From positions 1-64,000 of the forward strand of contig CACNIK010000003.1 in the NCBI GenBank assembly GCA_902620525.1: DNA of 64,000 nt, read 5' to 3'. Positions 1 through 64,000 of this stretch are shown piece after piece (position 1 is the first letter of the stretch; each line of letters starts with the position of its first letter). The notes under the pieces were generated by a model, which worked only from the letters and a program-made list of their open reading frames with translations, did not search any database and was not told the origin of the DNA. This DNA is from an uncultured Pelagibacteraceae bacterium. GTDB lineage: Bacteria; Pseudomonadota; Alphaproteobacteria; Pelagibacterales; Pelagibacteraceae. Made by a program: the position numbers and the translations under genes.

Positions 1-18
1 AAATAACTTTTTAAATAC

Positions 19-47
19 TTGCTTTTTAAAGAAATAAATTATATCAA
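19..47 (+). promoter_or_regulatory. candidate promoter of the rpsB operon
   Basis: A TTGCTT hexamer at 19-24 is followed after 17 bases by TATCAA at 42-47; TATATC at 40-45 is an alternative -10 box with a 15-base spacer. Either would start a transcript just before the foldable leader that precedes rpsB. The match is moderate and the background is very AT-rich, so this is a candidate only. Confidence 0.4.
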
Positions 48-61
48 GGCTAAATTTCGCA

Positions 62-126
62 CACAACTTTAAGGGTTATTACCCCCCGGTCCAATTTGGA
101 GTAGTTGTGGTGGATAAACCGGAAAA
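62..126 (+). ncRNA. structured rpsB leader, candidate S2 autoregulatory element
   Basis: The leader folds into a closing stem CACAACT (62-68) with AGTTGTG (103-109). Inside it are two small hairpins: GGGT 73-76 with ACCC 81-84, and TCCA 90-93 with TGGA 97-100. CCGGT at 86-90 can also pair with ACCGG at 118-122, just before the ATG at 127, making a pseudoknot that would cover the weak ribosome binding site. Ribosomal protein S2 represses its own operon through the leader in gammaproteobacteria, so a similar role is inferred here. The base pairing is read directly from sequence; the function is not proven. Confidence 0.55.
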
Positions 127-912
127 ATGAAAGTACCAGAAGTAAGTATAAAACAACTATTAGAAGCAGGTGTTCACCTAGGCCACAAAACTTTGAGGTG
201 GAATCCAAAAATGAAAAGCTTCATTTTTGGTGAAAAAAATTCTATTCATATCATTGATTTAACTCAAACAGTTAATTTTCTTAAAACAGCTTTAGTAGAA
301 GTTCATAAGTGTATATCTTCTGGAGGGAAAATTTTAATTGTCTCTACAAAAAAACAAGCTTCTGAACAAGTCAGCTCATTAGCAAAAGATACATCTCAAT
401 ACTACGTAAACTATAGATGGCTGGGAGGTATGTTAACCAATTGGAACACAATACAAAACTCAATTAAAAGATTAAAACATTTAGAAGATCAGCTCTCAAA
501 AGACAACATGGGTTTCACAAAAAAAGAAATAATTAAGTTTGGTAAAGAACGAGACAAACTTCAAAGATCATTAGGTGGTATAGCAGAAATGAAAAAACTT
601 CCTAACATTATATTTATAATAGATACAAACATTGAGTCCTTAGCTGTAAACGAGGCTAAAAAATTGGGTATACCGATTATTGGAGTGCTAGATACTAATT
701 CTGATCCAACAGGTATAGATTTCCCAATTCCTGGCAATGATGATGCCCGAAGGTCTATAAATTTATATTGTGACTTACTAAGAAATACAATTAAGGATGC
801 TGAAAAATTAATTGAAAAAAATAACAAAGATGAAAAAAAAATATTAAAACCTGAGAAAAAAATTAAATCAAAAGTAAATAAGTCAGATAATAAAAATCTT
901 CAAAATAAATAA
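127..912 (+). CDS. rpsB: 30S ribosomal protein S2
   Basis: Small-subunit protein S2 (261 aa), which binds late to the 30S platform and is needed for S1 recruitment. The family features are clear: [13 protein letters not shown] near residue 17, the [14 protein letters not shown] segment near residue 92, and [19 protein letters not shown] near residues 189-206. The C-terminal 35 residues are a Lys/Asn-rich tail, longer than the conserved core. It is the first gene of a long operon behind a foldable leader, with tsf 16 bases downstream, the usual bacterial pairing. The start is fixed by the conserved N-terminus. Assignment is secure. Confidence 0.98.
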
Positions 913-928
913 TCTAATAATTTAATTC

Positions 929-1785
929 ATGACAAACAAAGATATATTAAATAACGTCAAAAAACTAAGAGAATTAACTGGTGTAGGTTTCAAGGATTGT
1001 AAAATAGCAATTGAAGAAAACGGTGGAGATATTCAAAAGTCTATTGAGTTTTTAAGAAAAAAAGGAATAGCTAAAGCCTCAAAAAAAATGGGACGAAATG
1101 CATCCGAAGGTCTTGCATTAGTACATGCTGATGATGATGAAGTATCAGTTGTAGAAATAAATAGTGAAACAGATTTTGTAGCTAAAAATAAAGATTTTTT
1201 AAATTTTTGCAAAGAAATCTCTACAATTAATTTTAAGGTTCATGGTGATATTGAAAAAATTAAATCTTTTAAAATGGAAAATGGTAAGTCTGTAGATGAC
1301 AATTTAATTTCTTTAATATCAAAGATTGGAGAAAAGATAACTATTAGAAGATGCAAGTATTTTGATAAAAAGGTGGTAAAAATTATTTTTATATCCATTC
1401 GTCCGTAGAAAAAAATATTGGAAAAATTGTATCAATAGTTAAAATACTTAATAATGAAGATAAAGAATTGGGTCAAAAAATTGCGATGCATATTGCAGCT
1501 TCAAGCCCTTTAGCAATTGATGAAAAAGGAATTCAAAAAGATATAGTTGATAAAGAGTTAGAAATAATCAAAGCTGAGTTAGTTAACTCTGGTAAAAAAG
1601 GTGAAATTGCAGATAAAATTTCTAAAGGAAAAATTAATAAGTTTATTTCCGATAATACTCTTTTGAATCAAATTTGGATTATGGATCCCAAAAAAAAAGT
1701 TTCAGATATTCTTAAAGATAATAAAAAAAATGATAATATTCAAATTGTTGATTTTATAAGGTTTAAAGTTGGTGAAGGAGTTTAA
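929..1785 (+). pseudogene. tsf: elongation factor Ts, apparently frameshifted
   Basis: EF-Ts is the nucleotide exchange factor for EF-Tu. The first part (929-1408) carries the N-terminal TGVGFKDCK motif and the SETDFVAKN core motif, then drifts into unrelated sequence and stops. The rest lies in the next frame (open from before 1468 to 1785) with LGQKIAMHIAASSPLAID. Adding one A to the run at 1367-1371 restores a continuous protein of about 285 aa that passes through a normal-looking NYFYIHSSVEKNIGKIV stretch. Because tsf is normally essential, a base-calling or assembly error, or programmed slippage, is likelier than true loss. The stop overlaps the frr start by one base, and pyrH, usually found between them, is absent. 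Confidence 0.9.
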
Positions 1786-2345
1786 TGAGTTCAGAATTTA
1801 ACGAAAAAAATTATTCTTCAAAAATGGATAAAACAATTCAAGCTTTTAAAAAAGAGATATCAACTTTAAGAACAGGCAGGGCAAATCCATCAATGCTTGA
1901 TATGATTAAGGTGGATGTATACGGACAGATGATGCCAATAAATCAACTCGCTACTATTTCAGTCCCAGAAGCAAGATTAATAACAGTGCAAGTTTGGGAT
2001 AAGGCAAATGTGACTTTAATTGATAGCGCTATCCAAAAATCTGATTTGGGGATTAATCCTCAAATTGACGGACAAATAATCAGAATAAGAATTCCTGACT
2101 TGACTGAAGAAAGAAGAAAAGAGTTAATTAAGGTTTTAAAAGGAATGACTGAAAAAAATAAAGTTTCTATTAGAAATATAAGGCGTGAAGCTAATGAGGA
2201 ATTAAAGAGAAAACTAAAAGATAAAAAAATTACAGAAGATGAGAATAAAAATTACGAAAAGAATACCCAAAAACTTACAGATGATCACATAGCAGCTATT
2301 GATAAAATTACTGAAGAAAAAGAAAAAGAAGTTTTACAATTATGA
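1785..2345 (+). CDS. frr: ribosome recycling factor
   Basis: RRF (186 aa, the usual length) splits post-termination ribosomes together with EF-G, whose gene fusA is also in this window. The N-terminal helix motif LRTGRANPSMLD (near residues 28-39), IRIPDLTEERRKEL and the C-terminal helix with VSIRNIRREANEELK are typical. The ATG overlaps the tsf stop (TAATG), and the gene end overlaps uppS by 4 bases, so translation is probably coupled. Assignment is secure. Confidence 0.97.
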   Translation: MSSEFNEKNYSSKMDKTIQAFKKEISTLRTGRANPSMLDMIKVDVYGQMMPINQLATISVPEARLITVQVWDKANVTLIDSAIQKSDLGINPQIDGQIIRIRIPDLTEERRKELIKVLKGMTEKNKVSIRNIRREANEELKRKLKDKKITEDENKNYEKNTQKLTDDHIAAIDKITEEKEKEVLQL

Positions 2346-3012
2346 ATAAATTAAACCATGTTGCATTCATAATGGATGGAAATGGGCGATGGGGAAGGAA
2401 AAAAAATAAAAACAGAAATTCAGGTCATTATGCGGGAGTTCAAACTGTAAAAAAAATTGTAGAAACATCAATAAAGCTCAAAATTCCAACAGTTACCTTT
2501 TATGTCTTTTCAACAGAAAACTGGAAAAGACCTAAAACAGAAATAAATTTTTTATTCAACCTAGTTAATTCTTATTTTAAATCAGAACTTAAAAATGTTG
2601 TAAAAAATGAAATCAAGATAAACGTTATTGGAGAACTAAATAAATTACCTAATAGATTAAAATCAGTTCTGAAAGAAACAGTAAAAAAGACAAAAAAAAA
2701 TAAAAAAATCATAGTAAATTTAGCTTTAAATTATGGCTCAAAAAAAGAGTTAATAAATACATTTAAAAAATTAAAATTAAAAAAATTACTGAAAAAATCG
2801 TGAAAAATAATTTATATACAAAAAATATTCCTGATCCCGATATACTTATAAGAACAGGTGGAAAAAAGAGATTAAGTAATTTTATGTTGTGGCAATTGGC
2901 CTATTCAGAATTATATTTTTTAGATAAATTATGGCCTGACTTTAAGCCTAAAGATCTAAATAAAATTTTAAAACATTTTTATAAAACAAAACGAAACTTT
3001 GGTGGTATTTAA
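2342..3012 (+). pseudogene. uppS: undecaprenyl diphosphate synthase, apparently frameshifted
   Basis: UppS makes the C55 lipid carrier for peptidoglycan and surface glycans. The first part (2342-2803) has the catalytic HVAFIMDGNGRWG motif and the FYVFSTENWKRP motif. The C-terminal part, IPDPDILIRTGG and LWQLAYSELYF, is in the next frame and ends at 3012. One extra A in the run of seven at 2779-2785 would join them into a protein of about 223 aa reading KKITEKIVKNNLYT across the joint. This is the second one-base loss in an A-run within 1.5 kb of the tsf lesion. Both halves are well conserved, which argues for sequence error or slippage rather than decay. Confidence 0.9.
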
Positions 3013-3672
3013 ATGCAATCGGAAATTTATAAAAGATTAAATACAGGATTAATTTTGTTATTGTTATTAATAGCAATGTTTATCAGCAAGACGGTTTATT
3101 TATTTATTTCTATATGTATTTTTACACTCTCTTTCATAGAATTTACTAAGATGTCTAAACTATTTCTAAAAAAAAAATATTTTAAACAATTTTTGACTAA
3201 TTGTGCCTTTGCATTATACCTATTTTTATTTTTAATGATATTTATAATTAGCCTTAACGATATTCATCTTAAGATTATTTTATTTATCATATTATTAATA
3301 TGTATTTCTTCTGATATAGGTGGATTTCTTTTTGGTAAAGTTTTTAAAGGCCCAAAGTTAACAAAAATTAGTCCGAACAAAACTATATCAGGAAGTTTGG
3401 GCTCATTTTTTCTCTCTATGTTAATAAGCTTGATATTGCTAAAATATATTTTTAACACAGATTTAATTAATAATATTTTACTTGGCTTCTTTGTTTCATT
3501 GAGCGTTCAATTAGGTGATTTATTTTTTTCATATTTAAAAAGAAAATCATCATTAAAAAATACTGGGAATATTTTACCTGGGCATGGCGGCATCCTCGAC
3601 AGAATTGATGGAATCTTATTAGGAATACCTATAGGTTTGCTATATGTTTTGATTTTAATATTTACAGGATGA
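3013..3672 (+). CDS. cdsA: phosphatidate cytidylyltransferase
   Basis: CdsA makes CDP-diacylglycerol from phosphatidate and CTP in the inner membrane, feeding all phospholipid synthesis including the step served by pgpA in this window. The protein (219 aa) has several hydrophobic segments and the C-terminal family signature, KR followed by K-N-T-G-N-I-L-PGHGGILDRID (near residues 176-198). It is shorter than the enterobacterial enzyme (about 285 aa), having fewer N-terminal membrane helices, a common alphaproteobacterial form. It directly follows uppS and overlaps dxr by 4 bases. Confidence 0.93.
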   Translation: MQSEIYKRLNTGLILLLLLIAMFISKTVYLFISICIFTLSFIEFTKMSKLFLKKKYFKQFLTNCAFALYLFLFLMIFIISLNDIHLKIILFIILLICISSDIGGFLFGKVFKGPKLTKISPNKTISGSLGSFFLSMLISLILLKYIFNTDLINNILLGFFVSLSVQLGDLFFSYLKRKSSLKNTGNILPGHGGILDRIDGILLGIPIGLLYVLILIFTG

Positions 3673-4850
3673 AAAAAAAATTATCAATATTTGGATGCAC
3701 TGGTTCGATTGGTGATACAACACTAAAACTTTTAAATAAAAATAATAAAGATTATAGTTTTTATATTTTAAGTGGTTATAAAAATTATAAAAAAATTAAA
3801 TACTTAATTAAAAAGTATAAACCGAAGTTTTTTGTAATTTTTGACAATAATACATTTAAAAAAATAAAAAAAGAAAACTTAAAAAATAAAGTAAAAATTT
3901 TAAGTTCTTTTGAATATCAAAATTTTAAATTTAAAAAATCAGATATTTCTATTCTTGCTATTCCAGGGATAGCTGGACTAGAACCAACTTTAAAGGCTGT
4001 ACGAGTAAGTAAAAAAATCCTTATTGCAAACAAAGAGTCTGTCATTTGTGGTTGGGACTTAATAAAAAAATTAGTAAAAAAATATAAAGTTAAAATCTTT
4101 CCTGTAGACTCTGAGCACTTTTCAATAATGAATTTGATCGATCAATCTAATAAAAAAGATATTGAAAAAATTTATCTCACAGCTTCTGGTGGACCTTTTT
4201 TAAAATATTCTTTAAATAAAATGAAAAATATAAAACCATCGGAGGCAATAAATCACCCTAAATGGAAAATGGGAAAAAAAATATCCGTTGATTCAGCTAC
4301 GCTTATGAATAAAATATTTGAGGTTATTGAGGCAAACAAATTATTTTCTATAGACATAAATAAAATAGATATTTTGATACATCCACAGTCTTTGGTCCAT
4401 GCCATAATTAAATTTAAAAATGGTTTGTACAAACTTTTATATTTTGAAACGGATATGTCGATACCTATTGGAAACGCGCTCTTTGAAAAAAATTTCGAAA
4501 TAAAAAAAAATATTAGCATGAAATATGGATTGAAAGAGACTTATTTAATTAAAAACTTAAATTTTTCAAAAGTAGAGCACAAAAAATTTCCAGCCATAAA
4601 GCTTAAACCTATATTGAACAAATACATTTCACTACCTATTATATTAAATGCGGCTAATGAAATATTTGTTGATCAGTTTTTAAAAAGAAATATGAGTTTT
4701 TGCTCAATAATCAAATACTTGTTTTATCTTTTAAAAGACCCAAAAATGAGAAAATATGCTATAAAAAAACCTTCAAATTTAAAAACAATTTTAAGTATTG
4801 ATGAATGGACAAGAAACAAAGCTATTAAAATTATAAATGATAATAAATGA
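3669..4850 (+). CDS. dxr: 1-deoxy-D-xylulose 5-phosphate reductoisomerase
   Basis: Dxr converts DXP to MEP with NADPH, the committed step of the non-mevalonate isoprenoid pathway; the ispDF fusion elsewhere in the window supplies later steps. Visible motifs are the NADPH-binding GCTGSIGDTTL (residues 9-19), ANKESVICGW, the metal-site segment PVDSEHFSI, the flexible-loop motif TASGGPF, and HPKWKMGKKISVDSATLMNK. Length (393 aa) is normal. It overlaps bamA by 4 bases, leaving no room for rseP, which commonly sits between dxr and bamA. Confidence 0.97.
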   Translation: MKKKLSIFGCTGSIGDTTLKLLNKNNKDYSFYILSGYKNYKKIKYLIKKYKPKFFVIFDNNTFKKIKKENLKNKVKILSSFEYQNFKFKKSDISILAIPGIAGLEPTLKAVRVSKKILIANKESVICGWDLIKKLVKKYKVKIFPVDSEHFSIMNLIDQSNKKDIEKIYLTASGGPFLKYSLNKMKNIKPSEAINHPKWKMGKKISVDSATLMNKIFEVIEANKLFSIDINKIDILIHPQSLVHAIIKFKNGLYKLLYFETDMSIPIGNALFEKNFEIKKNISMKYGLKETYLIKNLNFSKVEHKKFPAIKLKPILNKYISLPIILNAANEIFVDQFLKRNMSFCSIIKYLFYLLKDPKMRKYAIKKPSNLKTILSIDEWTRNKAIKIINDNK

Positions 4851-7075
4851 GACGAATTTTAATTATTTTATATCTTCTATTATTAACTAATCCTCTATCA
4901 GCTGAGATAATTAAAAAAATTAATATATCAGGTAACGAGAGGTTAAGCGATGAAACTGTAAAAGTATACGGAGGTATTTCTATAAATCAAAATGTAGACA
5001 ATCTTAAAGTCAATGAAATAATCAAAAATTTATACTCCACAAATTTTTTTGAAGATATTAATGTTTCAGTTTCGAATGGTACTCTTTTTATAAAATTAAT
5101 TGAATATCCTATTATAAATGAAATTATAATAGTTGGCGAGACTGCTAATAAGTTTAAGGAGCAAATTAAAAAACAAATTAAATCAAAAAAAAATGGTCCA
5201 TTTGTAAAATCTTTAATTGCTGATGATGAAGCCACTATTAAAAAATTGTATTCTTCTCTAGGCTTCAATTTTTTGGAGGTGAGGTCGAAAGTAGAAAAAT
5301 TTCCAAAAAAAATAGTAAATGTATATTTTGAATTAGATAAAGGCGAAAAAACAAAAATTTCTAAAATTAATTTTAAAGGTGACAGAAAAATTAGAGACAG
5401 AAGATTAAGAGATATAATTACCTCACAAGAGGCTAAATTTTGGAAAGTTATATCTAGAAATACAAATTTGAATCAAGCTAATATTGAATTAGATAAAAGA
5501 TTATTAACAAACTACTATAAATCTATCGGATATTATGATGTAAAAGTATTATCTGAAATTGTTGAAATTAAAGATAACTTTCTTGCAGAAATCACATATA
5601 ACATTAACGCTGGAACAAGATACAGAATTAGCAAAATAAGTACAAACGTTGATCAAGTATTAGATAAAAATTTATTTCTACCATTAAATGACATTTATAA
5701 AGATGCAATAGGAAGTTTTTACTCTCCTTTCACTGTAAAAAAATTGTTAGATGAATTAGATTTAATTATAAGTAATGAAGATCTTCAATTTATTGAACAT
5801 AATGTAAATGAAATCTTAAAAGAAGATACAATTGAGTTAATTATAAATGTAATAGAGGGTCAAAAAGTCGTAGTCGAAAAAATTGAAATTATAGGAAATT
5901 CAGTAACCAACGAAGTTGTTATTAGAAGTGGATTACTTTTAGATGAAGGTGATCCCTATAGCCAAGTAAAAGTAGACAAATCTATTTCAAATTTAAAAAG
6001 TAAAGGAATTTTTGCCTCTGTCAAAGAAACTATAAGTGATGGATTAATGCCTAATACAAAAAAAATTCAAATTGCAGTGGAGGAAATGCCTACTGGAGAG
6101 ATAAGCGCTGGAGCTGGTATTGGTACTGATGGAGGATCTTTTGCTTTTAACGTTAGAGAAAACAACTGGTTAGGAAGAGGTATATCGCTATCAGCAGCCG
6201 CTGAATTTAGCCAAGAGTCATTAAAAGGTTCGCTATCTTTTACAGACCCTGATTATAACTATACCGGCACACAATTAACATATTATTTACAAAATACTCA
6301 AAATGATAAATCAGAATCAGGATATGAGAATGATGTTATTGGGGGCGGCATAAGCCTTAAATATGAAAAATTTAAAGACGTATATTTAGCACCAGGTATC
6401 AGTTTACTTTATGACGACTTAAAAACAGATAGTTCGGCTTCAAGTTTATTAAAAAAACAAGCAGGTAAATCTACAGATTTAATGTTTGATTATTCTTTAT
6501 CTACAGATAAGAGAGACAGAAGATTTATGCCGACTGCAGGATACTACTCAAACTTTTATCAAGAATTTCCAATCTTTTCAGATCAACCACACATAAAAAA
6601 TGGTTTTTCGACAAGTCACTATAAAGAGTTGAATGAAGACATTATAGGCGCTTTAAAGTTTAGAGCTACTGCAGTAAATTCAGTAGGAGATGATGACGTA
6701 AAATTAAGTCAAAGACTAACCGCAAGCACAAGGCAATTAAGAGGCTTTGAAGCAGGAAAAGTAGGACCCAAAGATGGTAACGATTATGTTGGAGGAAATT
6801 ATACTACATCTTTAAACTTAGAGGCTAACTTGCCAAATTTTTTTCCAGAAAAGAGTAATGCAGAAATTGGATTCTTCTTAGATGCAGGGAACGTTTGGGG
6901 TGTTGATTACAGTGACTCCATTGATGACTCTAATAAGATTAGGTCAACAATTGGTATAAATACCAGCTGGCTTTCGCCTGCAGGACCTTTATCTTTTGTA
7001 ATTTCAAATAATCTTTCTAAAGCATCGACCGATGTTACCCAAACTTTTAACTTTAGATTAGGAACTACTTTTTAA
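4847..7075 (+). CDS. bamA: outer membrane protein assembly factor BamA
   Basis: BamA folds and inserts beta-barrel proteins into the outer membrane. The 742-aa protein starts with a short signal peptide (hydrophobic core 4-17, cleavage probably after SA at 18-19). Tandem POTRA-type repeats follow to about residue 420 (patterns such as ISKINFKGDRKIRDRRLRD and VEKIEIIGNSVTNEVVIR), then the Omp85 barrel. The barrel contains a loop-6 motif LRGF at 631-634 (VRGF/Y in the family) and ends in the Phe of GTTF, the usual barrel C-terminus. It sits directly upstream of skp and the lpx genes, the standard envelope cluster. Confidence 0.96.
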   Translation: MRRILIILYLLLLTNPLSAEIIKKINISGNERLSDETVKVYGGISINQNVDNLKVNEIIKNLYSTNFFEDINVSVSNGTLFIKLIEYPIINEIIIVGETANKFKEQIKKQIKSKKNGPFVKSLIADDEATIKKLYSSLGFNFLEVRSKVEKFPKKIVNVYFELDKGEKTKISKINFKGDRKIRDRRLRDIITSQEAKFWKVISRNTNLNQANIELDKRLLTNYYKSIGYYDVKVLSEIVEIKDNFLAEITYNINAGTRYRISKISTNVDQVLDKNLFLPLNDIYKDAIGSFYSPFTVKKLLDELDLIISNEDLQFIEHNVNEILKEDTIELIINVIEGQKVVVEKIEIIGNSVTNEVVIRSGLLLDEGDPYSQVKVDKSISNLKSKGIFASVKETISDGLMPNTKKIQIAVEEMPTGEISAGAGIGTDGGSFAFNVRENNWLGRGISLSAAAEFSQESLKGSLSFTDPDYNYTGTQLTYYLQNTQNDKSESGYENDVIGGGISLKYEKFKDVYLAPGISLLYDDLKTDSSASSLLKKQAGKSTDLMFDYSLSTDKRDRRFMPTAGYYSNFYQEFPIFSDQPHIKNGFSTSHYKELNEDIIGALKFRATAVNSVGDDDVKLSQRLTASTRQLRGFEAGKVGPKDGNDYVGGNYTTSLNLEANLPNFFPEKSNAEIGFFLDAGNVWGVDYSDSIDDSNKIRSTIGINTSWLSPAGPLSFVISNNLSKASTDVTQTFNFRLGTTF

Positions 7076-7605
7076 TGAGATATTTTATAAAGATAATTGC
7101 ACTCTTTTTTTTTATTTTATTCATCCCAGTTGGAAACAAACTGTTAGCAAGTGACGTTTATTTTATAGATTACTCTAAAGTTATGAATGAAAGTACAGCA
7201 GGTAAAAAAGCTCAGACTTACTTAAAAAATCTTTTAAATAACTCAAACAAAAAATTTAATGAGACAGCCAAAAAATTAAAAGATGAGGAAAATAAAATTA
7301 TAGGTCAAAAAAATGCTCTTTCCAAAGAGGAATATAAAAAAAAGGCCGATGCTTTAAGAAAAAAAGTATTCGAATTAAACAAATCAAGAGATAATTTAAT
7401 AAGAGATGTAGCTGCAAAAAGAAAAAAAGCCGGTGATGAAATGTTAAAAAAACTAAATCCTATATTAGGCGATTATATGAAAGAAAATAATATATCAGTT
7501 GTAATTGACAAAAAGAATGTACTTATGGGTGATAAAAAATTTGAAATCACTTCTCAAATTATTGAAATTTTAAATAAGCAATTTAAATCAATAAGTTTAA
7601 ATTAA
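7075..7605 (+). CDS. skp: OmpH/Skp-family periplasmic chaperone
   Basis: Skp-type chaperones carry unfolded outer-membrane proteins across the periplasm to the Bam complex. The 176-aa protein has a signal peptide (hydrophobic 7-19, likely cleavage after LLA at residue 25). The VYFIDYSKVMNES strand begins the mature part, a long Lys-rich coiled-coil arm spans roughly 50-130, and a closing strand holds NISVVIDKKNVL. Its place between bamA and lpxD, with one-base overlaps on both sides, matches the proteobacterial arrangement. Confidence 0.9.
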   Translation: MRYFIKIIALFFFILFIPVGNKLLASDVYFIDYSKVMNESTAGKKAQTYLKNLLNNSNKKFNETAKKLKDEENKIIGQKNALSKEEYKKKADALRKKVFELNKSRDNLIRDVAAKRKKAGDEMLKKLNPILGDYMKENNISVVIDKKNVLMGDKKFEITSQIIEILNKQFKSISLN

Positions 7606-8564
7606 TGTCAAAAAATGTTTTTTTTGAAGTTAAAGGACCTTTTAAATTAAATATTTTATTTCCAAAACACTCGACTTCAAAAATTAAAATAAAAGATATA
7701 AAAACTTTAGACAAAGCAGGTGAATTTGATTTAACATTTTTTGATTCTTTGAATTACAAAGATTTAGCTGAAAAAACAAAAGCTAGCTGTTGTATTACAA
7801 AAGAAAATTTAAAAAAATATCTTCCAAAATCTTGTGAGCCCATAAATGTTAAGAGTGTTCTATTTGAATTAGCAAAAATTACCTCTAAATTTTACCCTTT
7901 TGCAGATTTAGATTACCCTGATAATTCACTCAAAAAACCTAATAAAGCAAAATATCCTGGAGTAAAATTTGGTAATAATGTTTTAATTGGAAAAAATGTA
8001 AAAATAGGTAAATCAACTATAATAGGAAGTAATACAATTATAGAGCACGATGTTTTAATAGGTAAAAATTGTACTATTGGTTCACAAATTATGATTAAGA
8101 AAGCATTCATAGGTGATAATGTTGTTGTTCAAGATGGAGCAAAAATTGGCTTAAAAGGCTTTGGATTTATCCCTATTAAAGATAAAAATTTTAGAATTCC
8201 ACATATAGGCAAAGTAATTTTAGAAGACAATGTTGAAATAGGTGCTTCTTGTACGATTGATAGAGGATCAATTGGTGACACTGTCATTGGAAAAAATACC
8301 TTTTTAGATAATCAAGTTCACATGGCCCACAACGTTAAAGTTGGAAAAAATTGTATGATCGCAGGTCAAGTTGGTTTTGCAGGCAGTTCTACTTTAGGAA
8401 ATAATGTTTCAATAGGAGGTCAAGCTGGAATTTCAGGACACTTAAAAATTGGAAATAATGTTAAAATAGGTGGAGGCAGCGGTGTGGTAAAAGATGTACC
8501 TAATAATTCAATTGTAATGGGATATCCTGCAGTTCCACTAAAAGAATTTTTAAAAAAAAATTAA
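7605..8564 (+). CDS. lpxD: UDP-3-O-acylglucosamine N-acyltransferase LpxD
   Basis: LpxD adds the second (N-linked) acyl chain in lipid A synthesis using acyl-ACP. The 319-aa protein has an N-terminal UDP-binding domain (about 1-100) followed by left-handed parallel beta-helix hexapeptide repeats (from about 118), with QVHMAHNVKVGKN around the active site; His239 or His242 is the catalytic candidate. It is a little shorter than the E. coli protein (341 aa). It is followed after one base by fabZ and then lpxA, the classic order. Confidence 0.96.
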   Translation: MSKNVFFEVKGPFKLNILFPKHSTSKIKIKDIKTLDKAGEFDLTFFDSLNYKDLAEKTKASCCITKENLKKYLPKSCEPINVKSVLFELAKITSKFYPFADLDYPDNSLKKPNKAKYPGVKFGNNVLIGKNVKIGKSTIIGSNTIIEHDVLIGKNCTIGSQIMIKKAFIGDNVVVQDGAKIGLKGFGFIPIKDKNFRIPHIGKVILEDNVEIGASCTIDRGSIGDTVIGKNTFLDNQVHMAHNVKVGKNCMIAGQVGFAGSSTLGNNVSIGGQAGISGHLKIGNNVKIGGGSGVVKDVPNNSIVMGYPAVPLKEFLKKN

Positions 8565-8565
8565 A

Positions 8566-9021
8566 ATGATAAAAAAAGATTCTATAGATAGAAAAGAAAT
8601 TGAACAATTACTTCCACATAGAGCACCCATGTTGCTTATAGATAAGCTTACAAAAATAGTTCACTTAAAATCTGCTACTGCAATAATGAATGTTAAAAAA
8701 GATGGATTTTATGTTCAAGGACATTTTCCGGGCCAGCCAGTAATGCCAGGAGTTTTAATTGTTGAAGCATTTGGTCAAGCTGCAGCAGCACTTACAGCAT
8801 GTGGTATCGATCCTAAGGAGTACAATAATAAGTTAGTTTATTTAATGAGTGTAGAAAAGGCTAAATTTAGAAGTCCTGTCCTTCCGGATTGCGAACTTCA
8901 TCTAGAAATAGAGGCAATAAGATCACACGGTAGAGTTTGGAAATATAAAGGGACAGCTAAAGTTGATGGTAAAAGGATGGCAGATGCAGAGTGGTCAGCA
9001 ACGATAGTTGATAGAACTTAA
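8566..9021 (+). CDS. fabZ: 3-hydroxyacyl-ACP dehydratase FabZ
   Basis: FabZ dehydrates 3-hydroxyacyl-ACP in fatty acid elongation, competing with LpxA and LpxD for the same hydroxyacyl-ACP pool, which is why it sits among lpx genes. The 151-aa protein shows LLPHRAPMLLID and the hot-dog active-site motif GHFPGQPVMPGVLIVEA, with His53 and Glu67 as the catalytic pair. It abuts lpxA without a gap. Assignment is secure. Confidence 0.97.
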   Translation: MIKKDSIDRKEIEQLLPHRAPMLLIDKLTKIVHLKSATAIMNVKKDGFYVQGHFPGQPVMPGVLIVEAFGQAAAALTACGIDPKEYNNKLVYLMSVEKAKFRSPVLPDCELHLEIEAIRSHGRVWKYKGTAKVDGKRMADAEWSATIVDRT

Positions 9022-9804
9022 ATGATACATAACTCAAGCGTAGTTGATAAAAAAGCAAATTTAGGAAAAAATGTAAAAATTGGTCCTTTCTGTTATGTAG
9101 GACCAAATGTTGAACTTCAAGAAAATGTTGAACTCATTTCAAACGTACATATTGAGGGAAACACAAGAATAGGAAAGGGCACAAAAATTTTTCCTTTTGC
9201 ATGTATTGGAACACAACCGCAAGATTTAAAGTTTAAAGGAGAAAAAAACAGTCTAGAAATAGGAGAAAATAATTTAATAAGAGAGTATGTTACTATTAAT
9301 CCTGGCACAGCTGGTGATAAATCTAAAACAACTGTAGGAAATAATTGTTTATTTATGATTTCTTCGCACATAGCCCATGATTGTAAAGTTGGCAATAACG
9401 TTGTAATAGCCAACAATGTTCCATTAGGAGGTCATGTTACATTAGAAGACTCAGTTGTTATTGGAGGAAATTCAGCAGTTCAGCAATTTACAAGAATAGG
9501 TAGATTAGCAATGATAGGTGGCATGACGGGAGTGCTTAAAGATGTTATTCCGTTCGGGCTTTCATTTGGTAACAGAAATTACTTACAAGGTATAAATTTA
9601 ATTGGATTAAGGAGAAAAAAATATGAAAATAAAAAAATTTTAGAATTAGATACAGCTTATAAAAAAATCTTCTCGTCAGATAAACTTCACGATAATTTAG
9701 CTAAAATTAACGGTGAATTTAAGGAGAATGATTTAGTTAAAGAGGTAATTGATTTTATTGAAAAAGATAAAAAAAGACCTATTTGCACACCATTATCTAA
9801 ATAA
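9022..9804 (+). CDS. lpxA: UDP-N-acetylglucosamine O-acyltransferase LpxA
   Basis: LpxA catalyses the first step of lipid A synthesis, moving a 3-hydroxyacyl chain to UDP-GlcNAc. The 260-aa protein is a left-handed beta-helix of hexapeptide repeats (about 1-185) with the active-site segment SSHIAHDCKVGNN; His119 corresponds to the catalytic base. A helical C-terminal domain with the GLSFGNRNYLQGINLIGLRR motif follows. Length is the family norm. It overlaps lpxI by one base. Confidence 0.97.
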   Translation: MIHNSSVVDKKANLGKNVKIGPFCYVGPNVELQENVELISNVHIEGNTRIGKGTKIFPFACIGTQPQDLKFKGEKNSLEIGENNLIREYVTINPGTAGDKSKTTVGNNCLFMISSHIAHDCKVGNNVVIANNVPLGGHVTLEDSVVIGGNSAVQQFTRIGRLAMIGGMTGVLKDVIPFGLSFGNRNYLQGINLIGLRRKKYENKKILELDTAYKKIFSSDKLHDNLAKINGEFKENDLVKEVIDFIEKDKKRPICTPLSK

Positions 9805-10598
9805 TGATTGGACTAATATTCGGAGATACTGATTTTCCAAAAGAAATACTAAAAAAAATTAAAAGAAAAAAATTAAAATATTTAATTATAGATTTAAGTA
9901 AAAAAAGGACATTTAAAAAAGATAAAAACTCCAAAAAAGTATCTATTGGTCAATTTGGAAAAATTATAAATTTACTTAAAGAAAATAAATGCAAAAAGGT
10001 ACTCTTTGCAGGTAAAGTAACAAAACCTAATTTTTCCAAATTAAGACTAGACTTTAAGGGTGTTTATTACATGCCACGAATTATAAAAAGCTCTAAGATA
10101 GGTGATGCAGCTATTTTAAAAGAAATAATTGAAATACTTAAAAAAGAAAAGATTATTACTATAAGCTCTTTGTTTTTTAGTCCAGAGCTAACATTAAAAA
10201 AAGGTATCTATACAAAAATTAAACCAAGCAGAGTTGATAATACTGATATTAATAAGGCTATTTTAATATTAAATAAATTGAATAAATATAACTTCAGCCA
10301 AGGTACTGTAGTCAGAAATAATAAACTTATAGCTATTGAAGGAAGAGGAGGTACTCAAAATTTATTAAAAAGATCAAAAAATAAAAAATTTAAAAATATT
10401 GGAGTACTAGTCAAATTTCCCAAAAAAAAACAAGATTTAAGAATTGATTTACCAACTGTTGGATTGAAAACGTTAAAACAATGTAAGTTAGCAGGTTTAA
10501 AAGGTATTGTTGTAAAAAATAAGCAAAATATTTTTTTAGAAAGAAAAAAATGTATTAATTTTGCAAATAAAAACAAAATGTTTATTTTATCAAAATGA
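9804..10598 (+). CDS. lpxI: UDP-2,3-diacylglucosamine pyrophosphatase LpxI
   Basis: LpxI hydrolyses UDP-2,3-diacylglucosamine to lipid X and UMP, replacing the unrelated LpxH of gammaproteobacteria. The 264-aa protein shows the family features: GLIFGDTDFPKEI at the N-terminus, QFGKIINLLKENKCKKVLFAGKV, KIGDAAILKEII, AIEGRGGTQNLL, and a C-terminal DLPTVGLKTLKQCKLAGLKG. Position directly after lpxA is characteristic of alphaproteobacteria. It overlaps the next gene by 4 bases. Confidence 0.92.
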   Translation: MIGLIFGDTDFPKEILKKIKRKKLKYLIIDLSKKRTFKKDKNSKKVSIGQFGKIINLLKENKCKKVLFAGKVTKPNFSKLRLDFKGVYYMPRIIKSSKIGDAAILKEIIEILKKEKIITISSLFFSPELTLKKGIYTKIKPSRVDNTDINKAILILNKLNKYNFSQGTVVRNNKLIAIEGRGGTQNLLKRSKNKKFKNIGVLVKFPKKKQDLRIDLPTVGLKTLKQCKLAGLKGIVVKNKQNIFLERKKCINFANKNKMFILSK

Positions 10599-11656
10599 AA
10601 AAAACTTTCTTATCACTTTTTATATATTTCACCTTTTCCTACTCATATTCTTCAGAAATAAAACTTATCAAAATATTCGATGGGTTGAACAAACCATGGA
10701 GTTTATCTTTTATTGATGAAAATAATATTTTAATTACAGAAAAACCTGGAAATCTTTTAGTTGTAAATTTAAAAGATAAAACAAAATCGGTTATTAAACA
10801 TAATTTATCTGTATTGGAAGATGGACAAGGCGGTTTGTTAGATGTTTTGTTTCATGATAAATATGTTTATGTCTCATATTCAGAAAATAGAGGTAATTGG
10901 CATTCTAGCACTTCTGTTGCAAGAGGAGTATTTAATAAAAAAAATATAAGTTTTAAAAATATTTTTAGAGCTGAACCCCCAATTAATTCTGGATACCATT
11001 TTGGTTCACGATTAGTTATAAAAAAAGACAAACTTTTTATAACAGCTGGAGAAAGAGGTGAAGGAATGATTGCCCAGGATCCTCAAAAGCATCCTGGCAG
11101 TATTATTAGAATAAATTTAGATGGGTCGATCCCAAAAGATAATCCAAAGTTTAAAAATAAAAATGATTGGTTACCTGAAATTTACCAGATAGGTGTAAGA
11201 AATCCTCAAGGAATGGCTTTATCACCTTTTGATGATAAAATTTATTTAAGTAATCATGGCGCAAAGGGAGGTGACTGGTTTGGTACAGCAAACTATGGTG
11301 AAAATTATGGTTGGAAAATATTAGGATGGGGAGGGACAAATTATAGTGGAACAAAAATTGGTCCAAAATGGAAGCCAGGTTTTACCAAAGCTATAAAATA
11401 CTGGGTGCCATCTATAGCAGCAAGTGCAATTGCAATTTACAAAGGGGAAGAATTTAAGGAATGGAATGGAGATGCACTTGTTACAGCGTTAAAAGATCAG
11501 TCATTAAGAAAAATTAGTTTTAAAGATTCTTTTGTTGTTGAACAAATAATATTTAAGGGAAATATTGGAAGAATAAGAGATATTAAAATTCATAAAAAAA
11601 CAGGAGAAATTTTCTTAATTTCTGATAACGGCAGTATTTGGAGAATGTTTAAATGA
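10595..11656 (+). CDS. exported PQQ-type sugar dehydrogenase (glucose/sorbosone dehydrogenase family)
   Basis: The 353-aa protein has an N-terminal signal peptide (about 1-20, ending near SYSSE) and a six-bladed propeller resembling soluble aldose sugar dehydrogenases (YliI/Asd type). Typical motifs are FDGLNKPWSLSF, EDGQGGLLDVLFHD, ITAGERGEG, HPGSIIRINLDGSIP, QIGVRNPQGMA and YGENYGWK. Such enzymes oxidise sugars in the periplasm with PQQ; the natural substrate cannot be told. It lies inside the lipid A operon with 4-base overlaps to both lpxI and lpxB, so it is co-translated with them, an unexpected setting. No PQQ synthesis genes are in the window. Confidence 0.85.
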   Translation: MKKTFLSLFIYFTFSYSYSSEIKLIKIFDGLNKPWSLSFIDENNILITEKPGNLLVVNLKDKTKSVIKHNLSVLEDGQGGLLDVLFHDKYVYVSYSENRGNWHSSTSVARGVFNKKNISFKNIFRAEPPINSGYHFGSRLVIKKDKLFITAGERGEGMIAQDPQKHPGSIIRINLDGSIPKDNPKFKNKNDWLPEIYQIGVRNPQGMALSPFDDKIYLSNHGAKGGDWFGTANYGENYGWKILGWGGTNYSGTKIGPKWKPGFTKAIKYWVPSIAASAIAIYKGEEFKEWNGDALVTALKDQSLRKISFKDSFVVEQIIFKGNIGRIRDIKIHKKTGEIFLISDNGSIWRMFK

Positions 11657-12783
11657 AAAAAATCTTTATTTTAACAGGTGAACCCTCAGGAGATAAATTA
11701 GCTGCTAAAGTTATCTCTAAACTAAAAATTAAAGATCCAAGCATCACCTATCTTTGTTTGGGTGGAGAAGAACTTAAATCTTTAGGAATAAATTCAATCT
11801 CAAAACTTAGCGAGGTAACATACTTAGGTTTTACTCGGGTATTACTAAACTTATTTACAATTAAGAGAAAAATAAATGAAACTTCTCAAAAAATATTAGA
11901 GTTTAAACCAGATATTTTGTTTTCAGTAGACAGTCCAGATTTCACATTACGAGTTGCTGAAAAGGTAAAAAATAATTCACCAAATATAAAAACAATACAT
12001 TTCGTAGCTCCACAAGTTTGGGTGTGGAGAGAGGGAAGAGTAAAGAAGATTAAAAAATTTATCGATCATATTTTACTTTTATTCAAATTTGAAAAAAAAT
12101 ATTGGGAAAAGGAAAATGTAAGTTGTGAGTTCGTTGGTCATCCACTTTTAGAAAACAACAAGGAAGACAAGATTGAACTTAATCAAGTTATCAAAAAAAA
12201 TAAGGCAATTATATCTGTTTTTCCAGGTAGTAGAGATAGCGAAGTTAAAAAACTTACTCCAATATTATTAGACTTTATTAAACTCATGAATGAAAAGTAT
12301 GAAGATTTTTTATACGTTTTTCATTCGACAAAAGCACAAAGATCTAATTTAGAAAATTTAATTAATAAAAGTCAAATTAATAATACAGAAATAATTTCTG
12401 ATGATAAGATTAAAGATCACATACTAAAAAAATCAATTTTTGCTGTTTCAAAATCTGGCACTATTTCACTTGAAATAAGTAAAAAAAAAATACCTTCAAT
12501 AATTATTTATAAGATGAATTTTATAAATTTTTTAATTGTAAAAATGTTAGTAAAAATTAAATATGCGAATATATTAAATATTGCTGCAGGACAGATGATT
12601 ATTCCTGAATTATTACAATCAAAGTGTAATCCTAAAGAAATTTATAAATTAGTTTCTAGTTTTTTAGAAGATCAAAATAAAATAAAAAAACAAATTTCTA
12701 ATACTGAAAAAGTTTTAGAAAGCTTTAGAACTAAAAATCTCCCAACTGACTTGGCTGCGGACTCACTTAGGAAAAGTTTGTAA
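11653..12783 (+). CDS. lpxB: lipid-A-disaccharide synthase
   Basis: LpxB (GT19) joins UDP-2,3-diacylglucosamine and lipid X into the lipid A disaccharide. The 376-aa protein has the family motifs TGEPSGDKLAAK at residues 6-17, the FSVDSPDFTLR segment, HFVAPQVWVWREGRVKKIKK, VGHPLLE and FPGSRDSEVKKL. It is the last gene of the + strand envelope operon; its final 21 bases overlap the end of a convergent nuclease gene, so no separate terminator fits between them. Confidence 0.96.
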   Translation: MKKIFILTGEPSGDKLAAKVISKLKIKDPSITYLCLGGEELKSLGINSISKLSEVTYLGFTRVLLNLFTIKRKINETSQKILEFKPDILFSVDSPDFTLRVAEKVKNNSPNIKTIHFVAPQVWVWREGRVKKIKKFIDHILLLFKFEKKYWEKENVSCEFVGHPLLENNKEDKIELNQVIKKNKAIISVFPGSRDSEVKKLTPILLDFIKLMNEKYEDFLYVFHSTKAQRSNLENLINKSQINNTEIISDDKIKDHILKKSIFAVSKSGTISLEISKKKIPSIIIYKMNFINFLIVKMLVKIKYANILNIAAGQMIIPELLQSKCNPKEIYKLVSSFLEDQNKIKKQISNTEKVLESFRTKNLPTDLAADSLRKSL

Positions 12784-13425
12784 TTTTAAATTACAAAGAC
12801 TACATTCGTTATTTAAACCTGGGATATCACCTTCTAAAAAATCTATTACGTCAGTTATAAATTTTAAGTATAAATCATCATTTCTTTTAATTTCAAAATA
12901 TTGTGTAGACATTTCAAGTGCTGGTGTATTTTTTAATATTAAATTTTCTGGTTCAAAACAAAAAATTCCCAGGTTTTTTACTGGATCTAATTTTAAATAG
13001 TTTTGATCTGGTTTTTCAAACATAATTGCATAACTATTTAATTGCGTCATGTATGTTAATGATTTTTTTTCATTTATGTTTGTTACCTTAAAATCTATTA
13101 TTGAAAAAAAATCTTTATGATCAATGTAAGCGTCGATTTTACCTCTTAATTGAAATGCTCTATCTTTATGGTCATAGAGGACTTCAGATTTATGTAGCTT
13201 GGCGTAATCTGTTTTTATTATTCCCTCAGGCACTCTATTAGAATTCAAAAATTTTGAGGGTTTATTGTGATAAAATTTTTTTTGAATTGAATCTATCTTT
13301 GAAAATATAGACGGGAAACCAAAATTTATTCTTACGTCGTTTACCTTTAGATCGTAGTAACATCTTTTGCAACCTGAGTATCCAAATGCAAATTCACTTG
13401 GACTAAATAAATATGGTTTCGACAT
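12763..13425 (-). CDS. RecB/Cas4-like PD-(D/E)XK nuclease with a probable Fe-S cluster
   Basis: The gene name is not recognised, but the fold can be read. The 220-aa protein has a nuclease core with Asp98 in GKIDAY, Asp111-Phe-Lys113 in IIDFKV, and the RecB-family Q-x3-Y motif (Gln128, Tyr132). Two CxxC pairs flank it, Cys19/Cys22 and Cys208/Cys211, as in AddB and Cas4 enzymes where four cysteines at the two ends hold a 4Fe-4S cluster. No helicase domain, cas genes or CRISPR array are nearby. The start overlaps the gltX stop by one base, and both lie downstream of lexA, so DNA repair is the inferred role. Confidence 0.7.
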   Translation of the reverse strand: MSKPYLFSPSEFAFGYSGCKRCYYDLKVNDVRINFGFPSIFSKIDSIQKKFYHNKPSKFLNSNRVPEGIIKTDYAKLHKSEVLYDHKDRAFQLRGKIDAYIDHKDFFSIIDFKVTNINEKKSLTYMTQLNSYAIMFEKPDQNYLKLDPVKNLGIFCFEPENLILKNTPALEMSTQYFEIKRNDDLYLKFITDVIDFLEGDIPGLNNECSLCNLKLQTFPK

Positions 13426-14816
13426 TAGACTAATTTTTTTAACCTGTTTATTACAGTAGCTTTATCTAAAGATAAAATAATGTCATAAATACCAGGCCCA
13501 AATTTTGTACCAACTAAGCCAATTCTTAATGGTTGTCCAACACCTTTAAAGTTAGTTTTGTGTTTATCGATTAAATTTTTAATAATTGGCTCTAAGCTTG
13601 TTTTATTTAAATCTTTTAATGCATCAAAGTCTTCTATGAAATTTTTGATAATATCTTTAGATTTTTTATCAATCAAAGATTTATCCTCACTTGATATCTT
13701 TAAGTTATCATCAAGTATATAGCCTGAGTTATTATAGATATCTTCAAGTGTTTTTGCTTTATTTTTTAAAAAATTTAATGACTTTAAAATTATGCTTTCT
13801 TTAGATTTATCAATATTTATTTTGAATTTATTAGAAAATTCTAACAATTTATCGAACAATTTTTTTTCGTTCATAGATTTTATATAAGTTTCATTCATTG
13901 ATAAAATTCTAGACATATCTAATTTAGAAGGTGATTTACCTATTCCCTCAAAATTAAATAACTCTATACTTTCTTTAAGTGAAAAAATTTCTTTATCTTT
14001 GTAGGACCAACCTAATCTTAATAAATAATTTCTTAAAGCCTCTGGTATGATACCAATTTTAATATAATCATTTATTGTTGAGGCATTATCTCTCTTGGAA
14101 AGTTTTTTACCTTTCTCACTATGAATTAAAGGTATATGTGCAAATTTAGGAACTTCCCATCCCATTGCATCATAAATTTGTTTTTGCTTAAAAGAATTAA
14201 TCATATGATCATCACCTCTTATCACATGAGTAATTTTCATCTCATGGTCATCTACAGTTGCTGATAGCTGATAGGTAGGAGATTTATCTTTTCTCAATAT
14301 TACAAAATCTTCAATAGTAGAATTTGAGATATTTCTTTCTCCTTGAACCAAATCTTTTATAATCGTATTTCCAGAGATTTTACTTTTAAATCTTATTACT
14401 GGTTTAACATCTTTTGGTATTTTTAAATCTTTAGCGTCTCTCCATTTTCTATTATATACATATGGTATTCCTTGTTTTTTACATTTTTCTTTTTGTTCAT
14501 TTATTTCTTCCTCTGAGCAATAACATGCGTATGCAAAACCTTTTTTTATAAGATCTTCTGCTACAGTCACATGTTTAGAAATATTTTTTGACTGAATATA
14601 TTCTTCGCCCTCATGTTCAATGCCTAACCACGCTAATGATGAAATAATTTGTTTTTTAAACTCTTCCTTAGATCTTTCTTTATCAGTATCTTCTATTCTC
14701 AAAAAATATTTTCCTTTATTTTTCTTAGCCAACAACCAATTAAATAAAGCTGTTCTGACACCTCCGATATGAAGTGGACCAGTAGGGGATGGAGCAAACC
14801 TACAATTAAAAGACAT
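13425..14816 (-). CDS. gltX: glutamate--tRNA ligase
   Basis: Class I glutamyl-tRNA synthetase (463 aa, normal). It has the HIGH-type motif in PTGPLHIGGVRTALFN (HIGG 16-19), FLRIEDTDKERS, YQLSATVDDHEMKITHVIRG, and the KMSKS-type KLSKRDNAS near residue 242. The C-terminal half is the helical anticodon-binding region. It is 19 bases downstream of lexA and overlaps the nuclease gene by one base. Whether it charges only tRNA-Glu or also tRNA-Gln cannot be told here. Confidence 0.96.
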   Translation of the reverse strand: MSFNCRFAPSPTGPLHIGGVRTALFNWLLAKKNKGKYFLRIEDTDKERSKEEFKKQIISSLAWLGIEHEGEEYIQSKNISKHVTVAEDLIKKGFAYACYCSEEEINEQKEKCKKQGIPYVYNRKWRDAKDLKIPKDVKPVIRFKSKISGNTIIKDLVQGERNISNSTIEDFVILRKDKSPTYQLSATVDDHEMKITHVIRGDDHMINSFKQKQIYDAMGWEVPKFAHIPLIHSEKGKKLSKRDNASTINDYIKIGIIPEALRNYLLRLGWSYKDKEIFSLKESIELFNFEGIGKSPSKLDMSRILSMNETYIKSMNEKKLFDKLLEFSNKFKINIDKSKESIILKSLNFLKNKAKTLEDIYNNSGYILDDNLKISSEDKSLIDKKSKDIIKNFIEDFDALKDLNKTSLEPIIKNLIDKHKTNFKGVGQPLRIGLVGTKFGPGIYDIILSLDKATVINRLKKLV

Positions 14817-14835
14817 TCAGTATTTTTAGACTATT

Positions 14836-15510
14836 TTAGTGAAAGTTTCTATATAAAGAAATTAATCTTCCTTGGATTTTTATTCTATTAGAAGCATATA
14901 TTTTAGTATCGTAATTTTTGTTAGCGGCCTCCAAAGCAATTGTGTTACCTTTTTTTCTTATTCTCTTCAGGGTAGCTTCTTGTTCATCAATTAGCACTAC
15001 AGCAATTTGACCTGTATCGGCTGTAGAAGTTTTTTTTATAATTACTGTGTCACCATCATTTATTCCAGCTTCAATCATAGAGTCGCCTTTAACTTTTAAA
15101 CCAAAATATTCGCCATTTTTTTGCAAATCTTCTGGTAAAGCAACTTTATCAACTTCATGTTGTATAGCTTCTATTGGAGTACCAGCTGCAATACTTCCCA
15201 AGACAGAAACTTTAGAAGAGTTGCTTTTAGATTTATCCAATCCACCTTTAATTACGCTTGGTGTGAAAGAATTAAAAATATCATTAGCACTTGCATTTTC
15301 TGGGAGCTTAACCACTTCCAAAGCTCTTGCTTTGTGAGCCAATCTTTTAACAAAGCCCCTTTCTTCTAGAGCACTAATTAATCTGTGAATACCAGATTTC
15401 GACTTCAAGTTGAGTGAATTTTTCATCTCCTCATAAGATGGTGAAATTCCTGAAGATCTAATTTTTTTATTAATAAATATTAATAAGTTTTTTTGTTTTT
15501 TTGTAAGCAT
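14836..15510 (-). CDS. lexA: SOS repressor LexA
   Basis: LexA represses DNA-damage genes and cleaves itself when RecA is activated. The start chosen is the ATG at 15510 (MLTKKQK, 224 aa): it has a GAGG ribosome binding site eight bases upstream, whereas an in-frame ATG 18 bases earlier has none and lies among the operator half-sites. The N-terminal winged helix (1-65) contains SPSYEEMKNSLNLKSKSGIH. The cleavage site is Ala109-Gly110 in SIAAGTP, and the Ser144/Lys182 dyad sits in GDSMIEAG and ATLKRI. An alphaproteobacterial SOS box overlaps its promoter, indicating autoregulation. Confidence 0.95.
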   Translation of the reverse strand: MLTKKQKNLLIFINKKIRSSGISPSYEEMKNSLNLKSKSGIHRLISALEERGFVKRLAHKARALEVVKLPENASANDIFNSFTPSVIKGGLDKSKSNSSKVSVLGSIAAGTPIEAIQHEVDKVALPEDLQKNGEYFGLKVKGDSMIEAGINDGDTVIIKKTSTADTGQIAVVLIDEQEATLKRIRKKGNTIALEAANKNYDTKIYASNRIKIQGRLISLYRNFH

Positions 15511-15511
15511 A

Positions 15512-15526
15512 GAACAAACCTCGTAC
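15512..15526 (-). promoter_or_regulatory. second, imperfect SOS-box-like site before lexA
   Basis: On the + strand the site reads GAAC-N7-GTAC, one base away from the GAAC-N7-GAAC direct repeat that alphaproteobacterial LexA binds. It lies between the perfect box and the chosen lexA start and overlaps the GAGG ribosome binding site. It may extend operator occupancy, or be chance. Confidence 0.35.
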
Positions 15527-15532
15527 ATCTAT

Positions 15533-15547
15533 GTTCTATAAAAGTTC
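15533..15547 (-). promoter_or_regulatory. SOS box (LexA operator) upstream of lexA
   Basis: The site is a perfect alphaproteobacterial LexA operator, GTTC-N7-GTTC, with half-sites at 15533-15536 and 15544-15547. Read on the minus strand it is GAAC-N7-GAAC, and the spacer carries a TATAGA that can serve as the -10 box, with TTGTAA 15 bases upstream of it. Bound LexA would therefore block the promoter of lexA-gltX-nuclease. Confidence 0.8.
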
Positions 15548-15580
15548 TTTTTAAATTACAACTTCAAATAAGTGTTAGTT

Positions 15581-16372
15581 TTATTGAGTTATTTGAATTA
15601 ATCTTTTCATTAATTTATCAGGTTTGTCAGATTTTAGAAGTGATTCTCCAATTAGAAAATTTTTAATACCTGTTTTTTCATAAATATATTGTGCGTCTTT
15701 CTCATCTTTTATTCCGCTTTCAGACAAAAGAGGCCCTTTATGTGCTTTAACAACTTCAAAAATTGAAATTGTATTATTAATAGAAACATCCAAAGTTTTT
15801 AAATTTCTATTGTTAATTCCAATTAAAGCTTGATCATATTTTAATGCTATTTCAGCCTCTTTAACATCATGCACTTCTACTATAACAGAGAGATTATGTT
15901 TTAAAGCCTCTGAATATATCTCATCAGCTTGACTACCATTTAAAGCAGCAATAATTATTAATATGCAATCACTTCCAAAACTTTTAGCTAAAGGTATTTG
16001 ATAAGGATCTATAAAAAAGTCTTTTGCCAGTATAGGAATTTTAAATTTTTTTTTTATATCTTGAATATGCTCTAATTTACCCAAAAAATACTTTTCCTCC
16101 GTCAAAACTGAAAGACAAGTTGCACCATTTTCAACATACATTTTTGCTATCTCCAAATGATTGAAATTATTAATAAGAACGCCTGCAGATGGACTTGCTT
16201 TTTTTATTTCAGATATAACGGAAACACCGTTATTTTTTTGAATTGCTTTTTTAAAATTATAAAAACTTTGATTTTTAATATTATTTTCTAGTACATCTAA
16301 AGACTTATCTTTTTTCATTAGTTTTAAAGATTGTTTTTTATCATTTATAATTTTTTCTAACATATTTTTCAT
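15581..16372 (-). CDS. trpC: indole-3-glycerol phosphate synthase
   Basis: TrpC closes the indole ring of tryptophan precursor CdRP. The 263-aa TIM barrel has VISEIKKASPSAGVL, the LAKDFFIDPYQI catalytic-Lys segment, ALIGINNRNLKTLDV and LLSESGIKDEKDA. It is the last gene of the trpEGDC run; its start overlaps the trpD stop (TAATG). It is separate from trpF, as in most alphaproteobacteria. Genes trpF, trpB and trpA are not in this window. Confidence 0.96.
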   Translation of the reverse strand: MKNMLEKIINDKKQSLKLMKKDKSLDVLENNIKNQSFYNFKKAIQKNNGVSVISEIKKASPSAGVLINNFNHLEIAKMYVENGATCLSVLTEEKYFLGKLEHIQDIKKKFKIPILAKDFFIDPYQIPLAKSFGSDCILIIIAALNGSQADEIYSEALKHNLSVIVEVHDVKEAEIALKYDQALIGINNRNLKTLDVSINNTISIFEVVKAHKGPLLSESGIKDEKDAQYIYEKTGIKNFLIGESLLKSDKPDKLMKRLIQITQ

Positions 16373-17367
16373 TAATTAGATTGAATTTTAGTTAAATGTT
16401 CGAACACTTCCCCTGAATTTAAATGTTTCAAGGCCTTTTCGAAGGCTGTTTTAAAATCGTTTTCTTTACCAGAAACAATTAAACCCGCAGCAACATTTAA
16501 AGCTACTGAGTGAGAAAATTCGTTATTTTTTCCTTTATAAATTTCAATAATTTTTTCAGAATTATATTGAGCATTTTTTCCTTTTAGATTTTCTCTGTTA
16601 GTAAAATTTAAGCCGAGATTTTTTGGATCTATTGAAAATTGAGTAATACTATTTCCCTTTAGTTCTACAACATTTGTTTTTTCAAATGGTGAAATTTCAT
16701 CCATTCCATCATCGCTATGAACGATATATGCATGAACAACACCATTTTCTTTTAAAGCCTCTGCAAATGGCTTCATCCATTTTTTATCAAATACTCCAAT
16801 CACTTGCCTTTTTACACCCGCGGGACTGCTCAGAGGGCCGATTAAATTAAATATTGTTTTTTTTCCCATTTTTTTTCTAGCAGGCCCAACATGTTTCATT
16901 GCAGAGTGATAATTTGGAGCAAACATAAAAGCAAAATTAAATTTTTGAATACTTTCCTCTGCTTCTTTAGGGTTCAAATTTATATTAATTTTTAAAGCTT
17001 CAAGTACGTCTGCGGAACCACAATTAGACGAGACAGCCTTATTACCGTGTTTGGCAACTCTCACACCCATACTAGCTAAAACTATAGCTGCAGCAGTTGA
17101 AATATTAAGGGAGTTTTGACCATCTCCACCAGTGCCGCATGTATCTATAGTGTTTTCGTCAGTATTTACTTTGCTCGCTTTTTTTCTAAGCACGTAAATA
17201 CCACCTGCAAGCTCATTTTTTGTCTCGCCTTTTGCTAAAAGATTTTCTAAAATATCTATTATTGAACTTTCATCATGTTTCCCTTCCATAAGCTCTGAAA
17301 AAAGAATTTTACTTTCTTCAAAAGAAAGGTTTTGACCTTTATTCAACTTTTCTTTGATATTTGACAT
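16372..17367 (-). CDS. trpD: anthranilate phosphoribosyltransferase
   Basis: TrpD transfers phosphoribose from PRPP to anthranilate. The 331-aa protein has the PRPP-binding glycine-rich loop DTCGTGGDGQNSLNIST (near residues 80-96), AKHGNKAVSSNCGSADVLE, and the NLIGPLSSPAGVKRQVIGV segment. It is followed directly by trpC and preceded by trpG with a one-base gap. Length and motifs are normal. Confidence 0.97.
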   Translation of the reverse strand: MSNIKEKLNKGQNLSFEESKILFSELMEGKHDESSIIDILENLLAKGETKNELAGGIYVLRKKASKVNTDENTIDTCGTGGDGQNSLNISTAAAIVLASMGVRVAKHGNKAVSSNCGSADVLEALKININLNPKEAEESIQKFNFAFMFAPNYHSAMKHVGPARKKMGKKTIFNLIGPLSSPAGVKRQVIGVFDKKWMKPFAEALKENGVVHAYIVHSDDGMDEISPFEKTNVVELKGNSITQFSIDPKNLGLNFTNRENLKGKNAQYNSEKIIEIYKGKNNEFSHSVALNVAAGLIVSGKENDFKTAFEKALKHLNSGEVFEHLTKIQSN

Positions 17368-17368
17368 T

Positions 17369-17935
17369 TTAATTTTTTATAAAATTTTCAATTAATTTCA
17401 TTCCTACTTTAGTACTAATACTCTCAGGATGAAATTGAAAGCCATGAATATTGTAGTATTTATGCATAAGGCCCATAATAGTCCTATTTTTTGTCTCTGC
17501 AGTTATTATAAGGTTTTTGGATAGTCTTTTACGATCAACTACCAAGCTATGATATCTTGTGGCTTCAAAATTATTTTTAATATTTTTAAATAATCCTTTT
17601 TTTATGTGTTTAATTTTACTTGTTTTCCCATGCATCAAATTATTTGCACTCACTATCTTTCCACCAAAAGCCTGTCCGATAATTTGATGACCTAGGCAAA
17701 CGCCTAAAATTGGAATTTTTTTGTAAACATCTTTTACAATTTTAAGACAATTTCCAGCTTGATTTGGATTACCAGGACCTGGCGATATAACTATCTTTTT
17801 ATATTTTTTTTTTAATATAGCTTTACTACTTATTTTGTCATTTCTGATTACGTCTACATTTTTATTAAATCTAGAAATATAATGATATAAATTATAAGTA
17901 AAGCTATCGTAATTATCTATTAGTAAAACTTTCAT
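17369..17935 (-). CDS. trpG: anthranilate synthase glutamine amidotransferase subunit
   Basis: This subunit supplies ammonia from glutamine to TrpE. The 188-aa class I amidotransferase has the nucleophile Cys80 in GVCLGHQIIG, and His169/Glu171 in FQFHPES, completing the triad. SPGPGNP forms the oxyanion-side loop. The same family serves folate synthesis (PabA); the place between trpE and trpD argues for TrpG, though one protein may serve both pathways. Confidence 0.93.
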   Translation of the reverse strand: MKVLLIDNYDSFTYNLYHYISRFNKNVDVIRNDKISSKAILKKKYKKIVISPGPGNPNQAGNCLKIVKDVYKKIPILGVCLGHQIIGQAFGGKIVSANNLMHGKTSKIKHIKKGLFKNIKNNFEATRYHSLVVDRKRLSKNLIITAETKNRTIMGLMHKYYNIHGFQFHPESISTKVGMKLIENFIKN

Positions 17936-19393
17936 TTAATCAATAGCTCTCATTAATGCTTTCGCTTTGTTAACGGTTTCGGCAAATTCTTTTTCTGGTT
18001 TACTATCAGCAACAATACCTGCTCCAGCTTGTACAAAAAATTTATTATTCTTAATTAAAGCTGTTCTTAAAGCTATACATGTATCAAATTCATTATTTGG
18101 AGTAAAATATCCAATACCTCCAGCATATAAATTTCTTCTATTTTTTTCTAGTTCATCAATTATTTCCATAGCTCTTATTTTAGGCGCCCCACTTACAGTT
18201 CCTGCAGGGAAACCAGCTAATAATGCCTCAAAAGAAGAAACTTTTTTGTTAAACTTGCCTACAACGTTTGAAACTATATGCATTACATGAGAATACTTTT
18301 CTATTTTGAAACTCTCTGTAACTCTTACACTGTTTATTTTTGAAACTTTACCAACGTCATTTCTACCTAAATCTAATAACATTAAGTGTTCAGCTAATTC
18401 TTTTTTATCTTTAATAAGATCATTTTTAAATTTATTATCTTGTTTTACACTGTTGCCTCTAGGCCTAGTTCCCGCTATTGGTCTAATCGTAATGAGATCA
18501 TTTCTTAATCTTACTAAAATTTCAGGGCTACTACCTAAAATTTTAAAGTCATCAAAGTTAAAATAAAACATAAATGGAGACGGGTTAGACTCCCTTAAAT
18601 AATTATAAATTTCAATTGGTTTCTTTTCAAATTTTCTTTCAAATCTTTGACTCAATACAACCTGAAAAATATCTCCTTTTTTAATATATGCTTTTGCCTT
18701 AAGAACTTTATTTTTAAATTGTTTCTTTGTTATATTCGACTTAATCTTATTTTTATTACTTTTAAAAGTCAGTTTCTTAGGTAAACTTATTTCACCGTAA
18801 AAATTAAGTATTTTAAATTCTTTTTTGATATTATCGAATTCTTCAAAATAATTTGAAATTTTGGTATCAGAATAAATATTACATAAATAAAAAATTTTCT
18901 TTTTAAAATTATCATAAATTATTATATTTTTTGGTCTAAGTATTCTAACATCAGGTATTTTAATATCATCCTTACAACGGTCAGGGATTTTTTCAACATA
19001 TCTAATAATATCATAAGAGAAATAACCTACTAACATTGAAGACATTGAAGGAATTTTTTTCGGTAAATTAACTTTAAAATTTTTTGTTAAATTATTAATA
19101 TATTTTAGAGGGTTTACCTTTAAGTTTTTAAGCTTGGAATTATTGTAAATTTTTAAATTGTTCTTTTTAAAATCCCAAATCTTATCTGGATTGTATCCTA
19201 TGATTGTGTATCTACCTCTATTTTTTCCTTTTTCTACAGACTCGAATATAAAGCTATTTTTTTTTGATAAAATAAAATTAAATATATTTTCAACCTTTTT
19301 ATAATTCAAACATCTTTCTTCAACAAAAAGGACCTGACTCTTTTTTTTTTTGTGTTTTTTTTTAAAATTTTCAAAACTTACGTTTATTTTCAT
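17936..19393 (-). CDS. trpE: anthranilate synthase component I
   Basis: TrpE makes anthranilate from chorismate, the first tryptophan step. The 485-aa protein has the chorismate-binding core in its C-terminal half: GDIFQVVLSQRFERKF, NPSPFMFYF, SSPEILVRL, TIRPIAGTRPRGN, LLDLGRNDVGKV, and the FPAGTVSGAPKIRAME motif near residue 390. It abuts trpG with no gap and overlaps the upstream ppiD stop by one base. No leader peptide or attenuator can sit in front of it, because the upstream gene is contiguous. Confidence 0.96.
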   Translation of the reverse strand: MKINVSFENFKKKHKKKKSQVLFVEERCLNYKKVENIFNFILSKKNSFIFESVEKGKNRGRYTIIGYNPDKIWDFKKNNLKIYNNSKLKNLKVNPLKYINNLTKNFKVNLPKKIPSMSSMLVGYFSYDIIRYVEKIPDRCKDDIKIPDVRILRPKNIIIYDNFKKKIFYLCNIYSDTKISNYFEEFDNIKKEFKILNFYGEISLPKKLTFKSNKNKIKSNITKKQFKNKVLKAKAYIKKGDIFQVVLSQRFERKFEKKPIEIYNYLRESNPSPFMFYFNFDDFKILGSSPEILVRLRNDLITIRPIAGTRPRGNSVKQDNKFKNDLIKDKKELAEHLMLLDLGRNDVGKVSKINSVRVTESFKIEKYSHVMHIVSNVVGKFNKKVSSFEALLAGFPAGTVSGAPKIRAMEIIDELEKNRRNLYAGGIGYFTPNNEFDTCIALRTALIKNNKFFVQAGAGIVADSKPEKEFAETVNKAKALMRAID

Positions 19394-20823
19394 TAAAAGG
19401 AATTTTTTATACGGTTCAAAGTTTTATCATTGATTTCGACATTATACTTTCTGTTTAAGCTTAGGTCATAAACATTGTAAATATTGTTAGCAAGCCTCAA
19501 TTTTGCTTTTAATTTAAAATTATCAAAATCTTGATTTTGTTTTTTTATTTTTGGTAATTTCGTATCTTTTGAATAGATTATAAAATTATCTTTTAGCATA
19601 TTATCTGTTATTAAGTTTATTGATTTATCATCTGTTTCAAATATTCTTTTAATAACGCCAGGACTAAAAATATTGTTTCCTTCTAATTTGGTTAAAGTAG
19701 CAGTCTCTATAGTAAGATCATTTTGTTTTGCAAAAACATCCATTTGAGATCTTGTAAATTTTTTATTTGTAATATTTTGAGCTAATTCTCTGTTTTTATT
19801 AATTTTATTTTCTATATTAATTTGGGCTTTTATTGACTCTCTCACTTCTTTATTATCCTTATCTTTTTGGATCTCAGAAACTTTAATCATTTGAACAACG
19901 TAATATTTTTTTTCTAAGTTTATAAATTCTACAATATTTTCATTTTTTATTTTAAAAAAAGCTTTAACAAGATTTGTATCAACTTTAGATTTATTTCCTT
20001 GATTAATTAATCCTGTCATATTCTCATTTAAATTATATTCTTTTATTATTTGACTAAATTCAACACCATCTAAAATTTTATTTTCAATTTCATTAATTTT
20101 GTTAAAGAAGACTTCGTTATAATTATTTTCACCAATTATATTCAGTGGACTCAGTTCAGCATATTTAAAATCTTTAAATGTCTCAGTATAAAAACTTTTA
20201 TTTTTTTCATAAATTTCCAAAATCTTTTTTTCTGAGATTGGTTTATCATAGAATTTTTTTAAATTAATAAATTCAATTTTTTTGTTTTGATTTTCCATGT
20301 TAAATTCATATTGAACGAGAAAATCAGGTATTTCAATTCCACCAGATAAGTAACTTAACAATTGCCTTTTTTTTTCTTGTTCTGCCATGTTTGTTTCAAA
20401 TAGAGGAGCACTTAAACTATTTGAAATTAAAAACTTTTCATATTCTGTCCTTGAAAATTTATTATCTTTAAAAAATGTCTTATCATTAATAATTATCTCT
20501 TTTAATGATTTATCTCCTAGAATAACATTTAAATCATCAAGTTCTAAAAGAAGAACTTTTTTACCAATATAATCAGATAAAATTTTTTCGATTAAATCTG
20601 TTTTTGGCAAATCATTACGTTCCTGATCACTTAAATTTAAAACATTTAAATAATTTACAAAATCTCTAGTACTGACCTTTTCTGAGTCAATCTTAGCTAC
20701 AACGTTCTGACTTCCTCCACTAAAAACATCGCCCATACCCCAAAATAAAAAAGGCAATATGATTATTCCAACAAGAACTTTAAAAAAGAAGGTCTTAGAA
20801 TATTTTTTTATTGAATTTAACAT
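19393..20823 (-). CDS. ppiD: PpiD/SurA-like membrane-anchored peptidyl-prolyl isomerase
   Basis: The 476-aa protein has a single N-terminal membrane helix (about 13-32, FFFKVLVGIIILPFLFWGMG) followed by the SurA-N-type chaperone region (VVAKIDSEKVSTRDFVNYL) and a weak parvulin-like middle region. This is the layout of alphaproteobacterial PpiD, an inner-membrane foldase for exported proteins. It is shorter than the E. coli PpiD (623 aa), and the isomerase active site is not clearly conserved, so chaperone activity is the safer inference. It is first in the run into trpE, a pairing seen in alphaproteobacteria. Confidence 0.8.
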   Translation of the reverse strand: MLNSIKKYSKTFFFKVLVGIIILPFLFWGMGDVFSGGSQNVVAKIDSEKVSTRDFVNYLNVLNLSDQERNDLPKTDLIEKILSDYIGKKVLLLELDDLNVILGDKSLKEIIINDKTFFKDNKFSRTEYEKFLISNSLSAPLFETNMAEQEKKRQLLSYLSGGIEIPDFLVQYEFNMENQNKKIEFINLKKFYDKPISEKKILEIYEKNKSFYTETFKDFKYAELSPLNIIGENNYNEVFFNKINEIENKILDGVEFSQIIKEYNLNENMTGLINQGNKSKVDTNLVKAFFKIKNENIVEFINLEKKYYVVQMIKVSEIQKDKDNKEVRESIKAQINIENKINKNRELAQNITNKKFTRSQMDVFAKQNDLTIETATLTKLEGNNIFSPGVIKRIFETDDKSINLITDNMLKDNFIIYSKDTKLPKIKKQNQDFDNFKLKAKLRLANNIYNVYDLSLNRKYNVEINDKTLNRIKNSF

Positions 20824-20829
20824 ATTAAT

Positions 20830-20860
20830 ATTTTAAATAATTAATAAATTATTAATTCAA
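20830..20860 (-). promoter_or_regulatory. candidate promoter of ppiD-trp, close to the start codon
   Basis: On the minus strand TTGAAT (20860-20855) and TAAAAT (20835-20830) are separated by 19 bases. The -10 box ends six bases before the ppiD ATG, so transcription would begin at the start codon itself. There is no ribosome binding site. The spacer is long and the background AT-rich. Confidence 0.35.
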
Positions 20861-20875
20861 AGAGATCAAACTCAA

Positions 20876-20881
20876 TATAAA
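20876..20881 (+). promoter_or_regulatory. candidate -10 box of tpiA, implying a leaderless transcript
   Basis: TATAAA ends six bases before the tpiA ATG at 20888, placing the expected transcription start on the A of the start codon. No Shine-Dalgarno sequence is present. A good -35 box is not visible at the right distance. Confidence 0.35.
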
Positions 20882-20887
20882 AATATC

Positions 20888-21631
20888 ATGAAATATTTTA
20901 TAGGAAATTGGAAAATGTTTGGAATTCCGAAGTCTTTAAGGATACTCAACAAGATTAATTCATTTTATTCAAAAGACAAAAATAGAAATAAATACAAGGT
21001 AATATTTACCCCTCCTTATACTTTGATTGAATCATACTCAAGATATTTTAAAAGTAAAAAAATTAACATTGGTGCACAAAATTGTTATCAAAAAGATCAG
21101 TTTTCATCCAATACTGCTGCTATAAGTTCTTACATGCTTAGAAGTGTTGGAGCAAAGTACACTCTTGTCGGACACTCAGACAATAGAGGCGAAGGAGATA
21201 CAGATAGTATTCTTAAAAACAAAGTTTATTTTGCCTTAAAAAATAATCTAAAAGTGGTTTTTTGTATAGGTGAAAATAAAAGTCATAAAAAAAATAAAAA
21301 AACTTTTGGTGTTCTTAAAAAACAATTAACCAAAGTGCTTGAGAGAAAATTCAATAAAAAAAATATTATTATTGCTTATGAACCAATTTGGTCAATTGGC
21401 ACTGGAAAAATACCATCCTCTAACGAATTAACAAGAACCATTTCACATATAAAAAAAATTTTAAAAAATATTTTTAAATCAAAAAGTCCACCAGTGTTGT
21501 ACGGAGGATCAGTGGACGGAAACAGTATAAAATTGTTTAAAAAAATTAGAGAAATTGATGGTTTTCTTGTCGGGGGAGCATCTAAATCTTCAAAAAAATT
21601 TATTGATATAATAAGAAATTACTATAGATAA
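20888..21631 (+). CDS. tpiA: triosephosphate isomerase
   Basis: TIM interconverts DHAP and glyceraldehyde 3-phosphate. The 247-aa barrel keeps Lys9 in GNWKM, His96 in VGHS, and the base Glu165 in AYEPIWSIGTG, with the phosphate-binding GGSVDGNS. The family's GHSERR motif reads GHSDNR here, so the conserved Glu two after the catalytic His is Asp98. It starts a + strand run after a 64-base divergent region and lacks a Shine-Dalgarno sequence. secG follows after 5 bases. Confidence 0.95.
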   Translation: MKYFIGNWKMFGIPKSLRILNKINSFYSKDKNRNKYKVIFTPPYTLIESYSRYFKSKKINIGAQNCYQKDQFSSNTAAISSYMLRSVGAKYTLVGHSDNRGEGDTDSILKNKVYFALKNNLKVVFCIGENKSHKKNKKTFGVLKKQLTKVLERKFNKKNIIIAYEPIWSIGTGKIPSSNELTRTISHIKKILKNIFKSKSPPVLYGGSVDGNSIKLFKKIREIDGFLVGGASKSSKKFIDIIRNYYR

Positions 21632-21636
21632 GCATC

Positions 21637-21939
21637 ATGGAAAGCATAATTGTTGTCATAAATATTATACTCGCAATTATTTTAGTTGTCGTCGTCTTGC
21701 TTCAAAGATCAGAAGGTGGTGCTTTAGGGCTAGGTGTTTCACAAGACAATTTCACGTCTTCTAGATCGGTAGGTACTTTTTTGACAAAATTAACAGCAAT
21801 AATTGCTTCTTTATTTATTATTTGTAGTATTGTTTTGGTTGCTATCAATAGAGATGAAATTCGTAAAACCCAATCAGTTTTAGAACTTGAGGAAAGCCAA
21901 GATACAGGTTTGCCTCAAATACCAGAGTCTAATAAATAA
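21637..21939 (+). CDS. secG: protein-export membrane protein SecG
   Basis: SecG is the small accessory subunit of the SecYEG translocon. The 100-aa protein has two membrane helices (about 3-22 and 50-70) with the family motif VVLLQRSEGGALGLG between them, and a polar C-terminal tail. The order tpiA-secG-pyrG is common in proteobacteria. secE, another subunit gene, is elsewhere in this window. Confidence 0.93.
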   Translation: MESIIVVINIILAIILVVVVLLQRSEGGALGLGVSQDNFTSSRSVGTFLTKLTAIIASLFIICSIVLVAINRDEIRKTQSVLELEESQDTGLPQIPESNK

Positions 21940-21967
21940 AAAACTTTTTTTTTATAAAATTATCGGA

Positions 21968-21973
21968 TATAAC
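21968..21973 (+). promoter_or_regulatory. candidate -10 box of pyrG
   Basis: TATAAC ends eight bases before the pyrG ATG at 21982, so a transcript would start about two bases before the start codon. No Shine-Dalgarno sequence or clear -35 box is visible; the preceding region is a T-run. Confidence 0.3.
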
Positions 21974-21981
21974 ATACTTCC

Positions 21982-23604
21982 ATGGCGCGATACATTTTCG
22001 TTACTGGCGGCGTGGTCTCATCTTTAGGAAAAGGATTGTCATCAGCTTCACTAGCTTATTTACTACAATCGAGAGGTTTTAGAGTAAGAATCAGAAAATT
22101 AGATCCTTATTTAAATGTAGATCCGGGAACAATGAGTCCATTTCAACATGGAGAGGTTTATGTAACAGACGACGGTGCCGAAACCGATTTAGATTTGGGT
22201 CATTACGAAAGATTTTCTGGTATATCCGCAAAAAGATCTGACAATATTACAACAGGAAAAATTTATAATGATGTTCTTAAAAGAGAGCGTCAGGGTAAAT
22301 ATTTAGGCAAAACTGTTCAAGTTATTCCACATATAACAAATAGAATAAAAGAGTTTATTAAGAATGACGTTTCTAAAGAGGATTTTGTAATTTGTGAAAT
22401 AGGTGGAACAGTTGGTGATATTGAAAGTCTTCCATTTTTAGAAGCTATAAGACAGTTTTCTAACGAGATAGGAAGAAAAAATACCTTATTTATACATTTA
22501 ACTCTAGTCCCATACATGAAGGCTTCTGATGAAATAAAAACGAAACCAACCCAACACTCTGTTAAAGAATTAAGGAGTATTGGTATCCAACCTGATATTA
22601 TAATCTGCAGATCCGAGAGAACCATTCCATTAGATCAAAGAAAGAAAATTTCTTTATTTTGTAATGTGGCCATTGAAGATGTTATAGAAACAGTCGATGT
22701 TAAAACCATTTATGAAGCACCAATAAGTTTTAATAAAGAAAAATTAGATGAGAGAGTTTTAAAATTTTTTAAAATTAAATCTAAAAGCAAAGTAAATTTA
22801 AAACCCTGGAAAAAAATTACAAACCTTGTTTTAAACACGAAAAATATTGTTCATATTGCAATTATAGGAAAATATGTTGAATTAAAAGATGCTTATAAAT
22901 CTTTGGATGAAGCCTTAACACATGGAGGTATTAATAATAATTTAAAAGTTAATTTGATAAGAGTAGAATCTGACAAACTCAAACCAGGTAAAATAAAAGA
23001 TAAATTAAAAGATGTATCAGGAATTCTCATACCAGGTGGTTTTGGTAAAAGAGGTACTGAAGGAAAAATAGCAGCCATTAATTTTGCAAGAAAAAATAAT
23101 ATTCCATTTTTAGGAATATGTTTTGGAATGCAAATGGCAGTAATTGAATTTGCTAGAAATAAGTTAAATATTAAAAATGCAACCTCTAGCGAATTTGGTC
23201 CTTCCAAAGCTTCTGTTGTTGGTTTGATGAGTGAGTGGACAAAAGACGGAAAATTAATGAAAGGCACTGACAAAAATTTGGGTGGGACAATGCGTTTAGG
23301 TAGTTATAAAGCTAGACTTAAAAAAGACACAAAGGTTAGCAAAATATATAACTCTTTGATAATAAATGAAAGACATCGTCACAGATATGAAGTCAATATT
23401 AATTATAAAGAGAAGTTTGAGAATAAAGGTATGATTTTTTCAGGTCTATCTCCAGACAATAAATTACCAGAAATAGTTGAATTAAATGATCATCCATGGT
23501 TCATTGGAGTTCAGTTTCATCCTGAATTTAAATCTAGACCTTTATCTCCGCATCCATTATTCTCGTCCTTTATAAAGGCAGCTAAAACTTATTCAAGAAA
23601 ATGA
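21982..23604 (+). CDS. pyrG: CTP synthase
   Basis: PyrG aminates UTP to CTP with glutamine and ATP. The 540-aa protein has the synthase domain (1-265; [39 protein letters not shown], and [19 protein letters not shown]) and a glutamine amidotransferase domain. The latter has the nucleophile in [16 protein letters not shown] and [12 protein letters not shown] near the end. The family's GICLGMQ reads GICFGMQ here. It overlaps kdsA by 4 bases. Confidence 0.98.
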
Positions 23605-24422
23605 AAAATCATAAAATAAAATGTAACAATTTTGAAATTGGAAATGATAAACCTTTCACTTTAATAGCCGGTCCATGTCAGCTTGAGAGTGAGACACATG
23701 CAATGAAAATTTCTAATGAATTAAAAAAAATTACAAGTGGCTTAGGTATTAATTTTATTTATAAAACATCTTTTGATAAAGCCAATAGAACAAGTCTAAA
23801 AGGAAAAAGAGGTTTAGGATTAGATAAATCTTTACCTATTTTTGACAAACTAAGAAAAGAAGTAGGTGTGCCAGTCTTGACTGATGTACACACAGTTGAG
23901 CAATGTTCCATTGTGGCAAATCATGTAGATGTTTTACAAATTCCTGCATTTTTATGCAGACAAACTGATTTGTTAATAGCTGCAGCAAAAACAGGAAAAA
24001 TAATTAATGTTAAAAAAGGACAATTTTTAGCTCCCTGGGATATGGCAAATGTAATAAAAAAAATAGAAGAATCAGGGAACAAAAATATATTAATTACAGA
24101 GAGAGGAGCTAGTTTTGGATATAACACACTTGTTTCAGATATGAGAGCCTTACCAATAATGTCGAAATTTGGTTTTCCAATTATTTTTGATGCAACTCAC
24201 TCAGTTCAACAACCAGGAGGCATGGGTGAGAAAAGTGGAGGTCAAAGAGAATTTGTTCCACATTTAGCGCGAGCTGCAATAGCAGTTGGAATTGGTGCAA
24301 TATTTATAGAAACTCATGAAGATCCAGATAACGCTCCTTCAGATGGACCTAATATGGTTCCACTTAATGAATTAAAAGGTTTATTAAAAAAATTAACTGA
24401 AATCGATAAATTAGTTAAATAA
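23601..24422 (+). CDS. kdsA: 3-deoxy-8-phosphooctulonate synthase
   Basis: KdsA condenses PEP and arabinose 5-phosphate into Kdo 8-phosphate for the LPS inner core, complementing the lipid A genes at the left of the window. The 273-aa barrel has [23 protein letters not shown]-like [44 protein letters not shown], and [12 protein letters not shown]. Its place between pyrG and eno is the standard proteobacterial order, consistent with PEP use. Confidence 0.97.
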
Positions 24423-24423
24423 A

Positions 24424-25635
24424 ATGTCAAAAATAAAAAGTGTAAAAGGCAGACAAGTCTTTGATAGTAGAGGCAACCCTACAGTTGAGGCCGAAATTGT
24501 TTTACAAGATGAGACTATTTGCACTTCAATAGTGCCATCTGGGGCTTCTACAGGTCGCTACGAAGCTCATGAACTAAGAGATAAAAATAATGATTACTTG
24601 AATAAAAGTGTTTTTGAAGCTGTAAAAAACATAAATGATAAAATTTCGAAAGCATTACAAAATAAAGACTCAACAAATCAAAGTGAAATTGATAAAATTT
24701 TAATAAGCTTAGATGGTACAGAAAATAAGTCAAACCTTGGAGCAAATTCTATTTTGGCGGTTTCAATTGCTAATTTAAAAGCTGCAGCAAAATTTTCTAG
24801 AAAAGAAATATACGAGTATATTTATAATGAAAATAAACCTTTGTGTATACCTTATCCTTTAATGAATATTATTAATGGAGGTGTTCATGCTAATAACTCA
24901 CTTGAAATTCAAGAGTTTATGATTAGACCAGATGGAGCAAAAAATTTTAAAGAATGCATGCAAATGTCCTTCTTGGTTATACAAAATTTAAAAAAAGATC
25001 TTGAAAGTAAAAAAATTTCTACAAGCGTAGGCGATGAGGGCGGGTTCGCTCCGTCCCTTAGATCTGATGAAGAGGCTATAGAAATTATAATAAGTTCAAT
25101 ATCAGCTTCAGGATTTAAACCAGGCGAGGACGTATCAATTTGTTTAGATGTAGCAGCAAATGAACTTAAGTTTCCAAAAAACGTACAATATTATTTAGAT
25201 CTTGTAAAAAAATACCCAATTAAATCTATTGAAGATCCTTTTTCAGAGGACGACTGGGAAAATTGGAAGAATTTGACTAAAGAAATAAAAGCTCAAATTG
25301 TTGGAGATGATTTATTTGTTACGAATAAAAAAAGACTAGAAAAAGGAATTAAAGAAAAATCTGCTAACACTATTCTAATCAAACCAAATCAAATAGGAAC
25401 TGTAAGTGAAACACTTGAAACAATAAAACTTGCCAAAGATAACAATTTTAAAACCATAATTTCTCACAGATCTGGCGACTCGGAAGATACTTTTATTGCT
25501 GATTTAGCAGTTGCGACTAATTCTTCTCAAATTAAAACTGGTTCTTTGGCTAGATCGGAGAGGGTTGCTAAATATAATAGGCTTTTGAGAATAGAAGAGA
25601 AGCTTGGAAATCAGCAAAAAATGGCTAAAATTTAA
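24424..25635 (+). CDS. eno: enolase
   Basis: Enolase converts 2-phosphoglycerate to PEP. Visible are DSRGNPTVEAEI, PSGASTGRYEAHELRD, PLMNIINGGVHANNSLEIQE, the catalytic-Glu loop VGDEGGFAPSL, metal ligands in LDVAANE, SIEDPFSEDDW and VGDDLFVTN, the catalytic Lys in ILIKPNQIGT, and SHRSGDSEDTFIADLAV. At 403 aa it is shorter than the usual 420-430, mainly because the stretch between LDVAANE and KYPIKSIEDP is about 20 residues short. All active-site motifs remain, so it should be functional. Confidence 0.96.
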   Translation: MSKIKSVKGRQVFDSRGNPTVEAEIVLQDETICTSIVPSGASTGRYEAHELRDKNNDYLNKSVFEAVKNINDKISKALQNKDSTNQSEIDKILISLDGTENKSNLGANSILAVSIANLKAAAKFSRKEIYEYIYNENKPLCIPYPLMNIINGGVHANNSLEIQEFMIRPDGAKNFKECMQMSFLVIQNLKKDLESKKISTSVGDEGGFAPSLRSDEEAIEIIISSISASGFKPGEDVSICLDVAANELKFPKNVQYYLDLVKKYPIKSIEDPFSEDDWENWKNLTKEIKAQIVGDDLFVTNKKRLEKGIKEKSANTILIKPNQIGTVSETLETIKLAKDNNFKTIISHRSGDSEDTFIADLAVATNSSQIKTGSLARSERVAKYNRLLRIEEKLGNQQKMAKI

Positions 25636-25637
25636 AT

Positions 25638-25934
25638 ATGAGACTTTTTAACTTTTTAACAAATAAGAAATTGCTGCTATTAAATATTCTATTAACTTTA
25701 TATATCGCAACAAACATGATTGGTGGTGAGAGAGGTTTAGTCTCATATTATGAGAAAGAAAAAAAACAAAAAAATTTAATTGAAAAAAAAAATATATTAT
25801 CTGAAAAATTAAATGAATTTGAAAAAAAAAATAAACTTTTATCAACCAACCTTAATCTTGACTACGTGGAAACATTATATAGAGAAAAATTAAAATTTGG
25901 AAAAAAAGAGGAAATAATAATAAAACTAAAATGA
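25638..25934 (+). CDS. ftsB: FtsB/DivIC-family septum formation protein
   Basis: The 98-aa protein has one membrane helix (about 10-28), then a charged coiled coil (about 38-72) and a short C-terminal segment with [21 protein letters not shown], the FtsB/DivIC pattern of divisome proteins bridging FtsL and FtsQ. The eno-ftsB order supports the call. It overlaps lipA by 4 bases; the pyruvate dehydrogenase genes often found between ftsB and lipA in alphaproteobacteria are absent. Confidence 0.82.
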
Positions 25935-26878
25935 TAGACAGAGACAAAAGACATCCAGAAAAAGTTAACAAACCTTTTAATCCTATAAAAAGAAAGCCAG
26001 AATGGATTAGATCAAAGATTGTTGACTCTCAGATTTTTTTTCAAACCAAACAAGTAGTTAATCAAAATAATTTAGTAACTGTTTGCCAAGAAGCCAATTG
26101 TCCAAATATAACTGAATGCTGGAGTAAAAAACATGCTACTTTTATGATAATGGGAGATACATGCACAAGAGCTTGCGCTTTCTGTGATGTGAGAACTGGA
26201 AAACCTAGCGCTCTTGATATTTTTGAACCAATAAAAATTGCTAAAGCAGTAAAAAGCTTAAATTTAAAACATGTCGTAATTACTTCTGTTGATAGAGATG
26301 ATTTAGAAGATGGTGGCTCAGAACATTTTTTCAAAGTTGTTGAAGCTACTCGCAATATGAATCCAAAAACATCAATAGAAGTTTTAACACCAGACTTTTT
26401 AAGAAAGGGCGATGCATATAAAAAAGTTTTGGATGCTGATCTAGATGTTTTTAATCACAATATTGAAACTGTTCCAAGACTATACACAAAAGTCAGACCT
26501 GGAGCGCGATATTTTGCATCTTTAGAATTATTAAAAAATGCAAAAAAATTTAATAAAAAAGTTTTTACAAAGTCTGGGATCATGGTTGGTTTAGGAGAAA
26601 ACAAAGACGAAATTATTCAAGTTATGGATGATTTACGATCAGCTGAAGTGGATTTTATTACTATTGGTCAATATTTACAACCTTCTCCCAAACACTATCC
26701 CTTGTCTCGATATTATACTCCAACAGAATTTAATAAGTTCAAGGAGATTGCAAAGTCAAAAGGTTTTTTACTGGTATCTTCTTCACCTTTAACAAGATCT
26801 TCTTATCATGCTGATGAAGATTTTAGAAAATTACAGGACGCAAGAAATAGACAGCTTGAATGTCATCCGCATCAATAA
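25931..26878 (+). CDS. lipA: lipoyl synthase
   Basis: LipA inserts two sulfurs into protein-bound octanoate to form lipoate. The 315-aa radical SAM enzyme has the auxiliary cluster cysteines Cys52, Cys57 and Cys63 ([13 protein letters not shown]), the radical SAM cysteines Cys78, Cys82 and Cys85 (CTRACAFC), and the C-terminal RSSYHADE motif whose serine ligates the auxiliary cluster. Its 3' end overlaps the next gene by 19 bases. Confidence 0.98.
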
Positions 26879-27303
26879 AAAAGATTATTACTTGTAAAAA
26901 AAATCAATTAATTGAAATGGTTCTTGATATTGAAAAGTATCCTGAGTTTGTACCATGGTGTTTAAGCGGTAAAGTACATACTAAAAATGAAAGCAAAGAT
27001 TTAATTGAGATAAAAGCTGATTTAAAAGTTGGTAAAAGTATTTTAAATGAGACATACACAAGCTTAGTACACTATTATAAAGAAAAAGATAAAATTTTAG
27101 TCACAAATATTGATGGACCCCTTACTCATTTAAAGAATGAGTGGAAATTCAAAGAAATTAATAATTCTACACAACTTGAATTCGAAATAGATTTTGAATT
27201 AAAAAATAATTTATTAAATGCGATAATGAAAAGATCTTTTAATTTTGGATTAAATAAAATTGCAGATGCTTTTGAAAAAAGAGCGTTAGAATTATATAAA
27301 TAA
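26860..27303 (+). CDS. Coq10/RatA-like START-domain protein
   Basis: The 147-aa protein matches the polyketide cyclase/START family that includes ubiquinone-binding Coq10 and the toxin RatA: an N-terminal strand, then [34 protein letters not shown], and the helical C-terminus [20 protein letters not shown]. The lipA-coq10 adjacency is typical of alphaproteobacteria and favours a role in ubiquinone binding or respiration over a toxin. The start is inside lipA with a 19-base overlap; no antitoxin gene is next to it. Confidence 0.8.
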
Positions 27304-27596
27304 TGTTCGGCACCATATCTCTAATAATAATTTTTTTGGTTTTTTGGTGGTATTTAGTAGAGTATATCAAATATTTTAACACAGGAGATCCAAACGAAAC
27401 TGATACAAATTACTGGAAATTTTCCTACGATTTTAAACCTAATAAAAAAGAAGATTTTAGGCCTGATAAACCCAAAATTCTAAGAAGAAGAAGATTTAGA
27501 AATAGATTAGTTTTTTTACTTTACATTGACGTGATAGCAATTTTCTTCTTAGTAAATATTTTAGCAGCTCAAATATTAGAGAAGATTATGAGTTAA
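27303..27596 (+). CDS. small two-helix membrane protein, function unknown
   Basis: This 97-aa protein is not recognised. It has two hydrophobic helices (about 4-20 with many Trp and Phe residues, and 72-92) separated by a polar, basic loop with an RRRRFRNR cluster just before the second helix. The start overlaps the previous gene by one base, so it is co-translated with the Coq10-like protein. Its last 21 bases overlap the convergent pncC gene. Confidence 0.65.
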   Translation: MFGTISLIIIFLVFWWYLVEYIKYFNTGDPNETDTNYWKFSYDFKPNKKEDFRPDKPKILRRRRFRNRLVFLLYIDVIAIFFLVNILAAQILEKIMS

Positions 27597-28043
27597 TTTT
27601 AAAGCTTTATTTACTGTTGCTTTTTGAATGTAGTTTCTTCCTCTATTTTTAAAAATATATCTATTTACTTTAATAATCTTATCTTTCTTAATACCAATAT
27701 AAACTAACCCAACTGGCTTTTTCTTTGATCCTCCTTTTGGACCAGCTATACCTGTTACAGAAATACAAAGTTTACTTTTACTAATTTTGCTTAAATTGTT
27801 AACCATAGACAAACAGCATTGAACGCTGACAGCACCATGTTTTTTAATAATTTTTTTGGGTACTTTTAAGATATTTATTTTAGCTTGATTAGAATAAGTA
27901 ACTAAACCCATTAAAAAAATTTTTGAAGCACCACCAACAGAGGTGATTGAACTTGAGAGCAGTCCACCGGTACAAGACTCAGCTACAGCTAATTTAAGTT
28001 TTTTCCTTTTAAGAATTGAAACTATTTTTTTATTTAAACTCAT
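27576..28043 (-). CDS. pncC: CinA C-terminal domain protein, nicotinamide-nucleotide amidase
   Basis: PncC deamidates nicotinamide mononucleotide to nicotinate mononucleotide, recycling NAD breakdown products. The 155-aa stand-alone domain has AVAESCTGGLLSSSITSVGG, FLMGLVTYSNQAK, and SVTGIAGPKGGSKKKPVGLV, all family signatures. The CinA N-terminal domain is absent, as in many proteobacteria. It overlaps pgpA by 4 bases; pncC next to pgpA is a common alphaproteobacterial pairing. Confidence 0.92.
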   Translation of the reverse strand: MSLNKKIVSILKRKKLKLAVAESCTGGLLSSSITSVGGASKIFLMGLVTYSNQAKINILKVPKKIIKKHGAVSVQCCLSMVNNLSKISKSKLCISVTGIAGPKGGSKKKPVGLVYIGIKKDKIIKVNRYIFKNRGRNYIQKATVNKALKLTHNLL

Positions 28044-28546
28044 GTGAAAATCTTTGACTTGATAATCATAAAAACAATTAAGGTTAAAACAACATATAAT
28101 CCTGCAATAACATCATCAATAATTACACCAAAACTATTTTTATAGTTTTTATCAAAAATATTGACCGGAAATGGTTTTTTAATATCAAAAAACCTAAATA
28201 ATACAAAAATATAAATATAAAAAAGTATTGCTTCTTGGGAGTGCTTTTCCGAACCATGAGCTATTTCAAATAAATAAATTGGAATAGACTGGCCAATAAA
28301 CTCATCTATAACAACTTCTTTAGGATCTTTGTTTTCATTTTCTTTTATATAATCAGCTACTGCGTAAAAGGAATAAAAAAAAACCAAAATAAGAAATAAT
28401 AAGATTACATTATTAGAAATATTTAATATATGGAATAAACTAAATAGAAGAATAGTTGTAATAAGAGAAGTAATTGTTCCAGGCGCAAATCTTATTGTTC
28501 CTACTCCGAAAAAAGTAACAAATAAATAATTAAAAATTTTAATCAT
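28040..28546 (-). CDS. pgpA: phosphatidylglycerophosphatase A
   Basis: PgpA dephosphorylates phosphatidylglycerol phosphate in the inner membrane. The 168-aa protein has the N-terminal motif GVGTIRFAPGTITSL (residues 15-29), the acidic motif KEVVIDEFIGQSIP, and FRFFDIKKPFPV with DDVIAGLYV near the C-terminus, plus several membrane helices. It sits between ispDF and pncC with overlaps on both sides, forming a three-gene operon. Confidence 0.92.
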   Translation of the reverse strand: MIKIFNYLFVTFFGVGTIRFAPGTITSLITTILLFSLFHILNISNNVILLFLILVFFYSFYAVADYIKENENKDPKEVVIDEFIGQSIPIYLFEIAHGSEKHSQEAILFYIYIFVLFRFFDIKKPFPVNIFDKNYKNSFGVIIDDVIAGLYVVLTLIVFMIIKSKIFT

Positions 28547-29684
28547 ATTTAACTACTGAAGCTATAACTTCACATGCTATAGCTTTTTCTTTTCCAATAA
28601 CACCTAATTTTTCAGTCGTTTTACCTTTTATGTTAATTTGATTTTTTGTAATTTCACAAACCTTAGCAATATTTTCAATCATTTTATTTTTTAAATTTTG
28701 GATTTTAGGTGTTTGAGTAATTATATTAATATCTATATTATTAATATAATAACCTTTTAATTTTACCTGATCTAAAACTTTTTTTAGTAAGATAGTTGAT
28801 CTTATATTTTTGAATTTTTTACTTTTATCTGAAAACATTTGACCAATATCACCCATTTGGCAAGCACCTAAGATAGCATCAGTAATTGCATGAAGAACAG
28901 GATCTCCATCTGAATGACCAAGCGTCCCTAGTTTCGATTTAATTTTTAGTCCAGCTAGGTAAAGTTTTCTATTAGGAATCAGTCTATGTACATCAAAACC
29001 AATTCCAAATTTTTGTTTTGATCTATAGATACTTTTCAAATTCTGAAAATCCGAAAAATCTGTTACTTTAAAATTATTCTTCTCACCTTCTATAAACTGA
29101 ACTTTATTCAAATCCATGTAGAGAGAAATATCATCATCCTTATACTTTGCAGTATTTGTTTTATGTAAGTGATAAATTTCTTTAAGATTAAATGCTTGCG
29201 GTGTTTGAGTTAAAAATAAATTATCTCTATTTTTTCCTAAAATATATTCACTTAAACTCGAGTCAATTTTTTGCTTAACTGCATCGTTAATATTAATTTT
29301 TGGAACAACAGCTTTATAACTTCGCATTTTAGAAATTATTTTTTTGAGTAATTTTAACGAAAAGTTAGGTCGTGCGACATCATGTATTAAAACTTTTGTA
29401 ACACCTTTATTTTTAAATAAATATTTCAATGCGTTAAAAGCAGATTGCTGTCTGTTTTTCCCACCTAAAACTAATTTAATATTTCTAAGTTTTAGCGATC
29501 TTATTCTTTTGGAGTCTTTTTTATTATAGACAACAACTATCTTTTTAATTGCTTTAATTTTTCTTGCTTTATCAATGTTTATTTCAATTAATGATTTACC
29601 AGCAATTTTTTGATATGGTTTGCCTACATTAGACCTAAATCTATGACTATTACCTCCAGCAAGAATGATTAAACAGAAACTCAT
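28539..29684 (-). CDS. ispDF: bifunctional IspD/IspF enzyme
   Basis: One 381-aa protein joins IspD (about 1-220, CTP-dependent MEP cytidylyltransferase) and IspF (about 225-381, MEcPP synthase), the alphaproteobacterial fusion. IspD motifs are LAGGNSHRF with GKPYQKI, VLIHDVARPNFS, and LTQTPQAFNL. IspF has the metal site in GFDVHRL, LGHSDGDPVLHAITDAILGA, DIGQMF and KGKTTEKLG. The IspD nucleotide loop is somewhat diverged (AGGNSHRF in place of AAGxGxRM). It shares a 40-base divergent promoter region with ntrY and has a perfect TATAAT box a few bases upstream. Confidence 0.96.
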   Translation of the reverse strand: MSFCLIILAGGNSHRFRSNVGKPYQKIAGKSLIEINIDKARKIKAIKKIVVVYNKKDSKRIRSLKLRNIKLVLGGKNRQQSAFNALKYLFKNKGVTKVLIHDVARPNFSLKLLKKIISKMRSYKAVVPKININDAVKQKIDSSLSEYILGKNRDNLFLTQTPQAFNLKEIYHLHKTNTAKYKDDDISLYMDLNKVQFIEGEKNNFKVTDFSDFQNLKSIYRSKQKFGIGFDVHRLIPNRKLYLAGLKIKSKLGTLGHSDGDPVLHAITDAILGACQMGDIGQMFSDKSKKFKNIRSTILLKKVLDQVKLKGYYINNIDINIITQTPKIQNLKNKMIENIAKVCEITKNQINIKGKTTEKLGVIGKEKAIACEVIASVVKYD

Positions 29685-29713
29685 TGTATAAACTTATATT
29701 ATATTTATATAAA
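29684..29713 (+). promoter_or_regulatory. candidate promoter of ntrYX-trkA
   Basis: TTGTAT (29684-29689) and TATAAA (29708-29713) are spaced 18 bases apart. The expected start point is about five bases before the ntrY ATG at 29725, so the message would be essentially leaderless. No Shine-Dalgarno sequence is present. Confidence 0.5.
29698..29703 (-). promoter_or_regulatory. consensus -10 box of ispDF operon
   Basis: On the minus strand the hexamer is the exact consensus TATAAT. It lies 13 bases before the ispDF ATG, giving a predicted 5' untranslated region of about seven bases. No -35 box or Shine-Dalgarno sequence stands out. Confidence 0.45.
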
Positions 29714-29724
29714 TTATTAACTAT

Positions 29725-31491
29725 ATGTTTAAAATAATTAAAAATTTTAATTGGATTATTTTATCCTCTTTTACTTGTATTTTTCTTGGAATTTTAACAT
29801 TCCTCACTTTTATCAATGAGGGATTTATACCTCTTACCGAGAAAAATATACTTTTGTTACTCTCTATTGATATAATTCTATTATTAGTTTTTTTTAGTCT
29901 TATATTTAAGAATTTTTTCAGATTTTATACTGCTGGAAAAAAAAATAAATCTGGATCACAAACAAATTTAAAATACGTCTCTCTCTTTTCTATATTTACT
30001 TTAATACCATCACTTATAGTAGCTATCTTTTCACTTTTTATATTTAACTTTGGTTTACAAAAATATTTCGATGATCAAATTACACAGGCAGTAAATAATT
30101 CTAATGTTGTAGCAAGAAATTATTTAGAGGAAAGTAAAAAAAATATTAAATCTGACATTATTTTAATGAGCGTTGGATTAAATAGGGCTTCAAATTTTTA
30201 TTATTCAAATCCCAATCAGTTTTTAAGAGTAGTAAGTGCTGAAAAAATCCTGAGGAAAATTGATGATATTTATTTAATTGATAGTGCCGGAAATATATTA
30301 TTATCAGAAACCGGAGTCTTAACAAGCAAATTTGTATTTCCTGGCGAAGAAACTCTAGATGAAGCCTTAAAGGGAACACCAGTTGTTATCTCTGGAAATT
30401 TAGAAAATAAAACTTCTGCAATGATTAAATTAAATTCTTTAATAGATACTTTTCTTTATATTTCAAGAAACATCGACCCAGAAATTCTTAAATATCTTAA
30501 TGAAACAGAAAAAGCAGTCGATTTTTATTACTCAGTAGAAAATAGTCAAACAGGTATTAAAATTACCTTTGCTATTATTTATATAATAGTAGTAACTTTA
30601 TTATTATTTATATCGACCGCAGTTGCCATATCTTTTGCAAGAAGATTAACAAAACCTATAATCAATTTAATCAGCGCATCAGAAAATATAAGCAAAGGTG
30701 AACTCGACGCAAAGGTTCCCAATATTGAAGCAGATGAGGAAATTAAAAAACTAAATTTAAATTTCAACAATATGATCACAAGATTAAAAAGGCAACAAGA
30801 TAAGCTTTTAACAACTGAAAGATATGAGGCTTGGGAGTCAGTTGCAAGGAAACTTGCTCATGAGATTAAAAATCCGCTGACACCTATTCAATTATCATTA
30901 GATCGACTTAAAGAAAAATATTCTACAAAAATTGGTGAAAACAAGTCTGAATTTAATGAATACTTGCAAACTATAAATCGTCAAATAAAAGACATAGAGA
31001 AACTTGTAAATGAATTTTCAAACTTTGCGAGAATGCCGAGACCTGTAGTTAAAAAAATTAATTTAAATGAAGTAATTACACGTTCGATAAATTTTTTAAA
31101 AATATCTCTTAAAAGTAAAATTACTTTTAACAAAAGTAAAAAATCTAATTTTATCATGGGCGATGAAGATCAGCTTTATAGAGTTTTCATTAACATTATC
31201 AAAAATGCAGATGAGTCAATTATAGAAATTTTGAATAAAAAGCCTAAATATGAGGGTAAAATTGAGATAGATATTCTTACTAATAAAGATTATATAGTCT
31301 CTATTATAAAAGATAATGGTGAAGGAATTTCAGATACAAAAAAAGTAATGACGCCATATTTTACTACAAAAAAAAAGGGAACTGGTTTAGGACTCCCTAT
31401 AGTTAATAAAATTATCAATGAACACTCAGGAGAACTTGTAATAAAAGGAAATAAAGGTACAACCATTGAAATTTGGTTACCTAGCATTTAA
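29725..31491 (+). CDS. ntrY: NtrY-like sensor histidine kinase
   Basis: The 588-aa membrane kinase has N-terminal membrane helices (about 11-31, 43-62 and 82-108), a periplasmic region to about 278, another helix (279-300), a HAMP domain, then a HisKA domain with the phosphoacceptor His379 in LAHEIKNPLTPIQLSLDRL. The ATPase domain has NIIKNADESI, DNGEGIS and GTGLGLPIVNKII. This is the NtrY layout of alphaproteobacteria, linked to nitrogen and redox sensing. No PAS domain is obvious between HAMP and HisKA. The response regulator gene follows after 2 bases. Confidence 0.9.
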   Translation: MFKIIKNFNWIILSSFTCIFLGILTFLTFINEGFIPLTEKNILLLLSIDIILLLVFFSLIFKNFFRFYTAGKKNKSGSQTNLKYVSLFSIFTLIPSLIVAIFSLFIFNFGLQKYFDDQITQAVNNSNVVARNYLEESKKNIKSDIILMSVGLNRASNFYYSNPNQFLRVVSAEKILRKIDDIYLIDSAGNILLSETGVLTSKFVFPGEETLDEALKGTPVVISGNLENKTSAMIKLNSLIDTFLYISRNIDPEILKYLNETEKAVDFYYSVENSQTGIKITFAIIYIIVVTLLLFISTAVAISFARRLTKPIINLISASENISKGELDAKVPNIEADEEIKKLNLNFNNMITRLKRQQDKLLTTERYEAWESVARKLAHEIKNPLTPIQLSLDRLKEKYSTKIGENKSEFNEYLQTINRQIKDIEKLVNEFSNFARMPRPVVKKINLNEVITRSINFLKISLKSKITFNKSKKSNFIMGDEDQLYRVFINIIKNADESIIEILNKKPKYEGKIEIDILTNKDYIVSIIKDNGEGISDTKKVMTPYFTTKKKGTGLGLPIVNKIINEHSGELVIKGNKGTTIEIWLPSI

Positions 31492-31493
31492 AT

Positions 31494-32864
31494 ATGAATA
31501 AAGAAATTCTAGTAATAGACGACAATCCTGATATTAGATATTTAATCTGTAATATTTTAAAAGAAAAAAACTTTAGTGTCAGATCTGCAGCAAATTATAA
31601 TCAGGCAGTTCTCGAAATAAATAAGAAACTTCCAGATTTAGCAATAATAGATATTAAACTAGATAGAGCTGATAAAGATGGAATTGACTTGTTAAAAATG
31701 CTTATTAAAAAGAACAATACAATTCCTATTATAATGATCTCTGGACATGCTACTGTTCAAATAGCACTTGAGTCTATAAGATTAGGCGCCTATGAATTTA
31801 TAGAAAAAGGAGCTTCTTTTTCGACAGATAAATTATTAAATTACGTTTATAGAGCACTGGAAACAGCTAATCTAAAAGAAGAAAAAGATATTATTGAGAA
31901 CAAATTATTCCATTCTTTTGAGCTTATTGGGCAAAGCCCGTCTATGATAAAAGTAAAAAAAATAATTGAAAAATTGTCAAATGCTGAAAGTAGAGTTTTA
32001 ATTTCAGGACCCACAGGTTCAGGAAAAGAATTAGTAGCAAGGAAAATTCATAAACTTTCATTACGAAACAAGAAACCTTTCGTAGTTATTAATGCCGCTT
32101 CTTTAAAAGAAAAAACTTATGAAAAAGAATTATTTGGCCAGGAATTTGGAGATGGTACAATATCTTTTGGAGTTTTAGATAGAGCTAACAAAGGAACTCT
32201 ATTAATAGATGAAGTCACAGAGATTCCAATAGAAACTCAGGCAAATATTCTAAGAATTTTAATAGATCAAAAATTTAAAAGGATTAACGGAAAAAAAGAT
32301 GTACATGTTAACATAAGAATCATTTCTTCAACTTCAAAAGATTTAACCTCAGAAGTTGCATCAGGAAAATTTAGGGAAGACTTATTTCATAGACTAAACG
32401 TAGTACCAATTGAATTAAGTCCTCTGTCATCTAGGACTGAGGATATTCCAAATTTAATAAATTACTTTAAAAAAAAAATATCGGAAATAAATGGAGTTCA
32501 AGAAATTGACATTGATACTAAGAATGCTCAACTCTACACTTATAACTGGCCTGGGAATGTAAGAGAACTTAGAAATTTAATAGAGAGAATTACAATAGTT
32601 TCAGCTAATGAAACTAGGGAAAAAATAGATAAATCTATAAGCGATATACTAAACAATAAAGGTCAAGCCGATAATATTGCGTCTTTTAAGGATACTTTTA
32701 CATCCCCACTTAAAGAAGCTAGAGAACAGTTTGAAAAAGAATACCTTACAATACAATTAAAAAAGAATCATGGGAATATCTCAAAAACAGCTGATTTTAT
32801 CGGGATGGAGCGATCAGCATTACACAGAAAACTTAAACAGCTTGGGATAAAAGGTATTAATTAA
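31494..32864 (+). CDS. ntrX: NtrX-like response regulator lacking the GAFTGA loop
   Basis: The 456-aa regulator has a receiver domain (Asp9, Asp10 and phosphoacceptor Asp53), an AAA+ domain with Walker A GPTGSGKELVARK and Walker B LLIDEVTEIP, and a Fis-type helix-turn-helix at the C-terminus (GNISKTADFIGMERSALHRK). The loop that contacts sigma-54, GAFTGA in classical members, is replaced by FGDGTISFG at residues 218-226, so sigma-54 activation is unlikely. It probably acts as an ordinary DNA-binding regulator downstream of NtrY. Confidence 0.88.
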   Translation: MNKEILVIDDNPDIRYLICNILKEKNFSVRSAANYNQAVLEINKKLPDLAIIDIKLDRADKDGIDLLKMLIKKNNTIPIIMISGHATVQIALESIRLGAYEFIEKGASFSTDKLLNYVYRALETANLKEEKDIIENKLFHSFELIGQSPSMIKVKKIIEKLSNAESRVLISGPTGSGKELVARKIHKLSLRNKKPFVVINAASLKEKTYEKELFGQEFGDGTISFGVLDRANKGTLLIDEVTEIPIETQANILRILIDQKFKRINGKKDVHVNIRIISSTSKDLTSEVASGKFREDLFHRLNVVPIELSPLSSRTEDIPNLINYFKKKISEINGVQEIDIDTKNAQLYTYNWPGNVRELRNLIERITIVSANETREKIDKSISDILNNKGQADNIASFKDTFTSPLKEAREQFEKEYLTIQLKKNHGNISKTADFIGMERSALHRKLKQLGIKGIN

Positions 32865-32866
32865 AA

Positions 32867-34234
32867 ATGAACATTATTATATGCGGTGCCGGTAAAGTCG
32901 GTTTTTCAATAAGCAAACAACTATCTTCTCAAGGTCACTCCGTTACAGTAATTGACCAATCATCAGAAGATATAAAAAAAATAAATGATACTCAGGATGC
33001 CAAAGGTATTGTTGGTAGAGCTACCTTGCCGACTGTTTTAGAAAATGCTGGGGCCGAAAATACTGATATGATTATTGCCGTTACAAGAAATGACGAAACA
33101 AATATGGTTGTGTGTCAATTAGCAAGTTCATTATTTAACATCCAAAAAAAAATTGCCAGAATAAGAACAAAAGATTTTTTAGAGGGAAAATGGAATAAGC
33201 TTTATAATAAATCAAATATTCCAATTGACGTTATAATTTCACCAGAAAGAGAGGTCGCTAAATCTTTATTTAGAAGATTAGAAGCACCAGGAGCACTAGA
33301 TAATGTTCCATTTGCTGGCAACAAAGTAAAAATGCTTGAAATAGCAATAGAGAGATCGTGTCCAATTATAAATATGCAGTTAAAAAAATTAACTGAAAAA
33401 TTTCCAAACTTTAAAGCTAATATTGTTGGTTTAGTTAGAAAAGAAAAATTTAAATTTTTAAAAAAAGATGACAAGATTATGGAAGGAGACAACGTTTATG
33501 TTGTTGTAAATAGTGATCAATTAAATGAAATTCTCAAAGCTTTTGGTCATGAAGAAAAAACCTCAAAAAAAATTTTAATTATAGGAGGTGGAAATATTGG
33601 TTTTCATTTAGCAAAAATGTTAGAAGAAAATTTTGAGGGTGCAAGAATAAAAATTATTGAAAAAAATAAAGCCAGAGCTGAAGAAATCGCTTCAGAATTA
33701 ACTTCATCAATTGTAATAAATGGAGATGCCTTGGATGAAGAAATATTAAAAGAAGCAAATTTAGAAGAGTCAGAAACAGTGCTTGCGTTAACAAATGATG
33801 ATGAAAATAATATTATGGCGTGTGTTCTTGCTGAAAAGGCAGGTCAAACAAAAAGGACAATAGCAATAGTAAATAAATCTAATTATAGTTTATTGCAAAG
33901 CTCGCTGAACATAGATGATTTAGTAGACCCAAGAATGACAACTGTTTCAAGAATAATGGAACATGTTCACAGAGGAACAATTGCTACAGTATATTCTCTT
34001 TTAGATGGAGAGTATGAATTTGTTGAGGCAAAAGTTTTGGAAAAATCAGAGCTTTTAAATAAAAAAATCAAAGATAGCAACTTACCTGAAAATACAAGGA
34101 TTGGAGCCGTAGTTAGAGGCAAACAAGTAATTATACCGAGAGGTGATTTTGTTTTCGAAAAAGATGATCTTGTTGTTCTTTTGTCTGGTAGAGATCAATT
34201 AAAAGATATAGAAAACATTTTTAGTATTATTTAA
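32867..34234 (+). CDS. trkA: Trk potassium uptake regulatory protein TrkA
   Basis: TrkA is the cytoplasmic NAD-binding gate of TrkH potassium channels. The 455-aa protein contains two tandem units, each a Rossmann domain (IICGAGKVGFSISKQL at 3-18; ILIIGGGNIGFHLAKML near 236-252) followed by a TrkA-C domain. It follows ntrX after 2 bases, the common alphaproteobacterial order. The membrane partner trkH is not in the window. Its end overlaps galE on the other strand by 8 bases. Confidence 0.95.
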   Translation: MNIIICGAGKVGFSISKQLSSQGHSVTVIDQSSEDIKKINDTQDAKGIVGRATLPTVLENAGAENTDMIIAVTRNDETNMVVCQLASSLFNIQKKIARIRTKDFLEGKWNKLYNKSNIPIDVIISPEREVAKSLFRRLEAPGALDNVPFAGNKVKMLEIAIERSCPIINMQLKKLTEKFPNFKANIVGLVRKEKFKFLKKDDKIMEGDNVYVVVNSDQLNEILKAFGHEEKTSKKILIIGGGNIGFHLAKMLEENFEGARIKIIEKNKARAEEIASELTSSIVINGDALDEEILKEANLEESETVLALTNDDENNIMACVLAEKAGQTKRTIAIVNKSNYSLLQSSLNIDDLVDPRMTTVSRIMEHVHRGTIATVYSLLDGEYEFVEAKVLEKSELLNKKIKDSNLPENTRIGAVVRGKQVIIPRGDFVFEKDDLVVLLSGRDQLKDIENIFSII

Positions 34235-35201
34235 TTTTTTTTTCCCAATCAACCGCAGTTTTAAGTATGTATTTAATATTATTAAATTTAGGTTTCCAAC
34301 CAAAAAATTTATTAAATTTTTCAGGATTTGCAATTATCATTTTACTATCTCCATCTCTTCTAGGACCTATTTCATAATTAATTTTTTTATCTAATATTTG
34401 GTTAAAAGTTTCAATTACCTCTTTGACAGAATAACCTTTTCCATAACCACAATTAAATATATCTGACTTTCCATTTTTAATTAGATGCTTAGCAGAAATT
34501 AAATGTATGTCTGCTAAATCAGATACATGAATAAAATCTCTTATTGGTGTTCCATCAAAAGTGTTATAATCATCCCCATTAATTGTAATTTTCTCTCTTT
34601 TACCAACTGCGACCTCACAAGCAATTTTAATTAAATGAGAAGAATGTTTTGAAATTAGTCCACAACGTAGTTTTTCATCAGAGCCAGCAACATTAAAATA
34701 TCTTAAAATAATATACCTAAGATCAATTTCTTTAGATTTCTTTTTTATAAATTCTTCAAGTTTTAATTTTGAGGTTGCATAAGGATTTAAAGGATTTGGA
34801 GGATCACTTTCTAAAACTCTCTCTTTCTTTGGGTTACCATAAACTGAAGCAGTAGATGAAAAAATTATTTTATTCAGCCCATTTTTAAAACAGATATTTA
34901 AAAAAATTTTAGCTTTTTCAAAATTGTATTCATGGTATTTTTTTGGCTCTTTAACTGACTCATCCACTCTTATTAACCCAGCGAAATGCATCACTAAATC
35001 AAATTTTTCTTTTATAATTATATCTTCTACTTTTTTTTCATCACTTATATCAGAGACAATTAGCCTTGCATTTTTTGGAATTAAATTTTTGTTACCTGTT
35101 ACTAAACTATCTATTACTATCACTTTATAACCTTTGTCCAATAATAAATTACAAACATGGCTACCAATGTACCCAGCTCCACCAGTCACTAAAATTTTCA
35201 T
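34227..35201 (-). CDS. galE: UDP-glucose 4-epimerase
   Basis: GalE interconverts UDP-glucose and UDP-galactose with bound NAD. The 324-aa extended short-chain dehydrogenase has GGAGYIGSH at 7-15, the SSTASVYG motif with Thr117, and Tyr141/Lys145 (YATSK). RYFNVAGSDE, and the substrate-side segment with DYNTFDGTPIRDFIHVSDLAD, are typical of GalE. Overlapping glf by 4 bases, it presumably supplies UDP-galactopyranose to the mutase, making UDP-galactofuranose for the glycan island. Confidence 0.94.
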   Translation of the reverse strand: MKILVTGGAGYIGSHVCNLLLDKGYKVIVIDSLVTGNKNLIPKNARLIVSDISDEKKVEDIIIKEKFDLVMHFAGLIRVDESVKEPKKYHEYNFEKAKIFLNICFKNGLNKIIFSSTASVYGNPKKERVLESDPPNPLNPYATSKLKLEEFIKKKSKEIDLRYIILRYFNVAGSDEKLRCGLISKHSSHLIKIACEVAVGKREKITINGDDYNTFDGTPIRDFIHVSDLADIHLISAKHLIKNGKSDIFNCGYGKGYSVKEVIETFNQILDKKINYEIGPRRDGDSKMIIANPEKFNKFFGWKPKFNNIKYILKTAVDWEKKIK

Positions 35202-36340
35202 TTAATTTTTTTCTTTATTTGTTCAAATTTTTTTAAAGCAGCAGAAATCGTCATATCCATATCGTAATACGCATAGTCTGCTAATCTTCCACCAAACTCA
35301 AATTTTTTAATTTTACTAGCTTCAAATTTATATTTCCTATGCTTTATTCTATTAACTTCATCATTAATAGGATAATAGGGTTCGTTATCATTTTTTATTG
35401 AGTATTCTTTAATCACTAGAGTTTGATTTGAATTAAAAGGTTTTCTCTCAGGATGTAAGTGTTTAGGCTCATGCACTCTTGTAAACTTATTTTTAAGATC
35501 TGGGAAATTGATTACTGAAGTTCCCTGATAATCTCTAGTTTTTTTAACTTCCTTTTTAAAGTTTAACGATCTCCACTCAAGTTTTCCAAATTTATAATTC
35601 AATAATGAGTCAAGAGGTCCAGTATAGATGGTTAAGTATTTTGGTTTAATTTTATATTTTAAATTATATTTCTCTCTAAATTTAATTTTTATATTTTTGT
35701 TTTTTGTTAAATTAATAAATATATCTTTATATCCTTTTTTTGGAATGCCCTGATATTGCGTTTGTTGATAATAGTCTTCATTATAACTGTATCTGATTGG
35801 CAGTCTATTAAAGATGCTCTCAGGCAAAAATTTGGGATTTTTACCCCACTGTTTTTGAGTATATCCCTTTATAAAAGCGTTATAAAGCTCCTTTCCAATT
35901 TGCGAAATAGCCTTATCTTCAAAATTTTTAAATTTATAATTTTTAAATTTTTTGGTTTTGTTTAAAATAAATTTTTCAGCTTCTATAGGACTAAAATTTT
36001 TTTTAAAAAAAGAATTAATTGTCTCAAGATTTATAGGCATTTGATATATTTTATTTTTATGATTACTCAATACTTGATGTCTATAGTTATTAAATTCAGT
36101 AAATTTATTGATGTAATCCCAAACTTTTTGATTTGCTGTGTGAAATATGTGAGTACCATATTTATGATACTCAATATTTGTTTTTTTATCTATCTCACTG
36201 AAAGAATTTCCACCGATATGATTTCTTCTTTCAATAATTAAAACTTTTTTATTAGATACGTTTGCCAGCCTTTCAGCCAATACAGCACCAAAAAATCCTG
36301 ATCCTACAATTAATATGTCTGGTTTATAAAGTTTACTCAT
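35198..36340 (-). CDS. glf: UDP-galactopyranose mutase
   Basis: Glf isomerises UDP-galactopyranose to UDP-galactofuranose with reduced FAD. The 380-aa protein has the N-terminal FAD fold IVGSGFFGAVLAERL, ERRNHIGGNSFSE, YHKYGTHIFHT, FIKGYTQKQWG, LPIRYSYNEDYY, the YTGPLDSLLNYKFGKLEWRSL segment (read with its neighbours, not as one motif), and GGRLADYAYYDMD at the C-terminus. The coupling to galE points to Galf-containing surface polysaccharide or LPS. Confidence 0.96.
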   Translation of the reverse strand: MSKLYKPDILIVGSGFFGAVLAERLANVSNKKVLIIERRNHIGGNSFSEIDKKTNIEYHKYGTHIFHTANQKVWDYINKFTEFNNYRHQVLSNHKNKIYQMPINLETINSFFKKNFSPIEAEKFILNKTKKFKNYKFKNFEDKAISQIGKELYNAFIKGYTQKQWGKNPKFLPESIFNRLPIRYSYNEDYYQQTQYQGIPKKGYKDIFINLTKNKNIKIKFREKYNLKYKIKPKYLTIYTGPLDSLLNYKFGKLEWRSLNFKKEVKKTRDYQGTSVINFPDLKNKFTRVHEPKHLHPERKPFNSNQTLVIKEYSIKNDNEPYYPINDEVNRIKHRKYKFEASKIKKFEFGGRLADYAYYDMDMTISAALKKFEQIKKKIK

Positions 36341-37895
36341 TTTTTATTTTCTTTATTACAGATAAAACTATACCATTTCTTTTAATTTGATGAACATTCT
36401 CTGCCCTATACTCATCATAACAATTAGTAATTTTATTATTTTTTTCAGATAATAACGTTCTATTAGTCATTATTACATATGTGGCATTATTTTTATTTGT
36501 TTGTTCAGATCTCTTATATTTTTGTTTCATGTATATTTTTGCTATTTCAGGATTTACCCCACAAGAATAAAATTTAATCCTACCATCACCTAAATTTGAA
36601 CTCAATATGAGCTCTTTTAAACTCGTAGACCAATAATCGTTCTCAAATTTCTTGTATCTAAGTTCTTTATTCCCTGAAAAAAAATTTAGAAAAGTATAGT
36701 GATAGGGGGTTATTGTTAAAAAATTTAATATATGAAAAGCAATTAAAAAAGATAAAGCAATTTTTATAATATTGTATAAAAAATTTTTGTTTATGAATAT
36801 TACGTAGATAGTTATCGATGGAATAATTACTAAATATGGGACGCTCCACAAAAAAAGTCTAACACCATCGTAAACAGGATAGGGAATTATTAAAAGCACC
36901 ATACTTGGATAAATTAATAAAAAAAAAGTTATTAATATTATTATATTAAAATTTTTGAATTTAGATTTTAAAAGCTTACGATTGTAAAATAAAATTGGAA
37001 TAGTCAAGATGTATAAAATAATTAAGAATTCTGGTAATTTATAAAAATAATTAATCAATAAATAATAATATGGTATATTATTAGATTCATAGTAATCACC
37101 GTTTAATAAATTAAATGACCAACCGACATCAATTGATAATGTTTTAATAAAAAATTCAAAGGGTAATTTGATTATATTACCGTGTGTGTCAACCCAAAAT
37201 AAAATAAGGATAAAGTAAAATATAAAAAGAAATAAGATAAAATCAGTTAATAAGATTTTTAAACTTTTTTTCTTAAAAAATAATATCACCATCAAAAAAA
37301 TTAAGATTATTGGAATTAAAGATCCTAAGAATAATAATTGAACCCCTGTCCCCAATGCTGTTAACACTGATATTTTTAAAATTAATATAATTTTTTTTTT
37401 AAACCTATAATCAAAAAACGTATATTTATAGATGTAATAAATAATCCAAACATGTGCAAAAGCTAAAATAATATCTTTAAAATTTATTGCAAAGTGACCA
37501 TAAAAAAAAGGAGTGAAAAAAAGGAAAATCGATGAAATTTTTGCAATAGATTTATTGAATAAAATTTTATTAAGTTTGTATAAACCAACTATTGTCATTA
37601 AGCCAAAAAAAGAATTTAAAATGTGATATACTTCTAAATTAAATTTCTGTGGAAACATTTGATTGATAAAACTCAATACAGTCCAATACAAAGTCGAATA
37701 ACGGTATTTTGAGAAAAATGGTTCATCTATTTGGCCAAAAGATAATAGATATTTTAAATTAATTTCTCCAATTTTCTGGTGATAGCTTTCATCCCATGAC
37801 ATCCCTATAATAAAAGAACAATAAAGCGTGTAAATAATAAAAAAGATTTTTATTTTTTTTTCTTGTTGAAGCAGAAGTGTAAAATATTTTTTCAA
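36333..37895 (-). CDS. GT39-like integral membrane glycosyltransferase
   Basis: The 520-aa protein has about ten or more membrane helices and resembles the GT-C family of dolichyl/undecaprenyl-phosphate-dependent mannosyl transferases (PMT/ArnT type). An acidic motif in the first loop, WDESYH (Asp35, Glu36), is the expected catalytic site, and FAINFKD (138-141) resembles the NPKD-type motif after the third to fourth helix. The likely role is sugar transfer from a lipid carrier on the periplasmic face; donor and acceptor cannot be told. It overlaps glf by 8 bases and follows the small membrane protein in the same operon. Confidence 0.7.
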   Translation of the reverse strand: MKKYFTLLLQQEKKIKIFFIIYTLYCSFIIGMSWDESYHQKIGEINLKYLLSFGQIDEPFFSKYRYSTLYWTVLSFINQMFPQKFNLEVYHILNSFFGLMTIVGLYKLNKILFNKSIAKISSIFLFFTPFFYGHFAINFKDIILAFAHVWIIYYIYKYTFFDYRFKKKIILILKISVLTALGTGVQLLFLGSLIPIILIFLMVILFFKKKSLKILLTDFILFLFIFYFILILFWVDTHGNIIKLPFEFFIKTLSIDVGWSFNLLNGDYYESNNIPYYYLLINYFYKLPEFLIILYILTIPILFYNRKLLKSKFKNFNIIILITFFLLIYPSMVLLIIPYPVYDGVRLFLWSVPYLVIIPSITIYVIFINKNFLYNIIKIALSFLIAFHILNFLTITPYHYTFLNFFSGNKELRYKKFENDYWSTSLKELILSSNLGDGRIKFYSCGVNPEIAKIYMKQKYKRSEQTNKNNATYVIMTNRTLLSEKNNKITNCYDEYRAENVHQIKRNGIVLSVIKKIKNE

Positions 37896-37903
37896 TGTAA
37901 ATT

Positions 37904-38182
37904 TTATTTTAACTCAGATGAAATTTTTTCTATAAACTTCTTAATTAGTATTGCATCCTCATTAGACAAAATTCGCTTTTTATCTAATCCGCTTTTTAGT
38001 TCAGATCTCACTTTATCCTTAATCATCTCTGTGGTTTCTTTATCTAGACTTGAAAGTTTATTCAAAACATCTAATTTGTCTGATAGAAATACATTATAAA
38101 AAACATTTAAAATTATTATGATAGAAAATGTTATTGCAATTAACTTGATAAAAAAAACTTTTAAATTAGTTTCAGACTTCAT
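37904..38182 (-). CDS. small single-helix membrane protein, function unknown
   Basis: This 92-aa protein is not recognised. An N-terminal membrane helix spans about residues 9-30, and the rest is a charged, predicted coiled-coil region (LSSLDKETTEMIKDKVRSEL) on the outside or inside. It lies 8 bases upstream of the GT39-like gene in the same direction, so it may be a partner or regulator of that enzyme. It shares a 37-base divergent promoter region with the GT2 gene. Confidence 0.6.
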   Translation of the reverse strand: MKSETNLKVFFIKLIAITFSIIIILNVFYNVFLSDKLDVLNKLSSLDKETTEMIKDKVRSELKSGLDKKRILSNEDAILIKKFIEKISSELK

Positions 38183-38219
38183 TTCTTTTACGCTATTTTT
38201 TTACAAACTTTAATTATTT

Positions 38220-38975
38220 ATGGTAAACAACCAAACTATAGATATAATAATTCCAAACTTTAATAAAGCTAAATATCTTGACCAGTGTTTAAATTCTATT
38301 ATTAACCAAACTTATAAAAATTGGAAAGTCTATTTGATAGATGATAATTCAAATGATAACTCAAAAGAAATACTATCGAAATATCAAAACATTGAAAGTA
38401 TTAAAATATTTAATTTAAAGGAAAATAATGGCCCCGCATATTGCAGAAATTTTGGTATACAAAAATCAAGCTCAGAGTTTATAGCCTTCATGGACTCTGA
38501 TGATTATTGGCCCAAAGATAAACTTGAAAAACAAGTAACAAGCATGTTGAGTATTAATTGCAATTTCACGTACACAGACTTTTGTTTTTTTTTTAATGAC
38601 GATCTTGAAAAAAAAAAAATGACAAATTTACCTTTAAAATACAATTATAATAGCTTTTTAAAACACTCCTCAATGAGTACTTCCTCAATCATTATCAGAC
38701 GAGAAATTTTAAATAATGTATTTTTTCAAAACGTAAATCATGAAGATTATTTGTTTAAATGTGATCTTTTGAAAAAAGGTGAAATTGCATATAAGATTGA
38801 AGAAACTTTTGCCTTTTACAGAATTAATAAAAATAATAGGTCTTCTAGTAAAATTAAAAATTTAATTAGTTTATGGCAAATAAATAAAGAAAAAAATAAT
38901 TTGAACTTTTTAACTAATTTAAAATCTATATTCTTTATCGGCCTCAACTCACTGAAGAAATATGGATGGAAATAA
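38220..38975 (+). CDS. family 2 glycosyltransferase
   Basis: The 251-aa GT-A enzyme begins with the family motif IDIIIPNFNKAKYLDQCLNS, followed by YLIDDNSNDNS and the acidic metal site Asp92-Ser-Asp94-Asp95 in AFMDSDDYW. GPAYCRNFGI is also typical. It resembles surface-polysaccharide glycosyltransferases (WcaA type). The donor sugar cannot be predicted. It begins the + strand pair of the glycan island and overlaps the next gene by 14 bases. It lacks a Shine-Dalgarno sequence. Confidence 0.88.
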   Translation: MVNNQTIDIIIPNFNKAKYLDQCLNSIINQTYKNWKVYLIDDNSNDNSKEILSKYQNIESIKIFNLKENNGPAYCRNFGIQKSSSEFIAFMDSDDYWPKDKLEKQVTSMLSINCNFTYTDFCFFFNDDLEKKKMTNLPLKYNYNSFLKHSSMSTSSIIIRREILNNVFFQNVNHEDYLFKCDLLKKGEIAYKIEETFAFYRINKNNRSSSKIKNLISLWQINKEKNNLNFLTNLKSIFFIGLNSLKKYGWK

Positions 38976-40050
38976 AAAAATAATTATTAAAAAAAAAACT
39001 AAAGTCTTTGTAATGGCGCCTGCCAATACATTTACTGGAGGACCAGAATTACTTCATCAAGTAGCAGCAGATATAAAAAAGACTTTTAAAGTTAATGTTA
39101 AGATGGTCTATTTGCCTTTCTTAGAAAATTATCCAGTCCATAATAATTTTAAAAAATACAAATTAGATTATTCTAATTTTATAGATGATGATGAAAAAAA
39201 TATATTAATAATCCCGGAACATTATCAATTTCTTGAACATTCACTAAAATTTAAAAAAATAAAAAAAATTTTATGGTGGTTAAGCGTTGATAACTATTTT
39301 GGTTACAAGTTTAGATATAATTATAACAAATTTTTAAGATCAATTATTAAAATACCGTTTAATATTTTCAAAATTTTAAATAAAGTAACTTTCAATAACC
39401 TTGGAATGTTTACTTATCATGATTACTTAAAATTTTTGTATAGTTTTTGTAATTTACGAAGATTTGAAGAATTAAAACAAATAGATTTACATCTAGCTCA
39501 GTCAAAATACGCTTATAATTATCTAAAAGCATATTTTAAAAATTTAAAGTTTCTTTCAGATTATCAAAGAGAGGAAATTTTAAAAGATTCAAAAAAACTC
39601 AAAAAAACAAAAAAAAATTTAATATGTTATTCAAGTAAAAGCAGCAAATTTATAGAAAATATAAAAAGTTCTCATAACTTTAAGATGATTAAATTGTCAG
39701 GATTTAATACCAAACAAATGATAAATATTTATAATAAAACAAAAGTTTATTTAGATTTTGGTTATCATCCAGGTAAAGATAGAATGCCAAGAGAAGCAGC
39801 GCTATTTAACAATTGTATTATTACAAATAAAAAAGGAAGCGCAAAAAATAAATTAGATATCCCAATTAGTGACAAATATAAGTTTGAAGAAAAAAAAATT
39901 AACTTAGAGAAAATATCAAAAACCATATTAAAAATATTTAAGAATTATCAAAAAGAACTTAAATACTTTAAAAAATATAAAAAAACTATTTTAAATGAAA
40001 AAAAAGAATTCCATAAAGATTTGAAAAAGATTTTTGTGAAAAAATTTTAA
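38962..40050 (+). CDS. putative glycosyltransferase of the glycan island
   Basis: The 362-aa protein has an N-terminal FVMAPANTFTGGPELLHQVA segment, like the glycine-rich donor-site loop of GT-B enzymes, and a C-terminal region KVYLDFGYHPGKDRMPREA (near residues 264-282) where GT-B proteins keep the E-x7-E region. The middle has many Lys and Asn residues. Family membership is inferred from this layout and the neighbourhood; it could be another kind of nucleotide-sugar enzyme. The start lies inside the end of the GT2 gene, suggesting joint expression. Confidence 0.6.
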   Translation: MDGNKKIIIKKKTKVFVMAPANTFTGGPELLHQVAADIKKTFKVNVKMVYLPFLENYPVHNNFKKYKLDYSNFIDDDEKNILIIPEHYQFLEHSLKFKKIKKILWWLSVDNYFGYKFRYNYNKFLRSIIKIPFNIFKILNKVTFNNLGMFTYHDYLKFLYSFCNLRRFEELKQIDLHLAQSKYAYNYLKAYFKNLKFLSDYQREEILKDSKKLKKTKKNLICYSSKSSKFIENIKSSHNFKMIKLSGFNTKQMINIYNKTKVYLDFGYHPGKDRMPREAALFNNCIITNKKGSAKNKLDIPISDKYKFEEKKINLEKISKTILKIFKNYQKELKYFKKYKKTILNEKKEFHKDLKKIFVKKF

Positions 40051-40057
40051 AATTCTG

Positions 40058-41146
40058 TTATTGAAATTCTAAATTATTCAGTTTTTCAAAAATTTTTTTA
40101 TTTCCTTCAAAATTAAAATGAACGTCATTTTTTATGTAATATTTATCTATAATCTTTTTAGCGTTTGAATTTTTTGTTTCATCAAAAAAGGAGGGAAAAT
40201 AATTGATAAAATATTTACATTTATTTTTACAAAAATCTTTCCAAATTTTCACTTGTTTAGAGTTTGCTTTATCGAATAATAATTGTCCTGGATAAGGGTA
40301 AACAGCAATAGAAAGAGAGATTTTTTTTTTGTTTAGATATTCATATAAATTATTCATATGAAGAATTGAATTTTGAATACCAATTTTAATATTTTGAGTC
40401 TCTTCAACAAAAGTCCAATTACTCCGAGCAAAATCTTTTCTGTAAATATAAACTTTAGGTTTGATTTTTCTTTTAATATTTTTCAAGCTTACTTTAATAA
40501 ATTCTAATAATGGAAATTTGATTTTTTCTTCTTTAAAGTTATTTTGAGGTATATTTTCTTTAATAATTCTATCACAAACTTTATTATTACAATCAATGTA
40601 ATAAAAAGCTTCATCTATAATATCGCTCATATCTAAAAAAACTATAACGTGATTTATTTTAAAGTTATAATTATCTAAAAAATATTTTATCTTATTTTTA
40701 TAAATGACTGGACTGTAAGACGAAACACCCATGTTCATAACGCGTAGATCCATTTTTTTGGAAAACATTCCACTAAAAGTATTTTTATATTCTAATCCAA
40801 TACCTTCAGTAAAACTATCTCCAATCAAAATGATGTTTTGATTTTGATTATCAATTTTGTCACAAAAATTTCTAAATCCAAATTTATCTGTACAAGTAAG
40901 ATATTGTTTCCCACCCCAATTTGATTGAGTTTTAATATCTTCTTTCAAAGTATGATGATATATTTTATTTTTAATTCTATATTTTTTTTCTTGTTTTTGA
41001 ATTTCTTCTAATCTTATTTTTCTTTTTTCATCAGATAATATAATTTCATTTTTATATAAATAATCTAAAATTATTTTTCCAAAAAAAAAGTCTGAGATTA
41101 AAAAAATTAAAACTGTGTATAATGAAACATAAAAAAATTTTTTCAT
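40058..41146 (-). CDS. membrane-anchored SGNH-fold enzyme
   Basis: The 362-aa protein has one N-terminal hydrophobic anchor (about 5-22) and an SGNH/GDSL-type catalytic domain. Block I is IILIGDSFTEGIGLE with Ser111, and the last block is NDVHFNFEGN with Asp341 and His343, the D-x-H pattern of AlgJ/AlgX-like acetyltransferases and related esterases. It probably adds or removes acyl groups on an exported glycan made by the neighbouring genes; the direction of the reaction cannot be told. It abuts the convergent glycosyltransferase gene with 7 bases between stops. No Shine-Dalgarno sequence is seen. Confidence 0.7.
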   Translation of the reverse strand: MKKFFYVSLYTVLIFLISDFFFGKIILDYLYKNEIILSDEKRKIRLEEIQKQEKKYRIKNKIYHHTLKEDIKTQSNWGGKQYLTCTDKFGFRNFCDKIDNQNQNIILIGDSFTEGIGLEYKNTFSGMFSKKMDLRVMNMGVSSYSPVIYKNKIKYFLDNYNFKINHVIVFLDMSDIIDEAFYYIDCNNKVCDRIIKENIPQNNFKEEKIKFPLLEFIKVSLKNIKRKIKPKVYIYRKDFARSNWTFVEETQNIKIGIQNSILHMNNLYEYLNKKKISLSIAVYPYPGQLLFDKANSKQVKIWKDFCKNKCKYFINYFPSFFDETKNSNAKKIIDKYYIKNDVHFNFEGNKKIFEKLNNLEFQ

Positions 41147-41170
41147 AGGTGGTCATTTTTTTATATAAAT

Positions 41171-41195
41171 AAATTAAAACTATTAGTTTTAATTT
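41171..41195 (-). terminator. AT-rich hairpin after tRNA-Thr, possible terminator
   Basis: A perfect 11-bp inverted repeat (41171-41181 with 41185-41195, 3-base loop) begins immediately after the encoded CCA of tRNA-Thr on the minus strand. The following minus-strand sequence is U-rich (ATTTATAT). It could end the rlmB-tRNA transcript or guide 3' processing. All pairs but one are A-T, so it is a weak terminator at best. Confidence 0.45.
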
Positions 41196-41271
41196 TGGTG
41201 CCCTCACACGGACTCGAACCGCGAACCTATTGATTACAAATCAATTGCTCTACCAATTGAGCTATGAGGGC
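41196..41271 (-). tRNA. tRNA-Thr (anticodon TGT)
   Basis: A full cloverleaf reads on the minus strand: acceptor GCCCTCA with TGAGGGC, anticodon stem ATTGA/TCAAT enclosing the loop TTTGTAA, T-loop GGTTCGAGTCC, and an encoded CCA (41196-41198). The anticodon TGT specifies Thr. It follows rlmB by 36 bases and is probably co-transcribed with it. In many bacteria tRNA-Thr sits in front of tuf on the same strand; here it is inverted. Confidence 0.95.
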
Positions 41272-41307
41272 TTAAATCAGAATAAATATACCAAAAAAGT
41301 GATACAA

Positions 41308-42063
41308 TCAATTTTTTTTATTGGTAATAACCTTATTAATATGATGGCAAACTATTGCAACAGAGTTTGCTATATTCAAACTTTCCATTTGTTTATTTAT
41401 AGAAATTTTGAAAATAAAATCAGAGTTTGCTACTGTATTTTTGTTCAAGCCAAATCCTTCAGAGCCAAATAATAAAACATTTTTACCATCCCATTTATTT
41501 TCAGTGAAGTCTTTACCGCCCTCACTATCAAAAGCACTTACCCAAAAATCTTTACTTTTTAAAAATCTTAACGTTGTATTAATATTTGATACTTGAAAAA
41601 TATTTAAATGTTCCATTCCGCCACTGGCACTTTTAAATAACAGTTTACTTTTGAATGGAAACGACCGCTCTTTAACAATTAAACCATCCAAATTAAAACT
41701 AGTTGCACATCTTATAATTGATCCTATATTTCTTGGATCTGTTACCTCCTCAAGCGCCAAAAAATTAATATTTTTTTTCTTGGTATTTTTTAAATATTCC
41801 TTGATAGTTGTATTTTCTATATTCTCTACCTCAGCTACTATATTTTGATGCGAAATATCCTCTTTACCGCATAAATTATCAATTTCTCTTTTTGTTTTAT
41901 AAAAAACATGAACCTTTTTAACTAAATTTTCACTTTGATTATCTCTATTCAATTTCTTAAGAGCATCTTCAGTTATAAATAGACGATGTACCTTTCTTTT
42001 AGGGTTTCTAAGAGCTTCGGTTACAGCATGTCTACCAACGATCAAAAATGTTGTTTTTTTCAT
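41308..42063 (-). CDS. rlmB: TrmH-family 23S rRNA 2'-O-methyltransferase (RlmB type)
   Basis: The 251-aa SPOUT methyltransferase has an N-terminal substrate-binding domain (VGRHAVTEALRNPKRKV) and the catalytic trefoil-knot motifs NFLALEEVTDPRNIGSIIRC, VLLFGSEGFGLN and SLNIANSVAIVCHH. RlmB methylates G2251 of 23S rRNA in the peptidyl-transferase loop; other TrmH relatives act on tRNA, so the exact target is inferred. A GAGGG ribosome binding site stands before the start. It is divergent from the tRNA-tuf cluster. Confidence 0.9.
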   Translation of the reverse strand: MKKTTFLIVGRHAVTEALRNPKRKVHRLFITEDALKKLNRDNQSENLVKKVHVFYKTKREIDNLCGKEDISHQNIVAEVENIENTTIKEYLKNTKKKNINFLALEEVTDPRNIGSIIRCATSFNLDGLIVKERSFPFKSKLLFKSASGGMEHLNIFQVSNINTTLRFLKSKDFWVSAFDSEGGKDFTENKWDGKNVLLFGSEGFGLNKNTVANSDFIFKISINKQMESLNIANSVAIVCHHINKVITNKKN

Positions 42064-42155
42064 AAAAACCCTCGTTTTTTTTCAAATAATTAGCATATTT
42101 TAACGTAAAATGATTTATTGCATTTATTGCACAAATGCTTATAAAACCCTTGTTG

Positions 42156-42185
42156 TTGAATGCTTTTTAAGTTAGTGGGTATCCC
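42156..42185 (+). promoter_or_regulatory. candidate promoter of the tRNA-Tyr/Gly/tuf transcript
   Basis: TTGAAT (42156-42161) and TATCCC (42180-42185) are 18 bases apart; the start would fall a few bases before tRNA-Tyr at 42198. The -10 match is poor. The rest of the 134-base region between rlmB and tRNA-Tyr shows nothing else recognisable. Confidence 0.3.
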
Positions 42186-42197
42186 TAAAGAATATTT

Positions 42198-42283
42198 GGA
42201 GGGGTACCAAAGCGGTCAAATGGGGCGGGCTGTAAACCCGTTGACTTCGGTCTTCGAAAGTTCGAATCTTTCCCCCTCCACCA
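42198..42283 (+). tRNA. tRNA-Tyr (anticodon GTA)
   Basis: Acceptor GGAGGGG pairs with CCCCTCC; the anticodon loop CTGTAAA reads GTA for Tyr. The long variable arm (class II) lies before the T-arm GTTCGAATC, and CCA is encoded at 42281-42283. It is first in the tRNA-Tyr, tRNA-Gly, tuf, tRNA-Trp array. Confidence 0.95.
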
Positions 42284-42330
42284 TACTTAATAGTGTTTGA
42301 CTACATAAGAGCGTGTTAAGTTTGGATTTT

Positions 42331-42404
42331 GCGGGTGTAGTTCAATGGTAGAACGCTAGCCTTCCAAGCTGGATGTAAGGGTTCGATTCCCTTTACCCGC
42401 TCCA
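42331..42404 (+). tRNA. tRNA-Gly (anticodon TCC)
   Basis: Acceptor GCGGGTG pairs with the 3' TACCCGC side, the anticodon loop CTTCCAA reads TCC for Gly, the T-arm has GGTTCGATTCC, and CCA is encoded at 42402-42404. tuf starts 30 bases downstream, so this tRNA and the tuf message probably come from one transcript. Confidence 0.95.
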
Positions 42405-42434
42405 AAAAACAAAATTAAAAAAAAGGAAAAAAAA

Positions 42435-43625
42435 ATGTCGAAGGAAAAGTTTAATAGAAGTAAACCGCATTGTAACATAGGTACAATCGGACACGTGGAC
42501 CATGGTAAAACAACTTTAACTGCTGCAATTACAAAAGTGCTTGCAGAAGCGGGAGGAGCAAAATTTGTAGCTTATGATCAAATTGATAAAGCTCCAGAAG
42601 AAAAAGAGAGAGGGATCACAATCTCAACAGCTCACGTAGAGTATGAAACAGCCAAAAGACATTACGCTCACGTTGACTGTCCAGGTCACGCCGACTACGT
42701 AAAAAATATGATTACAGGTGCTGCTCAAATGGATGGAGCTATCTTAGTTGTTAATGCTGCAGATGGACCAATGCCACAAACTAGAGAACATATTCTATTA
42801 GCTCGTCAAGTTGGAGTTCCTGCGATAGTAGTATTTTTAAATAAGATTGATACTGTTAAAGATAAAGAACTAGTTGACTTAGTCGAGGAAGAAATTAGAG
42901 AACTTTTAACTTCATACAAATTCCCTGGAGATAAAATTCCAATAATAAAAGGTTCAGCTTTGAATGCCGTTGAAGGTAAAGACGAAGCAACGGGTAAAAA
43001 CGCTATAATGGAATTGATGAAAGCAGTAGATGAAACAATTCCACAGCCTGATAGACCTAAAGATAAACCTTTCTTAATGCCAGTCGAAGATGTTTTCTCG
43101 ATCTCTGGTAGAGGTACTGTGGTAACAGGAAGAGTTGAACAAGGTGTAATTAAAGTTGGAGAAGAAATTGAAATAATTGGTATTACTGATACGAAAAAAT
43201 CTGTTTGTACTGGTGTTGAAATGTTTAGAAAACTTTTAGACAGCGGTGAAGCAGGCGATAACATTGGTGCATTACTTAGAGGTGTAGAGAGAGATGATGT
43301 TCAAAGAGGACAAGTACTTGCTAAGCCAGGTTCAGTAACCCCACATACAGAGTTTGAATGCCAAGCATACATTCTAAAAAAAGAGGAAGGTGGAAGACAC
43401 ACTCCTTTTTTCACGAAGTATAGACCTCAGTTTTATTTTAGAACAACCGATGTTACTGGAGAGGTTACTCTTCCTTCAGGAACAGAGATGGTTATGCCAG
43501 GGGATGATGGAAAATTTAGTGTAAAATTAATTACTCCGATTGCTATGAGCCAAAACTTGAACTTTGCCATTAGAGAAGGTGGAAAAACAGTAGGAGCTGG
43601 CGTAGTAACGAAGATTATTAAATAG
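42435..43625 (+). CDS. tuf: elongation factor Tu
   Basis: EF-Tu brings aminoacyl-tRNA to the ribosome. The 396-aa protein has the P-loop GHVDHGKT at 19-26, [12 protein letters not shown], the base-specificity motif NKID (NKCD/NKVD in most), and the three usual domains ending in [10 protein letters not shown]. An AGGA ribosome binding site precedes the ATG. No second tuf lies between fusA and rpsJ, where many bacteria keep one, so this is probably the only copy. The TAG stop shares its last two bases with tRNA-Trp. Confidence 0.98.
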
Positions 43626-43699
43626 GAGCGTAGCTCAATTGGTAGAGCGCCGGTCTCCAAAACCGGAGGCTGTGGGTTCGAGTCCCTCCGCTCCTGCCA
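43624..43699 (+). tRNA. tRNA-Trp (anticodon CCA), overlapping the tuf stop codon
   Basis: Acceptor AGGAGCG pairs with CGCTCCT, the D-arm is GCTC/GAGC, the anticodon arm CCGGT/ACCGG encloses CTCCAAA (CCA, Trp), and CCA is encoded at 43697-43699. The first two bases of the mature tRNA are the AG of the tuf TAG stop. The T-stem has one U-U mismatch (GTGGG with CCCTC). The tuf-trnW-secE order is common, the overlap is not. Confidence 0.95.
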
Positions 43700-43715
43700 A
43701 TTAAACTAAAGCATT

Positions 43716-43907
43716 ATGAGAAATCCACTTAAATTTATACAAGAAGTAAAACAAGAGGCTTTTAGAATATCTTGGCCTACTAAAAAAGATACTATGACTG
43801 GGGCTTTGATGGTATTCGGCTTAGCATCAATAGCTGCAATTTTCTTTTTACTTTTGGATCAAATTTTAAGATTTCTATTAAATATAATTTTAAATTTAAG
43901 CTTTTAA
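43716..43907 (+). CDS. secE: preprotein translocase subunit SecE
   Basis: SecE stabilises SecY in the translocon. The short 63-aa form has an amphipathic N-terminal stretch with the motif FIQEVKQEAFRISWPTKKD and one membrane helix (about 31-57), as in most alphaproteobacteria. It lies between tRNA-Trp and nusG, the conserved location, and abuts nusG without a gap. Confidence 0.93.
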   Translation: MRNPLKFIQEVKQEAFRISWPTKKDTMTGALMVFGLASIAAIFFLLLDQILRFLLNIILNLSF

Positions 43908-44432
43908 ATGAATTGGTATATTGTACAAGCATATTCAGGCTTTGAAAAGAAAGTTGTTGAAAGTATTAAAGAAGAGCTTAAACGCCACAAATTAGAAAGT
44001 AGTTTAGATCAACTTTTAATTCCCACTCACCAAGTTACTGAGGTAAAAAAAGGAAAAAGGACGAAAAAAGAAAAAAAATATTTTCCTGGGTATGTTTTAA
44101 TAAAAATTGAGTTAACTAAACAGATTTATCATCTAATTAAAAATTTACAAAAAGTAAGTGGTTTTTTAGGCTCATCAGACAAACCAACTCCAATTTCAGA
44201 TAATGAAATTAAGAGAATTTTGGGTCAAGTTTCTGAAAGCGCTATTAATCAAAAATCAGGTATAAGTTTTGAAATTGGTGAGAAAGTAAAAGTCTGCGAT
44301 GGACCTTTTGCCTCTTTTACAGGATTGATTGAACAAATAGATGAAGAAAAGTCTAGACTAAAGGTGTCAGTTTCTATATTTGGTAGAGCAACTCCGGTAG
44401 ATTTAGAATTTAACCAGGTAGAAAAAAATTAG
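43908..44432 (+). CDS. nusG: transcription termination/antitermination factor NusG
   Basis: NusG links RNA polymerase to the ribosome and to Rho. The 174-aa protein has the NGN domain ([18 protein letters not shown] at 3-20; [13 protein letters not shown]) and a C-terminal KOW domain ([19 protein letters not shown] and the [10 protein letters not shown] end). Length is standard. rplK follows after 2 bases. Confidence 0.97.
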
Positions 44433-44434
44433 AT

Positions 44435-44860
44435 ATGGCTAAAGAGATAACAGGTTATGTAAAGTTACAAATTAAAGGTGGTCAAGCAAATCCAGCTCCT
44501 CCTGTGGGTCCAGCTTTAGGTCAAAGAGGAATAAATATAATGGAATTTTGTAAAGCATTTAATGAGAAGACAAAAGCTTTCATGGGAAAACCAGTTCCTG
44601 TTGTTATTACAGTATATAAAGATAAAAAATTTGATTTTATTATAAAGTCACCACCAGCTTCACATTTCATAAGAGAAGCGGCAAAGTTAAAAAGTGGATC
44701 GAAAGAACCAGGAAGAGTTATTGCAGGCTCAATAACTATGAAACAAGCTGAAGCAATAGCTAAAGAAAAAATGAAAGATTTAAACGCGTTTGATTTAAAA
44801 GAAGCAACAAAAATAATTTGTGGATCAGCCAGATCAATGGGTATTGAGGTTAAAGAATGA
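44435..44860 (+). CDS. rplK: 50S ribosomal protein L11
   Basis: L11 (141 aa) builds the GTPase-associated centre. It has the N-terminal [20 protein letters not shown] with the flexible proline-rich linker, [24 protein letters not shown], and the C-terminal RNA-binding domain with [12 protein letters not shown]. It overlaps rplA by 4 bases. Confidence 0.98.
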
Positions 44861-45543
44861 AAAAAAGATCAAAAAGATATAAGCTAATAGAAAAGAAAAA
44901 AGTAAAAGAAAAACTAGCTTTTGATAAGTCTTTAGATTTAGTTAAAGAAACATGTACGACTAAAATGGACGAGTCAATTGATTTATCAATAAAAATTAAT
45001 ACCAAACAATCTAAGGGTGGTGATTTCAATTTAAGAACAGTTGTAAAGTTACCTCATGGGAATGGAAAAAAATTTAAAGTTGCAGTTTTGTGTGAACAAG
45101 AAAAAGTGGATGAAGCAAAAAAAATTGGTGCGGAAATTGCAGGCTCTCAGGATTTACTAGATAAAATATCAAATGGTGAATTAAATTTTGATAAATTAAT
45201 TTGTACGCCTGGCATGATGAGCAAAATAGGTAAATTAGGAAAAATTCTTGGACCTAAAGGCCTTATGCCTAATCCTAAACTTGGAACTGTTTCAAATGAT
45301 TTAAAAAAATCTATAACAGATATAAAATCTGGTTTGGTTGAAATCAAAAATGATAAAGATGGTAATTTAGCTTTATCAATAGGAAGAAAAAATTTTTCAA
45401 AAGAAAAATTGCAAGAAAACTACAAATATTTTTTAGATTTTTTAAAAAAAGAAAAACCCGAAAATATTAAAGGTGAATTCATTAAAAACATCTTTTTAAC
45501 TTCAACAATGGGTATATCCTATAAATTAGGGAGCAAAAATTAG
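44857..45543 (+). CDS. rplA: 50S ribosomal protein L1
   Basis: L1 (228 aa) forms the mobile stalk that handles exiting tRNA. It has [20 protein letters not shown], the [18 protein letters not shown] segment, [20 protein letters not shown] and [12 protein letters not shown]. The C-terminus ends in SSTMG-type [11 protein letters not shown]. Only 2 bases separate it from rplJ, so the long L10-binding leader known in other bacteria cannot be there. Confidence 0.98.
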
Positions 45544-45545
45544 TT

Positions 45546-46058
45546 ATGATGAGCAAAGAAAACAAAAAAACTTATATTGAGGAAATGAAAAAAAATTTTT
45601 CTTCAAATAATTCAGTAATGATAGCTCAATACCAAGGTTTAAATGTAAATGAAATTGATGAACTTAGGAAGCAATTAAGAGAAAAAGGGATACTTTTTAA
45701 AATTACAAAAAATCGAATTACAAAAATTGCTATAAAAGAAACTCCAGTTAAAGATTTAGAAAAATATTTTTCTGGTCCTACAGCTGCAGCTCTTTCATCT
45801 GATCCTATAACTACAGCTAAAATTTTAACAAAATTTGCCAAATCTCATAATAAATTAAAAATTATAGCTGGTTTTATGGACGGCAAGGTTTTAGATCAAA
45901 AAGAGGTGGCTATTATCGCCACATTACCTTCTTTAGAAGAGGCGAGGGCTAAAATTGTAGGTATTTTGTCATCACCAGCTCAAAAATTAGTGAGTATTTT
46001 ACTTGCACCAGGCTCAAAAATTGCTAATTTAGCGCGCGCAAAGAGTTTAAAAAAATAA
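45546..46058 (+). CDS. rplJ: 50S ribosomal protein L10
   Basis: L10 (170 aa) is the base of the L7/L12 stalk. It shows the N-terminal VMIAQYQGLNVNEIDELRKQL, FKITKNRITKIAIKETP and the SGPTAAALSSDP motif, then a C-terminal helix for L12 dimers. Two ATGs in a row (MMSKE) are possible starts; the second may be used. rplL follows after 15 bases with an AAGGA ribosome binding site. Confidence 0.97.
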   Translation: MMSKENKKTYIEEMKKNFSSNNSVMIAQYQGLNVNEIDELRKQLREKGILFKITKNRITKIAIKETPVKDLEKYFSGPTAAALSSDPITTAKILTKFAKSHNKLKIIAGFMDGKVLDQKEVAIIATLPSLEEARAKIVGILSSPAQKLVSILLAPGSKIANLARAKSLKK

Positions 46059-46073
46059 TTACAAGGATCATTT

Positions 46074-46442
46074 ATGTCAGACTTAAATAAAATTATAGAA
46101 GATTTATCAAAACTTACAGTTGTTGAAGCCGCAGAGCTCTCAAAACAACTAGAGGAAAAATGGGGTGTAACAGCAGCAGCTCCAGTAGCAGCAGCAGCTG
46201 CACCTGGTGCAGCACCAGCAGGAGAGGAAAAATCTGAATTCTCTTTATTTTTAGCAGCTGCAGGCGATAAAAAAATTAACGTTATAAAAGAAGTTAGAGC
46301 TATAACTGGCTTAGGTTTAAAAGAAGCAAAAGATTTAGTTGAAGGAGCACCTAAAGAAATTAAAGCAGGCGTTCCTAAAAAAGAAGCCGACGAATTTAAG
46401 AAAAAACTTGAAGCTGCCGGCGCTAAAGTAGAATTAAAGTAA
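46074..46442 (+). CDS. rplL: 50S ribosomal protein L7/L12
   Basis: L7/L12 (122 aa) is the multicopy stalk protein that recruits translation factors. It has the dimerisation domain (1-32), an Ala/Pro-rich hinge (about 33-52), and the factor-binding C-terminal domain with [20 protein letters not shown] and [10 protein letters not shown]. An AAGGA ribosome binding site lies upstream. A hairpin follows before rpoB. Confidence 0.98.
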
Positions 46443-46461
46443 ATTAAAATTTAAGACTTAG

Positions 46462-46487
46462 TTATTACGGATTAAATTTCGTAATAA
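46462..46487 (+). promoter_or_regulatory. hairpin between rplL and rpoB
   Basis: An 8-bp perfect stem, TTATTACG (46462-46469) with CGTAATAA (46480-46487), closes a 10-base loop in the 54-base rplL-rpoB gap. In E. coli this gap holds an attenuator and an RNase III site that set the ratio of ribosomal protein to polymerase. A similar role is inferred from position; it is not followed by a T-run, so simple termination is unlikely. Confidence 0.45.
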
Positions 46488-46496
46488 AATTAATTA

Positions 46497-49400
46497 ATGG
46501 AATTATCTTTTACTCAAAAAAAAAGTATAAGAAAAAGTTTTGGTAAGCTTAAAGAAGGTTTATCAATACCTAATCTAATAGAAGTACAAAAAAATTCTTA
46601 TCAGGAATTTTTGTCATCCAAAGCTCTGAATGAGCAAATGAATATCCTATCTAAAGGTATAGATAAAGTTTTTAAAAGCATTTTCCCTATTGATGATAAC
46701 TCAGACAAGTCTACTCTAGAATATATTTCTTATAAATTAGAGAAACCGAAGTTTGATGTTTTAGAGTGTAAACAGAGAAGTCTCACATACTCAGCATCTT
46801 TAAAAGCAAATTTAAGACTGGTTGTCTACGATATCGATACAGAAAATAATACAAAACAAATTTTATCTGCAAAGGAACAAGAGGTATTTATTGGAGAACT
46901 TCCTTTGATGACTCCAAGCGGTACTTTCGTTGTAAACGGAGTTGAGAGAGTAGTTGTAAATCAAATGCATAGAAGTCCAGGAGTGTTTTTTGATCATGAT
47001 AAAGGAAAAACACACTCTAGTGGCAAATTATTATTTAATTGCAGAATAATTCCAGGTAGAGGGTCTTGGCTGGATTTTGAATTTGATCCTAAGGATATTT
47101 TATATTTTAGAATTGATAGAAAAAAGAAGTTACCAATCACGACAATATTATTTGCTTTAGGTTTGACAAAAGAAAAAATTATTAAAAATTTTTATTCAAC
47201 TAGTAAATATAATTATGATGAAAAGAATAATAAATGGGTTACCGCTTTTGATATTCAAAATTATAAGAGACCTGTAAAACTAGCTTTTGACCTTATCGAT
47301 GCAAAAAATAATAAAAAAATATTATCAAAAGGTGAAAAATTAAATTTTATTATAGCTAAAAAATTAGAGGAAAAAAATTTAAAAGAAATATTTGTTACTA
47401 ATGAGGAATTAATCGGCAAATACTCATCAAGAGATTTAGTTGATAAAAATAACAATATTTTTCTCCCCTCAGGTTCTGATTTGAACGAAGAAATGATTGA
47501 TAAAATAAAAAATGAAAACTTAAATAGTCTAGAATTGGTAAACATAGATCCGATAAATAAAGGACCTTATTTACTTGAGACCTTAAAAATTGATAAGAAT
47601 ACAAATAAAACTGATGCTCTAAATGATATTTATAAAGTATTAAGACCAGGTGAAGCACCGACAGTAGAAATTGCTGAAGATGTTTTCAAAAATTTATATT
47701 TCAATAAAGATAGATATGATCTTTCAGAAGTAGGAAGAGTAAAATTAAATTCAAAATTAAATTTAGAAAGAGATGTAAAAGACAATACTCTTAACTCAAC
47801 GGATATTATTGCGATTATCAAATTTATGCTTGATTTGAGAGATGGAAAAGGTGAAGTAGACGACATTGATCACTTAGGAAATAGAAGAGTTAGATCAGTC
47901 GGAGAACTAGTTGAAAATCAATTTAGAATTGGTCTTTTAAGAATGGAGAGAACAGTTAAGGAAAAAATGTCTACTTTCCTAGAAATAGAGTCAGCTATGC
48001 CTCAAGATTTAATAAATGCAAAACCCATTACAACTTCTTTAAAAGATTTTTTTGCTACATCACAACTCTCACAATTTATGGATCAAACTAACCCATTGTC
48101 TGAAATAACTCATAAAAGAAGAGTTTCTGCTTTAGGCCCAGGAGGATTAACTAGAGAAAGAGCAGGCTTTGAAGTAAGAGATGTTCACCCAACTCACTAT
48201 GGAAGAATATGCCCTATTGAGACACCAGAGGGGCCTAATATTGGTTTAATAAATAGTTTAGCCACATATTGTAGAGTAAATAAATTTGGATATATAGAAA
48301 GTCCTTACAAAAAAGTTGTTAAAGGTAAAGTCACAAATGAAATAAAATATTTATCAGCAATAGAAGAGGAAAAATATACTATAGCTCAAGCTAATTCATC
48401 TTTAAGTAAAGATGGCTCTTTTGAAGAAGAGCTTGTAGCCTGTAGAAAAAACTTAAATTTTCAATTATCAAATAAAGACAACATCGATTACATAGACGTA
48501 TCTCCCAAACAATTAGTATCTGTTGCCGCAGCTTTAATCCCATTTCTAGAGAATGATGATGCTAATAGGGCGTTAATGGGATCTAATATGATGAGACAAG
48601 CTGTACCTTTATTAAAACCTGAATCACCTTTAGTTGGAACAGGCATAGAGTCTGATGTTGCTTTAGATTCGGGCGTAACAATCGTCGCAAAAAGAAGCGG
48701 GGTTGTTGATAAGATTGATGGAAAAAGAATAGTAGTGAAAGCAACTGAAGTTAAAGATTTATCACAGTCAGCAGTAGATATTTATAATCTTTCAAAATTT
48801 AAAAGATCAAATCAAAACACTTGTATAAATCAAAAACCTTTAGTTAAAGTTGGAGACGAGATAAAAAAAGGAGATATAATCGCAGATGGACCAGCTACAA
48901 AACTTGGGGAATTAGCATTAGGAAAAAACGTTACAGTTGCCTTTATGCCTTGGCAGGGCTACAATTTTGAGGACTCAATTTTAATATCAGAGAGATGTGT
49001 AACCGATGATGTATTTACTTCAATTCATATTGAAGAGTACGAGTCTATGGCTCGAGATACAAAACTTGGAGCAGAAGAAATAACTAGAGATATTCCTAAC
49101 GTAAGTGAAGAGAGTTTAAGAAATCTTGATGAGTCGGGAATTGTATATGTTGGAGCTGAAGTAAAACCAAGCGATATATTAGTTGGAAAAGTTACACCAA
49201 AAAGTGAAACTTCTTCAAGTCCAGAGGAAAAACTTTTGAGATCAATTTTTGGTGAAAAAGCTACTGACGTTAGAGATTCTTCTCTAAAATTACCATCCGG
49301 TAGTGCAGGTGTAGTCATTGACGTCAGAGTATTTAATAGACACGGAATAGAAAAAGATGAAAGATCTATAGCTATCGAAAGATCTGAAATTGAATTAGTT

Positions 49401-50588
49401 CAAGAAGATAGAAAAGTCGAAGAAGAAATTTTAAATAGAAACATCAAGTCACGAGCAATAGACTTGCTTAAAAATCAATCAATAAGCAAAAACTATAAAG
49501 AGCTTAAAGCTGGCCTCACTTTAAACGATAATGATTTAAATAATCTTGGTCTTAAAGATTTGTGGAAAATTTCATTTGAAGATAAAAAAATTAGCGAAAA
49601 TATACTTAAATTAAAAAATCAATATGAAAATGCTCTAGAGGATATAAACCTAAGATTTGATGACAAGGTTAATAAAATTCAACAAGGGGATGATTTATTA
49701 CCTACTGTTATGAAAGTTGTAAAAGTATTTGTTGCCGTAAAAAGAAGATTAATGCCAGGTGATAAAATGGCAGGTAGACACGGTAACAAAGGAGTAGTAA
49801 GCAAAATTGTACCCGTTGAAGATATGCCTTATATGGAAAATGGAAAACCAGTAGACATAGTTTTAAATCCTTTAGGAGTACCCAGCAGGATGAATGTTGG
49901 TCAAATACTAGAGACTCATCTAGGATGGTCTTGTTCGGAGCTAGGGGATCAAATTAAATTATACTTAAAAGATTTTGAGAATGAATTTGAAAAATTAAAA
50001 AATAAACTTAAAGAAATTTATGGTAAAGAATATTTTGAAAATGTTATTTCAAAGTTATCAAAAAAAGAAATATTTGAATTAGTTCAAAATATATCGAACG
50101 GGATACCAATTGGTACACCTGTGTTTGATGGAGCTTCAACTAAAGATATTACCAAAATGTTGGATTTAGCTAAGCTTCCGTCTAGTGGACAAACAAATTT
50201 ATGGGATGGCCGAACAGGTGAGAGATTTGATAGACCTGTTACAGTTGGAACTATTTATATGTTAAAATTAAATCACCTTGTTGAAGATAAAATACATGCT
50301 CGATCCACAGGTCCTTACAGTTTAGTTACACAACAACCATTAGGGGGCAAAGCTCAATTAGGGGGACAAAGATTTGGTGAGATGGAAGTTTGGGCCTTAG
50401 AAGCTTACGGGGCATCTTACTCTCTTCAAGAAATTTTAACAGTTAAATCAGACGATGTCGCTGGTAGAACAAAAGTATATGAAACTATTGTAAAAGGAAA
50501 TAACAATTTTGAGTCAGGTGTGCCTGAGTCCTTTAACGTTTTAATCAAAGAAATCCGAGCTTTGGGATTAAATATTGAACTAAATTAA
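46497..50588 (+). CDS. rpoB: DNA-directed RNA polymerase subunit beta
   Basis: RpoB (1363 aa) forms half of the polymerase active-site cleft. It shows [22 protein letters not shown], the rifampicin region with [19 protein letters not shown] and [52 protein letters not shown], and the C-terminal [20 protein letters not shown]. All conserved regions are present and the length is normal for proteobacteria. rpoC starts 5 bases downstream. Confidence 0.99.
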
Positions 50589-50593
50589 AAAAT

Positions 50594-53500
50594 ATGGAAA
50601 AAAATTTAACAAAAAATATTGATAATCGAAATATTTCATCTGAAAACAATTTTGGAAGCATAAAGATTACTTTAGCTAGCCCCGACAAAATTAAATCTTG
50701 GTCCTTTGGTGAGATTAAAAAACCTGAGACAATAAATTATAGAACTTTTAGACCGGAAAAAGATGGTCTTTTTTGTTCAAGAATATTTGGACCAGTAAAA
50801 GATTATGAATGCCTTTGCGGAAAATACAAAAGAATGAAATTTAGAGGGATTATTTGTGAAAAATGTGGAGTAGAAGTTACAAAATCTAATGTAAGACGTG
50901 AAAGAATGGGCCATATAGATTTAGCTTGTCCTGTGGCTCACATATGGTTTTTGAAATCTTTACCTAGCAGAATATCTTTAGCTATAGACATGAAGCTCAA
51001 AGAAGTTGAAAAGGTTTTATATTTTGAAAGTTTTATAGTCATAGAGCCTGGTCTTACCAAATTAAAAAAAGGACAATTATTGAATGAAGAAGAACTTATA
51101 AAAGCTCAGGATGAATTTGGTGAGGATGCTTTTAGTGCTGGAATAGGAGCTGAAGCTGTTAGAGAAATTCTTATAAACCTTGATTTAAAGTCTGAACAAA
51201 AAAAACTACGGGAGTCTTTAAAAGAGGTTAAATCGAAAGTTACAGAAGAAAGAACAATTAAAAGGTTGAAACTAATAGAGTCTTTTATTAATTCAGGTAA
51301 TAAACCCGAGTGGATGATTTTAACAACTGTTCCAGTAATTCCACCTGAATTGAGACCTCTAGTCCCTTTGGATGGAGGAAGATTTGCTACATCTGATTTA
51401 AACGATCTATATAGACGTGTAATTAATAGAAACAATAGACTTAAAAGGCTTCTAGATCTTAAAGCTCCTGATATTATAGTTAGGAACGAAAAAAGAATGC
51501 TTCAAGAGTCTGTTGATGCTCTTTTTGATAACGGTCGAAGAGGAAGGGTTATAACAGGAACTGGTAAAAGACCATTAAAATCTCTTGCAGAGATGCTGAA
51601 AGGTAAACAAGGAAGATTTAGACAAAATTTATTAGGCAAAAGAGTTGATTATTCAGGTAGGTCAGTGATTGTTGTAGGTCCAGAACTTAAACTACATCAG
51701 TGTGGGTTGCCAAAAAAAATGGCTTTAGAGCTCTTTAAACCTTTTTTATATGCTAGACTGGATAAACTAGGTTTAGCTACTACAATCAAACAAGCTAAAA
51801 GATTGGTTGAAAAAGAAAAAAGTGAAGTATGGGATGCATTAGAACATATTATTAGAGAACATCCGGTTATATTAAATAGGGCACCAACATTACATAGATT
51901 AGGGGTACAGGCATTTGAGGCCAAACTAATCGAGGGGAATGCAATAGAACTTCACCCATTAGTTTGCGCTGCTTTTAATGCTGACTTTGATGGTGACCAA
52001 ATGGCTGTGCACATTCCATTAAGTCTTGAGGCACAATTAGAAGCAAGAGTTCTTATGATGTCCACAAATAATATATTAAGTCCTTCAAACGGAAAGCCAA
52101 TCATAGTTCCCAGCCAAGATATAGTACTTGGTATTTATTATTTATCTCAAGCTTCCAAATCAGAAAAACCTAAGGGAATATTTTCTAATATTGATGAAAT
52201 TGAACAAGCTTTAGAAAATAAATCAATAAGTCTTCACACTAAAATAATTTCAATATTTGAAACTGTTGATCAAAACAATAAAGTTGTCAAACAAAAATAT
52301 ACCAGTACAGCTGGAAGATTTTTATTGGCAAATTTATTACCGAAAAATCCTAATATAAAATTTACTTTAGTTGATAGATTGTTGACAAAAAAAAATGTAT
52401 CTGAAGTAATTGATACTATCTTTAGATTTTGTGGACAAAAAGAAACAGTTATTTTTTGTGATAGAATAAAAACTCTAGGATTTAAACACGCCTTCAAAGC
52501 AGGAATTTCATTTGGAAAAGATGATTTAATTATACCTAAAACAAAGGAAAATTTAATTAATGAAACAAAAAAGAAAATAGAAGATTATGAAAAACAATAT
52601 TCAGACGGATTAATTACGAGAGGAGAAAAATATAATAAAGTAGTAGACATATGGTCTAAATGTACTGATACGGTAGCAAATGAAATGATGAAAGAAATCT
52701 CTTCCGCTGAAAAGGTTTATGAGAATGATAGAATTGAAACTAATTCAGTTTATATGATGGCAGACTCTGGTGCTCGGGGATCTCAGGCTCAAATGAAGCA
52801 GCTAGCTGGCATGAGAGGACTTATTGCTAAACCCTCAGGAGAAATTATAGAAACCCCAATTATATCAAACTTTAAAGAGGGTTTATCTGTTTTGGAATAT
52901 TTTAACTCAACTCACGGTGCTAGAAAAGGATTGGCAGACACAGCTTTAAAAACTGCTAATTCTGGTTATTTAACAAGAAGATTATGCGATGTAGCGCAAG
53001 ATGTTCAAATCACAAAAAAAGAGTGTGATTGTAAAACTCGATCATCAGTGACTATCTCAGAGATTATAGAGGGTGGTAATATTTTAGTAAGTTTATCTGA
53101 GCGAATTTTAGGAAGAGTTATTGCAGAAAATATTAAAAATCCAGTTACTGGCGAAGTTATTATCAAAAAAGAGAAACTAATAGATGAATTTGACTGTGAA
53201 AAGATAGATGCTGCAGGAGTAAAATCTGTAAACGTTTATTCAGTTATAACATGCGGTTCTACCAAAGGTGTTTGCGCAATGAGTTACGGAAGAGATCTTG
53301 CAAGAGGAAAATTAGTAAGTGTTGGCGAAGCAATAGGAATGATAGCAGCTCAATCAATCGGTGAGCCAGGCACTCAGCTTACAATGAGAACCTTCCACGT
53401 TGGAGGTACAGCTCAAATTAAAGAGGAGTCTCAAATTATATCACAAACAAAAGGTAAACTTAAAATTATTAACAAAAATCTTATAGAAGACTCAAAAAAG

Positions 53501-54766
53501 AATATGATTGTAATGGGAAGGAATACTCAATTAAGTATTGAGGATGAAAACAATAGACAGCTTGCAATCTATAAAGTTAACTATGGATCTAAACTATTCT
53601 TTAAAGATGGTGACAATATAGAAAAAGGTAAAAAAATTGCCGAGTGGGATCCTTACACTTTACCAGTTATAGCTGAAACCTCTGGTATTGTTAATTATAT
53701 GGATTTAGTTGAAGGGACATCTATTACTGAAACATTAGATGATGCAACTGGCATCTCTTCAAAATCAGTTACTGACTGGAAATCCGTAAGTAAAAATTCT
53801 GAGTTAAAACCAAGGCTTACCTTAAGATCTGATAAAGGAGAAATTATAAAAAAAGCAGACGGTAATGAGGCTAGATATTATTTAGTACCTGACACTATTC
53901 TATCAGTTAAAGATGGACAAAAAATATCAGCTGGTGATGTGTTAGCAAGATTACCAAAAGAAACTTCAAAAACTAAAGATATAACAGGAGGCTTACCACG
54001 TGTGGCAGAACTTTTTGAAGCTAGAAGACCTAAAGATAGCGCTATCATAGCAGAGAATGATGGGGTTATTGAATTTGGAAAAGAAGTTAGAGGAAAGCAA
54101 AAAATATCTATAGTTTCCACAAAAGGTGAAACATCAAATTACTTAATACCAAAAGGAAAACATGTTAATTTTAATCAAGGTGAAAAAATTAAAAAAGGTG
54201 AATACTTACTTGATGGCAGCCCTGCGCCGCACGATATTTTAAGAATTTTGGGGGTTGAAAAACTAACCGAGTATTTCGTGAGTGAGGTCCAGGAGGTTTA
54301 TAGATTACAAGGGGTTGTTATAAATGACAAGCATATAGAAACAATAGTTAGACAAATGCTTAAAAAGGTAGAAGTGAAAGATCCTGGGGACTCCGAGTTA
54401 TTACTTGGGGAGATTATAGACTTCAATGATATTAAAATAATAAATGAAAAATTATCAAATGATAAGAAAAAACCAGTTTCATTTGAGAGAGTTTTATTAG
54501 GTATAACTAAAGCATCTTTACAAACCAATTCTTTTATATCAGCAGCCTCTTTCCAAGAAACAACAAGAGTATTGACAGATGCCTCAATTAAAGGAAAGAT
54601 TGATAATCTTGAAGGCTTGAAGGAAAACGTTATTGTAGGAAGATTGGTTCCTGCGGGTACAGGATTAACAAAAATGGGATGGGATAAGGAAGCCCAAAAA
54701 GAAGACAAGCTTAGATTGGAAGAATTAAAAAAAGAGGAGCAAGAAAGCACTCCTGCGGCCGAATAA
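50594..54766 (+). CDS. rpoC: DNA-directed RNA polymerase subunit beta'
   Basis: RpoC (1390 aa) carries the catalytic Mg2+ site, NADFDGDQ, with Asp464, Asp466 and Asp468. The N-terminal zinc ribbon uses Cys73, Cys75, Cys88 and Cys91. The second zinc site uses the ECDCKTRSS and TCGSTKGVC cysteines; the bridge helix and trigger loop are seen as [22 protein letters not shown]. It ends with a charged tail. The 161 bases that follow hold the promoter and leader of the rpsL operon; no convincing terminator is seen after rpoC. Confidence 0.99.
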
Positions 54767-54801
54767 ATCGTTATTTTTACCAAATATATAGCCAAAAAAC
54801 G

Positions 54802-54829
54802 TTGACTTTTCTAACTTCGGTGCTAGTTT
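54802..54829 (+). promoter_or_regulatory. promoter of the rpsL (str) operon
   Basis: TTGACT (54802-54807) and TAGTTT (54824-54829) are 16 bases apart, and the -10 box has an extended TG at 54821-54822. This is the best sigma-70-type promoter seen in the window. It would start a transcript about 90 bases before rpsL. Confidence 0.6.
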
Positions 54830-54844
54830 AGCGCAATTTTGAAA

Positions 54845-54881
54845 GTTAGAAGTAAGGTCAAATTTAACCTTAAACACTAAC
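54845..54881 (+). ncRNA. structured leader of rpsL
   Basis: An outer stem GTTAG (54845-54849) with CTAAC (54877-54881) encloses an inner 6-bp stem TAAGGT (54853-54858) with ACCTTA (54867-54872) and an 8-base loop. The rest of the leader, up to rpsL at 54928, is pyrimidine-rich. A conserved rpsL leader RNA has been described in Rickettsiales; whether this is related would need a covariance search. An autoregulatory role is inferred. Confidence 0.45.
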
Positions 54882-54927
54882 AATGATCAAATTAGGCTAT
54901 CCTTTCTTTTGCTTCAAAATATAAACT

Positions 54928-55299
54928 ATGCCGACTATTAACCAGTTAATAAAAAAAGGTAGAGTTAAACCTTTGATTAGGAACAAAGTTCCTGCCTTGC
55001 AAAGACAACCTTTAAAAAGGGGTGTTTGTGTTAAGGTCTATACAACCACACCTAAAAAACCTAATTCAGCACTAAGAAAAGTTGCAAGAGTGAGACTTTC
55101 AAACGGATTTGAAGTAACAGCTTATATTCCCGGTGAAGGACACAATTTACAAGAACACTCAGTTGTAATGATAAGAGGAGGAAGGGTTAAAGATTTACCT
55201 GGAGTGAGATATCATATTTTAAGAGGAAATCTAGATACTCAAGGCGTAGCTAATAGAAAAAAAAGACGTTCACTGTACGGAACTAAAAAACCTAAATAA
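54928..55299 (+). CDS. rpsL: 30S ribosomal protein S12
   Basis: S12 (123 aa) lies at the decoding centre. The sequence is near-invariant: [30 protein letters not shown] (Lys in PKKPNS is the classic streptomycin position), [20 protein letters not shown] and VRYHILRG. It is first in a continuous run to the end of the window. Confidence 0.99.
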
Positions 55300-55303
55300 T
55301 ATT

Positions 55304-55774
55304 ATGTCTAGAAAAAGAAAAGCGCCGGTTAGAAAAATTTATCCCGATCCAAAATATAGATCTGTAGTAATTTCAAAGTTCATAAATTCTATAATGTATG
55401 ACGGCAAAAGATCAACAGCAGAGAAAATTTTGTACGATGCACTAGAAAAAATAAAACAAAAAGGTAAAGAAGATCCAATCAAAGTATTTAATAGCGCTAT
55501 TAGTAACGTAAAACCAAATTTAGAGGTAAGATCTAGACGAGTAGGAGGTGCTACTTATCAAGTACCTGTAGAGGTAAAGGCAAACAGAGGACAGGCATTA
55601 GCTTTAAGATGGTTAATAGATGCTACAAGAAAAAGAAAAAACAAAACAATGTCAGAAAAGTTATACTATGAAATACTTGATGCATCACAGAATAAAGGTT
55701 CAGCAATAAAAAAAAGAGAAGACACTCATAAAATGGCGGAGTCAAATAAAGCATTTGCTCACTTTAGGTGGTAA
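55304..55774 (+). CDS. rpsG: 30S ribosomal protein S7
   Basis: S7 (156 aa) nucleates assembly of the 30S head and contacts E-site tRNA. Motifs include [20 protein letters not shown], the beta-hairpin [23 protein letters not shown] and the C-terminal [11 protein letters not shown]. It sits between rpsL and fusA in the standard str order. Confidence 0.99.
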
Positions 55775-55777
55775 TTA

Positions 55778-57853
55778 ATGTCAAAAAAATATTCATTAGA
55801 TAAATATCGTAATATAGGAATCATGGCTCACATCGATGCAGGTAAAACTACTACGACTGAGAGAATTTTATATTATACAGGTAAAAGTCATAAGATAGGT
55901 GAAGTGCACGACGGTGCAGCCACGATGGATTGGATGGAACAAGAACAAGAACGAGGAATAACGATAACTTCTGCAGCGACTACATGTTTTTGGAGGGAGC
56001 ACAGAATTAATATTATAGACACACCGGGACACGTTGACTTTACAATTGAAGTTGAAAGATCTTTGAAAGTTCTTGACGGTGCAGTAGCAGTATTTGATGG
56101 AGTTGCAGGTGTAGAACCTCAATCTGAAACAGTATGGAGACAAGCTGACAAATATAAAGTCCCAAGAATATGTTTCATAAATAAACTGGATAGGACTGGA
56201 GCTGACTTTTTTAGATGTGTTGATATGATTAAAGACCGACTTGGAGCAAAACCTCTAGTGCTTCAAATTCCCGTAGGTATGGAAGCAGATTTAAAAGGAA
56301 TTGTAGATTTAGTAAAAATGAAAGCTATTATTTGGCAAAACGAGGATTTAGGTGCAAAATTTGATTTAGTAGAAATACCGGAAGATCTAAAAGAAAAAGC
56401 ATCTCAATATAGAAAAGAGTTAGTTGAGACTGCTGTTGAAGAAGATGAAAAATTAATGGAGGACTATTTAAATGGAAAAGAACCTTCAGAGCAAGATCTT
56501 ATAAAATGCATAAGGAAGGGTACCCTTGGATTTAATTTTGTACCAATTACGACAGGTTCTGCTTTTAAAAACAAAGGCGTTCAGCCTTTATTAGATGCGG
56601 TTATAGAATATTTACCAAGTCCTAAAGATTTAAAATCAATTGAGGGTACTAAACTTGGTTCTGATGAAAAAGTTGAAATGAAATTTGCTGATAATGAACC
56701 TTTTTCCGGACTAGCTTTTAAAGTTGCCAATGACCCTTTTGTCGGCTCTTTAACATTCGTAAGAATTTATTCAGGAACATTAAAATCTGGTACATCAGTT
56801 TACAACTCTTCGAAAGAAAAATCTGAAAGGGTTGGAAGAATGCTTTTAATGCATGCAAATAGCAGAGAAGATATTAAAGAGGCTACAGCTGGAGATATAG
56901 TCGCCTTAGCTGGTTTAAAATACACTATTACTGGACACACTTTATGTGAGGAAGATAATCCAGTGTTACTTGAGCCAATGGAGTTTCCTGACCCAGTTAT
57001 AGAAATTGCGGTCGAACCTAAAACCAAAGCCGATCAAGAAAAAATGGGAGAAGCTTTAGGCAGACTAGCTAAAGAAGACCCCTCATTTAGAGTAACATCC
57101 GATGAAGAGTCAGGGCAAACAATCATTAAGGGGATGGGAGAACTTCACTTAGATATAATTGTTGATAGAATGAAAAGAGAATTTAAAGTAGAAGCAAATA
57201 TTGGAGCTCCTCAAGTGGCTTACAGGGAAACAATACTTAGCTCATCAGAGGTCACTTATATTCATAAAAAACAAAGTGGTGGCGCAGGACAATTTGCAAA
57301 AGTTACCTTACTGGTTGAGCCTCTAGAACCAGGAAAAGGTAGAGAAGTTGAGAATAAAATTAAAGGTGGAGCTATACCAAAAGAATTTATTCCTGGAGTA
57401 GAAAAAGGAGTTGAAAGTGTCGCTGATAGTGGAATTTTAGCTGGGTTCCCAATGATAGATTACAAAGTGACAATTTTAGATGGATTACACCATGATGTTG
57501 ACTCAAGTGTTTTAGCTTTCGAAATCGCCAGCAGAATGTGTTTTAGAGACGCTTGCACTAAAGCACAGTTAAAATTATTAGAACCTATAATGAAAGTAGA
57601 AGTAGTTACTCCTGAAGATTTTATGGGAGATGTAATTGGAGATCTAAATAGCCGTAGAGGTCAAGTTGGTTCAACAGAACCTAGGGGTAATGCAACCGCT
57701 ATACAAGCTACAGTGCCTCTTGCAAACATGTTTGGCTATATAAACAATCTAAGATCCTCGACTCAAGGAAGAGCACAATACACGATGCAATTTAGTCATT
57801 ATGATAAAGTGCCACAAAACGTTCAAGATGAGGTGACAAAAAAATTAGCGTAA
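55778..57853 (+). CDS. fusA: elongation factor G
   Basis: EF-G (691 aa) drives translocation and, with RRF, ribosome recycling. It has the P-loop AHIDAGKTT (17-25), the switch region [28 protein letters not shown], domain [16 protein letters not shown], and the domain V segment LNSRRGQV. It is one base from rpsJ; the tuf copy usual at this spot is missing. Confidence 0.99.
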
Positions 57854-57854
57854 T

Positions 57855-58163
57855 ATGGAAAATCAAAATATTAGAATACATTTAAAAGCTTACGACAATA
57901 AAATCCTAGACCTTTCTACGGAAGAAATTGTTAATACAGCTAAAAGAACAGGAGCTCAAGTAAAAGGCCCTATACCTTTGCCAACAAGGATCGAAAGATA
58001 TACAGTATTAAGATCTCCTCACATAGATAAAAAAAGTAGAGAGCAATTTGAGTCTAGAACTCACAAAAGATTAATAGATATAATTGAACCAACACCTCAA
58101 ACTGTAGAAGCACTAATGAAATTAGATTTGGCCTCAGGTGTAGACATAGAAATAAAAATATAA
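57855..58163 (+). CDS. rpsJ: 30S ribosomal protein S10
   Basis: S10 (102 aa) is in the 30S head and doubles as NusE in antitermination with NusG. It has [33 protein letters not shown], and [20 protein letters not shown]. It follows fusA after one base, so no separate S10 leader can exist. Confidence 0.98.
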
Positions 58164-58165
58164 TT

Positions 58166-58873
58166 ATGAGTATTGGATTAATAGGAACTAAATTAGGCAT
58201 GACAAGAGAGTTTATTCAATCTGGTCAGTCTGTTCCTGTAACTGTTATTAAAATAGAGACTGGACGAGTAATTGATATTATTAATAAAGACAAAAGGGGA
58301 TACTCAGCAGTGAAAATTGGATATTACAAAACAAAAAACTCCAAACTCACAAAACAAATGAAAGGTTTTTTTACAAAAAAAAATACTGAACCTAAAAAGA
58401 TTTTAAAAGAGTACAGAGTAGATAATACTGAAAAATACAAAACTGGAAACGAATTAGGTTTGGAACTTTTAAAAGATAAGAAATTTGTTGATGTAAAGTC
58501 AAAAACCATTGGTAAAGGATTTGCAGGAGCTATGAAAAGATGGAATTTTGGTGGATTAAGAGCTTCTCATGGTGTTTCAGTTTCACATAGAGCACATGGT
58601 TCAACCGGTCAAAATCAAGATCCTGGAAAAGTATTTAAAGGGAAGAAGATGGCAGGCCATATGGGAGATAAATTTAGAACAATGCTAAATCTTGAAATAA
58701 TAAAATCAGATCCAGATAACAATTTACTTTATCTTAAAGGCTCAATTCCTGGAGGAAAAAACTCAACAGTTTATTTAAGAGAGTCTATTAAAGATGTGAG
58801 AAGAAAAACAACACTGGAAAAGTATAACGAAAAAATTAAAAAATCTGAAGCAGCGAAAGGCAAAAAGAAATAA
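58166..58873 (+). CDS. rplC: 50S ribosomal protein L3
   Basis: L3 (235 aa) starts 50S assembly. It shows GLIGTKLGMTREF, the loop near the peptidyl-transferase centre with SHGVSVSHRAHGSTGQNQDP and KVFKGKKMAGHMGD, and a C-terminal Lys-rich tail a little longer than the E. coli form. rplD follows directly. Confidence 0.98.
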   Translation: MSIGLIGTKLGMTREFIQSGQSVPVTVIKIETGRVIDIINKDKRGYSAVKIGYYKTKNSKLTKQMKGFFTKKNTEPKKILKEYRVDNTEKYKTGNELGLELLKDKKFVDVKSKTIGKGFAGAMKRWNFGGLRASHGVSVSHRAHGSTGQNQDPGKVFKGKKMAGHMGDKFRTMLNLEIIKSDPDNNLLYLKGSIPGGKNSTVYLRESIKDVRRKTTLEKYNEKIKKSEAAKGKKK

Positions 58874-59509
58874 ATGAAAGTCAAATTACTAAACTTAGAA
58901 AATGCCAAATCTGATACTATTGAAATTTCAGATAAAATTTTAAAACATAAAATTAATTATAAGTTAATTAAATCAGTTGTAGATTGGCAGCTTAACCATT
59001 TAAAACCAAGAACGGCTAAAACTAAACAAAAAAATGAAATTAAAGGATCAACAAAGAAAATAGTACCACAAAAGGGTAGTGGAGGAGCTCGTCACGCTAG
59101 TAGAAAAGCACCTATCTTTGTCGGAGGTGGTGTTGCACACGGTCCTAAAGGTGCAGTATATAAAATTAAAAAAATTAACAAAAAAGTGAGAAAACTAGCT
59201 CTTGCACATACTTTGTCTAAAAAGAATTCCGATAAGAACTTGTTTGTTTTAACTGACGTTAAAAAGGAAATAAAGAAAACAAAAGAATTTAATAATTTTT
59301 TAAAAAAAAACAATCTTTTAAACGTCATAATTATTTCCGATTTAGAAACATTAAAAAATATTAATAAGTCCGCTAGAAATATAAAAGATCTTAAAATTAT
59401 AAATGATGCTGGAGCAAACATTTACGACATGATGAAATATAAAAATGTTTTATTAACTCAAAGTTCAGTCAAAAACCTAGAGAAAAGGATACTAAATGAA
59501 AAAAATTAA
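58874..59509 (+). CDS. rplD: 50S ribosomal protein L4
   Basis: L4 (211 aa) lines the exit tunnel. The extended loop carries RTAKTKQKNEIKGSTKK and GSGGARHASRKAPIFVGGG, followed by HGPKGAVYKIKK. It overlaps rplW by 14 bases. L4 is the autoregulator of the S10 operon in E. coli; no leader for that exists here. Confidence 0.97.
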   Translation: MKVKLLNLENAKSDTIEISDKILKHKINYKLIKSVVDWQLNHLKPRTAKTKQKNEIKGSTKKIVPQKGSGGARHASRKAPIFVGGGVAHGPKGAVYKIKKINKKVRKLALAHTLSKKNSDKNLFVLTDVKKEIKKTKEFNNFLKKNNLLNVIIISDLETLKNINKSARNIKDLKIINDAGANIYDMMKYKNVLLTQSSVKNLEKRILNEKN

Positions 59510-59789
59510 TTATCTAGACTCTATTATTCGTCCAATAATCACTGAAAAAGCTACTATTCTTTCAGAACAAAATAAAACTGTATTTAAGGTGCACAAAAAA
59601 GCAAACAAAAAAAATATTAAAAAAAATATAGAGAAATTATTTAAAGTTAATGTAATTAAAGTTAATATTGTAAATTTAAAATCAAAAATCAAATTAAAAC
59701 AAGGCAAGTTATCAAAAAAAAGTGGTTACAAAAAAGCTATAGTAACTCTTAAAAAGGGTCAAAGTATTGACTTAACAACTGGAATTTAA
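59496..59789 (+). CDS. rplW: 50S ribosomal protein L23
   Basis: L23 (97 aa) sits at the tunnel exit and is the docking site for trigger factor and SRP. Motifs: [23 protein letters not shown] (read in two parts) and [15 protein letters not shown]. It is Lys-rich even by L23 standards. The start lies inside rplD; this ATG gives the usual N-terminus. Confidence 0.96.
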
Positions 59790-59791
59790 TC

Positions 59792-60622
59792 ATGAGCTTA
59801 AAAACATTTAAACCATATACAAAATCAAATAGAGGAACTGTAATAGTAGATAAAAGTGGTCTATGGAAAGGCTCTCCTTATAAACCTTTAACAAGAGGTC
59901 AAAAATCCTCTGGAGGAAGAAATAATTATGGAAGAATCACTTCCAGACACAGAGGTGGAGGTGTTAAGCACAAGTATAGATTAATAGATTTCTTAAGAAA
60001 TAAAAGAAATGTTCCTGCAACAATAGAGCGGATTGAATATGATCCAAACAGAACATCGTATATAGCTTTAGTAAAATATGATGATGAAATAAGAAAATAT
60101 ATATTATGTCCAGAAGGTCTTAAAGTGGGAGATAAAATTATTTCTGGCGATAATGTTGATATTAAAGTCGGAAACTGTCTTAAATTAAAAGATATTCCAC
60201 CAGGAACTACAATTCATAACGTAGAATTAATACCTGGAAACGGCGGAAAATTAGCAAGATCAGCCGGTTCATCTGTGACTTTATCAGGCATAGATGATGA
60301 TTATGCAATTTTAAAACTTTCTTCGGGAGAAACACGAAAAGTAAGTATTAATTGTAACGCAACTATTGGATCTGTTTCAAATCCAGATCAAAAAAATATT
60401 AAAATTGGAAAAGCTGGAAGAAACCGGTGGAAAGGTAAGAGACCTCAATCTAGAGGAGTTGCAATGAATCCCGTTGATCACCCGCATGGCGGTGGTGAAG
60501 GTAAAACTTCAGGGGGTAGAAGCCCAGTTTCACCTTGGGGTCAATCTGCAAAGGGATTGAAAACTAGAAAACCCAAAAGAAGTGATAAATTTATAATTAC
60601 TAGAAGGAAAAAAAGAAAATAA
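59792..60622 (+). CDS. rplB: 50S ribosomal protein L2
   Basis: L2 (276 aa) is close to the peptidyl-transferase centre. It has [48 protein letters not shown], and the conserved [18 protein letters not shown] segment with the functionally important His. Length is normal. rpsS starts 2 bases later. Confidence 0.99.
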
Positions 60623-60624
60623 AT

Positions 60625-60954
60625 ATGACAAGAGCTGTTTGGAAAGGACCATTTGTACATCCGAGTTTATTAAAGAAGATTGATAAACTTAAAAATAACC
60701 CTACAAAAAAACCGATTAAAACATGGTCTAGAAATTCTACAATTATTCCTGATTTTGTTGGACATAGCTTCATGATACATAATGGAAAATCATTTATACC
60801 AATAACTATTTCAGAGGAAATGGTAGGTCATAAGTTAGGAGAATTTGCTCCTACAAGAACTTTTAAAGGGCATACACCAGCAGATAAAAAAGCAGCAGCA
60901 GAAAAAGCAGCTGCAGCACCTGCAGCAACTGGAGCAAAAGATGCAAAAAAATAA
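60625..60954 (+). CDS. rpsS: 30S ribosomal protein S19 with extended C-terminus
   Basis: S19 (109 aa) lies in the 30S head near the A-site finger. The core is typical: [31 protein letters not shown], and [15 protein letters not shown]. The C-terminus runs on for about 17 residues beyond the usual end in an Ala/Lys-rich tail ([18 protein letters not shown]). That tail holds the ribosome binding site and start of rplV, with a 14-base overlap. Confidence 0.97.
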
Positions 60955-61315
60955 TAATTTTGTCAAAGCGATTAACAAAAATGTTAGGTCAAGCCCAAGA
61001 AAAATTTCTTTAGTTTTAGACCATATAAGAGGTAAAAAAGTTGATGCGGTTCTTAGAGATTTAGATTTTATAAGAAAAAAAATATCTTTAGACGTGAGCA
61101 AAACTGTAAAATCAGCAATTGCAAATGCTGAAAATAATAATCAATTTGATATTGATAATCTCTATGTGAAAGAAGCGTATGTAGGTAAATCTTTGGTTAT
61201 GAAAAGATTTAGACCTAGAGCAAAAGGAAGAGCTAGTCCTATAAAAAAACCATTTAGTAGAATTACAATAATTTTAAGTGAAAAAAAGGAGATAAAAGAT
61301 GGGCCAAAAGATTAA
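60941..61315 (+). CDS. rplV: 50S ribosomal protein L22
   Basis: L22 (124 aa) lines the exit tunnel with its beta-hairpin. The ATG at 60941 is chosen because GGAG stands 6 bases upstream and the protein then starts as expected before [19 protein letters not shown]. An upstream in-frame ATG at 60845 would add low-complexity residues read out of frame from the rpsS tail. The C-terminus has [20 protein letters not shown]. It overlaps rpsC by 17 bases. Confidence 0.95.
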
Positions 61316-61985
61316 CCCTATAGGTCTGAGACTTGGAATAAATCGAGGTTGGGATTCAACTTGGTTTGCAAAAAAAAAGGATTTTGGAAAATACCTAATA
61401 GAGGACTTCAAAATTCGTGAATATATAAAGAAAAACATTACTAATTCAGGTGTTTCAGAAATAATAATAGAGAGGTCTTCTAAAAAATGTACGGTTTCTA
61501 TTCATACTTCTAGACCGGGTTTTGTTATAGGAAAAAAAGGTTCGGATATTGAAAAAATAAAGAAAAATATAATGAAAATTACTGAAAGTGAAGTTAATGT
61601 AAATATCAAAGAAATAAAAAAACCTGAGTTAAATGCTAATTTAGTAGCTGAAAACATTGCTCAACAACTAGTTAAAAGAATTGCTTACAGAAGAGCAATG
61701 AAAAGAGCTATGCAATCAGCTATGAGATTAAACGCTAAAGGTATTAAAGTTATGGTGAGCGGACGTCTTGCAGGTAATGAGATTGCTCGTACAGAATGGT
61801 TAAGAGAAGGCAGTATACCATCCCATACTTTAAGAGCTAATATAGACTATGGCTTTGCAGAGGCCTTAACAACTTATGGAATTATAGGTATTAAAGTATG
61901 GATCTTTAAAGGTGCTTTGTTTGATAAAGATATAGAAAAAGAAAAAATAGAAAGAGTTAAAAATGTTACAACCAACAAGAACTAA
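61299..61985 (+). CDS. rpsC: 30S ribosomal protein S3
   Basis: S3 (228 aa) forms part of the mRNA entry channel and helicase. It has [19 protein letters not shown], the KH-domain GXXG in [16 protein letters not shown], and [20 protein letters not shown] with [15 protein letters not shown]. It overlaps both rplV and rplP. Confidence 0.98.
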
Positions 61986-62367
61986 ATTTAGAAAAGCTTT
62001 TAAAGGCCGTATTAAAGGAAAGGCTAGTCGTGCTGTGACATTAAACTATGGACAATTTGGACTTAAAGCTATGCAGCCCGAAAGAGTAATAGGAAAACAA
62101 ATTGAAGCTGCAAGGGTGGCTCTGACAAGATATATGAAAAGAACTGGAAAAGTTTGGACTAGAGTGTTTCCAAATATACCAGTTTCGAAGAAACCAACTG
62201 AAGTAAGAATGGGAAAAGGAAAAGGTTCTCCAGAATACTATGCTTGCAGAGTAAAGCCAGGACGTATTATTTTTGAAATTGATGGCGTAACAGAGGAAGT
62301 TGCAAGAGAAGCTTTATATAAGGCTTCAGCCAAATTACCGATTAAAACTAAATTTATAAGTAGATAA
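61963..62367 (+). CDS. rplP: 50S ribosomal protein L16
   Basis: L16 (134 aa) helps place A-site tRNA. It begins [19 protein letters not shown] and contains [40 protein letters not shown] and [14 protein letters not shown]. The start is inside rpsC (23-base overlap), fixed by the conserved N-terminus. Confidence 0.98.
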
Positions 62368-62368
62368 T

Positions 62369-62560
62369 ATGGCAACAAAAAAAAAAGAAGATAAAAAACT
62401 AACGAAAGATCAGGCTTTGAAAAAACTTGATGTTTTAAAAAAAGATTTATTAAACATAAGGTTTAAAAGAATAAACAATCAAGTTGAAAACCCTGCACAA
62501 TACGGCGAAATTAAAAAAAGTATAGCTAGACTGTATACAACTATAAAAGGTTCAAAATGA
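62369..62560 (+). CDS. rpmC: 50S ribosomal protein L29
   Basis: L29 (63 aa) is a two-helix protein at the tunnel exit beside L23. It shows [20 protein letters not shown] and [10 protein letters not shown], the conserved pattern. It overlaps rpsQ by 4 bases. Position between rplP and rpsQ confirms it. Confidence 0.95.
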
Positions 62561-62787
62561 CAAAAAAAATTCTTAAAGGTGTAATAACAAGTGCAAAAAA
62601 TGATAAAACAGTTGTTGTAGAAGTAACTAGAAAATTTGCTCATCCTTTTTATGGAAAAGTTATAAAAAGATCAAAAAAATACCATGCTCATGATGAAAAG
62701 AATAAATTTAAAGAGGGAGAAATAATTCAAATAATTGAATGCAATCCAATTTCTAAAAAAAAAAGATGGAAGGTTATTGAAAAATGA
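62557..62787 (+). CDS. rpsQ: 30S ribosomal protein S17
   Basis: S17 (76 aa) binds 16S rRNA early in assembly. Motifs: [21 protein letters not shown], seen in part, and [19 protein letters not shown], with [19 protein letters not shown]. It overlaps rplN by 4 bases. Length is typical for short alphaproteobacterial forms. Confidence 0.97.
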
Positions 62788-63152
62788 TACAGGTGCAAAC
62801 AGAGTTGAATGTAGCTGATAACACTGGAGCAAAACGTGTCGAATGTATAAAAGTCCTTGGTGGATCTAAAAGAAGATATGCTTCTGTTGGTGATATTATT
62901 GTAATAAGCGTAAAAGATGCTATTCCAAAAGGTAAGGTAAAAAAAGGTGCAGTTCATAAAGCAGTAGTTGTAAGAACAAAAAAAGAAATATTTAGAAATG
63001 ATGGATCAAAAATTCAATTTGATACAAACGCAGTTGTTTTAACGGATGAAAAAGGTGAGCCTATTGGAACAAGAATATTTGGACCTGTTACTCGAGAATT
63101 AAGAGTTAGAGGGCATACTAAAATTATATCATTAGCACCGGAGGTTATATAA
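62784..63152 (+). CDS. rplN: 50S ribosomal protein L14
   Basis: L14 (122 aa) makes an intersubunit bridge. It has [55 protein letters not shown] and [12 protein letters not shown]. Length is the family norm. rplX follows immediately. Confidence 0.99.
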
Positions 63153-63413
63153 ATGTTAAGTTTAAAAAAAGGATCACAAGTAAAAGTTATTTCTGGCAAA
63201 GATAAAGGAAAAACTGGTGAAATTTTAGAAATTAATAGAAGCTCGAACAGAGTAAAGATTAAAGCTATTAACATGATTAAAAAACATCTTAAGCCTACAA
63301 AAGAAAATAAAGGCGGAATTATTACAAAAGAAAATTTTATCCATATATCAAATGTAAGAAATGTTGATAAACAGGTTCCTAAAACTAAAACTAAAAAAGT
63401 GAGCAAAAAATAA
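63153..63413 (+). CDS. rplX: 50S ribosomal protein L24
   Basis: L24 (86 aa) initiates 50S assembly. It has the KOW motif KKGSQVKVISGKDKGKTGEI and then VKIKAINMIKKHLKPTKEN with GGIITKENFIHISNV. It is shorter at the C-terminus than the E. coli protein (104 aa). Its stop overlaps the rplE start by one base. Confidence 0.97.
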   Translation: MLSLKKGSQVKVISGKDKGKTGEILEINRSSNRVKIKAINMIKKHLKPTKENKGGIITKENFIHISNVRNVDKQVPKTKTKKVSKK

Positions 63414-63967
63414 TGACACCAAGATTAAAAACATTGTACGAGAAAGATATAATAAAAAATTTGATGACTAAATTAAATTATAAAAACAAACATCAAGCAC
63501 CGAAGCTTGTAAAAATTGTTTTGAATATGGGTTTAGGAGAAGATGCCTCGGATGGAAAAAAAATTAAGACTAGTTTGGATGATTTAAGTTTAATAACTGG
63601 CCAGAAACCGGTCATCACTAAATTCAAAAAATCGATAGCAAACTTTAAAACTAGAAAAGGTCAAAGTGCAGGTGCTAAAGTTACACTTAGATCAAATAAA
63701 ATGTACGAGTTTGTTGATAGACTAGTAAACATTGCTTTGCCAAGAATAAAAGATTTCAGAGGTTTAAAAGCAGACGGAATTGATAACTCAGGAAACTATA
63801 GTTTTGGTATAAAAGAGCACATTATATTTCCTGAAGTGAATTTTGATAAAGTAGATAAGATTAGAGGTTTAGATATTACTATAGTTACATCTAACACTTC
63901 AAAAAAAGGAACACTTGAACTTTTAAAAGAATTTAACTTTCCAATAACTGAAAAAAAAACGAGGTAA
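63413..63967 (+). CDS. rplE: 50S ribosomal protein L5
   Basis: L5 (184 aa) binds 5S rRNA and contacts P-site tRNA. Typical motifs: PRLKTLYEKDIIKNLM, KIVLNMGLGEDASD, GQKPVITKFKKSIANFKTR, LPRIKDFRGL and FGIKEHIIFPEV. rpsN begins one base after the stop. Confidence 0.98.
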   Translation: MTPRLKTLYEKDIIKNLMTKLNYKNKHQAPKLVKIVLNMGLGEDASDGKKIKTSLDDLSLITGQKPVITKFKKSIANFKTRKGQSAGAKVTLRSNKMYEFVDRLVNIALPRIKDFRGLKADGIDNSGNYSFGIKEHIIFPEVNFDKVDKIRGLDITIVTSNTSKKGTLELLKEFNFPITEKKTR

Positions 63968-63968
63968 A

Positions 63969-64000
63969 ATGGCTAAAAAAAGTGCAATACAAAAAAATTT
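63969..64000 (+). CDS. rpsN: 30S ribosomal protein S14, 5' end only
   Basis: An ATG at 63969 opens MAKKSAIQKN, the standard S14 N-terminus, cut by the window edge after ten complete codons. Its place directly after rplE matches the spc operon order. Only the start can be seen, so the zinc-binding state cannot be judged. Confidence 0.85.
   Translation, partial: MAKKSAIQKN

Follow-up and report, generated by a model that had tools for sequence, protein, structure and literature searches.

A mostly fixed-slot gene cassette with exchanged alleles for a probable galactofuranose-bearing surface glycan in one clade of Pelagibacteraceae

In the ocean, SAR11 ranks among the bacterial groups of highest abundance. 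In replacement flexible genomic islands, as presented in the available parts of Lopez-Perez et al. (2014; PMC4033161), genes for exposed structures occupy the same site in related strains and are replaced by homologous exchange, with an excess of synonymous change at the boundary. The cassette described here, which covers about 7 kb between trkA and tRNA-Thr, likewise combines the same site in relatives with different alleles and a recombinant boundary (rlmB). It differs from the islands of that account in its small size, in its conserved slots, in the exchange of single genes or pairs rather than of the whole island, and in a boundary signal that is found in the window at the right edge only. 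Among the hypervariable regions of SAR11, as far as the available text of Wilhelm et al. (2007; PMC2217521) covers them, HVR2 shares the variability in surface glycans with the cassette but spans 48 kb between the 23S and 5S rRNA genes, and HVR4 is, like the cassette, bordered by tRNA genes. The cassette's glycan genes are absent from the tables given there for HVR1, HVR3 and HVR4, and the site may lie near HVR3 or HVR4 of HTCC1062. HVR2 glycan variation and the high recombination of SAR11 are also the subject of PMC7318151 and PMC7542561, neither of which names this locus in the sections available. Gtr and multi-component transmembrane glycosylation systems, in the excerpts available from PMC8035078 and PMC11127046, pair a GT-C enzyme with a small membrane protein and, in many cases, with a GT2 too, as the cassette does. 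Unlike them, the cassette has a small membrane protein (sTM) that is single-pass by inspection and without a GtrA match, and it holds no recognised synthase or flippase. Finally, ArnT (PDB 5f15 and 5ezm) shares the predicted GT-C fold of the cassette enzyme with a Z of about 24 over 401-416 residues, but the identity is 10-11%, and acceptor and donor of the cassette enzyme are putative.

The window, the whole stretch of 64,000 nt that was analysed, comes from an uncultured Pelagibacteraceae bacterium (SAR11; GCA_902620525.1, contig CACNIK010000003.1). A preliminary description had listed galE, glf, a GT39-like (GT-C) transferase, a small membrane protein, two divergent glycosyltransferases and an SGNH gene. 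All of the ORFs that it named were present in the ORF list where it had placed them, and family and fold matches agreed with the enzymes named, the SGNH gene at motif level only. The features are as follows.

32867-34234, plus strand: trkA, core gene on the left flank, whose 3' end shares 8 nt with galE
34227-35201, minus strand: galE, UDP-glucose 4-epimerase, type I allele (TIGR01179 and allele matrix)
35198-36340, minus strand: glf, UDP-galactopyranose mutase, type I allele (TIGR00031, PF03275, allele matrix)
36333-37895, minus strand: predicted GT-C membrane glycosyltransferase (PMT_2/ArnT-like), TTG start (AlphaFold model, ArnT fold match)
37904-38182, minus strand: sTM, single-pass membrane protein of 92 aa that matches no known family (its gene pairs with GT-C)
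38183-38219, no strand: 37-bp gap separating divergent transcription units (ORF coordinates)
38220-38975, plus strand: GT2 glycosyltransferase, TuaG-like but under that model's cut-off (PF00535, NF047683)
38962-40050, plus strand: GTx, GT-B-fold transferase without a Pfam family (predicted model)
40058-41146, minus strand: SGNH/GDSL-like protein whose N terminus carries a hydrophobic segment (motif level only)
41196-41271, minus strand: tRNA-Thr(TGT), right border of the cassette
41308-42063, minus strand: rlmB, right core flank with an imported allele
41050-42300, no strand: imported tract, approximate limits (sliding identity; rlmB dS)

The G+C content across the locus was 0.21-0.28, the low end for the window, and the repeats in it look like low-complexity A/T matches. 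The names nadK, trkH, sucC, bolA, grxD, rpsD and "glycan region" are our own reading of the sequences, and transmembrane segments were counted by a simple hydropathy scan.

The GalE and Glf families convert UDP-Glc to UDP-Gal and UDP-Gal to UDP-Galf. The GalE of the window reached 376.2 bits against the TIGR01179 cut-off of 262.3, and its Glf reached 338.7 bits against the TIGR00031 cut-off of 303.75, with a PF03275 domain at 198.5 bits. With both curated cut-offs exceeded, the galactofuranose supply proposed in the preliminary description was supported. We also considered that the second (type II) alleles of galE and glf encode different enzymes, and rejected this. Two proteins of each kind were tested: the type II GalE of L067 and L136 scored above the cut-off (346 and 341 bits), while the mutase of L067 scored above (307.1 bits) and that of L136 just below it (294.3 bits). 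The GT2 matched PF00535 (E 3.9e-36) and the TuaG-like model NF047683 (E 7.7e-48), the latter with 163 bits against a 400-bit cut-off. More GT2 genes lie elsewhere in the genome, and those at C1:212 and C1:53 kb read as "synthase-like" to us. GTx showed a GT-B fold in its structure model. Sequence comparison of the GT-C enzyme, GTx and sTM with solved structures gave chance-level matches only. The cassette genes are under purifying selection, with dN/dS of 0.04-0.13 in two comparisons (window with L124 and L125), and no positive selection was found at the gene level in these two pairs (0.01-0.13).

To compare the slots, maps of 37 loci were used, and identities within the clade refer to the best ORF of the same cluster at >60% of the window length. 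The slots recur in the clade: galE was present in 17/17 loci, glf in 14/17, and GT-C, sTM and GT2 in every locus whose contig extends to them. In L130 the cassette genes are reordered and glf is missing, and L138 differs in its right flank. Both galE and glf fall into two allele types. The identity of galE is 67-97% within and 40-45% between types, and that of glf is 78-98 and 43-48%, respectively, despite a trkA that is 89-99% identical to the window's copy. The types of the two genes agreed in all 13 sequences compared for both and in the 14 clade loci that bear glf. The core-gene tree covered the window and all of the 17 clade loci except L129, L141 and L157, thus 14 of them, and it rejected type II as one clade (p-AU 0.005). 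At least two changes of type on this tree are forced by well-supported branches and four by parsimony; its inner branches are mostly weak (3/12 starred). L135, a possibly chimeric locus taken from a MAG, is a mosaic, with a GT-C gene 87% identical to that of L131 (a type II locus) beside its own type I galE and glf. This suggests that, at this one locus, the GT-C gene was replaced alone. Moreover, glf and GTx were both present in 13/13 visible glf-positive sequences (window included) and both absent from the two glf-negative loci, on which the link rests. Outside the clade, GTx, glf and galE lie side by side in L140. G016 speaks against the link: its second glf, located elsewhere, has an adjoining GT2 and no GTx beside it.

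The variation between strains claimed in the preliminary description was thus borne out by two allele types and the presence or absence of glf and GTx. It had also proposed to compare the trkA-to-rlmB interval, taking one gene set with normal divergence in all relatives as evidence against it. The set was indeed conserved in the clade, but glf occurred in only 2 of the 36 same-genus relatives searched (many incomplete), and the divergence was bimodal and mosaic. Most of the variation in the clade, as read from the sequences, consists of exchanged alleles, a glf/GTx pair that is either there or missing, and extra genes next to tRNA-Thr. We consider the locus, with a probability of roughly 0.7, to be a mostly fixed-slot, allele-shuffled surface-glycan cassette of one clade that works and changes by the mechanism proposed below.

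The sTM gene was found directly adjacent to a GT-C gene in 61 of the 67 copies detected by sTM sequence alone, a count that excludes loci found through GT-C unless sTM independently found the same genome. The first search gave 22/23 and the second 45/50, with six copies common to both. Of the 23 copies in the first search, 18 counted as directly adjacent by the initial GT-C model. The increase to 22 came from G027, in which sTM is cut by the contig end right before GT-C, and from L115 (GT-C in two frames), L186 (a fragment of GT-C where the contig ends) and L188, which were added by a second GT-C model. As this model was built from nine sTM-adjacent proteins, its E-values for such members are circular, but the adjacency is not. 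The 77-locus pairing set holds duplicates from the same contigs (L127 and L069, L129 and L066, L131 and L067, L153 and L109). GT-C genes without an adjoining sTM were seen twice, in L137 and L145. By inspection of the alignment, sTM has one hydrophobic segment; no known family was found for it, and our search of the open-licence PMC literature found no title or abstract describing sTM or the cassette, the one paper listed for UDP-galactopyranose mutase in SAR11 being about phage genomes from lakes.

The pair was seen at several sites in four genera, as if it moved as one unit, and its order and orientation differ between loci. It is conceivable that sTM is not a partner of GT-C and that the two genes are only carried along together, be it as one mobile module of two genes or through common inheritance, and the adjacency may indeed have arisen by joint inheritance without physical contact. 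We consider this account, as a whole, unlikely. The genes stay adjacent even where they are convergent (e.g., L110, L112, L113, L206, and L210) and therefore do not share one transcript; a GT-C gene lies within two ORFs of sTM in 66/67 copies, the remaining copy being at a contig end; and sTM is better conserved than GT-C within the clade (median 82 against 59%). The near-invariant pairing suggests an undescribed small partner of the enzyme. We see an even chance that sTM is the constant subunit of a two-part GT-C glycosyltransferase family in Pelagibacteraceae, in which a conserved small periplasm-facing partner and many diverging, swappable enzymes at several sites would form a surface-structure switch without phage-borne seroconversion genes.

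The AlphaFold model of the GT-C enzyme (pLDDT 85.5) had ArnT as its best fold match (5f15; Z 24.4, rmsd 6.8 over 416 residues), which points to a GT-C fold. The Asp at position 35 was invariant in 34/34 aligned homologues, and it may correspond to the catalytic Asp that PMT/ArnT enzymes have in the first external loop. The entropy profile gave no simple pattern of conserved and variable zones. Glycosylation of secreted proteins (PMT-like) or of a lipid, rather than of a polysaccharide, would agree with the presence of Pmt4 and oligosaccharyltransferases among the fold matches, and with PMT_2 (PF13231), which was found in 24 of the 34 homologues (E of 0.1 or lower, best 1.2e-8) but not in the window copy. 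But ArnT and ALG12 fit equally well or better, and the neighbours in several loci look, partly by eye, like nucleotide-sugar and glycan-tailoring genes, which makes such a target rather doubtful. A phage origin of the GT-C gene was rejected: none of 50,697 phage records matched it, and of the 42 stretches of IMG/VR that matched a pattern, none was confirmed by tblastn.

A three-component Gtr-like seroconversion system with sTM as the flippase is improbable. The set of GT-C, small membrane protein and GT2 resembles the Gtr and Gram-positive multi-component systems in the available excerpts of PMC8035078 and PMC11127046, and GT2s resembling polyprenyl-phosphate-sugar synthases lie near the pair in L109, L209, L220, L222, and L223. 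However, sTM shows its one hydrophobic segment where GtrA, in those excerpts, has 3-4, the families listed for 29 sTMs did not include GtrA, and the sole GT2 of the cassette is the TuaG-like one under its cut-off, the other GT2s being elsewhere in the genome.

At the left edge, trkA is followed by trkH in 20 same-genus relatives, while in the window it is followed by the cassette and trkH adjoins nadK. This gene order indicates that one inversion, not an insertion, made trkA the left neighbour of the cassette. At the right edge, the SGNH-like gene (Pfam E 0.059, under the cut-off; GDSFT and D-x-H-F conserved in 3/3 homologues) abuts an imported tract of about 1 kb over rlmB. The tract is 95-98% identical to one lineage (L128-like) and 78-87% to the nearest kin, and beyond its edges the sliding identity is L124/L125-like. 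The dS of rlmB was 1.7-1.8, compared to 0.22-0.74 in eight other genes tested. The suggestion of a "possibly acylated" glycan depends on this one SGNH gene, which is present here but was found in none of the clade loci compared. A classical genomic island put into tRNA-Thr by an integrase and varying as a block, for which the tRNA gene at the border, the low G+C and the different content across the genus might speak, can be dismissed as very improbable: Pfam and NCBIfam searches found no integrase family among the cassette proteins, the tRNA-Thr 3' end, for which a search near 34.2 kb had been proposed, had no match in 33.5-36.5 kb better than in shuffled sequence, the clade loci show identical slots at one and the same position as far as the contigs extend (L130 rearranged), the variation is both gene-wise and block-wise, and the left border is an inversion breakpoint.

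The fixed-slot cassette would then work as follows. With GalE and Glf encoded, UDP-Glc could be converted to UDP-Gal and then to UDP-Galf. Since GTx comes and goes with glf, it is a candidate galactofuranosyltransferase, which would transfer Galf at the cytoplasmic face, where GT2 would add another sugar. To judge from its fold, the GT-C enzyme may add a sugar at the periplasmic face from a polyprenyl-phosphate-sugar donor, whose synthase would be encoded elsewhere, as would the main synthesis genes of the glycan. None of the cassette genes looks, on inspection, like that of a flippase, polymerase, ligase or polyprenyl-phosphate-sugar synthase, and acceptor and donor are therefore conjectural. 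The gene pairing makes sTM a putative dedicated partner of GT-C, perhaps a subunit that keeps the enzyme stable or offers it the donor or acceptor. As the comparison of loci shows, the cassette varies in three ways: the galE-glf block is replaced, glf and GTx are gained or lost together, and SGNH is added at the tRNA-Thr end beside the imported homologous tract. The glycan function put forward at the outset is supported, and the target is probably a variable, galactofuranose-bearing surface glycan.

Little is known about the way in which SAR11 phages encounter the surface of the cell. Changes in the cassette would alter the surface structure met by phages and grazers, and a compact cassette at a fixed position, whose alleles are of two discrete kinds and whose mode of exchange can be seen, is a tractable marker for relating the type of surface to susceptibility to phages in single-cell genomes. 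Furthermore, sTM is a new, near-constant gene neighbour of GT-C, and this pair, found only by comparing many small genomes, hints at a partner that has so far been overlooked in one class of membrane glycosyltransferases.

The preliminary description had named seven ORFs between trkA and tRNA-Thr in the window. All seven proved to be real and tightly packed, with overlaps of 4-14 nt between several of them, and they were arranged as follows.

34227-41146, both strands: the whole cassette, between trkA and tRNA-Thr
Leftward: galE, glf, GT-C (a PMT_2/ArnT-like membrane glycosyltransferase) and sTM (a 92-aa single-pass small membrane protein)
Rightward, starting from a 37-bp gap: GT2 and GTx (a GT-B-fold transferase)
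Leftward, facing GTx: SGNH

The identities of GalE and Glf are secure as judged from curated models, and SGNH is assigned at motif level only. The GT-C protein of the window (520 aa) had no Pfam match; PMT_2 was matched by 24 of 34 aligned GT-C homologues. The predicted GT-C model (mean pLDDT 85.5) matched ArnT with a Z of 24.4, and the top rows of the fold search all belonged to the GT-C class. GTx also had no Pfam match, and its predicted model (pLDDT 85.6) showed a GT-B fold resembling GT4-type enzymes, with 114 matches at E <= 0.001. As for the SAR11 affiliation of the window, 36 of 37 named records with a GT-C relative were titled Pelagibacteraceae or Pelagibacterales. All six cassette genes tested were under purifying selection (dN/dS 0.04-0.13), which was weakest on GT-C and next weakest on sTM and GT2.

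The cassette had been regarded as an island of the kind that varies between strains, and 17 loci of the clade, some cut by contig ends, were compared with the window. galE was present in 17/17, glf in 14/17, full-length GT-C in 15/17, sTM in 14/17, GT2 in 14/17 and GTx in 12/17, while SGNH was found in none of the 17. The missing GT-C, sTM and GT2 genes coincided with contig ends, where pieces of GT-C were left. Locus L130 had a different gene order with additional genes and without glf and GTx, L128 had two additional genes, L131 had five genes separating tRNA-Thr from rlmB, and L138 lacked tRNA-Thr and rlmB at the expected place. In L138, this place is taken by five ORFs from a single family (188-200 aa, one inverted), which adjoin GTx and extend to it from position ~4.4 kb. 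In the wider genus glf was rare, being found in two of the 36 relatives searched (G001 and G016), many of which are incomplete genomes; one further match, of 46 residues, lay outside the family. Since the slots recur in the clade loci and glf is rare in the wider genus, the cassette is clade-specific at a fixed place and not a random strain island.

The galE and glf genes fell into two allele types. Protein identity to the window, which is type I, was 71-90% for type I GalE and 42-44% for type II, and 84-95% and 44-46%, respectively, for Glf. In the full matrices, the identities within a type were 67-97% (GalE) and 78-98% (Glf), and those between types were 40-45% and 43-48%; the adjoining trkA was 89-99% identical in all clade loci compared. 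The two genes were of the same type in every locus carrying both. Type II proteins, two per gene, scored as GalE and UGM, one UGM slightly below the cut-off. A core tree of four left-flank proteins from the window and 14 loci required four type changes, at least two of them forced by well-supported branches, and rejected type II as a single clade (AU p 0.005). The number of exchanges is uncertain, because only 3 of the 12 inner branches were well supported. In L135, the GT-C protein was 87% identical to that of L131 and the remainder of the cassette was window-like; since this locus comes from a MAG, it is possibly chimeric. Its contig (NHDJ01000029.1), labelled Verrucomicrobia TMED56, carries the SAR11 order ntrY-ntrX-trkA-cassette-tRNA-Thr and looks like a misbinned Pelagibacteraceae contig.

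GTx was present in all 13 glf-positive sequences in which both positions were visible, the window included, and absent from both visible glf-negative loci (L126 and L130). In L140, outside the clade, GTx, glf and galE adjoined one another. Because GTx comes and goes with glf and adjoins it in L140, we infer that it is the leading Galf transferase candidate. Against this link, the second glf of G016, located elsewhere in that genome, adjoins a GT2 and no GTx. This copy (L068, G016:C1, 8501-10494) also adjoins tRNA-Met and is 74% identical to the type I glf of the window, unlike the cassette glf of G016, which is type II.

A search with the sTM sequence itself gave 23 matches in 61 genomes. With a profile, 50 matches were obtained, spread over 45 of the 297 genomes of the order, all in one family and in four of 11 genera. 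The flanks of every match were inspected up to the contig limits. GT-C was the next ORF in 22/23 cases of the first set and lay two ORFs off in the other (L114); in the profile set it was directly adjacent in 45/50 and two ORFs off in four (L211, L219, L236 and L240), the remaining sTM (L226) being at a contig end. In the union of both sets, which had six copies in common, 61/67 pairs were direct and 66/67 within two ORFs. In the five loci with the wider spacing, the two genes were separated by an ORF of 229-236 aa that shared 4-8 nt with sTM. Gene order and orientation varied, convergent pairs included, and so did the sites: trkA/tRNA-Thr, nadK/tRNA-Thr, grxD/rpsD, beside a putative sucC, and others (flanks named by eye). 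The reverse count covered 77 loci, partly selected for GT-C and with duplicates included, and 7 of 54 GT-C ORFs had no adjoining sTM. Four of these were at contig ends (L069 and L127, which are the same contig, L141 and L157), and in L114 sTM was two ORFs off. L137 and L145 were real exceptions: three sTMs used directly as queries found no copy there. L137 and L139 share a cluster near GT-C (radical-SAM-like protein of 387-408 aa, Rieske-like protein of 102 aa, a protein of 206-209 aa and two GT2s, named by eye); sTM is present in L139 and absent from L137. In L115 (G022:C3, 9.4-11.3 kb), the GT-C beside sTM was split into two frames, through either gene decay or faulty assembly. sTM matched no Pfam family (weak scattered matches, best E 0.003), the window copy matched no NCBIfam family, and the best match to a solved structure had an E of 0.04. 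In the alignment, a single hydrophobic segment precedes a charged tail in which K, R, E and D positions are conserved; by eye, the tail appears helical and periplasmic.

On the left border, trkA was followed by trkH in 20 genomes of the genus, and one more locus stopped at trkA. In another family, five loci showed no trkH next to trkA, and the argument about the direction of change is therefore confined to the genus. The tRNA-Thr/rlmB side was mapped in nine genomes; nadK bounded the tRNA-Thr interval at its far end in seven (G006, G011, G013, G015, G024, G028 and G033) and was not inside the stretch examined in two (G021 and G036). In the window's genome, and likewise in G016, trkH adjoins nadK on a separate contig. 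A single inversion of the trkH-to-tRNA-Thr segment explains both the trkA/cassette and the trkH/nadK junctions. The orientations in G021 are consistent with it, and if this genome is a guide, the segment would be ~190 kb. No trkH was found beside nadK in G001 and G027 (completeness 60% and 72%). The sTM-GT-C pair probably predates the inversion, since G011 and several named relatives carry it within the nadK to tRNA-Thr interval.

At the right edge, the window from 41.3 to 42.05 kb was 95-98% identical to L128, compared with 78-87% to L124 and L125, its closest kin across most of the remaining sequence. The synonymous divergence of rlmB from L124/L125 was 1.7-1.8, against 0.22-0.74 for the eight other genes tested, and past ~42.3 kb these loci were again the nearest. 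SGNH lies at the opposite side of the tract and was missing from all ten loci of this comparison. The simplest reading is that SGNH came with the rlmB tract through homologous recombination, and that the crossover on the right lay close to the conserved tRNA-Tyr/tRNA-Gly genes. The donor of SGNH itself may have been L128-like; L128 carries other genes at this position. L154 has a relative of SGNH (36%) beside sTM-GT-C, and G021 has one (29%) within a glycan-rich stretch. The pattern at the rlmB edge matches the boundary signal described for replacement islands (PMC4033161). The interval between tRNA-Thr and rlmB is a hotspot across the genus (L067, L077-L083, L109 and L114), with no ORF in G006, G024, G036 and G011, one in G013 and G015, two in G028, five in G033 and G016, and seven in G021. 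The synonymous divergence of sTM (37904-38182) from L124/L125 was low, at 0.22-0.27, or roughly half of the value for the adjacent genes, possibly by chance given its 92 codons.

The exchange of islands by recombination and glycan decoration by GT-C enzymes are already known. Among the titles and abstracts returned by searches of open PMC papers, none described galE-glf blocks with a bimodal distribution at a fixed site of small size, or a near-obligate sTM-GT-C pairing. Genes for a flippase, a polymerase, a ligase or a polyprenyl-phosphate-sugar synthase were not seen in the cassette. The window's genome had six GT2 matches, the cassette copy counted. They include one of synthase-like appearance at C1:212 kb and one adjoining a PMT_2 protein at C1:53-55 kb; a larger stretch at C1:115-130 kb also looks glycan-related. 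The most probable role of the cassette is therefore to decorate a glycan that other loci produce.
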